This document shows positions 1-52,789 of a stretch of 52,789 nucleotides of DNA, one piece after another (position 1 is the first letter of the stretch; each line of letters starts with the position of its first letter). The DNA comes from an uncultured Alphaproteobacteria bacterium. GTDB taxonomy: Bacteria; Pseudomonadota; Alphaproteobacteria; CAAGCB01; CAG-977. Where the stretch lies: positions 1-52,789 of the forward strand of contig CALYBD010000014.1 of the NCBI GenBank assembly GCA_944393745.1, read 5' to 3'. The notes under the pieces are model-generated. The model searched no databases. It saw only the letters and a program-made list of their open reading frames with translations, and was not told the DNA's origin. The position numbers were made by a program, and so were the translations under genes.

Positions 1-220
1 GTACCGTCTGCCGAAGCGGGTTCAGCCGCGGGAGCCGGAACCGCAGGATCTGCAACAGGTGCCGGAGTACCGTCTGCCGAAGCGGGTTCAGCCGCGGGAG
101 CCGGAACCGCAGGATCTACGACAGGCGCCGGAGTGCCGTCTGCCGAAGCAGGTTCAGTCGCGGGAGCCGGAACCGCAGGATCTGCAACAGGTGCCGGAGT
201 GCCGTCCGCCGAAGCAGGTT
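1..220. repeat. 66-bp in-frame tandem repeat at contig start
   Basis: Units begin at 1, 67 and 133, with a degenerate partial fourth from 199. Each begins GTACCGTCTGCC or a close variant and encodes 22 residues of the Pro/Ala repeat on the minus strand. The unit copies differ by a few substitutions only (for example A/T at the TEP/AEP position). The contig starts inside this array, so the true copy number is unknown. Confidence 0.9.
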
Positions 221-647
221 CGGTTGCGGGGGTTACACTCTCCCGAACGGCTTGATCGGCCTGTTCCCTGGCTTGTTTATTCTTCTGGAAGCGTTCTTCT
301 TCTTCCATCTGCCATTTGACGCGATTTTGCGCATCTTGGCGCAAGCGCTCTTTCATTTCGTCACGTTCTTTTGCGTGACGCATCTTTAAATCCATTTTAT
401 TTTTTAATGTATCCAAGTCAAATTGGCGTATTTCATCGGCTTGTCTGATTAACAAAGCGCGCATTTCTTCGGGTAAAGCAAGACGTGCGGATATTTTCTG
501 AATTTTTTCCTGAAAAATCTCGTTAATCTGTTCATTATTCAGCTGGAATTCCGATTGCATGATCTGTTCGGAAGAAACGTCTTCGGCGTATGACGAAGCG
601 GCAGACAAAAACATTATTCCACAAAAGATCGAAACAATTTTAAACAT
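1..647 (-). CDS. Exported Pro/Ala-repeat protein, C-terminus beyond window
   Basis: The frame is open from an ATG at 647 to the window edge, so the 3' end is missing. A GGGAGG ribosome site lies just upstream. Residues 1-21 form a signal peptide (MFKIVSIFCGIMFL, then SYA before the mature end). Residues 22-135 are highly charged and probably helical, rich in Lys, Glu, Arg and Gln. From about residue 139 the protein is a tandem 22-residue repeat of the type TPAPVADPAVPAPA-TEPASADG. It follows the gene at 660-2063 by 12 bases on the same strand, so the two are probably co-transcribed. The family is not recognised; an envelope-spanning or cell-wall role would fit Pro/Ala linkers, but that is inference. 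Confidence 0.8.
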   Translation of the reverse strand, partial: MFKIVSIFCGIMFLSAASSYAEDVSSEQIMQSEFQLNNEQINEIFQEKIQKISARLALPEEMRALLIRQADEIRQFDLDTLKNKMDLKMRHAKERDEMKERLRQDAQNRVKWQMEEEERFQKNKQAREQADQAVRESVTPATEPASADGTPAPVADPAVPAPATEPASADGTPAPVVDPAVPAPAAEPASADGTPAPVADPAVPAPAAEPASADG

Positions 648-659
648 AGCGTTCCTCCC

Positions 660-2063
660 CTATTCCAACCCCACACGGTTCAATTCTATCCCCTCCAACT
701 GCAGCAAATAAAGCAATTCCGCCAGCAATTCACGTTCATTTTCATGCAACACGCCGTCCGACAGCATCAATTGTAAAAAGGTATGCACAAACAATAACAC
801 GGTATCCTGCGGCTGCTTGACCACGATTTCGATCGCTTCAAAAAAGCTCTGTTCATCGGGAACAAGCATTGAAATATAATCCAACATTTCCCGTTCGTCA
901 AAATCAATAGTCGAACAACGCTGTAAAACATATGCCGACATCAATTCATTTTCTTCATCACTTTTGTTAAGGTCGGCACGGGCAACAAAAGCCAATGCGG
1001 CCAGATCATAACGAACAACCGATAATGCCTGGGCAAAACCGGGACTGGAAGAATCATCGTTTCCGGCCAACCCCGCAATATGATACAGCAAAAATTCCCG
1101 CGGGTTTTCACAGGCAGACATTGTATGCAACTGATACAGGCGAATTCCTCTGGAAAAAGGAATCAGGCGCGGCGCCGAAATATCATGACAAAAAGCATCA
1201 ATCAAAATATCCCCGCCGCGGGCAAACAAACGGCGAATCGTAATAATCCGATCAACCATTTGTCCGTCTTCGTCCCAATAAATAAAGCCGACCGCGACAG
1301 ACAAGGCCGAAGCAATCGTTCCGTCCGGCAGCCCCGAATCAAGCGGCGCAAAAAGTTCGGGAGCCTTTTCTATTTCATCAGAAAGGTCCGAAAACTCCTT
1401 TTGTTCCGGCGGTTCGGGCAGCGTATCCGGTAACGGCAGCTGTTCCGCAAAAGGCAGTTGTTCCGATACCGGCGCGGTTTGTGATTCGGTTAAACGCTTT
1501 ACGGATTCCGAAAATGAAAAAGACTCCGATCGGGGTTCATCTTCCCGGGGAATTGAATCAAAAACACCCGGTTCTTCCTGCGGATAATCCGAAAACAAAT
1601 CTTCCGCATCAAATGAAAGATCTTCGGTTTCTTCTTCCTGAACCGATATGCCGCGCAGTTTTTGAATTTTTTCTGCCTGTTGTTTCTTTTCGGCCGCGGA
1701 CAGTTCCGGTTTATCAGGTAATTTTTGTTCAACCGGTTCGGATTCGCCCTTTAAAACTTCTTCTTTTTCCGTGTTTGAAAACAGACGGGAAAAGAATCCT
1801 TTCTTTTTTTCGGCGGCTTCCCGTTTTGCTTGTTCAAGTTTGGCGATTTCTTTTTTTATTTCTTCCGGCGGAATATAACGCCCGTCAATTTGGGAATGGC
1901 GCCGTTCTTTTTTTATCGGGCGGGACACCGTTCGTGCCTGCGCACGCGCCAGATCCGTCTGTTTTTGGCGTTCCAGCTCTTCTTTCGAATCAAAAATATC
2001 GTCCGTTGAATCGTTGTCCGAATCAAAATCCGGCTGATCGATATATTCCTGCAATCGTCCCAT
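660..2063 (-). CDS. WYL-like plus TerB-like domain protein with long disordered linker
   Basis: A 467-residue soluble protein. I prefer the ATG at 2063 (MGRLQEYIDQPDF), which has GGAAGG just before it; the in-frame ATG at 2105 has no ribosome site. Residues 1-235 are very acidic and low in complexity, with runs of Glu, Lys, Pro and Ser, and look disordered. Residues about 250-330 hold a WYL-like fold: a strand ending VDRIITIRRLF, then IDAFCHDISAPRLIPFSRI and LYQL. Residues 340-460 are helical with D-G-V-L-H-E-N-E-R, typical of TerB/DjlA-like acidic helical domains. WYL domains often bind ligands or nucleic acid; the function here is unknown. Followed after 12 bases by the repeat-rich exported protein on the same strand. 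Confidence 0.75.
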   Translation of the reverse strand: MGRLQEYIDQPDFDSDNDSTDDIFDSKEELERQKQTDLARAQARTVSRPIKKERRHSQIDGRYIPPEEIKKEIAKLEQAKREAAEKKKGFFSRLFSNTEKEEVLKGESEPVEQKLPDKPELSAAEKKQQAEKIQKLRGISVQEEETEDLSFDAEDLFSDYPQEEPGVFDSIPREDEPRSESFSFSESVKRLTESQTAPVSEQLPFAEQLPLPDTLPEPPEQKEFSDLSDEIEKAPELFAPLDSGLPDGTIASALSVAVGFIYWDEDGQMVDRIITIRRLFARGGDILIDAFCHDISAPRLIPFSRGIRLYQLHTMSACENPREFLLYHIAGLAGNDDSSSPGFAQALSVVRYDLAALAFVARADLNKSDEENELMSAYVLQRCSTIDFDEREMLDYISMLVPDEQSFFEAIEIVVKQPQDTVLLFVHTFLQLMLSDGVLHENERELLAELLYLLQLEGIELNRVGLE

Positions 2064-2146
2064 GGGCCTTCCGAATAAAATTTTTCTTCTTAGTATTTTA
2101 TACATAAAAAGAAATTAAAATAACTTAAATAATTACGGGTAAAAAA

Positions 2147-2746
2147 ATGCATATCGATTTTATTTTGGATATCGGCTGTTTGTGGTCATATATTACATGG
2201 TGTCATTTGCGAACAGCCTTAAAAAGTTTTCCGCCGTGTTTTGATATTACGCCTTTTTTTTATTCTCCGATTCCTTTTTTCCCGGGCCTTTCCGTCAATC
2301 CGGCCGATCGTGCCCGTCTGATCCGCGACAGAGCCGAACCGATTTTACGTCAATCCGGCATATACGTCTGTTTTGAACGCCTGCCCGATTTACCCGAAGA
2401 TGTTTCTTTGCCCTGTCGTTTAATTCTTGACGCCTTTAAAAATCAAAAAGGAAACGATGTCCTGAGCGATGTTTTCGAATCCTATTTTACTTTCGGCGAA
2501 AATATCTGTGAAAAGAACGTTTTAACCAAAATCGCAAACAACCGCGGATTGTCAGATGCATTCCTGAACACGCCGTTGCCGGAAAATTTTCCTTTGTTAA
2601 AAACAAAAGAACTGCCCAGAGCCCTGCCCTGCCTGATTTTTGACCGTAAAACAATCATTTTCGGCGAACAAAGCGTTCCGTGTTTAAAAAACATGCTCTC
2701 CGTTGCTTTCTGTCTGCAGCGGGAAAAAGATTTCCGGAGGCAATAA
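2147..2746 (+). CDS. DsbA/FrnE-like thioredoxin-fold protein
   Basis: 199 residues, cytoplasmic (no signal peptide). The N-terminus MHIDFILDIGCLWSYITW matches the DsbA/FrnE/2-hydroxychromene isomerase pattern, in which a beta strand leads into a CPWC-type site; here the motif is C-L-W-S, so the second cysteine is replaced by serine. The middle is a helical insert (residues 60-145). Residues 165-190 (ALPCLIFDRKTIIFGEQSVP) match the late strand pair with a cis-Pro and the G-x-Q segment of the family. The CxxS site suggests an isomerase or glutathione-dependent role rather than a dithiol oxidase, which is inference. Divergent from the WYL/TerB-like gene with an 83-base gap between the preferred starts. 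Confidence 0.7.
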   Translation: MHIDFILDIGCLWSYITWCHLRTALKSFPPCFDITPFFYSPIPFFPGLSVNPADRARLIRDRAEPILRQSGIYVCFERLPDLPEDVSLPCRLILDAFKNQKGNDVLSDVFESYFTFGENICEKNVLTKIANNRGLSDAFLNTPLPENFPLLKTKELPRALPCLIFDRKTIIFGEQSVPCLKNMLSVAFCLQREKDFRRQ

Positions 2747-2808
2747 TTCAATTGAATTTCAACTTTTTTTTGATATAACCGTTTTTGATTTTTTTTAAGG
2801 AGGAAGCT

Positions 2809-4125
2809 ATGTCAAATCCTGCGCGTGCCTCATGGGGATCAAAACTGGGATTAATCCTGGCGTCTGCCGGTTCTGCCATCGGATTGGGGAATTTATGGCG
2901 TTTCCCTTACATTGCGGCCGAAAACGGCGGCGGTTCGTTTTTGTTTATTTATCTGCTTTGCACTTTCAGTGTCGGCATTACGCTTCTTTTTGCCGAATCG
3001 GCGCTGGGGGTAAAAACAAAATCAGATCCGGCCGGCGCGTTTGCCTGGATTAATCCGCATCTGAAATTTATCGGAACGTTGGGCGTTTTTACCAGCGCCA
3101 TCATCGTACCGTACTACAGCGTTGTCGGCGGGTGGATTATTGCCTATATCGCAAAATCTTTTTGCATGGCGGATATCGGCAATTTTGAAACCCACTTTTC
3201 AGAATTCATCGCTTCCCCCGTTTCTCCGGTTTTATACTTTTATGCGTATATGCTGGCAACGGCGGCTGTCGTCTATATGGGCATTGAACACGGCATTGAA
3301 AAATTCTGCAAATGGATGATGCCGCTGTTATTTTTGCTGCTGCTGGTTTTAATGTTGCGCGTTCTGACTTTGGAAAATGCCTGGGAAGGCGTTAAATTCT
3401 TTTTCCTGCCCGATTTTTCAAAAATAACCGCGGAATCCTGGCTGGACGCCATGGGGCAGGTCTTCTTTTCCATTTCCGTCGGCATGGGGATTTACATTAC
3501 TTACGGATCCTATGTAAAAGACGATACGATCAGCATCAGCAAAACCATGTGGCCGGTCGCCGTATTGGACGTCTCCGTTTCTTTGCTGACCGGCCTGACG
3601 ATTTTCCCGGCCGTTTTTGCTTTCGGGCTGCCGATGAATGCGGGACCGTCCTTAACTTTCATCACGCTGCCGGCCATTTTTGCCGATATTCCGCTCGGTA
3701 CTTTTTTCGGCATTGTCTTTTTTGTCATTCTGCTGGGCGCCGCCATTACTTCGTCAATTTCGTTGATGGAAGTCGTTACGACATTCTTATGCGACCAGTT
3801 TAAAATGACGCGCAAAAAAGCCGTTGCGGCCTATACGGCCTTATGCCTGGTGACGGGGACTCTTGTTTCTTTGTCGTTCGGCAAACTCAGCGGCTTTAAA
3901 ATCGGCGGCAAAATTCTGTTCGACCAGTTTGACTTTTTGGCCTCAAATATTTTATTGCCGGTAGGCGGACTGCTGACCAGCATAGCCATCGGCTGGATTT
4001 TGGGCCCCGAAAAACTGGTCGTTTTCAAAAACAAAATTCTGCAGCGCTGTTTTGAATTCTGCGTTAAATGGCTGGCGCCCGTCAGCGTGCTGGCTATTTT
4101 ATTAAACGCTCTGGGCGTTATTTAG
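2809..4125 (+). CDS. Sodium-dependent transporter, NSS/SLC6 family
   Basis: 438 residues from the ATG at 2809, which sits 4 bases after AAGGAGGAAG; the frame extends upstream but without a better start. The N-terminus has the family signature GSKLGLILASAGSAIGLGN followed by WRFPY, the unwound TM1 that binds sodium and substrate. About 11 to 12 hydrophobic helices follow, including TM6-like FSISVGMGIYITYGSY. The family imports amino acids or related amines with sodium in the inner membrane, in the LeuT/MhsT style; the substrate cannot be read from sequence. Its 3' end overlaps the convergent ClC gene by 8 bases. Confidence 0.92.
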   Translation: MSNPARASWGSKLGLILASAGSAIGLGNLWRFPYIAAENGGGSFLFIYLLCTFSVGITLLFAESALGVKTKSDPAGAFAWINPHLKFIGTLGVFTSAIIVPYYSVVGGWIIAYIAKSFCMADIGNFETHFSEFIASPVSPVLYFYAYMLATAAVVYMGIEHGIEKFCKWMMPLLFLLLLVLMLRVLTLENAWEGVKFFFLPDFSKITAESWLDAMGQVFFSISVGMGIYITYGSYVKDDTISISKTMWPVAVLDVSVSLLTGLTIFPAVFAFGLPMNAGPSLTFITLPAIFADIPLGTFFGIVFFVILLGAAITSSISLMEVVTTFLCDQFKMTRKKAVAAYTALCLVTGTLVSLSFGKLSGFKIGGKILFDQFDFLASNILLPVGGLLTSIAIGWILGPEKLVVFKNKILQRCFEFCVKWLAPVSVLAILLNALGVI

Positions 4126-5452
4126 CATTCTTTTTGCGCCGAAAAATTCGTTTCTTATGAAAAACCCTTTTGGGGCGAACTTTCCAGCTGCGGCGATCAG
4201 TCGGATCAGCCAGAATAAAATTGTCTGATTTCGGCTGAACCAGAATTTGCGTCGGATATAAACTGCGCTGTCCCGTCAGCATATAACAAATAATGCAGAC
4301 CGTTCCGGCATAAGGGGCAATTTCATGGCCGAACAACTCTACGGCCATAAACGTTGCCGCCAACGGCGTATTAACGGCGCCCGCGATACAGGCGACAAAA
4401 CCCAACGCGCCAAAAAAGCCGATGTCCAGACCGAAAACCCCGGCAAACAGACTGCCGGCCGCCGCCCCAACATAAAAAGTCGGTGTCAGAATGCCGCCCG
4501 ATCCGCCACCCGACAACGTCACTGCCAGCAAAACGGACTTAAGCAAAAAAGCGTACCACGGCTGTTGCTGACCGGATAAGATATGTTGCAGTCCTGATTC
4601 CCCCGTTCCCAGAAATTGATCGCCCCATACGGCGGCGGCTGTCAGCAAAATCCCAGAAGAAATAAAGCTTTTTATATAAAGAGGCAGAGTCGTTTTTTGA
4701 AAACATTTCGAAATAAAATGAATCGATTCAACATGATAAATACAGACAAAACTGAAAAAAACGGCAGCGGCGATACTCCAGCAGAAAACAGTCAAAGAAA
4801 GCGGCGGAATCATAACGGCAGGGACGCCATAAGATACACCCAGCGCCACGCAAACAAAATAAGAGGAAATGCTGCTGATAACGGCCGGCAGCAACAAAGG
4901 ATAAAAGAAATCGCCGACAAACAGCACTTCCACGCCGAAAACGGCGCCGCCGATCGGTGCGCCGAGCACGGCAGACAAAGCCGCGCAAACACCGCAGACG
5001 ACAAGCTTTTTGCGTTCCTGTTCGGAAAAGCGCAGCCAGATCGCCAATGCCGATGTAAAACCGGCGCCGATTTGTACGCTGGGGCCTTCCGTTCCGACAA
5101 CACCGCCCGGCGTCAACGTAAAAAGTGTTGATAATATCTTGGCCGGCACAACCAAAAACGGAATGCGCGAAGCCCGATAATGAATCGCGGAAATAACTTT
5201 ATCCGTCCCGTGTCCCGCCGCTGCCGGCGCAATCAGACGTACACTGACAATGCTGGCCAGCAATCCGACGGGAATCAGCGCATAACGCCAGTCCGGCAAA
5301 GCCGATACAAACCGGATACACGTTTGCAGCAACAGTAAAAATCCGGCGATCAATCCTCCTGTCAAAGCTCCGGCAACAAGGGATAACAACAACCACTTCA
5401 AAACATAACTTAAAAGAATTTCTTCGTTTTTTATTTCTTGAATCGGACTCAT
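4118..5452 (-). CDS. ClC-family chloride channel or H+/Cl- antiporter
   Basis: 444 residues with the three ClC signature regions in order: GHGTDKV (normally GSGIP or GHGVP), GTEGPSVQIGAG with the gating glutamate, and GGGSGGILTP TF (GxFxP region), then AVELFG and the C-terminal helices. No CBS domains are present, so it is a short ClC. The C-terminus is a basic tail. Members move chloride, fluoride or other anions, either as channels or as proton-coupled exchangers, in the inner membrane. The glutamate of GxEGP is kept, which fits an exchanger or gated channel. It converges on the NSS gene with an 8-base overlap. Confidence 0.92.
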   Translation of the reverse strand: MSPIQEIKNEEILLSYVLKWLLLSLVAGALTGGLIAGFLLLLQTCIRFVSALPDWRYALIPVGLLASIVSVRLIAPAAAGHGTDKVISAIHYRASRIPFLVVPAKILSTLFTLTPGGVVGTEGPSVQIGAGFTSALAIWLRFSEQERKKLVVCGVCAALSAVLGAPIGGAVFGVEVLFVGDFFYPLLLPAVISSISSYFVCVALGVSYGVPAVMIPPLSLTVFCWSIAAAVFFSFVCIYHVESIHFISKCFQKTTLPLYIKSFISSGILLTAAAVWGDQFLGTGESGLQHILSGQQQPWYAFLLKSVLLAVTLSGGGSGGILTPTFYVGAAAGSLFAGVFGLDIGFFGALGFVACIAGAVNTPLAATFMAVELFGHEIAPYAGTVCIICYMLTGQRSLYPTQILVQPKSDNFILADPTDRRSWKVRPKRVFHKKRIFRRKKNAK

Positions 5453-5517
5453 TTTTCATACAGCCTTTCGGACAGACTGATCGCTGTCCGGCAGATTAGT
5501 TTCAGCTATAAAATTTT

Positions 5518-5536
5518 CACAATGATTATCACAAAA
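5518..5536. promoter_or_regulatory. Fur/PerR-like palindrome before glutathione peroxidase
   Basis: CACAATGATTATCACAAAA carries a TGAT-T-ATCA core that resembles the Fur-family 7-1-7 inverted repeat. It lies about 70 bases upstream of the peroxidase start, in the divergent region shared with the ClC gene. One site only, so this is weak evidence. Confidence 0.3.
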
Positions 5537-5607
5537 GAGATGTTTATCAACACCGTTAAAAGAAATATTATAAACACCACAAAAAAATCTGTCAGGAGAA
5601 TCCGAAC

Positions 5608-6084
5608 ATGACCATTTATGATTTTTCGATGTTAAAAGCAGACGGTACTTATCAGCCTTTATCAGACTATCGCGGCAAAACGGTTTTAATCGTCAACACG
5701 GCCAGTAAATGCGGCTTTACGAAACAATTCGCGGGTCTGGAGGCTCTGTATAAAAAATTCAAAGACAAAGGCTTTGTTATTCTGGCGTTTCCCTGCAATC
5801 AATTTTTAAAGCAGGATCCCGGCACAAACGAAGAAATACAGAATTTCTGCAAAGTCAATTTCGGCGTCACTTTTCCCGTTTTTGCCAAAATCGACGTCCG
5901 CGGCAAAACGCAAAATCCGCTTTACAACTACCTGACAAAAGAATCCGGGCCGGATTTCAAAGGCGCGATCAAATGGAATTTTACAAAATTCCTGATCAAC
6001 AAAGACGGCGAAATCGTCAAACGCTATGCCCCGCCCGTCACGCCCGAAGAAATCGTCGACGATATTGCCCGGCTGGTCGGATAG
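5608..6084 (+). CDS. Glutathione peroxidase family protein
   Basis: 158 residues, the normal length for bacterial thiol peroxidases of the GPx family. The catalytic cysteine is Cys35 in VNTASKCGFT (selenocysteine in vertebrate GPx). The partner residues are present: Gln in FPCNQF and Trp-Asn in IKWNFTKFLI. A second cysteine in PCNQF is also kept, and Cys at NFCKVNFG could be the resolving residue of thioredoxin-dependent enzymes. It reduces hydrogen peroxide and lipid hydroperoxides in the cytoplasm. The start follows AGGAGA at a normal distance. Monocistronic, with a Fur-like palindrome upstream. Confidence 0.95.
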   Translation: MTIYDFSMLKADGTYQPLSDYRGKTVLIVNTASKCGFTKQFAGLEALYKKFKDKGFVILAFPCNQFLKQDPGTNEEIQNFCKVNFGVTFPVFAKIDVRGKTQNPLYNYLTKESGPDFKGAIKWNFTKFLINKDGEIVKRYAPPVTPEEIVDDIARLVG

Positions 6085-6102
6085 GCCTTTTTTCCGAAAT
6101 TG

Positions 6103-6132
6103 TTGACAAAATTTACGCAAAGCCTCTATCTT
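6103..6132 (+). promoter_or_regulatory. Sigma70-type promoter before broken HEARH gene
   Basis: TTGACA (6103-6108), an 18-base spacer and TATCTT (6127-6132). The intact paralogue at 7296 has a matching TTGACA at 7235, so the promoter seems to have been duplicated with the gene. Confidence 0.5.
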
Positions 6133-6191
6133 ATCTGCTTCAACACTACAGCGGAAATATAAGCGATACCCTTTCTATCCGATATTTTTAA

Positions 6192-7218
6192 AAAGTCTTC
6201 AGTAAAACAGCCCCTCTGAAAATTATAATTCGCGGGGTAAATGTTTGTGTTTCCGCCGAAGAAAAGCCTTTTGTCGAAGAATTGTTTTCTTCTTTGGCCG
6301 TGATTCCGACCGGACGCCGAGCCATTGAGGACATGAAAAAATATAAAACGGAATTTCTGTTGGAAGCCTCAATGGGAACGGCCGGCGATTGTTTTGAACC
6401 CGAAAACAATAAAGTCGTCATGGCAAAATCCATGGGTACGGATTTCATGCAGTTTGCTTTGGTGCACGAAGCGCGCCATCTGCTGCAAAACAATCAGGGC
6501 CGCCGTGAAGCCGAAGAACAAAATCTGGATTACGCATCACGCCTGATGATTAACCGCGCGACCGAAGCCGACGCGCAGACACAGGCTCTGCAAACCTGTT
6601 TGGAATGGCAGGCGCAAGGACATATCGGACTGATGAAATGTTTTGAAAAGTGTTATAAAACAATTACAGACGCCTACCACGAAAACAATTCCCTGTCTGA
6701 CCGAAGCCCCCCGCAAAGAACCTCTTGTTTCGTTAAAACCGGCTGAGATTGCGAAATTCTGCGGTGCGGATCGTGTTGAAAATTTTGAACGTTTTTTTAA
6801 CAGTCGGCAGGCCAGACACGTCAATTTAATGACCAAAACGGTTCTTGAATTTTATGACATCGTTTCAATGACCAAAGGAACGCCGCATGATTCGTCTTTG
6901 GATAATATTCCCGTCCGCGACTTAAAAGGTAATATCCGCGCTCAAATAGCCGCTGAAAAATTTTTGTACCGGGCGAGCAATGATTTTGCCCCGTCGACGA
7001 CCAAAGAACCGGTCAAAAGAAATATTCTAAAAGCTCTTTCTTCCGCCGTCAAAGCGATTGACGACATCAATTACGCCGCGGCAAAAGGTAAAAGGGATTC
7101 AAAGGCTGAAGCCGTTCTGCGGGCCGGCAAAGAACGCGCCGGAAAAGCTGCCGCGGAAAAGCCCGTCAAAGCGTTTTTATCGGCATGGCTTTCTTCTCAG
7201 CGTTATGAATTCTCTTGA
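6192..7218 (+). pseudogene. Broken paralogue of the downstream HEARH putative metallopeptidase
   Basis: The frame can be followed from 6192 (a stop TAA is directly upstream, no ATG) through KTAPLKIIIRGVNV and the intact HEARH motif (ALVHEARHLLQNN) to a stop at 6746. Near 6700, after NNSLS, there is a small insertion that shifts the frame and a deletion of about 30 codons compared with the intact copy. The remainder (EAPRKEPLVSLKPAEI onward) continues in another frame to 7218, and the C-terminal tail is also altered. Loss of the start codon, a frameshift and an internal deletion together mark it as a pseudogene. It still has a TTGACA promoter. Confidence 0.85.
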
Positions 7219-7234
7219 AATATTGCCAAAATTA

Positions 7235-7263
7235 TTGACAAAAACAGAAAAATATTTCATGAT
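7235..7263 (+). promoter_or_regulatory. Putative promoter of the intact HEARH gene
   Basis: TTGACA at 7235-7240, a 17-base spacer and CATGAT at 7258-7263, followed by a ribosome site AGAAGGA before the ATG at 7296. Confidence 0.45.
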
Positions 7264-7295
7264 GACGTTGTTGTTTTCTCAGAAGGACGAAACCC

Positions 7296-8432
7296 ATGTC
7301 ATTATTGAAAAAAGTTTTTAAAAAAACAGAGCCAGAGGAAAAGATTCAAAAGTTCAAAATTCACGGGGTAAATGTCAATGTTGTTCCCAGTGAAAAGAAA
7401 TTCGCCGAAGATTTATTCGATTCTTTAGCCTCGATTCCGACCGGACGTCAGGCAATCGAGGACATGAAAAAATACAAAGTTGATTTCTTTTTGGAAACGG
7501 CTTTGGGAACGGCAGGCGGTTATTTCGATCCTGAAAACAATCACATTGTCATGGCAAAATCTTTAGGCATGGACTTTATGGAATTTGCTTTGGTACACGA
7601 AGCGCGCCACCTGCTGCAAAACAATCAGGGACGCAATAAAGCCGAAGAACAAAATCTGGATTATGCGTCGCGCCTGATGATTAACCGCGCGACCGAAGCC
7701 GATGCGCAGACACAGGCGATAAAAGCCTGCAAAGAATGGGAAGCACAGGGACACGACGCGCCGATGAAACGTTTTGAAAAACATTATAAGCCGATCGTTG
7801 ACCGCTTTAATCAGTCCCATTCTTTATCCGAAGCCTTTAAAGGCTGGTACGATGACGAACGGATCAGCGCTTCTTATGAACAGGGATATGATGTTGAACC
7901 TGCCGTAAAATGTTTGTTCCGCCGGCCCGACACCCGCCCTTATGTTTCTTTAAAACCGGCGGATATCGCACAGTTTTGCGGCGCTGACCGCGTAGACGGC
8001 TTTGAAGATTTTATGGAAAGCAAACAAGCGCGCCAGGTACATTTGGCAACCAAAACCGTCCTGGAATTATATGATGCGGCCGCGACGGCACGAGGCGCAG
8101 AAGCAGATAAATCATTAAACGATGTTCCTGTACGCGATTTGAACGGAAATCCGGCAGCGCAAATGTATGCCGCCAAAAACATGAAAGAAACACGCGAAAT
8201 CGTACAATTCTGTATGCCGCTGGATCCGCGGAAAAGTGCTGTTTCCCGCTCTGTCCTGAATGCACTTAACGCCGTGGAACAAATCAATCAGGCTGCCGTT
8301 CAGAAGAAAAAGAATCCTAAAGCGGAAGCAGCCTTACAAGCGGAAAAGAAATCCGTACACGAAAAAATGCAGGCCCTGTCTGTAGACAACAGGCGTTTAA
8401 GGCAAATAGCCTTTCAAAAAGGCGGGCGCTGA
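7296..8432 (+). CDS. Putative zinc metallopeptidase (HEARH, DUF6782-like)
   Basis: 378 residues, no signal peptide. HEARH at residues 101-105 inside ALVHEARHLLQNN is an HExxH zinc site, and Glu134 in NRATEADAQ is a possible third ligand, as in gluzincin-like folds. Upstream, SIPTGRQAIEDMKKY and ALGTAGGYFDPENNHIVMAK look like the strands before the active helix. The C-terminal half (residues 200-378) is Ala/Lys-rich and helical. It resembles the family named DUF6782 (name from memory). It has an excellent ribosome site and a TTGACA promoter, and is the intact member of a tandem pair. Substrate unknown; a secreted effector or internal protease are both possible. Confidence 0.75.
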   Translation: MSLLKKVFKKTEPEEKIQKFKIHGVNVNVVPSEKKFAEDLFDSLASIPTGRQAIEDMKKYKVDFFLETALGTAGGYFDPENNHIVMAKSLGMDFMEFALVHEARHLLQNNQGRNKAEEQNLDYASRLMINRATEADAQTQAIKACKEWEAQGHDAPMKRFEKHYKPIVDRFNQSHSLSEAFKGWYDDERISASYEQGYDVEPAVKCLFRRPDTRPYVSLKPADIAQFCGADRVDGFEDFMESKQARQVHLATKTVLELYDAAATARGAEADKSLNDVPVRDLNGNPAAQMYAAKNMKETREIVQFCMPLDPRKSAVSRSVLNALNAVEQINQAAVQKKKNPKAEAALQAEKKSVHEKMQALSVDNRRLRQIAFQKGGR

Positions 8433-8438
8433 TAAAAG

Positions 8439-8465
8439 AAACTCCGCGATTGCGGAGTTTTTTTT
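8439..8465. terminator. Bidirectional terminator between HEARH gene and uvrA
   Basis: AAACTCCGC (8439-8447), loop GATT, GCGGAGTTT (8452-8460), followed by T residues on the plus strand. On the minus strand the same hairpin follows the uvrA stop and ends TTTCTTTT, so it can serve both convergent genes. Confidence 0.85.
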
Positions 8466-11235
8466 ATTTCAGATATTTTTTCAAATATTGCCCTGTATAG
8501 CTTTCGGGACATTGAGCCACCTTTTCCGGCGTTCCTTCCACAACAATTGAACCGCCGCCGCTGCCACCCTCGGGCCCCAGATCCACAATCCAGTCCGCCG
8601 TTTTAATGACTTCCAGATTATGTTCAATGACGATAACGGTATTGCCCTGATCAACCAGTTGATGCAACACGTCCAGCAGTTTGGCAATATCTTCAAAATG
8701 CAGTCCGGTCGTCGGTTCGTCCAAAATATAAACCGTCCGTCCCGTCGCTTTTTTCGATAATTCTTTGGATAATTTGATTCGCTGTGCTTCTCCGCCGGAC
8801 AAAGTCGTTGCCGACTGTCCCAATTTAATATATCCCAGCCCGACGCGCTGCAGCAGCGTCAGCCGGTTTTTGATTGAAGGCACGGCGTCAAAGAAAACGA
8901 CCGCTTCGTCCACCGTCATATCCAAAACATCGGCAATGGATTTGCCTTTATATTTGACTTCCAACGTTTCACGGTTATAACGCGTTCCTTTACATTCGTC
9001 ACACTGCACATACATGTCCGGCAAAAAGTGCATTTCAATGCGTAAAACGCCGTCCCCTTGACAGGCTTCGCACCGTCCGCCTTTGACGTTAAAAGAAAAC
9101 CGACCGGCTTTATACCCGCGCAGTTTTGCTTCCGGCAGACCGGCAAACCAATCGCGGATATGCGAAAAAACGCCCGTATATGTTGCCGGATTGCTGCGCG
9201 GCGTACGTCCGATCGGCGACTGATCGATATCAATCACTTTATCAATATTTTCCAATCCTTCGATTCTGTCATGCGCTCCGACAGTCAGGCGCGTTCCGTT
9301 TAAAGCTTTTGTCAGTCCTTTATACAGCGTTTCAATCACCAATGAAGACTTGCCGCCGCCGGAAACGCCCGTCACACACGTAAATGTTCCCAACGGAAAC
9401 TTAACATCTATATTCTGAAGATTATGAATCCTTGCCCCGACGACCTTCAACGATTTGCCGTTTCCTTTCCGGCGCTTTGGCGGAACGGGAATTTTTTTTG
9501 TACCGGACAGATAACGGCCGGTCAGGCTGTTTAAGTTTTCAGCCACTTCCTGCGGCGAACCGGCGGCAATCACGCTACCGCCCAGCGATCCGGCAGCCGG
9601 CCCCATGTCTATCAGCATATCGGCGGCGCGCATGGCGTCTTCGTCATGTTCGACAACGATCACCGTATTTCCCAGATCACGCAAACGGAACAAAGTCGAA
9701 AGCAATCTGTCATTGTCGCGCTGATGCAGCCCGATTGACGGTTCGTCCAAAACATACAAAACCCCCGTCAAGCCGGATCCGATCTGCGAAGCCAGACGAA
9801 TCCGCTGGCTTTCCCCGCCGGACAAAGTCCCCGACGAACGCCCCAGCGATAAATATCCCAGCCCGACATTAATCAGGAAATCCAGCCGTTCGTTTGTTTC
9901 GCGCAAAATTCTTTCGGCAACCTCTCGGTTTTGAGGCTTCAGCTTTCCGGCAATGCTTCCGAACCATTCGCGCGCTTCGGCAATCGACATATTCGTAATG
10001 TCGGCGATATCCTTTCCGTCGATTTTAACGGCCAGCGCTTCGGGCCGCAGCCGCTTTCCGCCGCAGTGTTCGCAAACAATGTTGTTTTGAAATTTCTGGA
10101 TTTCTTCGCGCATATATTCGGAATCGGTTTCCAGAAAACGGCGATTCAAATTGGGAATAACCCCTTCAAAAGACATATTGCCGAATAAAATCGCGCGCTG
10201 CGTTTCTTTGGGCAGGTCACACCAGCGGGCGGATAAATCCAGATGAAACCGCCGGCTTAAGCCCTGCAGCGCCTCGCGATGCCAGGGGTAAATTTCCCCG
10301 TTTGCCCCCGACCACGGCGCGATTGCCCCTTCGTCCAGACGTTTCGTCTTATCAGGAATGACCAAATCCGGATCCACATACAGTTTCACCCCCAATCCTT
10401 CACATTCCGGACAAAAACCGTGCGGATTATTAAAGGAAAACAAACGCGGTTCGATTTCTTCAATCGTAAATCCGGAAACCGGACAGGAATAACGGGAAGA
10501 AAACATCATTTCTTCATGCGTCTGCGCATTTTCCGCAACGGCCAGACCGTCGGACAGCCCCAAAGCCGTTTCAAAAGATTCCGCCAGACGACTTTCCATA
10601 CCGGGTTTGACAACCACACGATCGACAACGACGCTCAGATCGTGTTTAAAGCTTTTGTTTAATTCCGGCGTTTCTTCAATATCATAGACGGTACCGTCTA
10701 TTTTCAGACGCTGGAATCCTTTTTTTTGAAATTCTTTTATTTCTTTTTTATATTCGCCCTTTCGGCCGCGTATGACCGGAGAAAGCAACAGCAGTCTTGT
10801 ACCTTCGGGCAATGCCATAATCCGATCCACCATCTGCGTAACGGTCTGGCTTTCAATCGGCAGACCCGTCGCCGGCGAATAAGGAATCCCGACACGCGCC
10901 CACAATAAACGCATATAGTCGTAAATTTCCGTCACCGTCCCGACAATGGAACGCGGATTATGGGACGTGGTTTTTTGTTCAATCGAAATGGCCGGAGACA
11001 ACCCTTCAATCAAATCGACATCGGGTTTTTTCATTAAATCGACAAACTGACGCGCATATACGGATAAGCTTTCGACATACCGGCGCTGTCCTTCGGCATA
11101 CAGCGTATCAAAAGCCAAAGACGATTTTCCGGATCCTGATAACCCAGTCACGACAATCAATTTATTTTTGGGAATATCCAGATCGATATTCTTTAGATTA
11201 TGTTCGCGCGCCCCGCGGATTTTAATGTAGTCCAT
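8464..11235 (-). CDS. uvrA: Excinuclease ABC subunit A
   Basis: 923 residues from the ATG at 11235, which has AAGGA 6 bases upstream; an in-frame TTG two codons earlier is less likely. Two ABC ATPase modules: Walker [12 protein letters not shown] near residue 32 and [11 protein letters not shown] near 630, each with an ABC signature ([12 protein letters not shown] and [12 protein letters not shown]) and Walker B ([10 protein letters not shown] and [10 protein letters not shown]). Zinc-binding pairs are seen at [21 protein letters not shown], and CEACQGDG with CDECKGTRY. UvrA scans DNA for bulky lesions and loads UvrB in nucleotide excision repair. Length is normal. No uvrB or uvrC is in the window. 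Confidence 0.98.
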
Positions 11236-11299
11236 AACCAATCCTTCAAGAAAAAACCAACGTTCAAGATATAGGATTGTTCAGACCAAATTTAAAGGA

Positions 11300-11767
11300 T
11301 TATTTTCCCGCATTAAACGTTGCGCAGATTGTCGGCTTTGTTTGTTCGATATAGCTGGTGCAACGTTTAAATTCCTGATCCTGCAAGGCCTGAATGGTTT
11401 GAGAAACGGCCGGAACGGCACGGACGGCGCGCTGAAATGTCAAATGCGGATATTGGCGGCAGAACTGATCAACCTTTTCCAGCAAAGTCCATTCATTATC
11501 CGTCGCCGACATACCCACCAGCCGATTGCCGTAAATATCCTGCAAAGCGGAAACATACCCCATCATGATTGAAGCCAAGGACTGCATTTCCCGTTCTTCT
11601 TCTTCGCTGGCCGGAGCCGTTCCCAAAACGGTTCTGGAATAGACATCGGAAAAGTCCAGACACGTCGGCAACGCCTTGACTTCCTTACCCTGCTGACAGA
11701 TCGCCTGCTGGGGAAAAGCCCAAAAAAAAGCATTGCAAAAAAGAAAAGAGATCAGAATTTTTTTCAT
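11300..11767 (-). CDS. Small periplasmic HdeA/Rap1a-like protein
   Basis: 155 residues from the ATG at 11767, which follows GGAGA; a longer frame to 11878 has no ribosome site. Residues 1-24 are a signal peptide (MKKILISFLFCNAFFWAFP). The mature part holds Cys-Leu-Asp-Phe, a helix with MMGYVSALQD, and F-C-R-Q-Y-P followed by TFQRAVRAV, the arrangement seen in small helical HdeA/HdeB or Rap1a-type proteins with one conserved disulfide. Two more cysteines near the C-terminus (KRCTSY, TICATF) could make a second disulfide. HdeA-type proteins are acid-stress chaperones and Rap1a proteins are immunity factors; the similarity is structural only, so no function is assigned. It sits downstream of no obvious partner. 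Confidence 0.6.
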   Translation of the reverse strand: MKKILISFLFCNAFFWAFPQQAICQQGKEVKALPTCLDFSDVYSRTVLGTAPASEEEEREMQSLASIMMGYVSALQDIYGNRLVGMSATDNEWTLLEKVDQFCRQYPHLTFQRAVRAVPAVSQTIQALQDQEFKRCTSYIEQTKPTICATFNAGK

Positions 11768-12024
11768 ATAAATTCTCCGATTCCGTCTGTTTTGCAGCCA
11801 TCGGCCGCCATCATTTTCAGAGTATACAAAAAAAATAAAAAAATCAACGGGCGCCGAAACGCAAATATTATCCGCCAATGATTCAGATATTCTTTATCAT
11901 TTTGATTTATTGTATTATTATGTTGATCAGAAACTGGTTATCACCTATCTATGCCTTTCGTCACAGATCAAAACAAATATAATGTGCTACAAAAGGAACG
12001 GATAAGAAATGAGGATTTCGGCTT

Positions 12025-12849
12025 ATGCCTGTTAAAGTTACTTTCTGGGGGGTGCGCGGCAGTATTCCGTGTTGTTCTGCAGAACATACCATATACGGCG
12101 GAAACACTTCCTGTATTGAAGTAAACTTGGACGGGGAAACGGTCATCTTCGATGCCGGGTCCGGTATCAGGGCTTTGGGCATCAGCTTGGCAAAGCGAAA
12201 AATCAACAAAATGACTTTGTTGATTTCGCATACCCACTGGGACCATATTTGCGGTTTTCCTTTTTTTTATCCGGCATTTCAGGACACGTCTGACCTGAAT
12301 ATTTATGCCGCCCGGCTGCCAAACGGACAAAAAGCAGAGGAAATCTTTGACATGTTAATGTCAGCGCCGTTTTTTCCTTTACCAAAGCACATGATCCCTT
12401 CGGTTCTGCATTTTCATAATTTTGAGATTCCCGAAAGTTTTGAACTGTTTGACGGCCGGGCAGCGCTTCAGACGCACTTCCTGGTTCACCCGAACGGCGC
12501 AACGGGATATCGTTTGCATTATCAAGGCAAATCCATTTCATATATTTCGGATTATGAACATTGTTCACCCGACGGAATTGACGAACTGGTCGATTTCGTC
12601 AAAGAAAGCGATTTAATGATCTTTGACGCGATGTATACCCCCGAAGAATACAACTTTTTTAAAGGGTGGGGACATTCAACCTGGCTGGAAGCCGCAAAAT
12701 TAACCAAAGCCGCCAATGTGAAAAAAACCGCCCTGTTCCATCATGCGCCGTCACATACCGATGCGATCATGCAAAAACTGGAACAAACCGCCCGCGCCGA
12801 AGACCCGCGCCTGTTCGCCGCTAAAGAAAATATGTCCGTTATCCTTTAA
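12025..12849 (+). CDS. MBL-fold metallo-hydrolase
   Basis: 274 residues. The start MPVKVTFWGVRGSIP follows GAGGA. The zinc site HTHWDH lies at residues 69-74 (His69, His71, Asp73, His74), preceded by GGNTSCIEV and the FDAGSGIRALG strand-turn. Later ligands are likely in SDYEHC (residues 176 on), DAMYTPEEY and GHSTWLEA, then LFHHAPSHTD. This pattern belongs to PhnP/RNase Z-like hydrolases that cut phosphodiesters, often annotated only as MBL-fold hydrolase. No signal peptide. Its last 11 bases overlap the convergent M50B-like gene. Confidence 0.85.
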   Translation: MPVKVTFWGVRGSIPCCSAEHTIYGGNTSCIEVNLDGETVIFDAGSGIRALGISLAKRKINKMTLLISHTHWDHICGFPFFYPAFQDTSDLNIYAARLPNGQKAEEIFDMLMSAPFFPLPKHMIPSVLHFHNFEIPESFELFDGRAALQTHFLVHPNGATGYRLHYQGKSISYISDYEHCSPDGIDELVDFVKESDLMIFDAMYTPEEYNFFKGWGHSTWLEAAKLTKAANVKKTALFHHAPSHTDAIMQKLEQTARAEDPRLFAAKENMSVIL

Positions 12850-13558
12850 AATAATCCAACAGAACAAAAAAATCCTGACGGGAATAATAGTAAATTAACC
12901 GGTAAAAAAAGACGATCCCGTTAAAACCTCTTTCCACAAAAGCAAAAATCGTCCCAAAGGCCAGGCAGTTTGCCCCCGGCAAAAATAAAATCGTAAATAA
13001 ATATCCGGCTACTTTAAAATCCGTCTGATGCGGGTGCAGCTGTTCGGCAAAAGAAAACAGATTATAACACACCGCCACCCCCAAACCGATAAAAACCCAG
13101 TCCGGCGTATAACCGATAATCCGGTTAACGGCAATGCTTAAAAAAATCATTGTAAAAGCCGTTAACGGGAAAAAATACGGTGCAATGGCAATCAGCCAGT
13201 TGCCTTTTCCTGAAAAAGTCATAAACCCGCCGCCCGTATCAGAAACTTCCAAATGCCGAACCGGGTGCAATGTCATCATGGCAAACAATGAATGCGTTAT
13301 TTCATGTTCCATTGTTTCCGCCGCCCCGCGCCGCATAATAAAACAGACCCGAACAACGGCAAAAAATCCGATCCCGATGCCGAAATATATCAAATTGTGC
13401 CAATTTAACTGATTTCTGATCACATAATAGCGCTGAAACGACTGCAGTGCGGCAGGAAAAACCAGCAACATTGCCACAGCCACGGGCCATTTAATCAATT
13501 CTAAAAAGCAATTAATGTAATACCTGCCCTTGGAAAGGGATCTGCCGATAAAAAACAT
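12839..13558 (-). CDS. M50B-like membrane metallopeptidase
   Basis: 239 residues with about six hydrophobic helices. HEITH at TMEHEITHSLFAMM is an HExxH zinc motif at the end of a membrane helix, followed by a PVRHLEVSDTGGGFMTF strand pair of the kind seen in the M50B-like family (PF13398, from memory). The third ligand could be the aspartate of LHPHQTDF near residue 180, which corresponds to the NxxPD-type segment of site-2 proteases. Such enzymes cut membrane or membrane-proximal peptides. The ATG has CGGAG upstream. It follows glgC on the same strand but is separated by a hairpin. Confidence 0.75.
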   Translation of the reverse strand: MFFIGRSLSKGRYYINCFLELIKWPVAVAMLLVFPAALQSFQRYYVIRNQLNWHNLIYFGIGIGFFAVVRVCFIMRRGAAETMEHEITHSLFAMMTLHPVRHLEVSDTGGGFMTFSGKGNWLIAIAPYFFPLTAFTMIFLSIAVNRIIGYTPDWVFIGLGVAVCYNLFSFAEQLHPHQTDFKVAGYLFTILFLPGANCLAFGTIFAFVERGFNGIVFFYRLIYYYSRQDFFVLLDYFKG

Positions 13559-13581
13559 TTTTATGCTCCGTTGAACATAAA

Positions 13582-13605
13582 GGCGGAAACCTTACGACTT
13601 CCGCC
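13582..13605 (-). terminator. Hairpin between glgC and M50B-like gene
   Basis: GGCGGAA (13582-13588) pairs with TTCCGCC (13599-13605). On the minus strand it follows the glgC stop and is followed by TTTATG, a short T-tract, so termination may be partial. Confidence 0.55.
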
Positions 13606-13616
13606 CTGTTTTTATT

Positions 13617-14891
13617 CTATGACAATTCGGGAACCGGCGGCAACTTTGCCAACATGGCCGGCGTAACAAGCACGACGCCTTTTTCCGAGACATAAAAATA
13701 TTTGGAATCTTCTTGCGGATCCTCGCCGATCACTAACCCCCGCGGGATAACGCAACCCTGCGCCAAAATGGCTTTTTTCACACGAGCATGACGATTAATG
13801 ACACAGTTCGGCAAAATAACCGAATCTTCAATTAACGTAAACGAATGAACGCGCACGGCCGAAAACAGCAACGAATGCCGCACCGTTCCGCCCGAAATAA
13901 TACAACCCGCGGATACCAGCGATTTAACGGCCATACCCGTTCTTAAATCGCTTTCAAACACAAATTTAGCCGCCGGATGTTGTTCCTGAAACGTCCAGAT
14001 CGGCCAGCGCGAATCATATAAATCCAGATCGGGCACAACGTTTGTCAGATCCAGATTGGCTTCCCAATAAGCGTCCAGCGTACCGACATCGCGCCAATAA
14101 GCTTCATCGGTTTTATTAAAGACACAGCTGTCTTGGAAACGATGCGCGACCATTTTCACTTTACCGACCAAAGACGGCAAAATATCTTTGCCGAAATCAT
14201 GCGAAGAGTTTTTGTCCTGCGCATCTTTTTCCAACAAATCTATCAGAAAATCGGCATCAAAAATATAAATCCCCATACTGGCAAAAGAACGATCCGGCTT
14301 TCCGGGAATGGACGGCGGATTTTTCGGTTTTTCGACAAAGCGTATAATATTGCCTTGCGCATCTGCGTCCAAGATGCCGAATTCATGAGCCTTTTCGATC
14401 GGCACTTCAATACAGGACACGGTTGCCTTTGCCCCCGCTTCAATATGCTGTTTGAGCATTTTTGAATAATCCTGTTTATAGATATGATCACCGGCCAGAA
14501 TCAGGATATACTTTGGCGAATGGGAACGAATCGTATCCAGATTTTGATAAACGGCATCGGCCGTTCCCTGATACCAGACTTCATCGGACGTCTGTTGCTG
14601 CGCCGGCCATATTTCGACAAATTCATTGAGTTCCGGTTGCAAAAAGCTCCACCCCTGTTGGATATGCTTAATCAGGCTGTGTGCCTTATATTGGGTTAAA
14701 ACGCATATTCTGCGCATACCGGAATTAATGCAGTTGGACAACGGAAAATCGATAATTCGGAACTTCCCGCCAAAGTGAACGGCCGGTTTGGCCTGCACTT
14801 CCGTCAGATTTTTTAAACGCGACCCCTTGCCGCCCGCCAAAACCAGCGCGAGGGTGTCCTTTCTTGCCGAAATCAAATTCACTTCGTCCAT
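13617..14891 (-). CDS. glgC: Glucose-1-phosphate adenylyltransferase
   Basis: 424 residues, normal for bacterial ADP-glucose pyrophosphorylase. The nucleotide-binding N-terminus ALVLAGGKGSRLKNLTEVQ and KPAVHFGGKFRIIDFPLSN are diagnostic, with the YQGTADAVYQN catalytic segment, SGDH-like LAGDHIYKQDY, VEKP and the left-handed beta-helix at the C-terminus. It makes ADP-glucose from glucose-1-phosphate and ATP for glycogen synthesis. AAGGAG precedes the ATG. Other glg genes are not in the window, so it is not in a classical glg operon; serA lies upstream on the same strand, 137 bases away. Confidence 0.97.
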   Translation of the reverse strand: MDEVNLISARKDTLALVLAGGKGSRLKNLTEVQAKPAVHFGGKFRIIDFPLSNCINSGMRRICVLTQYKAHSLIKHIQQGWSFLQPELNEFVEIWPAQQQTSDEVWYQGTADAVYQNLDTIRSHSPKYILILAGDHIYKQDYSKMLKQHIEAGAKATVSCIEVPIEKAHEFGILDADAQGNIIRFVEKPKNPPSIPGKPDRSFASMGIYIFDADFLIDLLEKDAQDKNSSHDFGKDILPSLVGKVKMVAHRFQDSCVFNKTDEAYWRDVGTLDAYWEANLDLTNVVPDLDLYDSRWPIWTFQEQHPAAKFVFESDLRTGMAVKSLVSAGCIISGGTVRHSLLFSAVRVHSFTLIEDSVILPNCVINRHARVKKAILAQGCVIPRGLVIGEDPQEDSKYFYVSEKGVVLVTPAMLAKLPPVPELS

Positions 14892-15028
14892 GCCGCACTC
14901 CTTAAAAAAAATCGTTTAATCCAACGGAAAATATATACCGCCGATTCTTCCGAAAGAAGATATCTGCTTGATTTATATTAGCTATATTATTTCCGAAAAG
15001 CAAAGAAGAAAAAACAATCTTCGCGGCA

Positions 15029-16270
15029 TCAGAACAAATAGCGCACTTTTAATGTCCCGTTAATGGCTTCAAGCTCTTTTTGCAATTCCGGCGCATTTTC
15101 CAAATGCCCGTCAACATCAACCACGACATAAGCATATTCTCCGTCCGTGCGCAAATACTGGGCGCTGACGTTTAATCCGTATTTTGAAAACACGCCGTTG
15201 ATTGCACTGAGCACGCCGGGAACGTTTTTATGAATATGCATAAAACGGGTTGTCTTGCCGCTTTCCTGAACGGGCAGAGAAACTTCGACACAATTCACCG
15301 CCCCCAACGTGGAACCGTTATCCGAATATTTGACCAGCCGTTCGGCGACTTCCAAGCCGATATTGGCTTGCGCTTCCAATGTCGAACCGCCGATGTGCGG
15401 CGTCAAAATAACATTCGTCATGTTGCGCAAAGGCGAAACAAATTCTTCGGTTTTATCGGCCGGTTCTTTGGGAAAAACGTCCAAAGCCGCTGCGGCAATC
15501 TGCCCCTGATCCAGGGCTGTTTTCAAAGCGTCGATATCAACAACGCTGCCGCGTGCCGCATTAATGAAAAAAGCGCCTTTTTTCATGGCAAAAAATTCGG
15601 CATGAGAAAACATATTGTTTGTTTGCGGCGTTTGCGGCACGTGCAGACTGACAACATCGGAAACGCTTAATAATTCCGACAAAGACGCACACGGTTCCGC
15701 ATTTCCCAAAGCCAGCTTATCCACAATATCGTAATAACGCACTTTCATGCCCATTGCTTCGGCCAAAATCGACACCTGCGTTCCGATATGGCCATAACCG
15801 ACAATCCCCAAAACTTTGCCGCGGACTTCCGTTGCTCCTTTGGCATTTTTCAGCCATACCCCTTCATGGGCCGCCGCATTGCGCTGCGCAATCCCGCGCA
15901 TCAGCATCACGATTTCGCCGATCACCAGTTCGGCCACCGAACGCGTATTGGAATAAGGCGCATTAAAAACAGGAATTCCGTGCGCTTTGGCCGCGTTCAG
16001 ATCAACCTGATTCGTACCGATGCAAAAACACCCTACCGCCATCAGTTTTTTTGCCGCTTCAAATACTTCTGCCGTCAATTTTGTCCTGGACCGGATTCCG
16101 ATCATATGCACATCGGCAACGGCCTTTTTCAATTCCTCACTGTCCAAGGCATTTTTTAACATTGTCAAATTGTTATAGCCGTGGCTTCTGAAATATTTTT
16201 CGGCATTTGCGTGCAAATCTTCCAGCAACAGAATTTTAATTTTATCCTTATTCAGGGACATTGTCGTCAT
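15029..16270 (-). CDS. serA: D-3-phosphoglycerate dehydrogenase
   Basis: 413 residues, the length of the E. coli-type short SerA with one ACT domain. The NAD-binding fold has GIVGYGHIGTQVSILAEAMG. Catalytic residues appear in INAARGSVVD (Arg), ALDVFPKEP (Glu) and LTPHIGGST (His). The C-terminal 75 residues (HIHKNVPGVLSAINGVFSKY) form an ACT domain that usually gives serine feedback inhibition. It oxidises 3-phosphoglycerate to 3-phosphohydroxypyruvate, the first step of serine synthesis. The start has AAGGA 8 bases upstream. No serC or serB nearby. Confidence 0.97.
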   Translation of the reverse strand: MTTMSLNKDKIKILLLEDLHANAEKYFRSHGYNNLTMLKNALDSEELKKAVADVHMIGIRSRTKLTAEVFEAAKKLMAVGCFCIGTNQVDLNAAKAHGIPVFNAPYSNTRSVAELVIGEIVMLMRGIAQRNAAAHEGVWLKNAKGATEVRGKVLGIVGYGHIGTQVSILAEAMGMKVRYYDIVDKLALGNAEPCASLSELLSVSDVVSLHVPQTPQTNNMFSHAEFFAMKKGAFFINAARGSVVDIDALKTALDQGQIAAAALDVFPKEPADKTEEFVSPLRNMTNVILTPHIGGSTLEAQANIGLEVAERLVKYSDNGSTLGAVNCVEVSLPVQESGKTTRFMHIHKNVPGVLSAINGVFSKYGLNVSAQYLRTDGEYAYVVVDVDGHLENAPELQKELEAINGTLKVRYLF

Positions 16271-16424
16271 TACTATTTTCCTTAATCAAAAAAACAAACT
16301 GATCTTTCTATACACCAAGACAGCCGGTGTTTAAAGTTTTGTTTTTCGTGTTTTAAATTATTGCACATTTTGCGCAAATCAGGTAAACACAAAACAATAT
16401 GCTTTTTGTTTAAGGAGATGAATA

Positions 16425-16910
16425 ATGACAGCGCGGGCAGAACAAAAATTAGCTCAGATGGGAATTACTTTGCCGGCCGTGGCTGCACCGGTCGCCAACT
16501 ATGTCGGCTGGACGGTCAGCGGAAAAACCGTGTATGTTTCCGGCCAATTGCCGACGGCCGACGGCGTTTTAACGCACAGCGGTCATCTGGGAACGGATTT
16601 AACCGCGGAACAAGGTGCCGCCGCCGCGCGCCAATGCGCCATCAACATCTTTGCTCAGTTAAAAAATGCCTGCGACACGCTGGTTCCCGGCAAAGGACTG
16701 AATGCCGTAAAGAAAACCTTAAAGCTGGAAGGACTGGTCAGTGCTTCCCCTGATTTTAAAGACCACCCGAAAGTCATTAACGGCGCGTCCGATTTAATGG
16801 TTGACGTTTTGGGCGAAGCCGGCAAACACGCCCGCGTTGCTTTCGGCGTTGCTTCTTTACCTTTGGGCGCTGCCGTGGAAGTGTCCGGTATCTTTGAGCT
16901 TGATCTTTAA
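16425..16910 (+). CDS. RidA-family protein (YjgF/Endoribonuclease L-PSP-like)
   Basis: 161 residues, longer than the usual 128-residue RidA but typical of the proteobacterial subgroup that starts with a short helix (residues 1-18) and ends GIFELDL. The core VANYVGWTVSGKTVYVSGQLP and the C-terminal VASLPLGAAVEVSGIFE match the family trimer-interface strands. The catalytic Arg of canonical RidA (in the R-V/A-x-VA-LP segment) is present in HARVAFGVASLP. RidA clears reactive enamine/imine intermediates from amino acid metabolism; this subgroup is less certain. AAGGAGATG lies before the ATG. Divergent from serA. Confidence 0.85.
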   Translation: MTARAEQKLAQMGITLPAVAAPVANYVGWTVSGKTVYVSGQLPTADGVLTHSGHLGTDLTAEQGAAAARQCAINIFAQLKNACDTLVPGKGLNAVKKTLKLEGLVSASPDFKDHPKVINGASDLMVDVLGEAGKHARVAFGVASLPLGAAVEVSGIFELDL

Positions 16911-16961
16911 AATTTACCCGTAACGTCAGAAACAACAAAAACAATCCGGAAAGATCCTTTT

Positions 16962-19277
16962 ATGCGCTCTTTTTTATTTTGTATCGTTTTTATCGGTGCT
17001 CTTTTGGTCCGTTGTCCCGCAGGAACGGCAAAAGAAGAGGCCGATGTCACGATTGATTCGGAGCTGGTTGAAATACTAGATTCTTTTGATGATGGCGGCG
17101 AAGATCCCTATGCCGTCCCGAAACTGTCGGACATCTTGGAAGCAAAAGGAACTCTTGTTTTTTTTGACAATACGAACTCCTCGGGGAAAAAGCCGACACT
17201 GGGAGGCAATATAAAAACAAAGCCGTCTAACGCATTAAACCGAATTTTAGACCGGGCACGCCGTCGTTTATTCGGGGCTTCACAGCAAACACAGCCGCAG
17301 ACGCCTCCTGTTTTTTCGGACAGGACACGGGAACCGGACTGGTTTGCTCAGCAGACAACGGTGCAGGCAAAACCGCGTTTTTTGTCACTGGATTATGAAG
17401 GCGACAAAACGCTGGCACTGATTCCGCCCAATACTTTTATCGAAGTCCCGAATTTAAAACATATTCCCTATTTTTTCAGTCGCATTGAAATCCTGAGCAA
17501 CGGTTCGCTGAAAGTCACCGAAACAATCGAACGGGTCGTTGAGCCAAAGGAAACGGATTTTGTCGGTATCGAACGCTATTTTCCGAAATATCATTCGGAC
17601 AGAACAGGCAAACAGTACAGAACGAACCTGACTGTTTTGGAGGCTTTGCTTGACAATGCCCCGATTCGGGCAAAACTGCTGCCGGATCCGGACGGCATAA
17701 AAATAAAAATTCATTCCGAAGCACCGTTAAAACCGGGAACGCATCTTTATCAGGTAACGTATCTGTTTTCCAATAAAATTGCCGAATTTAAAAACAATTC
17801 AAAAGAAGCGGAAACGCCTGATTTCAAAGAATTGATCTGGAACGTCACCGGTTCACACTGGGATATTCCCATCACGCGGGCGGGCGCCGTTATGATTTTC
17901 CCGCCCGAATCAACGTTGTTTTCACAGGCGGCCATTACCAGCGGTCCGAACGGTTACGGCCATAACTATAAAATCAGAAAAGATCAGGAAAACAACTTGT
18001 CTTTTGTTATTACTTTTCCGCTGGCGCCTTACGAAGATCTGACAATTCTGGCAAATTGGGCGGAAAAAAATCCGATGCCCGAATTCCAAAACGGCAAATT
18101 GGATCGTTTTATCATTGAACACGGTACGACAGGCGTTTCTTTTATCGCATTTTTGTTTGTTTTATCTTATTACCTGGCAACGTGGTTCAGTCTGCGCAAA
18201 AATCAGGACAAACAAGATATCAAAGCGGCTCCTTTGCAAAAGGGTGATTTGACTCCCGCCGTTTTAAATTATGCTTTGACAAAAAAAATATCGCCGAAAT
18301 CAATGTTTATCATATTGCTGGACATGGCCGCCAAAAACTTTTTGGCGTTTGACGAACAAAGTGACGGAAAACTGATTTTAATCAAACAAACCGATAAGGA
18401 AACCGATCTGACCGCCTTGGAAAAGAAAATCGCAAAGAAATTATTTATCAAGGAAAATACTTCTTTTACCGTCACAAACGCGACAACGCTGCAGCTGAAA
18501 AGATTAATGTCCGAGATCGAAAAAAAGCTGATAAAAGAATACCGGAAAAAATTTACGGTTTTCCCTCAGACTTATTTTTGGTTCGGTATTTTAATGGCCG
18601 TCATTTCCGTTCTTGCCGTTTCTGCCATGTCGCTTTTTCCCGTTATTACGGCCGTGACATCGGCGGTATGTGCCGTTTGCTTAATCCCGATATCTGTTTT
18701 TTGCTTAAAACTGTTTGCCGGAATGCGCGGCCTGTCCTTTAAAGAAAACAGTAAACGTCTGTTAAAATCAGCCGCCCTTTTATTGCTGCCGGTAATGATA
18801 TCCGTTATTTTGTTCGTGTTTTACAGTCTTCAGACGACACCTTTGACCGCTTTATTTTTCTTTGCCCTGCTGATTTGTATCGGTGTATTTAAAGTTTTGT
18901 TGCGTTCTCCGTCCGTTTTGGGAAAATCCCTTTTGGACAACATGGAAGGTTATAAACTTTATTTGTCGTCTCAGGACGACACGCTGTTAAACGTTATGCG
19001 CAATGCGGAACAAAAAATAAAATCTTTGTACAACAAACATCTGCCGTTTGCGACAGCCATGGATCTGGATCAGTTATGGACACGTCGGTTTGTTGCCTTT
19101 TCGGAAACGGAAAATCAGTTGAAACCGGATTGGTACAAGGGTAAACTGCCCTTTACCGACACATTTATCGACTCTTTGTACGCCGAATTTGTCACGGCTT
19201 TTCCCCAGGGAAAAACATCGAAAAAAAGTGTCCGCACTTCCCGCTTTAAAAAGCAGCCGAAAAAAGAACAGGAATGA
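16962..19277 (+). CDS. DUF2207-type membrane protein
   Basis: 771 residues. Signal peptide at 1-24 (MRSFLFCIVFIGALLVRC), then a disordered region to about 135. Residues 160-350 match the DUF2207 N-domain: FSRIEILSNGSLKVTETIERV, GIERYFP, HLYQVTYLFSNKI and LIWNVTG. A membrane helix at about 390 is followed by a cytoplasmic region with the winged-helix-like DLTPAVLNYALTKKISPKSMFIILLDMAAKNFL, then two further pairs of hydrophobic helices at 545-590 and 605-660. The function of the family is unknown. It lies 51 bases after the RidA gene and 12 bases before parE, suggesting shared transcription. Confidence 0.85.
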   Translation: MRSFLFCIVFIGALLVRCPAGTAKEEADVTIDSELVEILDSFDDGGEDPYAVPKLSDILEAKGTLVFFDNTNSSGKKPTLGGNIKTKPSNALNRILDRARRRLFGASQQTQPQTPPVFSDRTREPDWFAQQTTVQAKPRFLSLDYEGDKTLALIPPNTFIEVPNLKHIPYFFSRIEILSNGSLKVTETIERVVEPKETDFVGIERYFPKYHSDRTGKQYRTNLTVLEALLDNAPIRAKLLPDPDGIKIKIHSEAPLKPGTHLYQVTYLFSNKIAEFKNNSKEAETPDFKELIWNVTGSHWDIPITRAGAVMIFPPESTLFSQAAITSGPNGYGHNYKIRKDQENNLSFVITFPLAPYEDLTILANWAEKNPMPEFQNGKLDRFIIEHGTTGVSFIAFLFVLSYYLATWFSLRKNQDKQDIKAAPLQKGDLTPAVLNYALTKKISPKSMFIILLDMAAKNFLAFDEQSDGKLILIKQTDKETDLTALEKKIAKKLFIKENTSFTVTNATTLQLKRLMSEIEKKLIKEYRKKFTVFPQTYFWFGILMAVISVLAVSAMSLFPVITAVTSAVCAVCLIPISVFCLKLFAGMRGLSFKENSKRLLKSAALLLLPVMISVILFVFYSLQTTPLTALFFFALLICIGVFKVLLRSPSVLGKSLLDNMEGYKLYLSSQDDTLLNVMRNAEQKIKSLYNKHLPFATAMDLDQLWTRRFVAFSETENQLKPDWYKGKLPFTDTFIDSLYAEFVTAFPQGKTSKKSVRTSRFKKQPKKEQE

Positions 19278-19289
19278 ATATAAACGCTT

Positions 19290-21284
19290 ATGTCTGATTT
19301 ATTTAATAAAACCGTCGTTGAAATCAATAACGACTATTCCGCCAAGGATATCGAAATTCTGGAAGGACTGGAACCGGTACGGCGTCGTCCCGGAATGTAT
19401 ATCGGCGGAACGGACGAAGCCTCTTTTCATCATCTGGCGGCCGAAATTTTGGATAATGCCATGGACGAAGCCGTTGCCGGCTATGCCAGTGTTATTGAAA
19501 TGGAAATGAATGCGGACGGATCGCTGCGCATCAAGGACAACGGTCGCGGCATTCCGGTTGATCCTCACCCCAAGCACCCGGAAAAATCGGCTTTGGAAGT
19601 CATTATGACGTCTTTGCATTCGGGCGGGAAATTCAGCGGGAAAGTCTATGCGGTTTCCGGCGGCCTGCACGGAGTCGGAATGGCCGTTGTCAATGCGCTG
19701 TCTTCCTCAATGACGGTAGAAGTTGCCCGGGATAAATGCGTTTGGATGCAGCAATATTCCCGCGGCGTGCCGACAACGCCGCTGCAAAAAATCGGTACGG
19801 TATCAAACCGTCGCGGAACGACGGTGATTTTCAAACCGGACACGGAAATTTTCGGTGAACGCCTGCGTTTTAAGCCCAGCGTGTTGTTTCGCATGGCGCG
19901 TTCAAAGGCTTTTTTGTTCAAAGGGGTGGAAGTTCGTTGGAAATGCGATCCCGTTTTGCTGACGGGTGAAGACAAAACGCCGACGGAAGAAATTTTAAAA
20001 TATCCGAACGGTCTGGAGGATTTTTTAAAGTATCGGTTAAAAGACGAAGCCTGCGTGACGCCAAAACCTTTTTCGGGACGTGCCGAATTATCGGGCGGAC
20101 GCGGTCATATTGAATGGGCGATTACTTGGTTGGAAGATTCGGACGCCGGATTTATCAGCTCGTTTTGCAACACGATCAGCACGCCGCAGGGCGGAACGCA
20201 CGAAACGGGATTAAAAACGGCTCTCACCCGCAGTTTGCGCAGTTATGCCGAAATGGTCGGAAATCGCAAAAGCGCGGAAATCACGGCGGAAGACGTCATC
20301 GGATCGGCCGGCATTATGCTGTCTTTGTTTATGAAAGATCCGCAATTCCAGGGACAAACAAAAGAAAAGCTCGGTTCACCGGAGGCTTCCCGCCTGGTAG
20401 ATAATGCCATCAAGGATCCGTTTGATCACTGGCTGTCCGGAGATACAAAAACCGCAACCGCTTTATTAACGTACGTATTGGAACGTTCGGCCGAACGCCA
20501 GCGCAAAAAGAAACAAACGGAAACGGCACGTGCTTCGGCAACCAAGCGACTGCGTCTGCCGGGAAAATTGGCCGATTGTTCCAGAACATCGTCTCAGGGC
20601 ACGGAAATTTTCATCGTTGAGGGGGATTCTGCCGGCGGATCGGCAAAACAGGCCAGGAACAGAGAAACGCAGGCTATCTTGCCTTTGCGCGGTAAAATCT
20701 TGAACGTCGCCAACGCCTCAACGGATAAAATCCTGGCAAATGAAGAAATCAACAATATCACCGAAGCTCTGGGCTGCGGACGTCGGGAAAATTATGACGA
20801 AAATGCTTTGCGGTATGAAAAAATCATTATCATGACCGATGCCGATGTTGACGGGGCGCATATTGCTTCACTGTTGATGACGTTCTTTTACCGTGAAATG
20901 CCCAGGCTGATTCAGAAAGGACATTTGTACCTGGCCGTGCCGCCTTTATACCGTTTGGCATACGGCAGCAAAGTCTTTTATGCGATTGACGATGCGGATA
21001 AGGATCGGATTATAAAAAAAGAATTTAAAAACGCGCAGAAAATCGAAATCAGCCGCTTTAAAGGGTTGGGTGAAATGCCGCCTTCTCAATTAAAAGAAAC
21101 GACGATGGCGCCGGAAAAACGGTTATTGCTGCGGGTATTGATTCCCGATCCGCGCCGGGAAGAAGATCTGCATGAATCGCAAATGACGGCAGAGTTGGTT
21201 GAACAGTTAATGGGATCAAAACCGGAACTGCGTTTCCAGTATATACAGGAACACGCTAAATTTGTCAGCGATCTGGATATTTGA
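19290..21284 (+). CDS. parE: DNA topoisomerase IV subunit B
   Basis: 664 residues, the ParE length rather than the about 800 residues of GyrB. GHKL ATPase: EILDNAMDEAVAG (Asn/Asp ATP site), RGIPVDPHPK, and GGLHGVGMAVVNALS. The transducer and TOPRIM regions are present (EIFIVEGDSAGGSAKQ, PLRGKILNV, MTDADVDGAHI with the metal-binding acids). RRRPGMYIGGTDE at residues 28-40 is the usual N-terminal signature. It powers decatenation of daughter chromosomes with ParC, which is not in this window. A weak ribosome site. The stop TGA overlaps the ATG of the next gene by one base. Confidence 0.95.
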   Translation: MSDLFNKTVVEINNDYSAKDIEILEGLEPVRRRPGMYIGGTDEASFHHLAAEILDNAMDEAVAGYASVIEMEMNADGSLRIKDNGRGIPVDPHPKHPEKSALEVIMTSLHSGGKFSGKVYAVSGGLHGVGMAVVNALSSSMTVEVARDKCVWMQQYSRGVPTTPLQKIGTVSNRRGTTVIFKPDTEIFGERLRFKPSVLFRMARSKAFLFKGVEVRWKCDPVLLTGEDKTPTEEILKYPNGLEDFLKYRLKDEACVTPKPFSGRAELSGGRGHIEWAITWLEDSDAGFISSFCNTISTPQGGTHETGLKTALTRSLRSYAEMVGNRKSAEITAEDVIGSAGIMLSLFMKDPQFQGQTKEKLGSPEASRLVDNAIKDPFDHWLSGDTKTATALLTYVLERSAERQRKKKQTETARASATKRLRLPGKLADCSRTSSQGTEIFIVEGDSAGGSAKQARNRETQAILPLRGKILNVANASTDKILANEEINNITEALGCGRRENYDENALRYEKIIIMTDADVDGAHIASLLMTFFYREMPRLIQKGHLYLAVPPLYRLAYGSKVFYAIDDADKDRIIKKEFKNAQKIEISRFKGLGEMPPSQLKETTMAPEKRLLLRVLIPDPRREEDLHESQMTAELVEQLMGSKPELRFQYIQEHAKFVSDLDI

Positions 21285-21703
21285 TGATACGCCTTTCACG
21301 CGCATCGGAACTGGATGAAATTATGCGCCTGTGGCTGGAATCAAACAGACAGGCGCATGCTTTTATTTGTGATTCATACTGGCTTTCCCACTATGATGCC
21401 GTAAAAACGGAAATTGCAAAAGGCGTCTTTGTCGCCGAACAAAATAACGTTATTACCGGATTTATCGGATTAAGAGGCAATTATATTGCCGGCCTGTTTG
21501 TTCGTGCGGACAAACGCCGTAGGGGAACGGGATCGGCTTTGATTGATTTTTGCAAAGAAAAACGCTCTGTTCTGGAACTGCATGTTTTTGAAAAAAACAA
21601 ATCGGCTTTTTTATTTTATAAAAAAAACGGCTTTAGTGAAATTGAAACCCGGCCGGCCGAAGAAATACCTGAAAATGAAATTTTTATGCGTTGGGAAAAA
21701 TAA
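21284..21703 (+). CDS. GNAT-family N-acetyltransferase
   Basis: 139 residues from ATG at 21284, in the arrangement TGATG with the parE stop, so translation is likely coupled. The acetyl-CoA binding signature is FVRADKRRRGTGSALIDFC (the R/Q-x-x-G-x-G/A loop), with a later VLELHVFEKNKSAFLFYKKNGF strand-helix-strand typical of the fold. Length and pattern resemble YjaB-like putative acetyltransferases. Substrate unknown. Position after parE is likely just operon neighbourhood. Confidence 0.85.
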   Translation: MIRLSRASELDEIMRLWLESNRQAHAFICDSYWLSHYDAVKTEIAKGVFVAEQNNVITGFIGLRGNYIAGLFVRADKRRRGTGSALIDFCKEKRSVLELHVFEKNKSAFLFYKKNGFSEIETRPAEEIPENEIFMRWEK

Positions 21704-21716
21704 GTTGATTTAATTA

Positions 21717-21744
21717 TTGACAGCAAAAAAAAATCAGCTATATT
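21717..21744 (+). promoter_or_regulatory. Promoter of tRNA-Leu
   Basis: TTGACA (21717-21722), a 16-base spacer and TATATT (21739-21744), with the tRNA beginning 17 bases after the -10 box. Good consensus. Confidence 0.65.
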
Positions 21745-21760
21745 TCTGTTTGTTTTAAGT

Positions 21761-21847
21761 GCCCCTGTGGCGGAACTGGTAGACGCGGCAGACTCAAAAT
21801 CTGTTGTCCTTCAAGACGTGCTGGTTCGATTCCGGCCAGGGGCACCA
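21761..21847 (+). tRNA. tRNA-Leu (CAA)
   Basis: 87 bases including an encoded CCA. The acceptor stem is GCCCCTG paired with CAGGGGC, discriminator A. The D-arm (TGGCGGAACTGGTAGACG), anticodon stem GCAGA/TCTGT with loop CTCAAAA (anticodon CAA at 21795-21797), a long class II variable arm and the T-loop GGTTCGATTCC are all readable. It reads UUG codons. Confidence 0.95.
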
Positions 21848-21858
21848 TCTTTTAAGAT

Positions 21859-21881
21859 AGCACCGATTAAGGTGCTTTTTT
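21859..21881 (+). terminator. Rho-independent terminator after tRNA-Leu
   Basis: AGCACC (21859-21864), loop GATTAA, GGTGCT (21871-21876), then a T-run to 21881. Confidence 0.8.
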
Positions 21882-22134
21882 GTTATGTAATCCAAGCCTT
21901 TCAGCCAGTCCGATTTTGGAAATTTCGAAATAAACATTTTTTGATAATTTATCGGACTTTTGGAGCGAAACTTAAGAGAATCAAGCTTTTTGACATTCAA
22001 AATCCCAGTGTAACGCGGCAGTGGATTTTAGACATTTCCGATGTGCTTTTCAGACTCTTTTATGCCACACAAGATAGCGGCAAAATATTTTGAAACTTAT
22101 TTTCTGCAAACGGAAAAAAACGTTTTTTTTAGTC
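21882..22134. other. Gene-free stretch after tRNA-Leu
   Basis: About 250 bases with no convincing gene. One open frame that runs through the tRNA is a shadow. No copy of the tRNA 3' end that could mark an attachment site was found here by eye. Confidence 0.5.
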
Positions 22135-23019
22135 TTATCCGTTTTTAAAATTTTCAATCATCAGTTTTGCAAAAAGGCTTTCTTTCCGGCTGTTCTTTAA
22201 AACCGTTCCGATAAACCACAGCGCTTTACAGTCGGTTTCCCGCGGATTGATTTGATGCAAAGAAAGTTGATTATAGTGCCTCATCACCTTATGTGCAAAG
22301 CTGCGACTGATTTTATAAAACGGAACAAAATCATTGGAACGGGGCATCAGCCCGGCCGCACCGAAATCAATTACCGCTTGTAACGGCTTATCCTGTCGGT
22401 CGTCAATCAGAATATTGCTGCCGCTTAAATCATTATGACAAACGACAGGAACCCTATCAAATTTATCCGTTTGAAAATCATCAGGATTGATTGCATTCTC
22501 CTGCAACAGCTGTTTGATTATGCTGCCATCTTGGTCGGAAGGATTTGTAAAATCCCAATCTTCTGCCTTTGGGGGGATCATATTGTCAATCTCTGTCATT
22601 TCCGCTGTCGGCACACAATGCAGTACGGACAAAAACGCCGCCAGATCATAAGCCAGATTGTCTTCTTGGAATTCGGATAAAACGACCGATTTGTCAAACA
22701 ATCTGCCTTTGATCATTTTATGATAAACAAACCCTTTGGCGATTTTGACATCGGTGATTTTATTTTTAAACGGATCCGGCAGATTCTTTTTAAGCATTTG
22801 ACAAACAAAAGATTCCCTTTGCTGACTGTTCCACACCTCTTGATTAAGAGGGAAACGCACAACAAAATCCGAAATTCTGATCGCAACACATCTTGAACCG
22901 CCTGGTAAAATTTCAAAATCATCTTTATCCGGCACATAAAAAGGAAAGTCAATCGAATGAAGAAGTTTTAATATATTACTTTTATTTTTTTCCTGTTCTT
23001 TATTCATCAAAGCGATCAT
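22135..23019 (-). CDS. APH-type phosphotransferase (aminoglycoside phosphotransferase fold)
   Basis: 294 residues. The kinase core is clear: a glycine/arginine-rich N-lobe (ILPGGSRCVAIRI, VVRFPLN), the catalytic loop VVCHNDLSGSNILID (HxDxxxxN, with Asp as base) and AVIDFGAAGLM (DFG-like metal site). Family members phosphorylate antibiotics, choline, homoserine or other small alcohols; the substrate cannot be read. A residue-5 start (23007) is possible, but no clear ribosome site favours it. The gene lies in a relatively A/T-rich patch next to tRNA-Leu and a broken gene, so it may be acquired. Confidence 0.75.
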   Translation of the reverse strand: MIALMNKEQEKNKSNILKLLHSIDFPFYVPDKDDFEILPGGSRCVAIRISDFVVRFPLNQEVWNSQQRESFVCQMLKKNLPDPFKNKITDVKIAKGFVYHKMIKGRLFDKSVVLSEFQEDNLAYDLAAFLSVLHCVPTAEMTEIDNMIPPKAEDWDFTNPSDQDGSIIKQLLQENAINPDDFQTDKFDRVPVVCHNDLSGSNILIDDRQDKPLQAVIDFGAAGLMPRSNDFVPFYKISRSFAHKVMRHYNQLSLHQINPRETDCKALWFIGTVLKNSRKESLFAKLMIENFKNG

Positions 23020-23098
23020 ATAAGCATCTTTTCTCTTTTAACTTAAATATTTTTATATTATAATTTAATTACATTTATTTTTAAAGGATAATTTTATT

Positions 23099-23910
23099 AT
23101 GAATATCAGGACAATCTTCTTTTGTTTATTTATATTTTCTTTTATGTTGTCGGACAGAATAAAAGCGCAAGAAAATCCGAACGAAACACCGGATTACAAA
23201 ATCGGGGATGCCGTTTATTTTAATCCGTACACGGGACAACAGTGTGACCCGCAGACAGCCTGGACAAAGGACAATCCGTCCGGACAGTGCTTTAAATGGA
23301 ATGTCCTGCAAAACAACGATGAAACGCTGGATTTGATTTCAGATCATAATTTAGGCCCAAAAACGGCCTAGATTGACGAACGGGATTTTATTTCGGCCGG
23401 CGGAACAAAGGAAGAATACGGCACCCGCGGCAATAATAAGTACGGTCTGCTAACGGCTTTAAAAGAGTTGAAAAATGTCAGCAAAGATTTTCAAAACGTT
23501 GAAACTTTAACAACACAAGACAACGTTACCAGAAAAAATGCGGCCGGATCGGAATATACAATCAACTACAACGGCTATAAAGCCCGTCTGGCCGGGGCAC
23601 AGGAATTGGCCGACATGGTTAAAAACAAACCGACAGAAGACGGAACAATCTGGAATGCTTCAACGTACAGTTTTATTCATGCCATGCCGGTTTGGCTGTA
23701 TGCCAATTTGGGACGGCCGACACCGTCGGCGGACAGCCTTTTTATACCGACACGGCCCATTCCGCGGACAACGGCACCGTATGGGTAATCTGCCTGGGCA
23801 GCAATCTGGGAAAAGGATCCGTCAGCGCCGCAAAACGTTACGGACAGGAATTACTGGGAATCCGGCCGGTCATAAAAGTAAAAAAGGCCGTGTTGCAAAG
23901 CCCCGTTTAA
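23099..23910 (+). pseudogene. Broken exported protein of the G-x-RPVI-ending family
   Basis: A good start (AAGGA then MNIRTIFFCLFIFSFML, a signal peptide) leads into YKIGDAVYFNPYTGQQC and KWNVLQNNDETLDLISDHNLG, then a TAG at 23369-23371. The same frame reopens at once (IDERDFISAGG) and runs through NYNGYKARLAGAQELADMV to about 23700, where a frameshift is needed to reach VWVICLGSNLGKGS and the end LLGIRPVIKVKKAV. The pattern (signal peptide, KWxV, DHNLG, GYKARL, ending RPVI) is a known style of exported protein with unknown function. One stop and one frameshift make it a pseudogene. Confidence 0.8.
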
Positions 23911-23969
23911 CGGCGTTTTGCTGTTCTGCAAAGTTGTCGGGCAGATTCGGATAAAATAAGGAAAACCTT

Positions 23970-25178
23970 TTATTTTCTGATAAATGAAGCGGCAAAGAAT
24001 CCGTCTGTCCGAAAAACAGAAGGGTTTAAACGCACTGTTTTGTCCGTTCGTTTTTGACCGGTCAGGTTTTCCAAAACCGGTGAAAGGTCTTCCAAATTAA
24101 AATCGTTATGGTTTTGTAAAAACGTCCTTACCTGATCTTCATTTTCCGCAGGATCCAAAGAACACGTAATATAAAACAGCTTTCCGCCTTTTTTGACAAA
24201 GCGGCAGGCCTTATCCAAAATTTCCCGTTGCGTTTTTATAATACCGGCCGACTGTTGCGGCGTTATGCGCCATCTGGCGTCCGCACTGCGTCGCCATGTC
24301 CCCGACCCCGTGCACGGTGCGTCCACCAAAACCAGATCATACATTTTTAAATTATTGTAATTATTCAGCACAATTACGTTATTTGCCGCCGCCCGAACGG
24401 CTCTGTCCGGCAGATCTCGCATGCGTTTGGGATCATTGTCAACAGCGTAAACAGAGCCTTTTGCCTGCATCATCGCAGACATGACCAGCGTTTTGCCGCC
24501 GGCACCGGCACACCAGTCTATAACCGTTTGTCCCGGTTGTGCCCGTGTTAATAAAGAAACAATTTGAGACCCTTCGTCCTGAATTTCAACCAATCCGTCA
24601 CGAAATAACGACAACGCCGTTACGTTAATCCGCTCATCAATCCGAATTCCCTGCGGAGAAAAAGGCGTTTTTTGCGCCCGAATTCCAGCCTGTTCCAATA
24701 AAGTCAGCACCTGTTTTCTGTCGGACTTTAACGTATTGACGCGCAGATCCAACGGCGCTTCGCCCGTCATGGCAACAATATCCGCCGTATCGATTTTGCC
24801 CTTTAACCATTCCGGACATTCCAGAACGGCCGACGGCAAAGTGTCCGGCAATTGTTTTAAAAAGTTTTTTTCGATTTCGTTTAACGGTACGGGAGCATAC
24901 TTTTCCCCGTTAAACAAAGAAGCCGGATCGCGTTTTTGGAAAAACAGCATCATCATAACGGCCGCCCTGCCCGTCAGCTTTTCCGCGGACAAAGACGACA
25001 GCCGTCCGTAATGGCGCAGCGTCTGCCACACCAGATCGGAAACGACGCGCCTGTCCGTCGAACCGATATAGCGGCGCGTTCTGAAATAAGCATTGATGAT
25101 ATGATCAGCCGGCTGGCGGAAAGCAAAAATTTCGTCCGTCAGTTCTATGGCTGTTTGGATTCTGGCCGATTCTTTCAT
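23970..25178 (-). CDS. RsmB/NOP-family 16S rRNA m5C methyltransferase-like
   Basis: 402 residues. Residues 1-125 are an NusB-like/RNA-binding region; residues 135-160 hold PLDLRVNTLKSDR, the PUA-like start typical of the family. SAM site: VIDWCAGAGGKTLVMSAMM (motif I) and YAVDNDPKRM (motif II). The two catalytic cysteines are in DAPCTGSGTWRR (motif IV) and YITCSLDPAENED (motif VI). It makes m5C in rRNA, probably at position 967 as in RsmB, but other members of the group cannot be excluded. The ATG overlaps the rlmE stop by one base (TAATG), so the genes are translationally coupled. Confidence 0.85.
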   Translation of the reverse strand: MKESARIQTAIELTDEIFAFRQPADHIINAYFRTRRYIGSTDRRVVSDLVWQTLRHYGRLSSLSAEKLTGRAAVMMMLFFQKRDPASLFNGEKYAPVPLNEIEKNFLKQLPDTLPSAVLECPEWLKGKIDTADIVAMTGEAPLDLRVNTLKSDRKQVLTLLEQAGIRAQKTPFSPQGIRIDERINVTALSLFRDGLVEIQDEGSQIVSLLTRAQPGQTVIDWCAGAGGKTLVMSAMMQAKGSVYAVDNDPKRMRDLPDRAVRAAANNVIVLNNYNNLKMYDLVLVDAPCTGSGTWRRSADARWRITPQQSAGIIKTQREILDKACRFVKKGGKLFYITCSLDPAENEDQVRTFLQNHNDFNLEDLSPVLENLTGQKRTDKTVRLNPSVFRTDGFFAASFIRK

Positions 25179-25858
25179 TATTCGCCCTTAAACCCTGTCG
25201 CCACGACATAAAATTCCGAAGATTCTTTGCGGCTGGCCGGCGGTTTGGCGTGTTTGACCGACTTAAAACGCCGCTTCATTTCGTTTAACAGGTTTTGTTC
25301 CGTTCCGCCCTGAAAGATCTTTGCAACGAACGCCCCGTTCGGATTTAAAATCTCGCACGCAAAAGCATAGGCCGTTTCCAACAATCCCATAATGCGCAGA
25401 TGATCAATATCTTTCATGCCCGTCGTATTCGGCGCCATATCGCTTAACACGACATCGGCTTTGTGTCCGTCCAACATTCCTTTTAAAACATCGGGCGCCG
25501 TATCGTCCAAAAAATCCAATTGCGTTGTTTTGGCTCCGGCAATCGGAGTCATTTCCAACAGATCCAGCCCGACAACCAAAGGATTGTCCGGTGCGGATTT
25601 TACCCTTTGAACCGCGACCTGTGTCCAGCCGCCCGGCGCAGCCCCCAAATCAACGACACGTTTTCCCGGCATCAGAAAACGAAACTTATCGTCCAGTTCA
25701 ATCAGCTTAAACGCAGAACGAGCGCGATATCCCTGTTGTTTTGCCATGGCAACATACGGATCGTTTAACTGGCGTTGCAACCACTGAGTGGAAGCCGCCG
25801 ACCTTTTTTTAGCCGTCTTTACGTGCGTTTTTAACATATGAGGAGCAGATTTTTTCAT
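25178..25858 (-). CDS. rlmE: 23S rRNA 2'-O-ribose methyltransferase RlmE
   Basis: 226 residues, as in RrmJ/FtsJ with a basic N-terminal extension. The SAM motif is VVDLGAAPGGWTQVAV, the catalytic tetrad K-D-K-E is visible as YRARSAFKLIE (Lys), VLSDMAPNTTG (Asp), GAFVAKIFQGG (Lys) and the terminal SSEFY (Glu). It methylates U2552 in the 50S subunit A-loop. The ATG overlaps the preceding ppx stop in the sequence ATGA, and the rlmE stop overlaps the next start. Confidence 0.95.
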   Translation of the reverse strand: MKKSAPHMLKTHVKTAKKRSAASTQWLQRQLNDPYVAMAKQQGYRARSAFKLIELDDKFRFLMPGKRVVDLGAAPGGWTQVAVQRVKSAPDNPLVVGLDLLEMTPIAGAKTTQLDFLDDTAPDVLKGMLDGHKADVVLSDMAPNTTGMKDIDHLRIMGLLETAYAFACEILNPNGAFVAKIFQGGTEQNLLNEMKRRFKSVKHAKPPASRKESSEFYVVATGFKGE

Positions 25859-26889
25859 CTTTTTCCCGCTTCTGCATTTTCTTTGCGAATCAAATCCAGA
25901 ACAATGCCTTCGCGCAACCCGCGGTCGGCAATCGTGACTTCACCGATCGGCCACATTTCGCAAATCCCCTGCAAAATCGCGCACCCGGGCAAAGACAAAT
26001 CCGCCCGCTGCGGCCCGATACAGGGGTGAGCTTCTTTTTGTGCATACGGCAGTTTTTCAAGCTTTCTTTTTGCCCGGGCCAGATCTTCGTAGCTCAGCGC
26101 CAATCCGTCAACAACGGCGCGGTTATAAACAGGCAGCCCCAAATGAAAAGCGCCGATTGTCGTAACCGTTCCCGACATGGCAATCATCTGAATATCGCCC
26201 TGTTCAATAATTTTTAAAATACCGTAATGTTTTTCAAAAGGTTGCAAATACGACAGGACTTTTTTCACGACGGCTCTGTACGCTGCGGAAGACAAACCTT
26301 TGCCGGTAAAAGCCTCCGACACGGTAATCACCCCCAGGGGAAAAGACAGCACGCCTTCAATAACGGCCTGATTCTTTTCATCTATTTTTGCCAAAGATAC
26401 TTCCGTGGATCCGCCGCCGATGTCAAAAACCAACGCATGACGAATATTGCGGTTGATCAACGGCACACACCCTGCAACCCCCAAACGGCACTCTTCCTCA
26501 AAAGAAATAATTTCCAGATTTAATCCCGTTTCTTTTTTTACACGGGCAATAAAATCCGGTCCGTTTTTTGCCCGACGGCAGGCTTCCGTTGCCACAAAAC
26601 GCGTCCTGACCGTTTTATATTTTTCCAATCGTTTCGCACACAGTTTTAAAGCAAAAATGGTTCTTTTGATCGCGCGTTCGGACAAAATGCCGTCACTGAC
26701 CAACCCTTCGCCCAGCCGTGTAATTCTGGAAAAAGTTTCCTTTACCGCAAATCCCGTCGGGGTCGGCGTGGCAACCAACAGCCGGCAATTCGTTGTTCCC
26801 AGATCAATGGCCGCAAAAACAGGCGTTAAAGATTTTTTATCTTTAAAAGAGCGACGCTTTTTGTACAGTTTTCCGACTATTTTATTCAC
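25855..26889 (-). CDS. Ppx/GppA-family phosphatase
   Basis: 344 residues. It begins with GTG at 26889: CGGAG lies 7 bases upstream, while the nearby ATG runs straight into a stop. ASKHA fold: AAIDLGTTNCRLLVA (phosphate 1), FSRITRLGEGL, FVATEACRRA, VFDIGGGSTEVS (phosphate 2) and MSGTVTTIGA. Ppx hydrolyses polyphosphate, GppA hydrolyses pppGpp; at about 344 residues without the C-terminal HD domain it belongs to the short group common in alphaproteobacteria. The genes priA, this one, rlmE and the RsmB-like gene lie in a tight same-strand row. Confidence 0.9.
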   Translation of the reverse strand: MNKIVGKLYKKRRSFKDKKSLTPVFAAIDLGTTNCRLLVATPTPTGFAVKETFSRITRLGEGLVSDGILSERAIKRTIFALKLCAKRLEKYKTVRTRFVATEACRRAKNGPDFIARVKKETGLNLEIISFEEECRLGVAGCVPLINRNIRHALVFDIGGGSTEVSLAKIDEKNQAVIEGVLSFPLGVITVSEAFTGKGLSSAAYRAVVKKVLSYLQPFEKHYGILKIIEQGDIQMIAMSGTVTTIGAFHLGLPVYNRAVVDGLALSYEDLARAKRKLEKLPYAQKEAHPCIGPQRADLSLPGCAILQGICEMWPIGEVTIADRGLREGIVLDLIRKENAEAGKR

Positions 26890-26959
26890 GCATCACTCCG
26901 AATTTAAAAAAAACACTTCTTAACTATAAAGGATTCCGGCATACAAGGTACAGTGTTTT

Positions 26960-29155
26960 TTAAAAAAAACTATAAGGATCTATATCGGTCTGAATCCGCA
27001 CGGAAGACGGCACGGACAATTGGGATAGCCAGCGGCGCAGAACGTCCTGAATTTTAATTTGCCGTCCTGTTTGCAGCAACAGGCGATAACGGTATTTTCC
27101 GCGCAGCAAAGACAATGGCGCCGGCGCCGGCCCCAGTACACGCACGCCGTTGCCGGAAGGGGCGCTTTTTCCCAACAAAGCCGCCGTTTTCTGTGCGTAT
27201 TCCTGCGACGGACTGCTGACAATTATACCGGCCAGGCGACCGAACGGCGGCATTTTCAATAATTCGCGCGACTGAATTTCAGCTGCCAGAAAATCATCGG
27301 CGTTTCCCGTTTTCAACGCCTGCATAATTTGATTTTCGGGATCAAACGTCTGTAAAAATACCTGCCCGTTTTTATCAACGCGTCCGGCACGTCCGGCCAC
27401 CTGGTGCAGCATTTGAAATGTTCTTTCCCCTGCCCTTAAATCTCCGCCGGCCAGCCCCAAATCCGCATCAACAACGCCGACCAAAGTCAAGTCCGGGAAA
27501 TGATGACCTTTTGTTAAAATCTGCGTTCCGATAATAATATCTGTTTCATGGTCATGAATTTGACGCATCAATGCCGCCATTTGCGAAGCGGTTGCGTTTA
27601 AGTCCCCCGAAACGACCAGTTGCCGCGCCTGCGGAAAACGAATGGAAATTTCTTCGCTGATCCGTTCCACCCCCGGACCGCAAGACGTCAGTTCCCCTTC
27701 CGAATCGCAAACGGGACACTTTTCGGGAACGGGAATATGATACCCGCAATGATGACATTCCAAACGCCGCCCGTTCTTGTGTTCCACCAACCACGCCGAA
27801 CAATTCGGGCATTGAAAGCGATGACCGCATTGACGGCACAGCACCAAAGGCGCATAACCGCGTCTGTTTAAAAACAACAGCGTCTGTTCCTTGCGTTCCA
27901 ATGTTTCTTCGATTTCTTTAATCAGAACCGGAGACAAAAAAGTTTTGATCCCTTCTTTTTTTTCAGGCGGGAAACGGCGCATATCAATCAAATCAACCGC
28001 CGGCAGGACAGCCGATCCGAAACGGTCGGGCAAAACGACTTCTTTGTATTTGCCGGATTGAACATTGATCTTGGTTTCCAAAGACGGCGTTGCGGAAGAC
28101 AGTACAATCGGAATATTTTCAATTTTCGCTCTGACGACCGCCATATCGCGCGCCTGATAAATCACGCCGTCTTCTTGTTTATAAGAACCGTCGTGTTCTT
28201 CATCGACAATGATCGCGCCCAACTGCGAAAACGGCAAAAACAAAGCGGAACGCGCGCCTGCCAAAACGCGGACGTCTCCGTTCAAGACGGCTTTCCATGT
28301 TTCTCTGCGCACTCTTGCGGACAAATCGGAATGCCATAATGCCGGCAACACGCCGAAACGACGCTTAAAACGTTCCAGCCACTGCCCCGTCAGACCGATT
28401 TCGGGCAACAAAATCAAAGCTTGTTTGTTTTGCTTTAAGGCTGTGGCGATCATATCGAAATAAACTTCCGTTTTTCCCGATCCCGTCACACCGTTTAACA
28501 CCGTCACCCCGAATCCTTTGCCGACAGAATCGGACAACCTCTTTGCCGCTTGCGCTTGTCCTTCCGACAAATCAACGCCTTTAAGATCCGTTTTCGGGCG
28601 TTCAAATAAAATCGGCTTTATTTTTTCACGCTGTAAAAAGCCCGTTTCCGCCAATCCCTTAACCACCGAAGACGACACTTTCGCCAGACGCGCTATTTCC
28701 GCAATCGTCTGAGGCACGTTTGTAATGACGGACAAAGCCTTTTGACGCGCCTGCGTCAGGCGGATATCGGGCAAACTTTGAGAACGCACATATCCTGTCA
28801 TATCTCCGATACCCTGAAAGACATCATCAACGCTCATCGCCATTTTTAAGACGGAGCCTAAAGAAGACAACGTATAATCAGACACCCAGCGAATCAGCTT
28901 TCTGTTGTTGTCGCTTAACGGCGGAAAGTCATAAACGTTTAAAATATTTTTGATTTTGGAGTCTTCCAAAGACGATTCCCTCCCGTCGTCCCAGACGACT
29001 CCGATCATCGTCCTGTTGGAAAACGGAACGCGGACAAAGCTGCCGGCTGCCGGCAACGCGATATCTTCGGGGCAAGCGTAATCGAACGGTTCCGCCAAAG
29101 GCAGAGGCAGTAAAATCCGCAAACGTTTTTTATTTGATTGATTCTTGTCCGACAT
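26960..29155 (-). CDS. priA: Primosomal replication protein N' (PriA helicase)
   Basis: 731 residues from the ATG at 29155 (MSDKNQSNKKRLRILLPLPL); a longer TTG-start frame lacks a ribosome site. The N-terminal DNA-binding domain is followed by the helicase: GVTGSGKTEVYFDM (Walker A), VDEEHDGSYKQEDG (DEEH), SSATPSLET (motif III), GTQILTKGHHFP and QVAGRAGRVDK (V/VI). Between them lie the paired zinc sites CRQCGHRFQCPNC, CHHCGYHIPVPEKCPVC. PriA restarts stalled replication forks by loading DnaB. Divergent from the transaldolase, with 55 bases between starts. Confidence 0.95.
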   Translation of the reverse strand: MSDKNQSNKKRLRILLPLPLAEPFDYACPEDIALPAAGSFVRVPFSNRTMIGVVWDDGRESSLEDSKIKNILNVYDFPPLSDNNRKLIRWVSDYTLSSLGSVLKMAMSVDDVFQGIGDMTGYVRSQSLPDIRLTQARQKALSVITNVPQTIAEIARLAKVSSSVVKGLAETGFLQREKIKPILFERPKTDLKGVDLSEGQAQAAKRLSDSVGKGFGVTVLNGVTGSGKTEVYFDMIATALKQNKQALILLPEIGLTGQWLERFKRRFGVLPALWHSDLSARVRRETWKAVLNGDVRVLAGARSALFLPFSQLGAIIVDEEHDGSYKQEDGVIYQARDMAVVRAKIENIPIVLSSATPSLETKINVQSGKYKEVVLPDRFGSAVLPAVDLIDMRRFPPEKKEGIKTFLSPVLIKEIEETLERKEQTLLFLNRRGYAPLVLCRQCGHRFQCPNCSAWLVEHKNGRRLECHHCGYHIPVPEKCPVCDSEGELTSCGPGVERISEEISIRFPQARQLVVSGDLNATASQMAALMRQIHDHETDIIIGTQILTKGHHFPDLTLVGVVDADLGLAGGDLRAGERTFQMLHQVAGRAGRVDKNGQVFLQTFDPENQIMQALKTGNADDFLAAEIQSRELLKMPPFGRLAGIIVSSPSQEYAQKTAALLGKSAPSGNGVRVLGPAPAPLSLLRGKYRYRLLLQTGRQIKIQDVLRRWLSQLSVPSSVRIQTDIDPYSFF

Positions 29156-29210
29156 TTCCTTACACTCAATGCTTAGTTTCAATCTACTAACTTTAGGGTG
29201 AGATACTCAA

Positions 29211-29867
29211 ATGAAATTTTTTATCGATACAGCCGATTTAAATGAAATCAAAGATTTGGCAACCACCGGCATGGTTGACGGCGTTACGACAAATCCGTCT
29301 TTGGCCGCCAAGCAGGGCATGGACTTCAAAGAACTGATTGCGGAAGTCTGCAAGGTCGTCCCCGGTCCCGTTTCCGCGGAAGTCACGGCGCTGGATTACG
29401 ACACAATGATGAAAGAAGCCGAAGTTCTGCGCAAGATCGCCCGTAACGTCACGATCAAAGTTCCTTTAACACAGGACGGTTTGAAAGTCTGCCGCGCTCT
29501 GTCCGCCGAAGGCACGATGGTCAACGTGACGCTGTGCTTTACCTGCGGTCAGGCGATTTTAGCCGCCAAAGCCGGCGCAACGTTTGTTTCTCCGTTTGTC
29601 GGCCGTCTGGACGATTTGGGCGTCAACGGCATGCAGCTGATTGAAGATATCCGCATGGTTTATGACAACTATGACAACTTCAAAACACAGATTCTGGTTG
29701 CTTCCGTCCGCAGCCCGGAACACGTCATCAACGCCGGCAAGATCGGCGCGGACGTAATTACGGCTCCGCCGAAAGTCATTCGTCAGCTTTATCATCATCC
29801 GTTGACGGATTCCGGTCTGAAGACTTTCGCCGAAGACTGGGCAAAGACAGGTCAGTCGATCCTGTAA
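29211..29867 (+). CDS. Transaldolase/fructose-6-phosphate aldolase (short form)
   Basis: 218 residues, the short TalB/FSA-type. [16 protein letters not shown] is the family start. The Schiff-base lysine is Lys83 in [19 protein letters not shown] near residue 25 and [11 protein letters not shown] near 130 complete the barrel signature. It transfers dihydroxyacetone units in the non-oxidative pentose phosphate pathway, or acts as a fructose-6-phosphate aldolase; the two cannot be separated from sequence by eye. A start ATG after GGTGAG. A strong terminator follows. Confidence 0.95.
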
Positions 29868-29899
29868 TCGGTCACGCTTTTTTAAAGTTTGACGGCTAT

Positions 29900-29932
29900 A
29901 ATCCGGAGAAGAAATTCTCCGGATTTTTTTCA
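29900..29932 (+). terminator. Strong terminator after transaldolase
   Basis: AATCCGGAGAA (29900-29910), loop GAAA (29911-29914, a GNRA-type tetraloop), TTCTCCGGATT (29915-29925), then a T-run. Confidence 0.9.
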
Positions 29933-29947
29933 TATAAAAGGTTTAAA

Positions 29948-30472
29948 ATGAAACAACTCGGCCTGACAGGCATCAGATTAAAAGAACTTTCCCGCAATGA
30001 GCTTGCCCTTTTTCAAGAAAGCTTTAAAGACACTTATTTAAGCGACAGATTTGACTTGTTTAAAAAATATCTCAAAGAACATTCGGAAAAAAACAGGTAT
30101 GTTCTGCTTGCCTGCAGCGGTGGAAAAATGATCGGATACGTGACGCTGAAATACGTTTCCGACTATGAAAACTTTGCGCGAAACAATATTCCCGAAATTG
30201 TCGATTTCAATGTCGTTCCCCGTTTCAGAAAACAGGGGATCGGTCGGAAATTGTTGAAACGCATTGAATCCGTGGCAAAAAAATCGGGGTATGCACAAAT
30301 CGGCATCGGAGTGGGATTGTCCGAAGATTACGGAGCGGCACAAAGATTATATGTCAAAATGAACTATATTCCGGACGCAACGGGACTGCATTATGATGCA
30401 AAGCCCGTACAAAAAGGAACGACTGTCCGTGTAGACGACAGTCTGGCCGTTTATCTGATAAAAAATTTATAA
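29948..30472 (+). CDS. GNAT-family N-acetyltransferase
   Basis: 174 residues. The motif A loop is FNVVPRFRKQGIGRKLLKRIE (R/Q-x-x-G-x-G), preceded by the strand IVDF and followed by YAQIGIGVGLSEDYGAAQRLY, the motif B helix. The N-terminal helices (KELSRNELALFQESF) are family-typical. Substrate unknown. It lies 80 bases after the transaldolase, behind its terminator, and 15 bases before xerC, so it probably belongs with xerC. Confidence 0.85.
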   Translation: MKQLGLTGIRLKELSRNELALFQESFKDTYLSDRFDLFKKYLKEHSEKNRYVLLACSGGKMIGYVTLKYVSDYENFARNNIPEIVDFNVVPRFRKQGIGRKLLKRIESVAKKSGYAQIGIGVGLSEDYGAAQRLYVKMNYIPDATGLHYDAKPVQKGTTVRVDDSLAVYLIKNL

Positions 30473-30487
30473 TTCCGGAGAATGCTT

Positions 30488-31450
30488 ATGGCGCATTTAT
30501 ATGAACCTCAAAACGTCTCTATCCATTACAGCGCGGACGGTCGTCTGATGACGGCGATTGAAGAATGGCAACGTTGGCTGAAAACCGAAAAACGTTGTTC
30601 GGGGCATACGGCGGCGGCATACGGGCGCGACTTGGCCGCTTTTTTGAAATTTTTGCAGGAATACACCGCAAAGACGCCTTCTTTCGACATACTGGCAAAA
30701 ATGGAAGTCACCGATTTCCGCGCTTACCTTGCCGCCAGAACGCAAGAAGGAATCGGACGGACGTCTTTGGCGCGCAATATGTCCACGCTTCGCAACTTTT
30801 TTAAATTTCTGGAACGAAACGCTCTGTTGTCCAATCCGGCAATCAACGTTATCCATTCGCCTTCAACGCCAAAAGCTTTGCCAAAACCGTTGACCAGAGA
30901 ACAGGCGTTCGATGTCATAAAAACCGCCGGAGAATTACAGGAAGACTTATGGCTGAAAAAACGGGATATGGCTTTTGTTACGTTGTTATACGGTTGCGGT
31001 TTGCGTATCGGCGAAGCTTTGTCTTTGGACGTCAAAGACCGCCCCGGATCTGATGTTATGACCATTCTGGGCAAAGGACAAAAAGAACGCGTCGTCCCGG
31101 TTTTGCCGATCGTGCGGGAAATGATCAACGCCTATTTAAAAGAACGCCCCGACGGCGCGCCGGAGGCTTCTCCTTTGTTTATCGGTGCGCGCGGCGAACG
31201 CGTCAATCCGGGCGTCATGCAACGCCAAATGCGCAAGATCCGTTATATGCTCGGACTGCCCGAAACGGCAACGCCGCACGCATTAAGACACAGCTTTGCC
31301 ACGCATTTGTTGTCCGGCGGCAGCGATCTGCGCACAATTCAGGAACTGCTGGGACATTCGTCGTTATCCACAACACAGCGGTATACGGGGCTGGACGCCG
31401 ACAAAATGATGGAAGTCTATACCCACGCTCACCCGCGAGCCAAAAAATAG
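30488..31450 (+). CDS. xerC: Tyrosine recombinase XerC/XerD type
   Basis: 320 residues from the ATG at 30488, which has GGAG 7 bases upstream; the in-frame ATG at 30482 is too close to it. The N-terminal SAM-like core-binding domain covers residues 15-110. The catalytic domain holds GLRIGEALSL (Arg), KGQKERVVP (Lys), HALRHSFATHLL (His-x-x-Arg), LGHSSLSTTQRYT (His, then Tyr nucleophile). With its partner it resolves chromosome dimers at dif; no dif-like site was recognised. XerC or XerD cannot be fully separated from one copy. A decayed piece of its 3' part lies downstream at 32151. Confidence 0.9.
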   Translation: MAHLYEPQNVSIHYSADGRLMTAIEEWQRWLKTEKRCSGHTAAAYGRDLAAFLKFLQEYTAKTPSFDILAKMEVTDFRAYLAARTQEGIGRTSLARNMSTLRNFFKFLERNALLSNPAINVIHSPSTPKALPKPLTREQAFDVIKTAGELQEDLWLKKRDMAFVTLLYGCGLRIGEALSLDVKDRPGSDVMTILGKGQKERVVPVLPIVREMINAYLKERPDGAPEASPLFIGARGERVNPGVMQRQMRKIRYMLGLPETATPHALRHSFATHLLSGGSDLRTIQELLGHSSLSTTQRYTGLDADKMMEVYTHAHPRAKK

Positions 31451-31462
31451 GACAAACAGCAT

Positions 31463-32053
31463 ATGCATTTTTTCTTTATTATTCTGATCTTATTTCCTGT
31501 TGTACTCGTCGCCTTTACTTACGGCATTACGTTTCTGTGTAAAAAAGAGGAAGATCGCCGAAAAGCCGTTTCCCGCATCAAATATGTCATGGCGGCTCTT
31601 CTTATCGTTGAGGGGTGGTTTTATTTTTTTGAAGACAAAGAAGTGCTTTTGGATTGCCGGAAAGACACTTTGCTTTGTTCTTACGCCAGATCGACGATTG
31701 CCGACACCGATCTGCGATTTGTTGAAACATACGACCTCAAAGATGTCGACTACGCCAAAGTCCGAGAGGTCAAACGTCACAGACGTCATTCGTCTTATTA
31801 TGTTTATCAAATCGTTTTTCATTCCAAAGAACAGGAACAGGTCTTTCCTTACGATTTTACCTTTAAAGACGATGCTGACGATGAAATCAAAAAGATCAAC
31901 CGCTTTTTAAAAACGGATCAAAAACGATACGTTTATCATTCCGGATCAAAAGAACTAAACGAGTTTGATAAAGGGATAATCTATTCTTTTTATATGATGC
32001 TGGCTTTCTTTTTGCTTCAGCTGTTATATGAATGGAGAACCAAAAAAGACTGA
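31463..32053 (+). CDS. Unknown two- to three-helix membrane protein, copy A
   Basis: 196 residues. Hydrophobic helix at 4-25 (FFIILILFPVVLVAFTYGITF), a second at 42-58 (MAALLIVEGWFYFF), then a soluble region at 60-165 with LDCRKDTLLCSYARSTI, ETYDL and YQIVFHSKEQEQVFPYDF, and a last helix at 175-188. Two cysteines in the LLCSYARST segment are kept in the second copy as QICRYLHST. A paralogue lies at 32258. The family is not recognised. It follows xerC by 12 bases. Confidence 0.7.
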   Translation: MHFFFIILILFPVVLVAFTYGITFLCKKEEDRRKAVSRIKYVMAALLIVEGWFYFFEDKEVLLDCRKDTLLCSYARSTIADTDLRFVETYDLKDVDYAKVREVKRHRRHSSYYVYQIVFHSKEQEQVFPYDFTFKDDADDEIKKINRFLKTDQKRYVYHSGSKELNEFDKGIIYSFYMMLAFFLLQLLYEWRTKKD

Positions 32054-32054
32054 T

Positions 32055-32261
32055 ATGTTGTACCTTTTTATCATTATTTACCTTATCGCCTTTTATTTGG
32101 AAGGTAACAAATTGAATACGGCAGATAAATTCAAAATACTCGGCATTGCCGGCGTTCTGCAAAGGCCAATGCGCAAAATCACAGAGATGATGAAACTACT
32201 CGAAACCGAAACACCGCACGCCCATACGCAAAGTCAAAATAAAACAGGATACACATCATGA
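32055..32261 (+). pseudogene. Decayed xerC 3' fragment within a short open frame
   Basis: A 68-codon frame begins at ATG 32055 with a hydrophobic stretch and overlaps the next ATG in ATGA. From 32151 to about 32223 it lines up without gaps to xerC at 31211-31283: I count 51 of 73 identical bases, and the peptide GVLQRPMRKI (xerC GVMQRQMRKI) and ETETPHA (xerC ETATPHA). The catalytic residues after that are lost. It is the left edge of a tandem duplication that also produced the second membrane-protein gene. Confidence 0.7.
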
Positions 32262-32824
32262 GCACTGTTTCTTTTTTTACCATGGTGGCTCCCGGTTTTT
32301 TTTGCGCACTTTTGTATTTTATTTATAACTCAAAAGAAAATCGAAAAGCCGTTATTAACCTCTTAAAAAAGCTTTTGACCGGTTGCTGTGTTTTCTTCGC
32401 ACTTGAAAGTTTTTTTTTCGATAAAACAATGGTTTTTGAATGCTCCCGCTCGGAACAAATTTGCCGCTATTTACATTCAACCATCGCTCGGCCTCAAATA
32501 CGGTTGGCGCAGACCTACGACATTATCGCGCCCTTTAAAAACATAGAAATCTTAAAAAAAAGCTCTTACAAAAGTACTTCCTACCAGATCGTCATCAATT
32601 TTGAAAAAAATCAAATAACCTTTCCAAAAAGCTTTTCAATATATCGACCAGCACAGATCGAAAAGCAAAAACTACAAGCTTTTTTCAACGGGGAAAAAAA
32701 CAAATACGTATACATAAAAGGTTCCCCCGCAATCAGTGAATGGGAAAAAGGAAGGCTTTACGGTTTTTATTTTAACTTGTTGATTCTGATCGTTTGGATA
32801 ATCAAAGATTTACGGATTATTTAA
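32258..32824 (+). CDS. Unknown membrane protein, copy B (paralogue of 31463)
   Basis: 188 residues. It shares with copy A the helix-loop-helix start (KENRKAVINLLKKLL), the segment DKTMVFECSRSEQICRYLHSTIA, TYDI, SYQIVINFEKNQITFPKSF, KYVYIKGSP and the ending GRLYGFYFNLLILIVW. Copy A has KDTLLCSYARSTIA, ETYDL, YQIVFHSKEQEQVFP, RYVYHSGS and GIIYSFYMMLAFFLLQLLY at the same positions. More A/T-rich than its surroundings, with many Lys codons AAA. Function unknown. It meets marC tail to tail with a 2-base gap. Confidence 0.75.
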   Translation: MSTVSFFTMVAPGFFCALLYFIYNSKENRKAVINLLKKLLTGCCVFFALESFFFDKTMVFECSRSEQICRYLHSTIARPQIRLAQTYDIIAPFKNIEILKKSSYKSTSYQIVINFEKNQITFPKSFSIYRPAQIEKQKLQAFFNGEKNKYVYIKGSPAISEWEKGRLYGFYFNLLILIVWIIKDLRII

Positions 32825-32826
32825 AT

Positions 32827-33459
32827 TTATGCGATCCAAGCGGGGAACATCGCCTTTAAAGACGTATAAATGAACTCGATTCCCAATGCGGACAGGATCA
32901 TACCGCAGATACGTCCGATGATATTCAATCCCGTCTGTCCTAAAACAAGTGCCAATTTATCGGCGACTCTCAGACAGATCCAAGACACCAAAGCGACCGT
33001 CAATCCGGCACAGCAAACCGAAAGCATATGCGCCCAAGACTGATCCGTTTGCGTTGCGATCACAATGGCGGAAATACCTCCGGGTCCCGAAATCACCGGC
33101 AAAGCGATCGGCATCACCCCGATGGCGTCACGGCTTTCGGCTTCGGCCTGTTCTTCTTTGGTATGGCGTTTTTCGGACGCTTTCATCATGCCGAACGCGA
33201 TGGAAATCAACAAAATGCCGCCGGCGATTCGGAAAGAATTCAGGCTGACCCCGAAAATGTCCAAAATAGCACTGCCGAAGAACGCCGAAGACAAAAGAAC
33301 GCAGGCCACCGTTATTCCGGCCTGACGAGCGATTCCTTCTTTTTCACGCGTCCCCATTCCGTCCGTTAAATTAACAAAAACGGGAATCGCCGATTGCGGC
33401 GCGCAAACAGCCAACATCGCCAAAGAAAAATGCAAATAATCAAGGAACCATGCCAACAT
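32827..33459 (-). CDS. MarC-family integral membrane protein
   Basis: 210 residues with six hydrophobic helices. APQSAIPVFVNLT near residue 20 and MPIALPVISGPGGISAIVIATQ near 115 are the family signature segments, with FRIAGGILLISIAFGMM between them. Members were first linked to multiple antibiotic resistance but have no proven transport activity. No partner gene. Divergent from the nitroreductase with a 110-base gap to its start. Confidence 0.92.
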   Translation of the reverse strand: MLAWFLDYLHFSLAMLAVCAPQSAIPVFVNLTDGMGTREKEGIARQAGITVACVLLSSAFFGSAILDIFGVSLNSFRIAGGILLISIAFGMMKASEKRHTKEEQAEAESRDAIGVMPIALPVISGPGGISAIVIATQTDQSWAHMLSVCCAGLTVALVSWICLRVADKLALVLGQTGLNIIGRICGMILSALGIEFIYTSLKAMFPAWIA

Positions 33460-33569
33460 TTATAATCCCGTCAAACAGTTAGATTGTCGTTTTATTATTA
33501 TCATCTTTCGCCAGAATAAGAAAGCTGATAAAATCAAATCAACGTTTTTTTATGGAAAGGATCAATCTG

Positions 33570-34085
33570 ATGGAATTAATGGAAGGATTATTAACACGGC
33601 GCAGCGTGCGTCAGTACACAAATCAAAAAGTATCTCCGGCAGACATCACCGACATTGTCAAAGCGGCCATGTACGCGCCGAGCGCCCGCAATCAACAGGT
33701 ATGGGAATTTGTCGTCATTACCGATCAGGATAAGTTAGCTCAGTTCAGTGCGGGGTTGCCGTCCGCACCGATGGCAAAGACAGCTGCCTTTGCGGTTGCG
33801 GTTTGCGCCGATTTGAACAGGGCTGCGTCTCCGGAATATTGGGAACAAGACTGCGCCGCCGCCATGCAGAACATGCTGTTGGCCTGTCACGCCAAGGGAA
33901 TCGGATCGGTCTGGGTGGGCATGCACCCGCATGAAGAACGCGAAGACGTTGTCAAAAAAGTCTGCCATATTCCCGAAAACATTAAAATCCATTCTTTGAT
34001 GATCGCGGGATATCCGGAAAAACCGGCGCAGGAGGCGCAAAGATTTCACGAAGAATACATTCATCAAAACGAATGGAAAGATTAA
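33570..34085 (+). CDS. Nitroreductase-family flavoprotein
   Basis: 171 residues from the ATG at 33570, which has AAAGGA 8 bases upstream; the frame opens at 33552. TRRSVRQYTNQKVS at the N-terminus and MYAPSARNQQVWEFVVI are the FMN-binding signature of the nitroreductase fold, with ACHAKGIGSVWVGMHP near residue 115. It is of the small, single-domain type common in anaerobes. Substrate (nitro compounds, quinones, flavins) is not determined. Confidence 0.9.
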   Translation: MELMEGLLTRRSVRQYTNQKVSPADITDIVKAAMYAPSARNQQVWEFVVITDQDKLAQFSAGLPSAPMAKTAAFAVAVCADLNRAASPEYWEQDCAAAMQNMLLACHAKGIGSVWVGMHPHEEREDVVKKVCHIPENIKIHSLMIAGYPEKPAQEAQRFHEEYIHQNEWKD

Positions 34086-34120
34086 AGCCGTCATATAATT
34101 TTTTATTGACATCTGCTTTC

Positions 34121-34161
34121 AGGCTTGCCACTTTTTCAAAAGAAAAGGGCAAGCCTTTTTT
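34121..34161 (+). terminator. Terminator after nitroreductase
   Basis: AGGCTTGCC (34121-34129) pairs with GGCAAGCCT (34148-34156), followed by TTTTT. Confidence 0.8.
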
Positions 34162-34188
34162 ATAAAAAAGCTTTTAGGACACAAGATA

Positions 34189-35364
34189 ATGAATTTTCTT
34201 TATTTTTCTCCGAATTTTCCGACCTACGGGTGGAAATTCTGCCGCTATTTAAAGGAAAACGGCGTTAATGTTTTGGGAATCGGCGATGCCGATTACGATT
34301 CTTTGGAACCGGGATTGAAAGACGCTCTGACCGAATACTACCGTGTTGACAATTTGCAGGACTATGATCAGGTCTATCGCGCAACGGCGTGTCTGATCCA
34401 TCATCACGGAAAAATCGATCGCATTCAATCCAACAACGAATTCTGGCTGATTACCGAAGCCAAACTCAGAACGGATTTCAATATTGAAGGGGTTAAATAT
34501 CCCGAAATTATGGATCACAAACAAAAATCCAAAATGAAAGCTTTTTTCAAAAAAGCCGGTGTCGAATGCGCCGATTACTGCCTGCCCAACAACTTTGCGG
34601 ACGGAAAAGCTTTTACGGACAAGCACGGTTTTCCCGTTGTCGTCAAACCCGATGACGGTGTCGGTGCCTGTGATACATACACCTTATACACAGAATCCGA
34701 ACTGGCGGACTTTTTCGCTCAAAAACCCGATGTTCCCTATATTATGGAAACGTTCATAGACGGTCATGTCGAAACTTTTGACGGATTGACCAACCGTGAC
34801 GGCGAAATCGTCTTTTGCGCCAGCCAGGTCTATCATCAATCTTTGATGGATACGGTTGTCAATGATGACTGCATCATGTACCATTCCGAAAAGAATATGG
34901 CCGAAGATATCCGCAAAGCGGGTACGGCGATTGTTAAGGCTTACGGCATCAAAGACATTTTCTTTCATTTTGAATTTTTCCGCACAACGGACAAGAAAAC
35001 CGGAAAATCAAAGATTATGGCTTTGGAAGTCAATATGCGTCCGCCCGGAGGCATGATCACGGAAATCTATGAAGCCTCTCATGACGTGAATATCTATAAA
35101 GCTTGGGCGGACACTTTGATCAAAGGTAAACCCGAAGGCGATATGTCTCAGAAACGTTATGCGGCTTACGCCAGCCGGAAATACCGCTTCAACTACGTTT
35201 ACACGCACGAAGCCATTTTGGCAAAATACGGCAACCATATCATGGAACACATGCAAATCGAAGGCATTACGGCACGCGCCATGGGGGATTATTTTTATTT
35301 GATTTACGCCGATACGCTGGAAGAAATCAACGAAATCATCAATGCCATCAACGAACGCGTGTAA
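34189..35364 (+). CDS. ATP-grasp ligase, carbamoyl-phosphate-synthase-like
   Basis: 391 residues. Residues 1-100 are a pre-ATP-grasp Rossmann-like domain (YGWKFCRYLKENGVNVLGIGDADY). Residues 115-320 hold the ATP-grasp fold: KSKMKAFFKKAGV, GFPVVVKPDDGVGACDTY (ATP-lysine strand and glycine loop), IMETFIDGHVETFDGLTN, and FFHFEFF ... MALEVNMRPPGG, with Glu and Asn metal ligands. It joins a carboxylate to an amine or similar with ATP. It is 11 bases upstream of an esterase, so both probably act in one small-molecule pathway. The product is unknown. Confidence 0.85.
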   Translation: MNFLYFSPNFPTYGWKFCRYLKENGVNVLGIGDADYDSLEPGLKDALTEYYRVDNLQDYDQVYRATACLIHHHGKIDRIQSNNEFWLITEAKLRTDFNIEGVKYPEIMDHKQKSKMKAFFKKAGVECADYCLPNNFADGKAFTDKHGFPVVVKPDDGVGACDTYTLYTESELADFFAQKPDVPYIMETFIDGHVETFDGLTNRDGEIVFCASQVYHQSLMDTVVNDDCIMYHSEKNMAEDIRKAGTAIVKAYGIKDIFFHFEFFRTTDKKTGKSKIMALEVNMRPPGGMITEIYEASHDVNIYKAWADTLIKGKPEGDMSQKRYAAYASRKYRFNYVYTHEAILAKYGNHIMEHMQIEGITARAMGDYFYLIYADTLEEINEIINAINERV

Positions 35365-35375
35365 AAGGATAAAAA

Positions 35376-36128
35376 ATGAAAGAAGAATATTTCAAGGAAT
35401 ACTCTTCCTGTTTAAACCGGGATATGGAATTTAAAGTATACGGTCATACCGGCAAACCGGTATTGGTCTTTCCGCCCGGTTGCGGCCGGTTCTGGCATTA
35501 TGAATATCACGGCATGGTCAATATTTGTGCGCCGTATATCGATGCGGGACGCATTCAGTTGTTCTGCATTGACGGCATTGACTGGGAAAGCTGGGAAAAT
35601 AAAGGCGGCAACCCTTATGACAATATGCAGATGCAGGAAAAATATTTTAACTACACGGTAGAAGAATTTATTCCGCGCATCAAAGAAATCAGTAAAGATG
35701 CCAACGGCGGAAACGAAATCGGCATTATGGCGACAGGGTGTTCCATGGGCGCGACACACAGTGCCAACACTTTTTTCCGCCGACCCGATCTGATCGATTC
35801 CGTGATCGCTTTAAGCGGATTGTATTCTTCCAAATACTTTTTGGGCGATTACATGGACGATACGGTTTACAGAAACTGCCCGCTGTATTTCCTGCCGAAC
35901 GTAACGGACGAAGCATACTTAAATCAGATGCGCCGCGCCAGGTTGGTCTTTTGTGTCGGACAAGGAGCCTGGGAAGATCCGATGATTGAAGACACCCTGC
36001 GTTTAAAACAAATTCTGGAAGAAAAGCATATTCCGGCTTTTGTCGATGTTTGGGGCAAAGACGTCAACCACGACTGGGATTGGTGGTACGTGCAGATGCC
36101 GTATTTTCTGGATAAGGTATTGGCGTAA
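35376..36128 (+). CDS. Alpha/beta hydrolase, esterase (EsteraseD/YieL-like)
   Basis: 250 residues, cytoplasmic. The nucleophile elbow is ATGCSMGATHSAN (Ser near residue 125), after VLVFPPGCGRFWHYEYHG which supplies the oxyanion loop. The aspartate may be in VFCVGQGAWEDP and the histidine in DVNHDWDWW. Similar proteins are annotated as esterase-family or PHB depolymerase-like. AAGGAT lies upstream of the ATG. Directly follows the ATP-grasp gene; a joint role in ligating and later hydrolysing an ester or amide is possible but unproven. Confidence 0.85.
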   Translation: MKEEYFKEYSSCLNRDMEFKVYGHTGKPVLVFPPGCGRFWHYEYHGMVNICAPYIDAGRIQLFCIDGIDWESWENKGGNPYDNMQMQEKYFNYTVEEFIPRIKEISKDANGGNEIGIMATGCSMGATHSANTFFRRPDLIDSVIALSGLYSSKYFLGDYMDDTVYRNCPLYFLPNVTDEAYLNQMRRARLVFCVGQGAWEDPMIEDTLRLKQILEEKHIPAFVDVWGKDVNHDWDWWYVQMPYFLDKVLA

Positions 36129-36472
36129 ACAAGCAAAAAAGAAAAAACGAATTTGCAAGTTTAGCAATTAACTTCGGAAACATTTTCTTTATATTTAAGC
36201 ACAAAATTCCCATCGGATTTGCCTTTTCGAATGCCGAAAAAAGTGTTGCAGGGATAATGAATTGCGAAAAATATAAAATGGATTGCCGCGGCCTGCGGCC
36301 TCGCAATTACGATAATCTGCGAGGAGCAAAACGCGACGCGGCAGTCCGCCGGGCAGAATGCAAAAGGAATCACTTCATTCCGTTTGTGATTGCGATAATT
36401 TCAGATTGCAGAACAACGAAAACAAAAAGTAACGAATAACTCTTTCAACGGTCTATGCTGTTTAATACAAAA
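36129..36472. other. Intergenic stretch without a gene
   Basis: No ORF with a ribosome site is visible. It contains a REP-like palindrome at 36280-36347 and, downstream, two terminator hairpins. A small RNA ending at those hairpins is possible. Confidence 0.5.
36280..36347. repeat. REP-like inverted repeat
   Basis: GGATTGCCGCG...CTCGCAA and its inverted partner TGCGAG...CGCGGCAGTCC face each other around a short centre. The motif with GATTGCCGCG and CTCGCAAT resembles palindromes dispersed in many proteobacterial genomes. Only one copy is in the window, so genome-wide dispersal is assumed. Confidence 0.6.
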
Positions 36473-36512
36473 GAGCCCTTTTCAAACATAAAAAAGGGGC
36501 TTAAGTTTTTTG
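36473..36512 (+). terminator. Hairpin terminator 1 in gene-free region
   Basis: AGCCCTTTT (36474-36482) pairs with AAAAGGGGCT (ending 36501) with a G-T wobble, then AAG and six Ts. Confidence 0.65.
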
Positions 36513-36539
36513 GCGCATGTCTTTGGACACAACAAACAG

Positions 36540-36567
36540 CGGCGGCAAAGGGAATCCCGCCGTTTTT
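36540..36567 (+). terminator. Hairpin terminator 2 in gene-free region
   Basis: CGGCGG (36540-36545), loop, CCGCCG (36557-36562), then TTTTT. It isolates the promoter at 36579 from upstream transcription. Confidence 0.7.
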
Positions 36568-36578
36568 GATATAAAGTA

Positions 36579-36607
36579 TTGCCTGTTATTTTTTTATATC
36601 ATATAAT
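36579..36607 (+). promoter_or_regulatory. Sigma70-type promoter for the RNA leader and prepilin gene
   Basis: TTGCCT (36579-36584), a 17-base spacer, and a perfect TATAAT (36602-36607). Transcription would start near 36614, giving a leader of about 298 bases that spans the structured RNA before the ATG at 36912. Confidence 0.65.
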
Positions 36608-36645
36608 GCTATTGAAATATTCGGGATTTTCCCGGGTGTTTAAGT

Positions 36646-36887
36646 GCCTGAACAGGCGCGGAGCCTTCATAAGCTCTTGTAACAGCGGCGCAGATATGCG
36701 TCGATAACCGTTTTGCGTATCGTAAAACGGAAAATATCCCCGACTTCTTTGTGACGGTCGGGGAGCTTTTGGTGCATGTCCAGAGGATTCCCGTAATTAT
36801 CCTTGAAAAAACGGAAATTCTTAAAGACCCGAAGGATCAATCTGTTACTTGATTTATGAACTCCCCGGCCGCCTGAACAGGCGGTTT
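36646..36887 (+). ncRNA. Structured RNA, copy 1 (unrecognised family, leader of prepilin-like gene)
   Basis: Hairpins in order: GCCT/AGGC (36646-36657); GAGC/GCTC with GGCGCGGAG (36655-36676); CGGCGCA-GATA-TGCGTCG (36686-36703); CCGTTTTGCG-TAT-CGTAAAACGG (36708-36730); CCCCGAC/GTCGGGG (36738-36763); ATTCCCGT/ACGGAAAT (36787-36818, imperfect); ATCAA/TTGAT (36836-36853); and CCGCCT-GAAC-AGGCGG (36869-36884) followed by TTT. GGTCGGGGAG (36756-36765) can instead pair with CTCCCCGGCC (36861-36870). The same order occurs in copy 2, with compensatory changes. Known classes recalled (tmRNA, 6S, RNase P, TPP, cobalamin, lysine) do not fit. It may be a cis-regulatory leader or a free RNA ending at the last hairpin. 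Confidence 0.75.
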
Positions 36888-36911
36888 ACTTTTATGTTAC
36901 AGGGAGTCGAA

Positions 36912-37493
36912 ATGAGAAATTTTCATTCACAGGAAACCGGCCGTTCCATGGTCGAAATGCTGGGCGTTCTGGCAATTGTCGGCGTTTTGTCGGTCGGCGG
37001 CATTGCGGGGTATTCTCAGGCAATGTCGAAATTCAAAGTAACAAAAGCTATGGATCAGGTGCAGACCATTATCCAAAATATCCGTACTTTGTATGCTTCA
37101 CAGCGGAGGTATAGCTCTTTGAAAGGAGAAAGCGCCTATCAGATAGGTATTTTGACAGATGAAAATTATGACAGTGAATCAAAACAGGGATTAAATCCTT
37201 TTGGGGGCTCTATCACATTCGGGGCAACGGAATCAGGGCGTTCGTTTTTGCTGTCATATTCCGGGTTAACGACAGAAGCCTGCGTAAAAATGGCAACCGC
37301 GGACTGGGGCGCCGACGAATCTTCAGGATTGCTTTCCATCACGATCGGAGCAGCAATGAACGACGAAGCAACGACAGCACCGGCGGGAACATCATTTACC
37401 TGGAATGATGCTAACAACAGTTTACCCGTAGATGTTGCCACGGCCACAACGGCATGCAGCACGACGAATGCCGTAACCTGGGAATACCGTTAA
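36912..37493 (+). CDS. Prepilin-like protein with type IV N-terminus
   Basis: 193 residues from the ATG at 36912 (AGGGAG upstream). The prepilin signature is TGRSMVEMLGVLAIVGVLSV: a Gly before the cleavage point, Glu at +5 and a long hydrophobic helix that packs into the pilus core. The residue after the cut is Arg instead of the usual Phe or Met. Residues 60-193 form a Ser/Thr/Ala-rich globular head with cysteines TEACVKM and TACSTTN that could form a disulfide. No prepilin peptidase, ATPase or secretin genes are nearby, so it relies on a machine encoded elsewhere. The 5' leader contains structured RNA copy 1. Function: pilus, pseudopilus or surface fibre subunit. Confidence 0.8.
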   Translation: MRNFHSQETGRSMVEMLGVLAIVGVLSVGGIAGYSQAMSKFKVTKAMDQVQTIIQNIRTLYASQRRYSSLKGESAYQIGILTDENYDSESKQGLNPFGGSITFGATESGRSFLLSYSGLTTEACVKMATADWGADESSGLLSITIGAAMNDEATTAPAGTSFTWNDANNSLPVDVATATTACSTTNAVTWEYR

Positions 37494-37522
37494 ATTCCCG
37501 GCAGCGTTTTATATTTATGCGG

Positions 37523-37556
37523 CAGGGATTCTTCTTATCCGAAGGATCCCTGTTCA
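37523..37556 (+). terminator. Possible terminator after prepilin gene
   Basis: CAGGGAT (37523-37529) with inner CTTC/GAAG and ATCCCTG (37546-37552), then TTCATTT. The T-tract is interrupted. Confidence 0.45.
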
Positions 37557-37605
37557 TTTATATGATTTGAAAACAGTCCTTTGAAAAACAGTGTTATTTT
37601 TCGTT

Positions 37606-37633
37606 TTGGTAAAAAAACAAACTCTTGTATAAT
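37606..37633 (+). promoter_or_regulatory. Promoter of ygfM-xdhD
   Basis: TTGGTA (37606-37611), a 16-base spacer and TATAAT (37628-37633), with the ygfM ATG at 37661 and AGAGG between. Confidence 0.55.
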
Positions 37634-37660
37634 AGCCGAAATTATTTTTCAGAGGTCGAA

Positions 37661-38431
37661 ATGATAACGGAATTTCTTAAACCGAAAACAATAATCGAAG
37701 CCGTCCAGTTAAAACAGGCAACGCCTGATGCCGTTTATATGGCGGGCGGTTCCTGGATCAATTCGTCCAGATCCGCCATGAATCCCGAAACGGTCATCAG
37801 TCTGAACGAATTGGATTTGAACTTTATCAAGCAGGATCAGGATACGCTTCGCATCGGTGCGATGACAACACTGCAAGATATTTTAGACAATGATCTGATC
37901 CCTGATTATATCAAGGGCAATCTTAAATTATTCCGCAATCGCAATATTCGCAACCAGGGCACTTTGGCCGGTGCGATTGCGGCTAAGAATCCGGCTTTTT
38001 CGATTTTAACGGTTTTGATCGCCGCAGAGGCGCAATTGGAAACGCCGACAGAAGAAATCAGTGTCGAAAAATACGTCACTTCGGATTGTTCCGCTTTGAT
38101 TTTAGCGATTCGCATACCGTTAAAAGCCGCCGTTTGCTCAAACAAGCATTCCATAACGGCGCGCGGTGTCAGCTTGGTGTCTGTCGCGGCAGGCGTATTT
38201 GAAAAGCAAATTCATCTGGTCGTCGCGCAGGACGGAGGCAAAATCGAACGTCTGACCGATCTGGAAATCGCGTTGAACGGGGATTCTCTGCCCGACCGGG
38301 ACGAACTGGCGGAAAAGGTATCAAAAGTGGTGGCGTCTTTTGACGACTACAGAACGTCCGCGGCCTTTAAGAAATATATCGCGGGCGTCATGCTTGCCGA
38401 TTGTCTGATCAAAGCGGCGAAGGGAGTGTAA
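37661..38431 (+). CDS. ygfM: FAD-binding subunit of molybdenum hydroxylase, YgfM-like
   Basis: 256 residues from the ATG at 37661 (AGAGGTCGAA upstream). Family features: YMAGGSWINSSRSAMNP, with the GGSxx FAD-phosphate loop, LRIGAMTTLQDIL, and RNRNIRNQGTLAGAIA, the second FAD segment. The C-terminal CO-dehydrogenase flavoprotein domain follows. It carries electrons between the molybdenum subunit and NAD or another acceptor. It is two bases upstream of the xdhD-like gene, and the pair matches E. coli ygfM and xdhD (the xdhD resemblance is strong in memory, the ygfM one weaker). Confidence 0.85.
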   Translation: MITEFLKPKTIIEAVQLKQATPDAVYMAGGSWINSSRSAMNPETVISLNELDLNFIKQDQDTLRIGAMTTLQDILDNDLIPDYIKGNLKLFRNRNIRNQGTLAGAIAAKNPAFSILTVLIAAEAQLETPTEEISVEKYVTSDCSALILAIRIPLKAAVCSNKHSITARGVSLVSVAAGVFEKQIHLVVAQDGGKIERLTDLEIALNGDSLPDRDELAEKVSKVVASFDDYRTSAAFKKYIAGVMLADCLIKAAKGV

Positions 38432-38433
38432 AA

Positions 38434-41304
38434 ATGAAAATTTCTTTTACTCTTAACGGATTAAAAAAGACCGTTCTTACCGAAGCCGGAGAAAATGTTC
38501 AGGCTTTATTGCAACGCTTGGGCATCTTTTCGGTGCGCGACAGTGACGATCATCAGGGATTTTGCGGATCGGACACGATCATATTCAACGGAAAAACCGT
38601 TAACGCCGGTTTGTTGATTGCCGCCCAGATTGACGGAGCGGACATCAAGACAATCGAATCCGTTATGAAAGACGGGAAACTGTCCGCCGTTCAATCGGCA
38701 ATGGTCGACTGCGGACTGGTGCAGTCGGGATACAACTCTCCGGCGGCGGCGTTAATGCTGACCGGTTTATTGGAACGCAACCCCGATCCGTCAAAAGACG
38801 ACATCATGGACGCGTTATCGCCTTTGTTCAGCCGTTCCGCGGGCTATCAGCCGTTCTTCAAAGCGGTCGATCTGGCAAAGAAAAGAATGAAAGATCCGAA
38901 TTATAAAACCGAAGGCTTTACGGAATTTCGCGAAGATTTGCGCGAAGTCGGAAAAGTGCGCCGCAAAATCGACGGTCATCAGCTGGTTGCCGGACACAAA
39001 GCGTTTGTTGAAGACATGGTCGAACCGGGCACATGCATTTTAAAAATGTTGCAAAGCCCTTACGCGCACGCTTACATCACTTCGATCGACACGACCGAAG
39101 CCGAAAAAGTCCCAGGCGTCGTAACGATCATTACGCACAAAAACTGCCCCGATGTTTATTACACGAACGCGGGACAAGGCGCGCCGGAACCGTCTCCGCA
39201 CGACAGGAAGCTGTTCAATCAGAAAGTCTGCTATGTCGGCGACCGTGTCGCGGCCGTCGTCGCGGAAACCGAAGAAGCAGCCGATGAAGCGCTGAAAAAA
39301 ATCAAGGTGGAATATGAGGTTTTAAAGCCTGTCTTTACCTGGGACGACGCGCAGGCGCCCGATGCGCCGATTTTGCACAAATCGTTTGTGACGTACGGTG
39401 TCGGGGCTCCGGAAGATCTGGACGAATACAATAAAAACGCCGATCCGCGTGACGGTAAAATCCACTACCCCTTCCCTTTGCGCGCCGATCCGCATCACAA
39501 TCTGGCCGCCAGCGTCAAAGGCGGAATCGGTGACGTGGAAAAAGGCTTTCAGGAAGCCGATGTCATTATCGACAGAACCTTTGCCACAACGCAGATTCAA
39601 TGCACGCCGACGGAACCGCACGTCGTGTTTACGAAAATGCAGGGCGACCGCCTGGTTATTCATGCTTCGACGCAGGTGCCGTTCCATTTACGCCGCGTCG
39701 TCGCCAAAGTCCTCGGCATTCCCGAAACGAAAATACATGTCATCAAAGAACGTGTCGGCGGCGGATTCGGATCAAAGCAGGACGTTATTTTAGAAGATGT
39801 CGCCGCTTTTGCGACTTATTCAACGGGGCGTCCCGTCTATTACCGTTATACGCGCAATCAGGAATTTAACACCTGTTCGACACGCAAACCGATGCGCGTA
39901 CGCGTTAAAATCGGCGCAAAGAAAGACGGCACATTTACCGCCATTCAAATGGATAACGAAGCCAACACCGGGCCTTTCGGCGCGCATGCGTTGACCGTTC
40001 CGATGAACGCGTGTTCCAAAAACCTGCCGCTGTTTTTATGCCCGAACATGTACTTTACGGTACGGATTTATTATTCCAACATTATGCCGACCGGCGCTTA
40101 TCAGGGATACGGCGCGCCCAAAGGGGCCTTCGCTTTAAACAGCACGGTCGCCGAACTGGCCGAACAGCTGGGCATGGATCAGATCGAACTGATGCGTAAA
40201 AACATGGTGCACGAAGGCGCCGTTCTGGAAATCCTGCGCTGTCTGGGCGAAGGACGCGAAGGAACGCCGGCTTTGGTGCAAAGCTGCGGATTGGAAAAAG
40301 CGCTGGAAATCGGTTCAAAAATGATTGACTGGGGCAAAGAAGAAGCTTCGGACGATCCCGATATTAAAATCGGCAAAGGCGTTGCCATTATTCAGCAGGG
40401 ATCGGGGCTGCCGGGGCTGGATCATTCCAACGCCCATATTCTGATGCTGGCCGACGGCGGATTTTCTTTACATTCCGGAGCAGCCGACATCGGAACGGGT
40501 TTGGATACCGTTATGGCAAAAGTCGTTGCGGAAGTATTAAACGTACCGTTGTCTCAGGTCACCGTGATGAGCGGAGACACCGATCACACGCCGTTTGATA
40601 CGGGGGCTTACGCTTCTTCGGGAACGTTCTTTTCCGGAAACGCGGCGCGTCTGGCCGCCGAAGACATGAAGCAAAAAATTCTGCAAAAGGCCGCGGAATA
40701 TCTAAACGAACCGGTTGAAGACTGCGTATTGGAATACCCTGCGAAAGTCAAAGGCAAAAAAGGCGAAATCACATACGCGCAGATTGCCTATAACACGACG
40801 ACGGGGCACGGTTCCGGCCAGCTGCAGGGCATCGGTTCTTTTATTACGGAAAATCATGCGATTCCTTACGGCGCGAACTTTGCCGAAGTCGCCGTCAACA
40901 CCCGTACGGGAGAAATTGACGTGCGCAAGTTCTATGCCCTGCTGGATTGCGGCACGCCGATCAATCCCGAATTGGCGGAAGGGCAAGTCTTCGGCGGCGT
41001 GTTGAAATCCATCGGACATTCTTTGTACGAAGGCATTATTCTGGATAAAGACGGCAAGCCTTTAAACGACAATCTGCAGGATTACAACCCGCCGACCATT
41101 TACGACCTGCCCAAAGATTTTCAGGCGCCTCTTGTCTTTACAAAAGATCCGGACGGTCCTTACGGCGGCAAGTCGATTTCCGAACTGGCGACGAACGGCG
41201 CCGCGCCGGCGCTGGCCATTGCGATTCACAACGCCTGCGGTGTATGGATCCGCGAATGGCCCTTTACGCCCGAAAAGATCTTGAAAGGATTAGAAAAAAT
41301 CTAA
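38434..41304 (+). CDS. xdhD: Molybdenum hydroxylase XdhD-like, fused Fe-S-like and Mo domains
   Basis: 956 residues from the ATG at 38434 (AGGGAG upstream), the size of E. coli XdhD. Residues 1-150 are shaped like the two [2Fe-2S] domains of xanthine dehydrogenases, but most cluster cysteines are replaced: DHQGFCGSDTIIFNGK keeps one, and VDCGLVQSGYN and FSRSAGY lack the normal CGFC and CRCTG. Residues 190-956 are the Mo-cofactor part: GERVGGGFGSKQD-like KERVGGGFGSKQD, PTGAYQGYGAPKG, ADIGTGLDT and ISELATNGAAPAL with the catalytic Glu. Hydroxylates a purine or other heterocycle; suspected hypoxanthine-type enzyme. A related selenium-dependent gene set (ygfK, ssnA) is not present here. A strong terminator follows. 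Confidence 0.88.
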   Translation: MKISFTLNGLKKTVLTEAGENVQALLQRLGIFSVRDSDDHQGFCGSDTIIFNGKTVNAGLLIAAQIDGADIKTIESVMKDGKLSAVQSAMVDCGLVQSGYNSPAAALMLTGLLERNPDPSKDDIMDALSPLFSRSAGYQPFFKAVDLAKKRMKDPNYKTEGFTEFREDLREVGKVRRKIDGHQLVAGHKAFVEDMVEPGTCILKMLQSPYAHAYITSIDTTEAEKVPGVVTIITHKNCPDVYYTNAGQGAPEPSPHDRKLFNQKVCYVGDRVAAVVAETEEAADEALKKIKVEYEVLKPVFTWDDAQAPDAPILHKSFVTYGVGAPEDLDEYNKNADPRDGKIHYPFPLRADPHHNLAASVKGGIGDVEKGFQEADVIIDRTFATTQIQCTPTEPHVVFTKMQGDRLVIHASTQVPFHLRRVVAKVLGIPETKIHVIKERVGGGFGSKQDVILEDVAAFATYSTGRPVYYRYTRNQEFNTCSTRKPMRVRVKIGAKKDGTFTAIQMDNEANTGPFGAHALTVPMNACSKNLPLFLCPNMYFTVRIYYSNIMPTGAYQGYGAPKGAFALNSTVAELAEQLGMDQIELMRKNMVHEGAVLEILRCLGEGREGTPALVQSCGLEKALEIGSKMIDWGKEEASDDPDIKIGKGVAIIQQGSGLPGLDHSNAHILMLADGGFSLHSGAADIGTGLDTVMAKVVAEVLNVPLSQVTVMSGDTDHTPFDTGAYASSGTFFSGNAARLAAEDMKQKILQKAAEYLNEPVEDCVLEYPAKVKGKKGEITYAQIAYNTTTGHGSGQLQGIGSFITENHAIPYGANFAEVAVNTRTGEIDVRKFYALLDCGTPINPELAEGQVFGGVLKSIGHSLYEGIILDKDGKPLNDNLQDYNPPTIYDLPKDFQAPLVFTKDPDGPYGGKSISELATNGAAPALAIAIHNACGVWIREWPFTPEKILKGLEKI

Positions 41305-41347
41305 AAATCTTTTCCGGTTTTTCCTGTTTCGAACAACCAAAAAAGTT

Positions 41348-41380
41348 CCCCCGGTATCAAAATATCGGGGGGCTTTTTTT
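41348..41380 (+). terminator. Terminator of ygfM-xdhD
   Basis: CCCCCG-GTAT (41348-41357), loop CAAA, ATAT-CGGGGG (41362-41371), then a T-run. Strong G/C stem. Confidence 0.9.
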
Positions 41381-41410
41381 AAGATCAGCGACATTGATGC
41401 AAAAAAAGAC

Positions 41411-41438
41411 TTGTGTTCAAAAATAAAAACATTATCCT
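41411..41438 (+). promoter_or_regulatory. Possible promoter before RNA copy 2
   Basis: TTGTGT (41411-41416), 16-base spacer and TATCCT (41433-41438). Weaker than the copy 1 promoter. Confidence 0.35.
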
Positions 41439-41484
41439 GTTGTTTAAGCTTTGTTAACTTTTGGTTAACAGGTCAGCGCTTAGC

Positions 41485-41729
41485 GGCGCGGAGTTGTGAA
41501 AGGCTCTTTGATCCTATGCGGCGCAGATATGCGTCGTTAAGCCGTTTTGCCAATGGTAAAACGGAAAATATCCCCGAACTCTTTATAGAGGTCGGGGAGA
41601 CTTTGATGTATGTCCAAGGAAGATCCCGGCTTATCCTCAAAAAAAAAGGGATCCCCCCAAAGATCAAAGTATCATTTCATAGGATATGATCTTTCAACTC
41701 CCCGGCCGCCTGTTATGGGCGGTTTTTTT
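41485..41729 (+). ncRNA. Structured RNA, copy 2 (leader of lipoprotein operon)
   Basis: Same order of elements as copy 1: GGCGCGGAG (41485) with GGCTCTTT; CGGCGCA-GATA-TGCGTCG (41519-41536); CCGTTTTGCC-AAT-GGTAAAACGG (41542-41564); CCCCGA with inner CTCT/AGAG and TCGGGG (41572-41597); GATCCC/GGGATC (41622-41653); AAAGATCA/TGATCTTT (41659-41694); CCGCC/GGCGG (41706-41722) followed by TTTTTTT. GGTCGGGGAG (41590-41599) pairs in the alternative fold with CTCCCCGGCC (41698-41707). Compared with copy 1, the inner pair G-C of the fourth stem is C-G here, and two stems have different sequences but stay paired. The last hairpin is a classical terminator before the ATG at 41756. Confidence 0.78.
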
Positions 41730-41755
41730 ATTAACCTTATAAGGAGTTGTTCTTT

Positions 41756-43042
41756 ATGAAAAAATTCATCACTGCTTTTTGTCTGACAACCGCGTTAAGT
41801 GCCTGCGGAACGGTCGGGGACGGCCCGACGCGTATGTTATCGGCCGTTAAGGGAAATGATTACCCCGAAGCTTTAAAAATTACGCAGGAAGAAAAATTTT
41901 ATGATTCCGAAGCCAATCAGCTTTTAAAAGCGTTGGACACGGGAATGATGCTTTATTTAAACAAAAACTATGCGGCTGCTTTGTCGTCCTTTGAAAAGGC
42001 AAAAAAAATCAGTCTGGATTTGCGCGCAAAAAGTCTGACAAAAACGGCGGCGGCGCAAGTTGTCGGCGACGGTGTTGCCGATTACGCCGGTGAAAGATAC
42101 GAAACGTCCATGCTGCGTTTTATGATTGCTTTAACAAACTATCACCTGCACATGAAAGATCCGAACAATACAAAATATGCCGACGGTCTGCTGGCAACGG
42201 CAAAGGATTGGGACGCGTTTGTCAATAATGCCGAAGAAGTTTATCTGGACATGATGCAAAAATCCTGGACAACGGTGGTCAGTCCTGAAAAATCCGCCCG
42301 TATGTATGCGGACATGAATAAAATTTTCAAAGAAGCTTATTCGACTTTGGCTTCCTTAAAGAAAAATTCGCAAAATGCCAAAGATTTTTCAGCCTTTACA
42401 AGCAATATCAAGGAATCACAAAATGCGACTTTGCACGTCATTTTCAAACAGGGCCTGATCCAGCCGAAAACGACGAAAAAAATTACGTTGCCTTTGGGAG
42501 CCCTGGTCAACAATCCCTTATACAAAATCCTGATCGGCAATGACGGAATTATATATGAATTAACCGTCATGAACAAACCGACAACGGCTCAACGTTTTAA
42601 TTTAACTATCAAAAACAGCGCCGGAAAAGTGATTCAGGAAAAGAAAATGGCTTTGATTTCTCCGCTCTCAGAACTGGCTTACAAACAGTTTAAAGATTCC
42701 GAAAAGAAACGAATTGCCGTCAAAAGCGCCCGGTTGCTGACAAAATACACCGCCGCCTTTGCCACAGCCAAACAGGCTTATGATAAAGCGAAAGAACCGT
42801 TCAAAAACGCCGCCGCCATCGCCGCGTTCAAAGGCGCGTCCAAAGCAATCGCCATGTCCGAATACGCTGATACGCGTTACTGGGAAATTCTGCCGGCCAA
42901 TATCTATCAGCAAAAAGCAGCCTTAAAAGACGGCAACTATACCGTTGAATTAAGCAAAGACGGAAAAACATTGTATTCGGAACAGATCAAAATCCAAAAA
43001 GGCTCCCCCGTTTTGGTCGATATTTCTTTGCCCAATGTTTAA
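41756..43042 (+). CDS. COG3014-like lipoprotein
   Basis: 428 residues from the ATG at 41756, with AAGGAG upstream. Lipobox LTTALSACG at residues 12-20: signal peptide of 17 residues, lipidated Cys at 18 (sequence LSAC). Residues 30-230 are helical with repeated Ala/Lys motifs (MLYLNKNYAAALSSFEKAKK, a TPR-like helix pair). The C-terminal half has beta strands (ITLPLGALVNNPLYKILI, PTTAQRFNLTIK). COG3014-type proteins occur next to LpoB-like genes. First gene of a four-gene operon; the leader is RNA copy 2. Probably outer-membrane anchored and facing the periplasm. Confidence 0.75.
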   Translation: MKKFITAFCLTTALSACGTVGDGPTRMLSAVKGNDYPEALKITQEEKFYDSEANQLLKALDTGMMLYLNKNYAAALSSFEKAKKISLDLRAKSLTKTAAAQVVGDGVADYAGERYETSMLRFMIALTNYHLHMKDPNNTKYADGLLATAKDWDAFVNNAEEVYLDMMQKSWTTVVSPEKSARMYADMNKIFKEAYSTLASLKKNSQNAKDFSAFTSNIKESQNATLHVIFKQGLIQPKTTKKITLPLGALVNNPLYKILIGNDGIIYELTVMNKPTTAQRFNLTIKNSAGKVIQEKKMALISPLSELAYKQFKDSEKKRIAVKSARLLTKYTAAFATAKQAYDKAKEPFKNAAAIAAFKGASKAIAMSEYADTRYWEILPANIYQQKAALKDGNYTVELSKDGKTLYSEQIKIQKGSPVLVDISLPNV

Positions 43043-43060
43043 TGCCTGAGGAAATAAAAA

Positions 43061-43708
43061 ATGAAAACATTATTGACTATCCTCTTTTTAACCGCCGTCA
43101 CTTCGGGGTGCGCCGGGTTTAAGCCGGATTATGTAGTCCGTGACGCGTCGGAAAGCGACCGGCCGTCATGGATTGTTCAAAAAAACGCACATAAAAGCGA
43201 TAATTCCGGCAATAAAAAGAATTATCGTTATTATGTCAGCGATGCGGAAAACCCTGATCAAAATCTTTGCTTAAATCTGGCCGAAAGCAGAGCGACACAA
43301 AAAGTCGCTTCTGAAATTTCCCAGGAAATCATGAGCAAATTCAAGGAAACGGCCCGTTCCAAAGACGACGAATCCACACGCAGCGTTAAAAACGAACTGG
43401 AACGCAACATTCAGGTTAATTTGCACGGTGTTTCCGTCACCGGAAAATACTGGGAAAAACGCCAGTATTTAAAAGAAATGGGGGCGGAAAAAGACAAAAC
43501 CGGATACAAATGCGATGTTGCCGTACGTATATCCAATGCGGTTTTGGCAGAAGCTTTGGAAGCCTACAAAGCCAAGACATTGCGCACGCTGGCAAAAGAC
43601 GATCAACCGGCAATGAACGCTGCCGTTGACGCGACGATCGGATTGATTAAAACCGGTGCGCCTTTGGCCGGAGCCGTTTTGGAAACAGCCGCCGGAGCCG
43701 TTCAATGA
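43061..43708 (+). CDS. LPP20-like lipoprotein
   Basis: 215 residues. Lipobox LTAVTSGCAG at about residues 11-19, Cys after SG. The rest matches the LPP20/CsgG-neighbour pattern: PSWIVQKN, then NLAESRATQKVASEISQEIM, the helix that in LPP20 domains carries A-x-A-x-A-x-V. The C-terminus is hydrophobic (GAPLAGAVLETAAGAV), suggesting membrane association. GAGGAAAT before the ATG. Its TGA overlaps the next ATG in ATGA, so the pair is translationally coupled. Confidence 0.7.
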   Translation: MKTLLTILFLTAVTSGCAGFKPDYVVRDASESDRPSWIVQKNAHKSDNSGNKKNYRYYVSDAENPDQNLCLNLAESRATQKVASEISQEIMSKFKETARSKDDESTRSVKNELERNIQVNLHGVSVTGKYWEKRQYLKEMGAEKDKTGYKCDVAVRISNAVLAEALEAYKAKTLRTLAKDDQPAMNAAVDATIGLIKTGAPLAGAVLETAAGAVQ

Positions 43709-44640
43709 AAAAATATCCCGCTTTTTTATTGACCGCGGGAATGATTTGCGCCTCCTTTGCCGTGCAGGCAAAGGAGGACAAAATTCCCGTCTGGATATCC
43801 GATCCTTATGCCGTTTGCGATGAAAACGCCTTTTGCGCCGTCGGATCCGCAAATAATCTGAATGCCGCCGGAGCGCAGGCGCGCGCAGGAATTGCAAAAA
43901 TATTTCAGGCACGGGTTAAATCTTCCCTGTCTTCCTTAGTCGAATCAAATAACGACAGCGTTTCTTCCGCTGCCCGGCACAGCCTGTCCGAAGAATCCGA
44001 CGTTTTGCTAAAAACTGTTGAAATCAAAGAAACTTTCCGACAAAACGAAACTTTTTACGCACTGGCTTTTCTGGACAAGCAAAAAGCCGCCCGCATCGTC
44101 GCCGGCAAAATTGACGATCTGGATTCAAAAATGGAAGCCTTTTTGCAAGACGACAATGCCGCCTCTGCGCGCAAAGCCGAAAAGCTTTACGAACAACGCC
44201 GGGAATTAAACGAATTAATGATTGTCCTGACCGGTAAAGGTGTTTTGGAAAGCTTTTCATTCGCAGATGTTTTTAAAAACCGCAAAGAAAAAACAAAAGG
44301 CGGAGACATCTGTCTGAATATTATCGGCACAAAAAACAACACTTTTAAAAGCACCGTTAAAAACGTGTTTAAAGAAAACGGATACATCATCTCAAACGAT
44401 TGTTCAATCAAAGTCACCGTTTCGGTTCAGGCAAACCGGGAACCGACGGACATTGAAGGATTGGAAAAATATTCTTTCGGTTTTTCGGTAAAAGCCAAAG
44501 AAATCCTCAGCGGAAAACAAACCCTGCTGTTTGAAAGAAGTTTCAGCGAAGCCGGACAAAATGCCGATCAGGCTTTATCACTGGTAATTAATGATTTCAA
44601 ACAGGAACTGACGGAATCAATCGGTGACTTTTCATTTTAA
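43705..44640 (+). CDS. Periplasmic LPP20-like protein with type I signal
   Basis: 311 residues. Signal peptide MKKYPAFLLTAGMICASFAVQA, with a cut after VQA instead of a lipobox cysteine. The LPP20-like domain follows: IPVWISDPYAVCDENAFCAVGSANNLNAAGAQARAGIAK, with two cysteines that may form a disulfide. Residues 150-300 hold an alpha/beta part (CLNIIGTKNNTFKSTVKNV, GFSVKAKEILSGKQTLLFE). Probably a soluble periplasmic partner of the lipoproteins around it. Function unknown. Confidence 0.7.
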   Translation: MKKYPAFLLTAGMICASFAVQAKEDKIPVWISDPYAVCDENAFCAVGSANNLNAAGAQARAGIAKIFQARVKSSLSSLVESNNDSVSSAARHSLSEESDVLLKTVEIKETFRQNETFYALAFLDKQKAARIVAGKIDDLDSKMEAFLQDDNAASARKAEKLYEQRRELNELMIVLTGKGVLESFSFADVFKNRKEKTKGGDICLNIIGTKNNTFKSTVKNVFKENGYIISNDCSIKVTVSVQANREPTDIEGLEKYSFGFSVKAKEILSGKQTLLFERSFSEAGQNADQALSLVINDFKQELTESIGDFSF

Positions 44641-44656
44641 AACGAGAGGAATTACA

Positions 44657-45262
44657 ATGAAAAAAATCAACAGCTTATTTATCCTTGTTTTCATCGCCTG
44701 TCTGTCCGGCTGCGCTTCGCTTAACCCGTATATGAGCAAAGAAGACCAAATCGCAACAGCCGAATGGACAACACGCGACACAAACGATACGGCCGCGGCA
44801 ATCGTCAATAAAATCATTAACAGCAAAAGATTGCAAAGCTATATCCAAAAACGTCCGAATCAGGAAACGACACTTTACCTGGCGCAACTGGAAAATAAGA
44901 CCGACAAATCGGATATGGACGCCGCACGCGTTGCTTTGAATGCCGCGTTAAAAGAAAAACTGATTAATGAAGTCGACGGTTTCACGGTTATTGATCCCGA
45001 AAACAAAGCCATTAACAAAGAATTGGTTCGTCAGCGCGGCGGTTCCGTTAAAATGTCGGATATTGTTTCCGCCGCCCAAAAAAGCGGCGCGGACACACTG
45101 ATCACCGGCGTAATTTCAGGCGACCGGCACGATGTCGGCAATAAAACGTTTCAGGAATATACCTTTGATCTGCAAATCGTTGAGGTCAAAACAACAAAAG
45201 TTCTGGCAACAGCGCATCATACAGTCGAAAAACAGCAAAAGACACCGAAGTTTCGCTGGTAA
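44657..45262 (+). CDS. LpoB-like penicillin-binding-protein activator lipoprotein
   Basis: 201 residues from the ATG at 44657 (AGAGGA upstream). Lipobox ACLSGCASL, Cys after SG. Then an LpoB-style fold: TTRDTNDTAAAIVNKIINSK, YLAQLENKTDKSDMDAARVALNAALKEKL, FTVIDPENK and ADTLITGVISGD, matching LpoB-type YcfM proteins in order. LpoB spans the periplasm and activates the bifunctional peptidoglycan synthase PBP1b. It ends the operon COG3014-like, LPP20-like, LPP20-like, LpoB-like, which occurs in other Gram-negatives (from memory). A strong terminator follows. Confidence 0.8.
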   Translation: MKKINSLFILVFIACLSGCASLNPYMSKEDQIATAEWTTRDTNDTAAAIVNKIINSKRLQSYIQKRPNQETTLYLAQLENKTDKSDMDAARVALNAALKEKLINEVDGFTVIDPENKAINKELVRQRGGSVKMSDIVSAAQKSGADTLITGVISGDRHDVGNKTFQEYTFDLQIVEVKTTKVLATAHHTVEKQQKTPKFRW

Positions 45263-45270
45263 TCACTTTA

Positions 45271-45300
45271 AAAGCCCCCTTTTCCCAAGGGGGCTTTTTT
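45271..45300. terminator. Bidirectional terminator between LpoB-like and CPA2 genes
   Basis: AAAGCCCCCTT (45271-45281), loop TTCCC, AAGGGGGCTTT (45287-45297), then T residues. The reverse strand ends in TTTTAAAG after the CPA2 stop. Confidence 0.9.
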
Positions 45301-46450
45301 AATCATTCATATCCGGTTTAAAAAACACCTGTGCAATAATCGTCGGCACAACGGCAGAAACAATAATAACGCCGATCAGCACCGAATACTGCCGCACGTC
45401 AATCATACCGGAATCCAATCCGAAATAAGCCGCGATCGTTCCGAACGTCAGTCCGGTCGTCATCAGCAGCGTTGAATACATCGGCGCCTTTTTTAAATAT
45501 TTTTTTGCCAAAAAATAAACCCCGGCCACCTTTGAAAAGGCCTGTATCAGCAACAGCATAAAGAATACGCCCGCCGCACCGATTAATAACGGAACGGATA
45601 TCTTCAGCCCGCCGACAATAAAAAAGACCGGCGTAATAAAGGAATATGCACCGCTGCGCAGCCTGTCGTTTGCAGACGTTTCGCTGTTTGCCGTATCACC
45701 GCTTGTTTCAAAAAAATCCGACATTAAAAAGCCCAAAACAAACGCCGGCAAAACGGCATGACCGTGCCCGAGTTCGCCGAAATAAATAAAAATAAACAGC
45801 AAAAACAGAATATATTTTACTTCGGTTTCCGCCAGATTATTTTTATAAAACGAGCTGTGAAACAATTTTTGCGAATATTTGTATGCCCCGAAAATAACCA
45901 TACCGGAAACGACATAAAAAAGCAGCGTGTACATCGTCGGTTTAACGAATAAAACACTTAAAACCAGAACCGTCGTAATATCCGTCACAAACGTTGCCGA
46001 CATTAAAATGGTTCCAAGCTTTGTTTTATTCATGCCCGTTTCCATCAAAATCGAATAAATAACCCCCAAAGACGTTGTGGACAACGCCACCCCGGCGATC
46101 AACGCCGCATTCGGATTCCAGCCCGAAACATAGTACGTGTATAAAAACAGGCATATAAACGGCACAAAGAAAGAAAACAGCCCGATCATCAGGCTCGGCA
46201 CGGCGTTTTTGCAAAAAGAACGCGGATTCATTTCCGTTCCGGCCAAAAACGTAATCACCACGCCGCCCAAAGAAGCAAAAAACAACATCCAATCTTGAGG
46301 TTTTACACCGAAACACGACAAAACAACGCCGCACAGCGTTTCCATCACCACGACCGGCAGACTCAGTTTCGGAGAAATCAAAGAAACCAAAAAAATTGAT
46401 CCGACCACTATCAGATTTGTTAATTCCGAAGATAACTGTAAATCCGCCAT
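45299..46450 (-). CDS. CPA2-family cation:proton antiporter
   Basis: 383 residues with about 12 hydrophobic helices and no C-terminal TrkA-N domain, unlike full KefB/KefC. Key features: VVITFLAGTEMNPRSF, AGVALSTTSLGVIYSIL (ST motif), SATFVTDITTVL with a membrane aspartate that may carry ions, and LPAFVLGFLMSDFF. The family exchanges Na+ or K+ for protons in the inner membrane. Separated by 74 bases from the His-rich gene on the same strand. Confidence 0.88.
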   Translation of the reverse strand: MADLQLSSELTNLIVVGSIFLVSLISPKLSLPVVVMETLCGVVLSCFGVKPQDWMLFFASLGGVVITFLAGTEMNPRSFCKNAVPSLMIGLFSFFVPFICLFLYTYYVSGWNPNAALIAGVALSTTSLGVIYSILMETGMNKTKLGTILMSATFVTDITTVLVLSVLFVKPTMYTLLFYVVSGMVIFGAYKYSQKLFHSSFYKNNLAETEVKYILFLLFIFIYFGELGHGHAVLPAFVLGFLMSDFFETSGDTANSETSANDRLRSGAYSFITPVFFIVGGLKISVPLLIGAAGVFFMLLLIQAFSKVAGVYFLAKKYLKKAPMYSTLLMTTGLTFGTIAAYFGLDSGMIDVRQYSVLIGVIIVSAVVPTIIAQVFFKPDMND

Positions 46451-46524
46451 ATCCCTATCCTTTGCATAAAAAAAGGGAAATATAATCGACTTTACCCTGT
46501 TTTCAAAGACAACTTTTTGTTCGG

Positions 46525-46881
46525 TTAATCTTCCGGCAGATAATCGTGCAGAATAACTGCCAGATTCATCAGCGTTTTTTTCTTTTTCGGCGACAAATCG
46601 GCAATTGCTTCGCTTAATATGTCATCAACGTCCGGATTCCTGCCCAATCCCAGCAGTTCGCTTAGATCATCACATTCGTTCATTTCCGTCTGCAGCAACG
46701 ACAAAGCATCGCCGGGAACGTCGTCGTCCAGTCCGAACATGGCAGAAACCGCGGAATAATTTTCCTCTTCTTCCGTATGATCATGGCCGCAATCGCAGTA
46801 GTCCGAATGATGATGACCGCAGGAACATGTATCGTGATCGTGGTTATGTTCGTGACAAGAGCAGTGATGATCGTGTTTCAT
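46525..46881 (-). CDS. His/Cys-rich putative metal-binding protein
   Basis: 118 residues. The N-terminal 40 residues are built almost only from His, Cys, Asp and Glu, for example KHDHHCSCHEHNHDHD and CSCGHHHSDYCDCGHDH, which would bind Zn, Ni or similar metals. Residues 45-118 form a small acidic helical domain (VPGDALSLLQTEMNECDDLS, PKKKKTLMNLAVILHDYL). Not a recognised metallochaperone. It sits 21 bases after rsmE and upstream of a CPA2 antiporter on the same strand. The ATG is preceded by AAAGG. Confidence 0.75.
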   Translation of the reverse strand: MKHDHHCSCHEHNHDHDTCSCGHHHSDYCDCGHDHTEEEENYSAVSAMFGLDDDVPGDALSLLQTEMNECDDLSELLGLGRNPDVDDILSEAIADLSPKKKKTLMNLAVILHDYLPED

Positions 46882-46902
46882 TAAGTTTTCAGCCTTTCAA
46901 AA

Positions 46903-47607
46903 TTATCTGCACATAAACAAAGCCAAAGCGGCAATCGCCGCCGTTTCCGCCCGCAAAATCCGTTCCCCCAGATCCAGTCCGACCGTATGAGGCGTTGCCG
47001 CGATCAAAGCGCGCTCGGATTCGGAAAAGCCGCCTTCCGGTCCGACAAGAAAAGCCGCCCTGTCCACCCCTTTAAACACCTGTTCGGCTTTGTGTCCCGT
47101 GCCGGTTTCGTCCAAATGAATCAACAACGGTTCATCTGCGTTTTGTTCGTTTAACAGAGCCGCCAGTGCGACAGGTTCCGAAATTTCCGGCACGTCCAGA
47201 CGGCGGCATTGTTCGCAGGCCTCTATGGCAACGGCGCGCAAACGTTCGACGTTAACGCGCTGAACGGACGTATATTGCGTTATAACGGGCACGATTTTTG
47301 TAACACCCAGTTCGGTTGCTTTTTCAACGACCAGCGCCGTACAGTCGCGTTTCAACAAAGCGAAATACAAACGCACATCGCGTTTTTCAGGCTGACCGCG
47401 CAGCACGCGACAGATTTGAATCTGCGCTTCTTTTTTGTTTAACACAGACAATACGGCCGAAAATTCTCCTTCGCGGCCGTTAAAGACGAACAGTTCCGCC
47501 CCCGGCTGCGCGCGCAGAACGTTACGCAGATAATGTCGCTGGTCTTCGGGCAGACAAACGGTTGCCCCGACAGCCAACGGCTGATTTACAAAAAGACGAA
47601 TCTGCAT
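46903..47607 (-). CDS. rsmE: 16S rRNA m3U1498 methyltransferase
   Basis: 234 residues. A PUA-like N-terminus (DQRHYLRNVLRAQPGAELFVFNG) and a SPOUT-fold C-terminal half: KATELGVTKIVPVITQYTSV, FLVGPEGGFSESERALIA and LGERILRAETAAIAAL, where the knot and SAM site lie. It makes m3U1498 in 16S rRNA. Its ATG directly abuts the stop of the HD-GYP gene (GAGGAATAA ATG), with the ribosome site inside the upstream gene. Confidence 0.95.
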   Translation of the reverse strand: MQIRLFVNQPLAVGATVCLPEDQRHYLRNVLRAQPGAELFVFNGREGEFSAVLSVLNKKEAQIQICRVLRGQPEKRDVRLYFALLKRDCTALVVEKATELGVTKIVPVITQYTSVQRVNVERLRAVAIEACEQCRRLDVPEISEPVALAALLNEQNADEPLLIHLDETGTGHKAEQVFKGVDRAAFLVGPEGGFSESERALIAATPHTVGLDLGERILRAETAAIAALALFMCR

Positions 47608-49359
47608 TTATTCCTCTTTAAGCGTTTCCGGATTTACCAGATACTGTTGAATATCAACCTGATCAATCTGGCTTTCTTTCATATATTGTTCGGCATATTC
47701 CTGATAAACGCCCGAAGTCAAGAACAAATTAAACAAATCGGGATCAATGTGGCCGCCTTTTGCCATACCGGACATAATGGAGATAATCTCGGACATCTTT
47801 TTAATTTTTTTATACGGCCTGTCGCTGGACGACAAAGCTTCGAACACATCGGCCAGACCTAAAATACGCGCCGGGACAGACATTTGTGAACGCTTCAGAT
47901 GATTCGGAAAACCCGTTCCGTCCATATGTTCGTGGTGACCGCCGGCATATTCGACAACATTTTTAATATGCGCCGGGAACGGAATGGCTTTTAACATTTC
48001 AATGGTCATATCGATATGGCTGTTGATTTTTTTGGCTTCTTCGGGGGTCAGAGTTCCCCGCGCGATAGAAAGATTATGGATTTCCCCGCGGTTATATCCG
48101 CCGAAAATATGATCCGGCCGGTCTTCCAGCAACGGTTCATGCGGATTTGTCTTTGGCGGCATATTGTCTTTGATGCGTTCGGCTTCGTCCCAGGACAGCC
48201 CCAACGTTTTATCAAAGTAACGATAGTACGTTTGTTTGGCAATTTCATGAACCCGCTGAATTTCCTCTGCGGACAAAATATCGTATCCGACATTGGACTT
48301 TGCCAGAAAAGCAAAATCGTCTTCCAGTTTTTTGACACGAGCATTAAATTCGGCCAGCAGCAAATCTTTCGGTTCCGTTCCGGCCAGCCGTTTTTTCAAA
48401 TAATCGATATGCGCGTCTCGGCGCAGAATTTCAAATCTGGCACGGATTTCGTGAATACGGTTATTAACGGTTTCAAGCTTTGTCGCCTTGTCCAGAACAT
48501 ATTCGGGCGTTGTGACTTTGCCGCAATCATGCAGCCAGGACGCCAAATGAAAAGCGTACCATTCGTCATCGGACATTTCAAAATCTTGGAATACCCCGTC
48601 CTGAGCCATAACGGCCGCCAGTGCCATCATACGCGCAATAACGGGAACGCGCTGACAATGCGCGCCGGTATAAGGAGACTTATCGTCAATGGCACGGGCA
48701 ATAACCTCTAAAAAAGCTTCCAGAACGTTTTTCTGCGATATCAGCAGCAGCTGGTTGTCAATGGCAACGGCGGCATGAGATGCCAGAGCCTCCACCAATC
48801 TTTGCATGGATTTTGAAAAACTGATTGTTTCGCCGGATGGCGCACAGGCGTTGATCAGCTGTAAAACGGCAACGACCTGTCCGGTTCTGGTTTTCAAAGG
48901 AACCGTTAAAAACGATTTTGATCTGTACCCTGATTTTTTATCGAATTTATGCGTGCCCGAAAAATCAAACTTTGTCGAATCGTAGGCATCGGGCACGTTG
49001 ACGATTTCGTCGGTCAGCGCGGCATAAGTGGAAATATTGGAATAGTTGGGTTCATTGGTTTCCGGGTCGTACAGGTACAAAGGCGGAAAAGGAATTTCCT
49101 TTTTTTCGGACGTACCGCCCATTTTAATGCCCAGCTTATCGTTATGCAGAATGGAAAAAACCAGCTGATTTTGCGCCGGATCCATCAGGTACAGCGTGCC
49201 CCCTTCCGCGTTGCAGAATTCCTTTGCAGCGGTCAGGATATTTTCTAATAAAACGTCCATATCCTGCTCGGCCGAAAGAGCGATGCCGATATTAAAAAGG
49301 CGATCCAATTCTTCTGCCGACAAGGAAACGGCGTCATCGGTTCCGTTATCGTTTACCAT
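47608..49359 (-). CDS. GAF and HD-GYP domain protein, probable c-di-GMP phosphodiesterase
   Basis: 583 residues, cytoplasmic. A GAF domain at residues 20-190 (LFNIGIALSAEQDMDVLLENILTAAKEF, TLYLMDPAQNQLVF, SFLTVPLKTRTGQVVAVLQLIN). An HD-GYP domain follows at 220-560: ASWLHDCGKVTTPEYVLDKA (HD), SHIDMTIEMLKAIPFP, GGHHEHMDGTGFP (the GYP position reads GFP), and LADVFEALSSSDRPYKK. Metal-site His and Asp residues are kept. It should hydrolyse c-di-GMP to pGpG or GMP. Its start has GGAAGAGGG upstream. First gene of an operon with rsmE. Confidence 0.9.
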   Translation of the reverse strand: MVNDNGTDDAVSLSAEELDRLFNIGIALSAEQDMDVLLENILTAAKEFCNAEGGTLYLMDPAQNQLVFSILHNDKLGIKMGGTSEKKEIPFPPLYLYDPETNEPNYSNISTYAALTDEIVNVPDAYDSTKFDFSGTHKFDKKSGYRSKSFLTVPLKTRTGQVVAVLQLINACAPSGETISFSKSMQRLVEALASHAAVAIDNQLLLISQKNVLEAFLEVIARAIDDKSPYTGAHCQRVPVIARMMALAAVMAQDGVFQDFEMSDDEWYAFHLASWLHDCGKVTTPEYVLDKATKLETVNNRIHEIRARFEILRRDAHIDYLKKRLAGTEPKDLLLAEFNARVKKLEDDFAFLAKSNVGYDILSAEEIQRVHEIAKQTYYRYFDKTLGLSWDEAERIKDNMPPKTNPHEPLLEDRPDHIFGGYNRGEIHNLSIARGTLTPEEAKKINSHIDMTIEMLKAIPFPAHIKNVVEYAGGHHEHMDGTGFPNHLKRSQMSVPARILGLADVFEALSSSDRPYKKIKKMSEIISIMSGMAKGGHIDPDLFNLFLTSGVYQEYAEQYMKESQIDQVDIQQYLVNPETLKEE

Positions 49360-49544
49360 GTTACCCTCTTCCTTGTTTGAAATATTATCTCATTTTCAGA
49401 CAATAGAGTCAAAGACTTATCAGATTTCATTTTTCCAGTAAAACAAACGTACAGAGCCGTATGTAACTTAAATTTAACAGAAGAAAAACCTTTTTTGCTG
49501 TAGCATAGGAAAAAGTTTTTTTATCTGTTCGCAAAGGGAAAAGC

Positions 49545-50297
49545 ATGGCTTTGTTCAATGACAAAAAAAGCACGCCCGCGGAAGATCGCGGAGAAACAAC
49601 ACAAATACCGCTTTCTTTTAATTATATTGCTTTTTTGATTTTTATTTTCGGCCTTTGCCTGTCTTGCATTTTATCCGTTGCCATGAAGGCGGGGCGGTTT
49701 ATTGAATACAAAGTGCCGGTGTATTTAATGGAATTCCCGCTGGGAATTATTTGCGCAACGGCGTGCTTTTTGTTTTTGGCCGTTTTATCGGGGCTGGTTT
49801 TGCAAAAAACGCTGAATACCGAAGAAACGCCGAAAAGCATTCTCAGTCGATCGCAAAAAATCAGTTACTTCTTTTCTTTGCTGACAACATTGGGGGTAAC
49901 GGCTTATTTATGCGCCGTTTTGGTGCACGGTTTAAAATCCGGACGTTTTTTATCCGAAAGCCTGTATATCGTATTTTTATACGTCTGCGTTTTAAGCGTT
50001 CATTTCAAAGCGCGCAAAACGCCTTTGGCCCATATGTTTACAACGGCCGCCTTTATTTTAATTCTGGTCGTGACGGCGTTTTACGGCGGGATTGCCGCGG
50101 CCAAAACAACCAGACAAAATATTGCTTTGCTCAACGGGGAAACATTTGCGCTTGTCAGCGCCCAGAAAAACAACTACATTCTGGTTGGTTTCGATGCCAA
50201 AGCCAACAGATCAAACGGAAAAATTCTGATCCTGCCAAAACAAAGCAGTCTGTTGGAACAAACCGTTTTTATCCCGATCGGCAGCCAAAAGAGATAA
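49545..50297 (+). CDS. Unknown multi-pass membrane protein
   Basis: 250 residues with about five helices at 25-48 (YIAFLIFIFGLCLSCILSV), 68-88 (GIICATACFLFLAVLSGLVL), 105-128, 138-152 and 163-183. The C-terminal 60 residues are soluble (NGETFALVSAQKNNYILVGF, KILILPKQSSLLEQ). No family recognised. It starts with AGGGAAAAGC, ATG at 49545, and ends 4 bases before pmbA. It may be co-transcribed with pmbA. Confidence 0.6.
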   Translation: MALFNDKKSTPAEDRGETTQIPLSFNYIAFLIFIFGLCLSCILSVAMKAGRFIEYKVPVYLMEFPLGIICATACFLFLAVLSGLVLQKTLNTEETPKSILSRSQKISYFFSLLTTLGVTAYLCAVLVHGLKSGRFLSESLYIVFLYVCVLSVHFKARKTPLAHMFTTAAFILILVVTAFYGGIAAAKTTRQNIALLNGETFALVSAQKNNYILVGFDAKANRSNGKILILPKQSSLLEQTVFIPIGSQKR

Positions 50298-50301
50298 TGC
50301 A

Positions 50302-51648
50302 ATGACAGAAATACTCAGCCTTTCAAATGCGGTCGATTTTTTAATTGAACAAGCCCGTAAAGCCGGCGCCGATTCTGCCGAATCCTTTGGTGTACACAGC
50401 TTGTCGGCCAGTGCGGAATGCCGCCTGCAAAAAACGGAAAACGTCGAATATGCCGAAACGGCCGGCGTTGATTTACGCGTTTTCTGCGGCCGGCAACCGG
50501 CTGTTGTATCCTCTTGTATTCTGGATAAAAAGACTTTAACGGATCTGGCACAGCGAGCCGTCCAAATGGCCAAAGCCGTTCCGGCCGATCCGTTCTGCGG
50601 TCTGGCCGACCCCGAACAGCAAATAACGGCTTTTCCCGATCTGGATTTGTTTGATCCGACGGAACTGACAACAGCTGATTTATCAGATACCGCCTTAAAA
50701 GCCGAAGACGCAGCCCTGTCCGTTCCCGGCGTGACTCAGTCTGACGGTGCGGCCGCCGGTATTGAAAAATCGCATATCATTATGACTTCTTCGACAGGCT
50801 TCAGGCGCGAATATGACCGTTCGTCCGCATCTGTTTCCGTTTCCGTCATTGCCGCCGATGCGGAAGGCAGAAAAGAAACCGATTACGATTATTCAACGGC
50901 TGTTTATTTTTCAGATCTGGAAGACAGCGCAAAAATCGGAAATAACGCCGGACAACGTACGGTTCGGCGCTTAAATCCGCAAAAAATTCCGTCCGGAACA
51001 ATGGACGTTGTTCTGGATCCCCGTCTGGCCAGAGGACTGATCGGTACGTTTGCCGGTGCCATCAACGGCGCCGGAATAGCCCGGGGAACGTCTTTTTTAA
51101 AAGACTGCATGGGCCAGGAAATCTTTCCTGCGGAATTAAGCCTTTTGGAAAACCCGCATAAACAGCGCGGTACCGCTTCACGCCCCTGTGATGCGGAAGG
51201 ATTGCCCTGCCTGCCGCGGGCCTTGATTGACAAAGGCGTCCTGACGTCCTGGTTGTTGGATCTGCATGCGGCCAGAAAACTAAATCTGGAATCGACGGGT
51301 CATGCTGCCAGAGGATTGGGATCAAATCCGCATCCGTCGGCTTCAAACCTGACGTTAACGGGCGGAAAAGTTTCCGCGGACGAGTTGATGGCCGATATCA
51401 AATACGGTTTATATCTGACACAGCTGTTTGGCCAGGGGATTGACCTGATTACCGGGGATTACAGCCGCGGTGCGTCCGGTTTTTTAATCGAAAACGGAGA
51501 AATAACGGTACCCGTCAGTGAAATTACGATTGCCGGCAATTTAAAAAACATGTTCAAAAACATGGCAGCGGCAAATGATTTAGATGACCGTCATGCCATT
51601 AATGCGCCGACAATCCGTTTGTTTAATCTGGCCGTTGCGGGGAAATAA
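50302..51648 (+). CDS. pmbA: PmbA/TldE-like metalloprotease subunit
   Basis: 448 residues. PmbA-type features: the N-terminal domain (AVDFLIEQARKAGADSAESFGV), the LDPRLARGLIGTFAGAINGAGIARGTSFL segment and the C-terminal YSRGASGFLIENGEITVPVSEITIAGNLKNMFKNM, shared by TldD and PmbA. Unlike TldD it lacks an HExxH motif, as expected for the TldE partner. Together with TldD it cleaves peptides, including ribosomal peptide precursors, and CcdA. No tldD in the window. Confidence 0.93.
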   Translation: MTEILSLSNAVDFLIEQARKAGADSAESFGVHSLSASAECRLQKTENVEYAETAGVDLRVFCGRQPAVVSSCILDKKTLTDLAQRAVQMAKAVPADPFCGLADPEQQITAFPDLDLFDPTELTTADLSDTALKAEDAALSVPGVTQSDGAAAGIEKSHIIMTSSTGFRREYDRSSASVSVSVIAADAEGRKETDYDYSTAVYFSDLEDSAKIGNNAGQRTVRRLNPQKIPSGTMDVVLDPRLARGLIGTFAGAINGAGIARGTSFLKDCMGQEIFPAELSLLENPHKQRGTASRPCDAEGLPCLPRALIDKGVLTSWLLDLHAARKLNLESTGHAARGLGSNPHPSASNLTLTGGKVSADELMADIKYGLYLTQLFGQGIDLITGDYSRGASGFLIENGEITVPVSEITIAGNLKNMFKNMAAANDLDDRHAINAPTIRLFNLAVAGK

Positions 51649-51651
51649 ACA

Positions 51652-52035
51652 ATGACTTTGGACAGTTTTACGGGATTGGAATTGTGGCGGCAGACGATGT
51701 ATGAAATCGTCCGGCGAAACGATAATGCCTCTGACCTATCAACGCGCCAGACCGCTGTTTTACTCAGCGTTTATTTAACGCCTGAACCTCATACCGTCCG
51801 TGCCTTGTCTGCAGAATTAAATATTTCCAAGCCGGCGGTATCACGTGCCATTGACAAATTAAGTGTTTTAGGATTAATCCGCCGGCAAACAGATGAAAAC
51901 GACCGGCGCAGCGTCAATTTATTTCGTACGGTCGAAGGTGCCCGCTATGTTTCAATGTTGGGCGATGTCATTGCGCAAAAAGCAAAAACCGTCAAAAACC
52001 CGTTAAACGGCGGTATATGGGAATCCTCTTTTTAA
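51652..52035 (+). CDS. MarR-family transcriptional regulator
   Basis: 127 residues. A winged helix-turn-helix: LSTRQTAVLLSVYLTPEPHTVRALSAELNISKPAVSRAIDKLSVLGLIRRQTDENDRRSVNLFRT, with the recognition helix near residues 60-75 and a wing with DRRS. Such regulators respond to phenolic or oxidant signals. It follows pmbA by 3 bases and abuts apt tail to tail with no gap. Confidence 0.88.
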   Translation: MTLDSFTGLELWRQTMYEIVRRNDNASDLSTRQTAVLLSVYLTPEPHTVRALSAELNISKPAVSRAIDKLSVLGLIRRQTDENDRRSVNLFRTVEGARYVSMLGDVIAQKAKTVKNPLNGGIWESSF

Positions 52036-52563
52036 TTATTCGGGAAAATAAAGCATCGCGGAAAACGGCACATCTATTTTTTCGCGTCCGTTCAGATTAC
52101 CGATTTCCAACGCCGTTGCCGCACCGACGACATTTCCGCCGACCTGCCTTAACAAAGCAATGCCGGCCGCCAATGTTCCGCCGGTAGCTAAAACATCATC
52201 GACAACAACCAGCCGTTCGGACGGATCAAAGTCTTCAACGCGACATTCCATTTCATCAGTACCGTATTCCAAAGCATACGAATATCGCACGACCGTCCCG
52301 GGCAGCTTTGACGCTTTGCGCAACAAAGACAACCCGATCCCCAGATTGGCGGCAACGGGCGCGGCAAAGATAAAGCCTTTTGAATCGATGGCGAACAAAC
52401 GATTCGGATCATACTGCGCAATCAAACGCGTCATTTTTTGAACCGTCAAAGCAAAGACTTCAGGTTCTTTGAACAATCCCGTAATATCGTAAAAGTTAAC
52501 GCCTTCCTTCGGAAAACCGGGAAAAGTCGGCACATATTCGGCCAAATCAAACTTTTGGGTCAT
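52036..52563 (-). CDS. apt: Adenine phosphoribosyltransferase
   Basis: 175 residues, normal for Apt. FPGFPKEGVNFYDITGLF is the N-terminal hood, and VVVDDVLATGGTLAAGI is the PRPP-binding motif with the flexible loop nearby. It converts adenine and PRPP to AMP in purine salvage. Convergent with the MarR gene, adjacent ends. Confidence 0.95.
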   Translation of the reverse strand: MTQKFDLAEYVPTFPGFPKEGVNFYDITGLFKEPEVFALTVQKMTRLIAQYDPNRLFAIDSKGFIFAAPVAANLGIGLSLLRKASKLPGTVVRYSYALEYGTDEMECRVEDFDPSERLVVVDDVLATGGTLAAGIALLRQVGGNVVGAATALEIGNLNGREKIDVPFSAMLYFPE

Positions 52564-52696
52564 ATAATCCTTCCTGCTAAAACAAACTCAACTTTACGTT
52601 ATAAAATCATTTTTTCAACGTCAATCTCCTTTTACTTAATAAAAAAGAAAAAACCTTTCGGTTGTGATACGTTATCTGTTTTTAGAAAGAAAGAAA

Positions 52697-52712
52697 TCCC
52701 GGATAACCGGGA
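52697..52712 (-). terminator. Terminator of a gene beyond the contig
   Basis: TCCCGG-ATAA-CCGGGA. On the minus strand it is followed by TTTCTTTCTTT, so it would end a minus-strand gene lying beyond the right edge, before apt. Confidence 0.5.
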
Positions 52713-52777
52713 AAAAAACGCTTTAATTTGTTTTGTTTTTTATAAAAAACATATGTTACACTTTTGTTACAAATATG

Positions 52778-52789
52778 CCCCCCCCCCCC
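52778..52789. repeat. Poly-C run at contig end
   Basis: Twelve C residues end the window. It is a likely assembly break or a mutable homopolymer tract. Confidence 0.7.

Follow-up and report, generated by a model that had tools for sequence, protein, structure and literature searches.

A family of structured leader RNAs arranged like the phage P1 c4 locus precedes accessory genes in Alphaproteobacteria

The window analyzed here, a stretch of 52,789 nucleotides from an uncultured alphaproteobacterium (GCA_944393745.1, contig CALYBD010000014.1), carries on its forward strand two copies of a structured RNA element, at 36643-36890 (copy 1) and 41475-41728 (copy 2), each co-oriented with the gene behind it. 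Copy 1 precedes a type IV prepilin-like gene (PilS/Bundlin by Pfam; 36912-37493) and copy 2 a lipoprotein gene predicted from sequence (41756-43042), downstream of which Pfam identifies an LPP20 lipoprotein gene (43705-44640) and then an LpoB-like gene (44624-45262). Molybdenum hydroxylase genes, encoding FAD-binding and molybdopterin-binding domains, lie between both copies (37625-41304). A candidate sigma-70-like promoter upstream of copy 1 (TTGCCT-17-TATAAT; 36579-36607) comes from a consensus scan that returned 2 such sites against 0.9 expected by chance. The two copies share 80% column identity over approximately 245 nt and fold more stably than their dinucleotide shuffles (z = -7.45 for copy 1 and -6.91 for copy 2, with 0/200 shuffles as stable). 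Both lie where the initial annotation placed them; the strings it listed as common to the two copies, and most of the paired changes it read between them, are likewise present.

From 5' to 3', the element comprises hairpin P1, hairpin P2 with strand a1 in its loop, strand b1, hairpins P3 and P4, strands A and B, P6 with P7, hairpin P8 with strand b' in its loop, strand a', strand C and a terminator-like hairpin. In copy 1, P1 (GTGCCT/GGCGC; 36644-36659) corresponds to pairs kept with two-sided changes in the family, P2 (GAGC/GCTC; 36661-36676) bears a1 (CATAA; 36668-36672), and b1 (GTAACAG; 36679-36685) pairs with b' as judged by a register-free swap test. The loop of P3 (36686-36703), GATA (36693-36696), can pair with TATC (36735-36738) just before A, a pseudoknot found by both alignment and swap test. 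The family alignment further delineates P4 (CCGTTTT/AAAACGG; 36708-36730), A (CCCCGAC; 36738-36744), which the fold also shows as the local partner of B, P6 (CTTTTGGT/ACCCGAA; 36766-36833) around the variable hairpin P7, and a' (TTATG; 36854-36858). Strand B (GGTCGGGGAG; 36756-36765), defined by swap test and by comparison with the Rfam family RF02221, pairs with A or C, and its first G is predicted, by analogy, to be the mature 5' end of a C4- or sRNA-Xcc1-like RNA. P8 (ATCA/TGAT; 36836-36853) presents b' (CTGTTAC; 36842-36848), again by swap test. Strand C (CTCCCCGGCC; 36861-36870) can pair with B, with GGAG at P2, or with the ribosome-binding site GGGAGT (36902-36907); directly after it reads GCC (36871-36873), an RNase P-like RCC, and a terminator scan places the terminator-like hairpin, with a weak T tract, at 36867-36886.

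Copy 2 scores 175.6 bits with covariance model R1, in whose training set it is included, and 45.9 bits independently with model R2. It features a1 (TGAAAG; 41497-41502) in the P2 loop, b1 (ATCCTATG; 41511-41518), A (41572-41579), B (41590-41599), b' (CATAGGAT; 41678-41685), a' (CTTTCA; 41691-41696), C (41698-41707) and a terminator-like hairpin (41704-41724), which overlaps C as it does in copy 1. The minimum-energy fold predicted for both copies joins a1b1 to b'a' and A to B. In copy 1 the long-range pairs are those of the P2 loop CATAA with UUAUG and of GUAACAG with CUGUUAC; in copy 2 they are UGAAAG with CUUUCA and AUCCUAUG with CAUAGGAU. The previously listed stem ATCAA/TTGAT does exist, but only as the foot of P8, the strong signal being this long-range pairing, which had not been listed; similarly, CTCCCCGGCC at the 3' end is part of the terminator but also pairs with GGTCGGGGAG.

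Neither copy matches Rfam 15 at its cut-offs, and copy 1 has no match below E = 1 either, so that the statement that the element was not recognized was a fair one; tmRNA, 6S, RNase P and known riboswitches were set aside for want of an Rfam match. It had also been described as a two-copy family, which is wrong. Its own genome holds 5 loci by blastn and 8 by covariance model. Blastn also recovers copies from 9 bacterial-family genomes and from 1 genome of another family. Model R1, made from the 28 copies that form alignment A2, finds approximately 80 places across the bacterial family, where 11 of 12 genomes carry the element (at least 8 times in the own genome and 17 times in one relative), and, across the class Alphaproteobacteria, matches in 22 of 289 genomes and 17 of 224 genera. 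A pattern scan of named genomes returned at least 114 stretches, with strand C in place in 63 and a few (e.g., L191 and L278) resembling chance matches; the real copies include those of Rhizobium, Shinella, Methylobacterium, Paracoccus, Hoeflea, Acidocella, sphingomonads and Acidobacteria such as Granulicella. A scan of plasmids gave 385 matching records, mostly from Agrobacterium and Rhizobium. Since R2, built from this wide branch only, recovers the window copies independently (E of about 1e-13 to 1e-9 in the own genome), the window and wide branches constitute one family.

The true number of copies per genome exceeds the R1 count, as sub-types with a GGGCGG-type closing helix lie beyond that model: they occur at C37:144-229, C27:30638-30723, C25:37440-37525, C12:41210-41296 and C15:13249-13333 of genome G000, with 13 further places of this layout in G004, they score 32-41 bits with RF02221, and those read have a1/b1 upstream. 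A mobile element (an insertion sequence or HEARO/omega RNA) was ruled out, as copies within one genome are about 75% alike, co-oriented with a gene and individually coded. Two copies (L152 and L157) lie shortly behind tyrosine recombinase-like genes, which fits spread on integrative elements, and two others (L120 and L128) combine an unusual, near-identical 5' half with an ordinary 3' half, which suggests recombination between copies. At contig ends in G002, G006 and G007, four copies (L094, L097, L107 and L116) read CTCCCCGATATG and then the common sequence CGCTTTTTATCG..GTTTTAAC.., as if a repeat or recombination joint had taken the terminator's place.

In nearly all family copies, the co-oriented gene begins approximately 10-70 nt past the element. 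These genes encode prepilins, AT-like surface proteins, PEGA lipoproteins, acyl- and glycosyltransferases, EcoRI-type, C5 and N4/N6 DNA methyltransferases and PD-(D/E)XK nucleases; those of the wide branch encode AraC and HTH regulators and are carried by plasmids of Agrobacterium and Rhizobium. These genes are accessory and often mobile. No common pathway or transporter set was found among them, and a phage antirepressor operon lies behind neither the window copies (prepilin and lipoprotein) nor the family copies, being found in gammaproteobacterial relatives. The reading frame behind the element at L226 presumably resembles the quorum-sensing antiactivator TraM, and what we take to be a LuxR/TraR-like gene lies further on, on the other strand, at L226, L247 and L251. 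The claim of one RNA family before unrelated genes is strongly supported. A metabolite riboswitch, in which a ligand bound to the conserved multi-helix core would select A:B or B:C and thereby control the terminator-like hairpin and the ribosome-binding site, would account for a large conserved 5'-leader structure whose mutually exclusive helices overlap that hairpin. It is nevertheless improbable, given the absence of a common pathway among prepilins, PEGA lipoproteins, DNA methyltransferases, glycosyltransferases, AraC/XRE regulators and phage antirepressors, and given that the a and b strands are the most variable and act as locus-specific codes, where an aptamer would rather keep an invariant pocket.

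Selection on the RNA structure, as had been proposed from two copies, is strongly supported by covariation, the family search and swap tests. RNAalifold on A2 detects two-sided changes in 31 of 51 pairs, the long-range helix included. Across 40 wide cores, 57 pairs are 88.4% paired compared to 78.7% in shuffles, with 262 two-sided cells compared to 90, and this signal is lost when the partner is slid by 1-3 columns. In the same cores, a1:a' is 99.6% paired, with G-C, A-U, C-G and U-A all occurring at one pair, and b1:b' displays two-sided changes at all 6 pairs. Swap tests of b1:b' gave -8.6 versus -2.5 kcal/mol in the family and -14.0 versus -6.6 kcal/mol in the wide branch (0/2000 in both), and register-free swap tests gave 0/2000 each for a1:a', the P3 pseudoknot and B:C; the last was assessed on family copies, its covariation not being demonstrable on alignment A4, whose rows were picked by the exact B pattern. 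A pairing of GTTCA with TGAAC, between the P6 loop and the strand before C, showed no covariation by eye, and no conserved ORF for a leader peptide was seen. In the wide branch (e.g., L177, L195, L211 and L215), a conserved hairpin, GCGG-GGGCGYA-CCGC, follows C, and its loop covaries with that of P1 (TACGC with GCG, TACGT with ACG), a likely kissing loop that is absent from the window branch.

Several of these strands have alternative partners: B pairs with A or C, GGAG at P2 with GCTC or C, and a1 and b1 either lie in loops or pair with a' and b'. The element accordingly has two mutually exclusive conserved folds, one of a1b1:b'a' with A:B, the other of P2, P8 and B:C. The long-range helix is private to its locus. 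In six genomes, the own a1b1 is the best partner of the own b'a' in 42 of 44 within-genome comparisons (6/6 in the own genome), and for copy 2 the own pairing reaches -17.1 kcal/mol compared to -2.8 to -6.7 kcal/mol with other copies.

The Rfam check found a relative outside the window. A distant alphaproteobacterial copy, L159, matches sRNA-Xcc1 (RF02221) at 56.2 bits, above the cut-off of 53 bits; the window copies have no such match, and the highest score in the family genomes is 40.7 bits, at other loci. The RF02221 consensus is exactly B-P6-P8-C, starting at B and with B:C as its outer helix. Upstream of RF02221 loci from across the phylum, most of the sequences read hold the P2/a1/b1 half that the model lacks, followed by a linker (GCGG..AACCGCA..TTGCGGTATTTTTGTGTCC) that is present in phage P1 too. 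Many leaders at these loci also carry a and b again around the ribosome-binding site (for example, CCCCGAAAAGGAGCAACAAGACCATG at L349), and b'a' pairs far better with its own upstream half, and with its own leader near the start codon, than with those of other loci (0/5000 in either test). The genes behind include SymE, Bro-N, KilA-N, P22_AR_N and Rha. An early idea, a riboswitch aptamer with three pseudoknots, was dropped once RF02221 loci proved to have the 5' half upstream and to repeat the a and b strands around start codons. sRNA-Xcc1 itself is 88 nt long by RACE (PMC2996969) and is described as a trans-acting small RNA in a title cited in PMC12444791. That description, together with the terminator-like end, would suit independent small RNAs that act in trans, have terminators of their own and merely happen to be upstream of genes, a reading rendered very improbable by the co-oriented gene some 10-70 nt downstream of nearly all family copies and by antisense strands that match their own downstream leader and not others.

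Phage P1 presents the same anatomy. In its record, a1 (48255-48261) and b1 (48269-48276) precede the C4 RNA (48343-48419), which is followed by a2 (48423-48429), b2 (48452-48459) and icd (from 48470); the locus scores 68.8 bits with C4 (RF01695) and 51 bits with c4-a1b1 (RF03163). Mature C4 (77 nt) begins at the first base of its closing helix and ends ..GCCACC. According to Hartmann 1995, as cited in PMC4919922, the C4 precursor is matured by RNase P, the RNA of which needs a 3' RCC(A) (PMC12710915). Of 51 family copies, 34 have an RCC after C, as do both window copies (GCC), and 17 of 40 wide copies have ACCA there, like the end of a tRNA; by analogy with C4, the copies are probably RNase P-processed. 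The window copies match none of the Rfam models C4, c4-2 and c4-a1b1, RF01695 has no match in the 12 family genomes in a search run without a positive control, and R2 does not recover phage P1 C4. As the likeness is one of layout and pairing logic, convergence is possible. Taken with RF02221 and R2, the anatomy of phage P1 indicates that the element is not a wholly new class.

Pairing of b'a' with the start-codon region, the counterpart of a2/b2, is evident over the family set (0/10000) and individually clear in about 10 of 40 copies, and the control region from +150 to +205 of the same genes gives no signal. In the window copies a2/b2 is weak (ranks 0.50 and 0.25), and in the wide branch neither b'a' nor P1 shows any pairing with downstream sequence. 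Strand C complements the ribosome-binding site of both window copies as read from sequence (ACTCCC/GGGAGT and AACTCC/GGAGTT), with a marginal test of C against the leader in the family (139/5000); in the L070 and L071 sub-group, B, C and leader change together, from GGGGAG/CTCCCC/GGGGA to GGGGGG/CCTCCC/GGGGGA. With all pairing partners in one transcript, a2/b2 weak in many copies, and both the terminator-like hairpin and the complementarity of C to the Shine-Dalgarno sequence in both window copies, a purely cis-acting bistable leader or attenuator is conceivable: A:B, B:C and a1b1:b'a' would rearrange on the nascent transcript and set termination and Shine-Dalgarno access with no free antisense RNA. 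It remains rather unlikely, as the related sRNA-Xcc1 (88 nt) and phage P1 C4 (77 nt) are separate RNAs starting at B, and it leaves the RCC after C without a role.

In our judgment, the copies are likely to be antisense leaders of the C4 type that have passed from phage immunity to accessory genes of the chromosome. Transcription would begin upstream of P1 and cross first the target half, where a1 occupies the P2 loop and b1 follows, and then the antisense half on the 3' side, made up of B, P6/P7, P8 (its loop holding b'), a' and C. In one fold, a1b1 would pair with b'a', extended by GGAG:CUCC, with B on A and the antisense strands locked in cis. In the other, B:C would form a closing helix resembling a tRNA acceptor, followed by RCC, with P2 and P8 showing a1 and b' in loops; this is the form that RNase P, if it acts as on phage P1 C4, would cleave immediately 5' of B (predicted positions 36756 and 41590). 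The antisense RNA so released, of approximately 90-130 nt, could use b'a', and in the window branch also C, to block the ribosome-binding site of its own downstream gene; the transcript could end at the hairpin that follows C. We infer action in trans and repression as the output, along with a means of relieving it; taken together, these would make a locus-specific switch, off by default, before an accessory gene.

A broader proposition is to our minds evenly balanced: that a phage-immunity device of the C4 type now serves Alphaproteobacteria and Acidobacteria, in domesticated form, as a genome-wide set of orthogonal off-switches, each with a private code, on genes for surface proteins, restriction-modification and plasmid regulators, with up to 17 or more independent codes in a single 2-Mb genome and without an Rfam counterpart. 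The analysis joins three things unlinked in the literature searched, namely an alphaproteobacterial leader RNA, the orphan sRNA-Xcc1 and phage P1 C4; no connection between the latter two was found in that literature, which included few subscription papers. If this reading is right, sRNA-Xcc1 of Xanthomonas and Xylella, so far annotated as a virulence-linked trans-acting small RNA, would be the 3' half, released by processing, of an antisense switch encoded in cis, and symE, phage antirepressors, rhizobial and Agrobacterium plasmid regulators, DNA methyltransferases and prepilins would obey a single RNA logic under private codes of their own. The family also offers dozens of orthogonal RNA pairs as a natural library.

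Among known systems, transcription-attenuating riboswitches share with the element mutually exclusive helices over a terminator-like hairpin, but the element has locus-specific pairing codes and neither a common pathway nor an identified invariant pocket. The sRNA-Xcc1 of Xanthomonas integron cassettes, found upstream of symE, equals the B-to-C half of the element, and distant alphaproteobacterial copies score above or below the RF02221 cut-off; however, it is annotated as an 88-nt small RNA, its Rfam model lacks the 5' a1/b1 half found upstream in the gammaproteobacterial loci examined, and the window copies stay below RF02221. Another C4-type Rfam RNA, c4-2 (RF02944), has a sub-threshold match near one RF02221 locus (L329). 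The C4 RNA of the phage P1/P7 immI operon has the same order of a1, b1, antisense RNA and gene, with a1 in a hairpin loop, and the same succession of closing helix, first hairpin, a second one whose loop holds b', a', closing strand and RCC. Unlike C4, to which no sequence model links it, the element bears the additional P1, P3 and P4 and a pseudoknot in its 5' half, a strand A that competes for B, many copies per genome, an a2/b2 target weak or missing in most copies, and surface, DNA-modification and regulator genes behind it in place of icd/ant. C4-type logic is known; what is new is a probable, unrecognized branch of it, with its gene targets and its many orthogonal copies.
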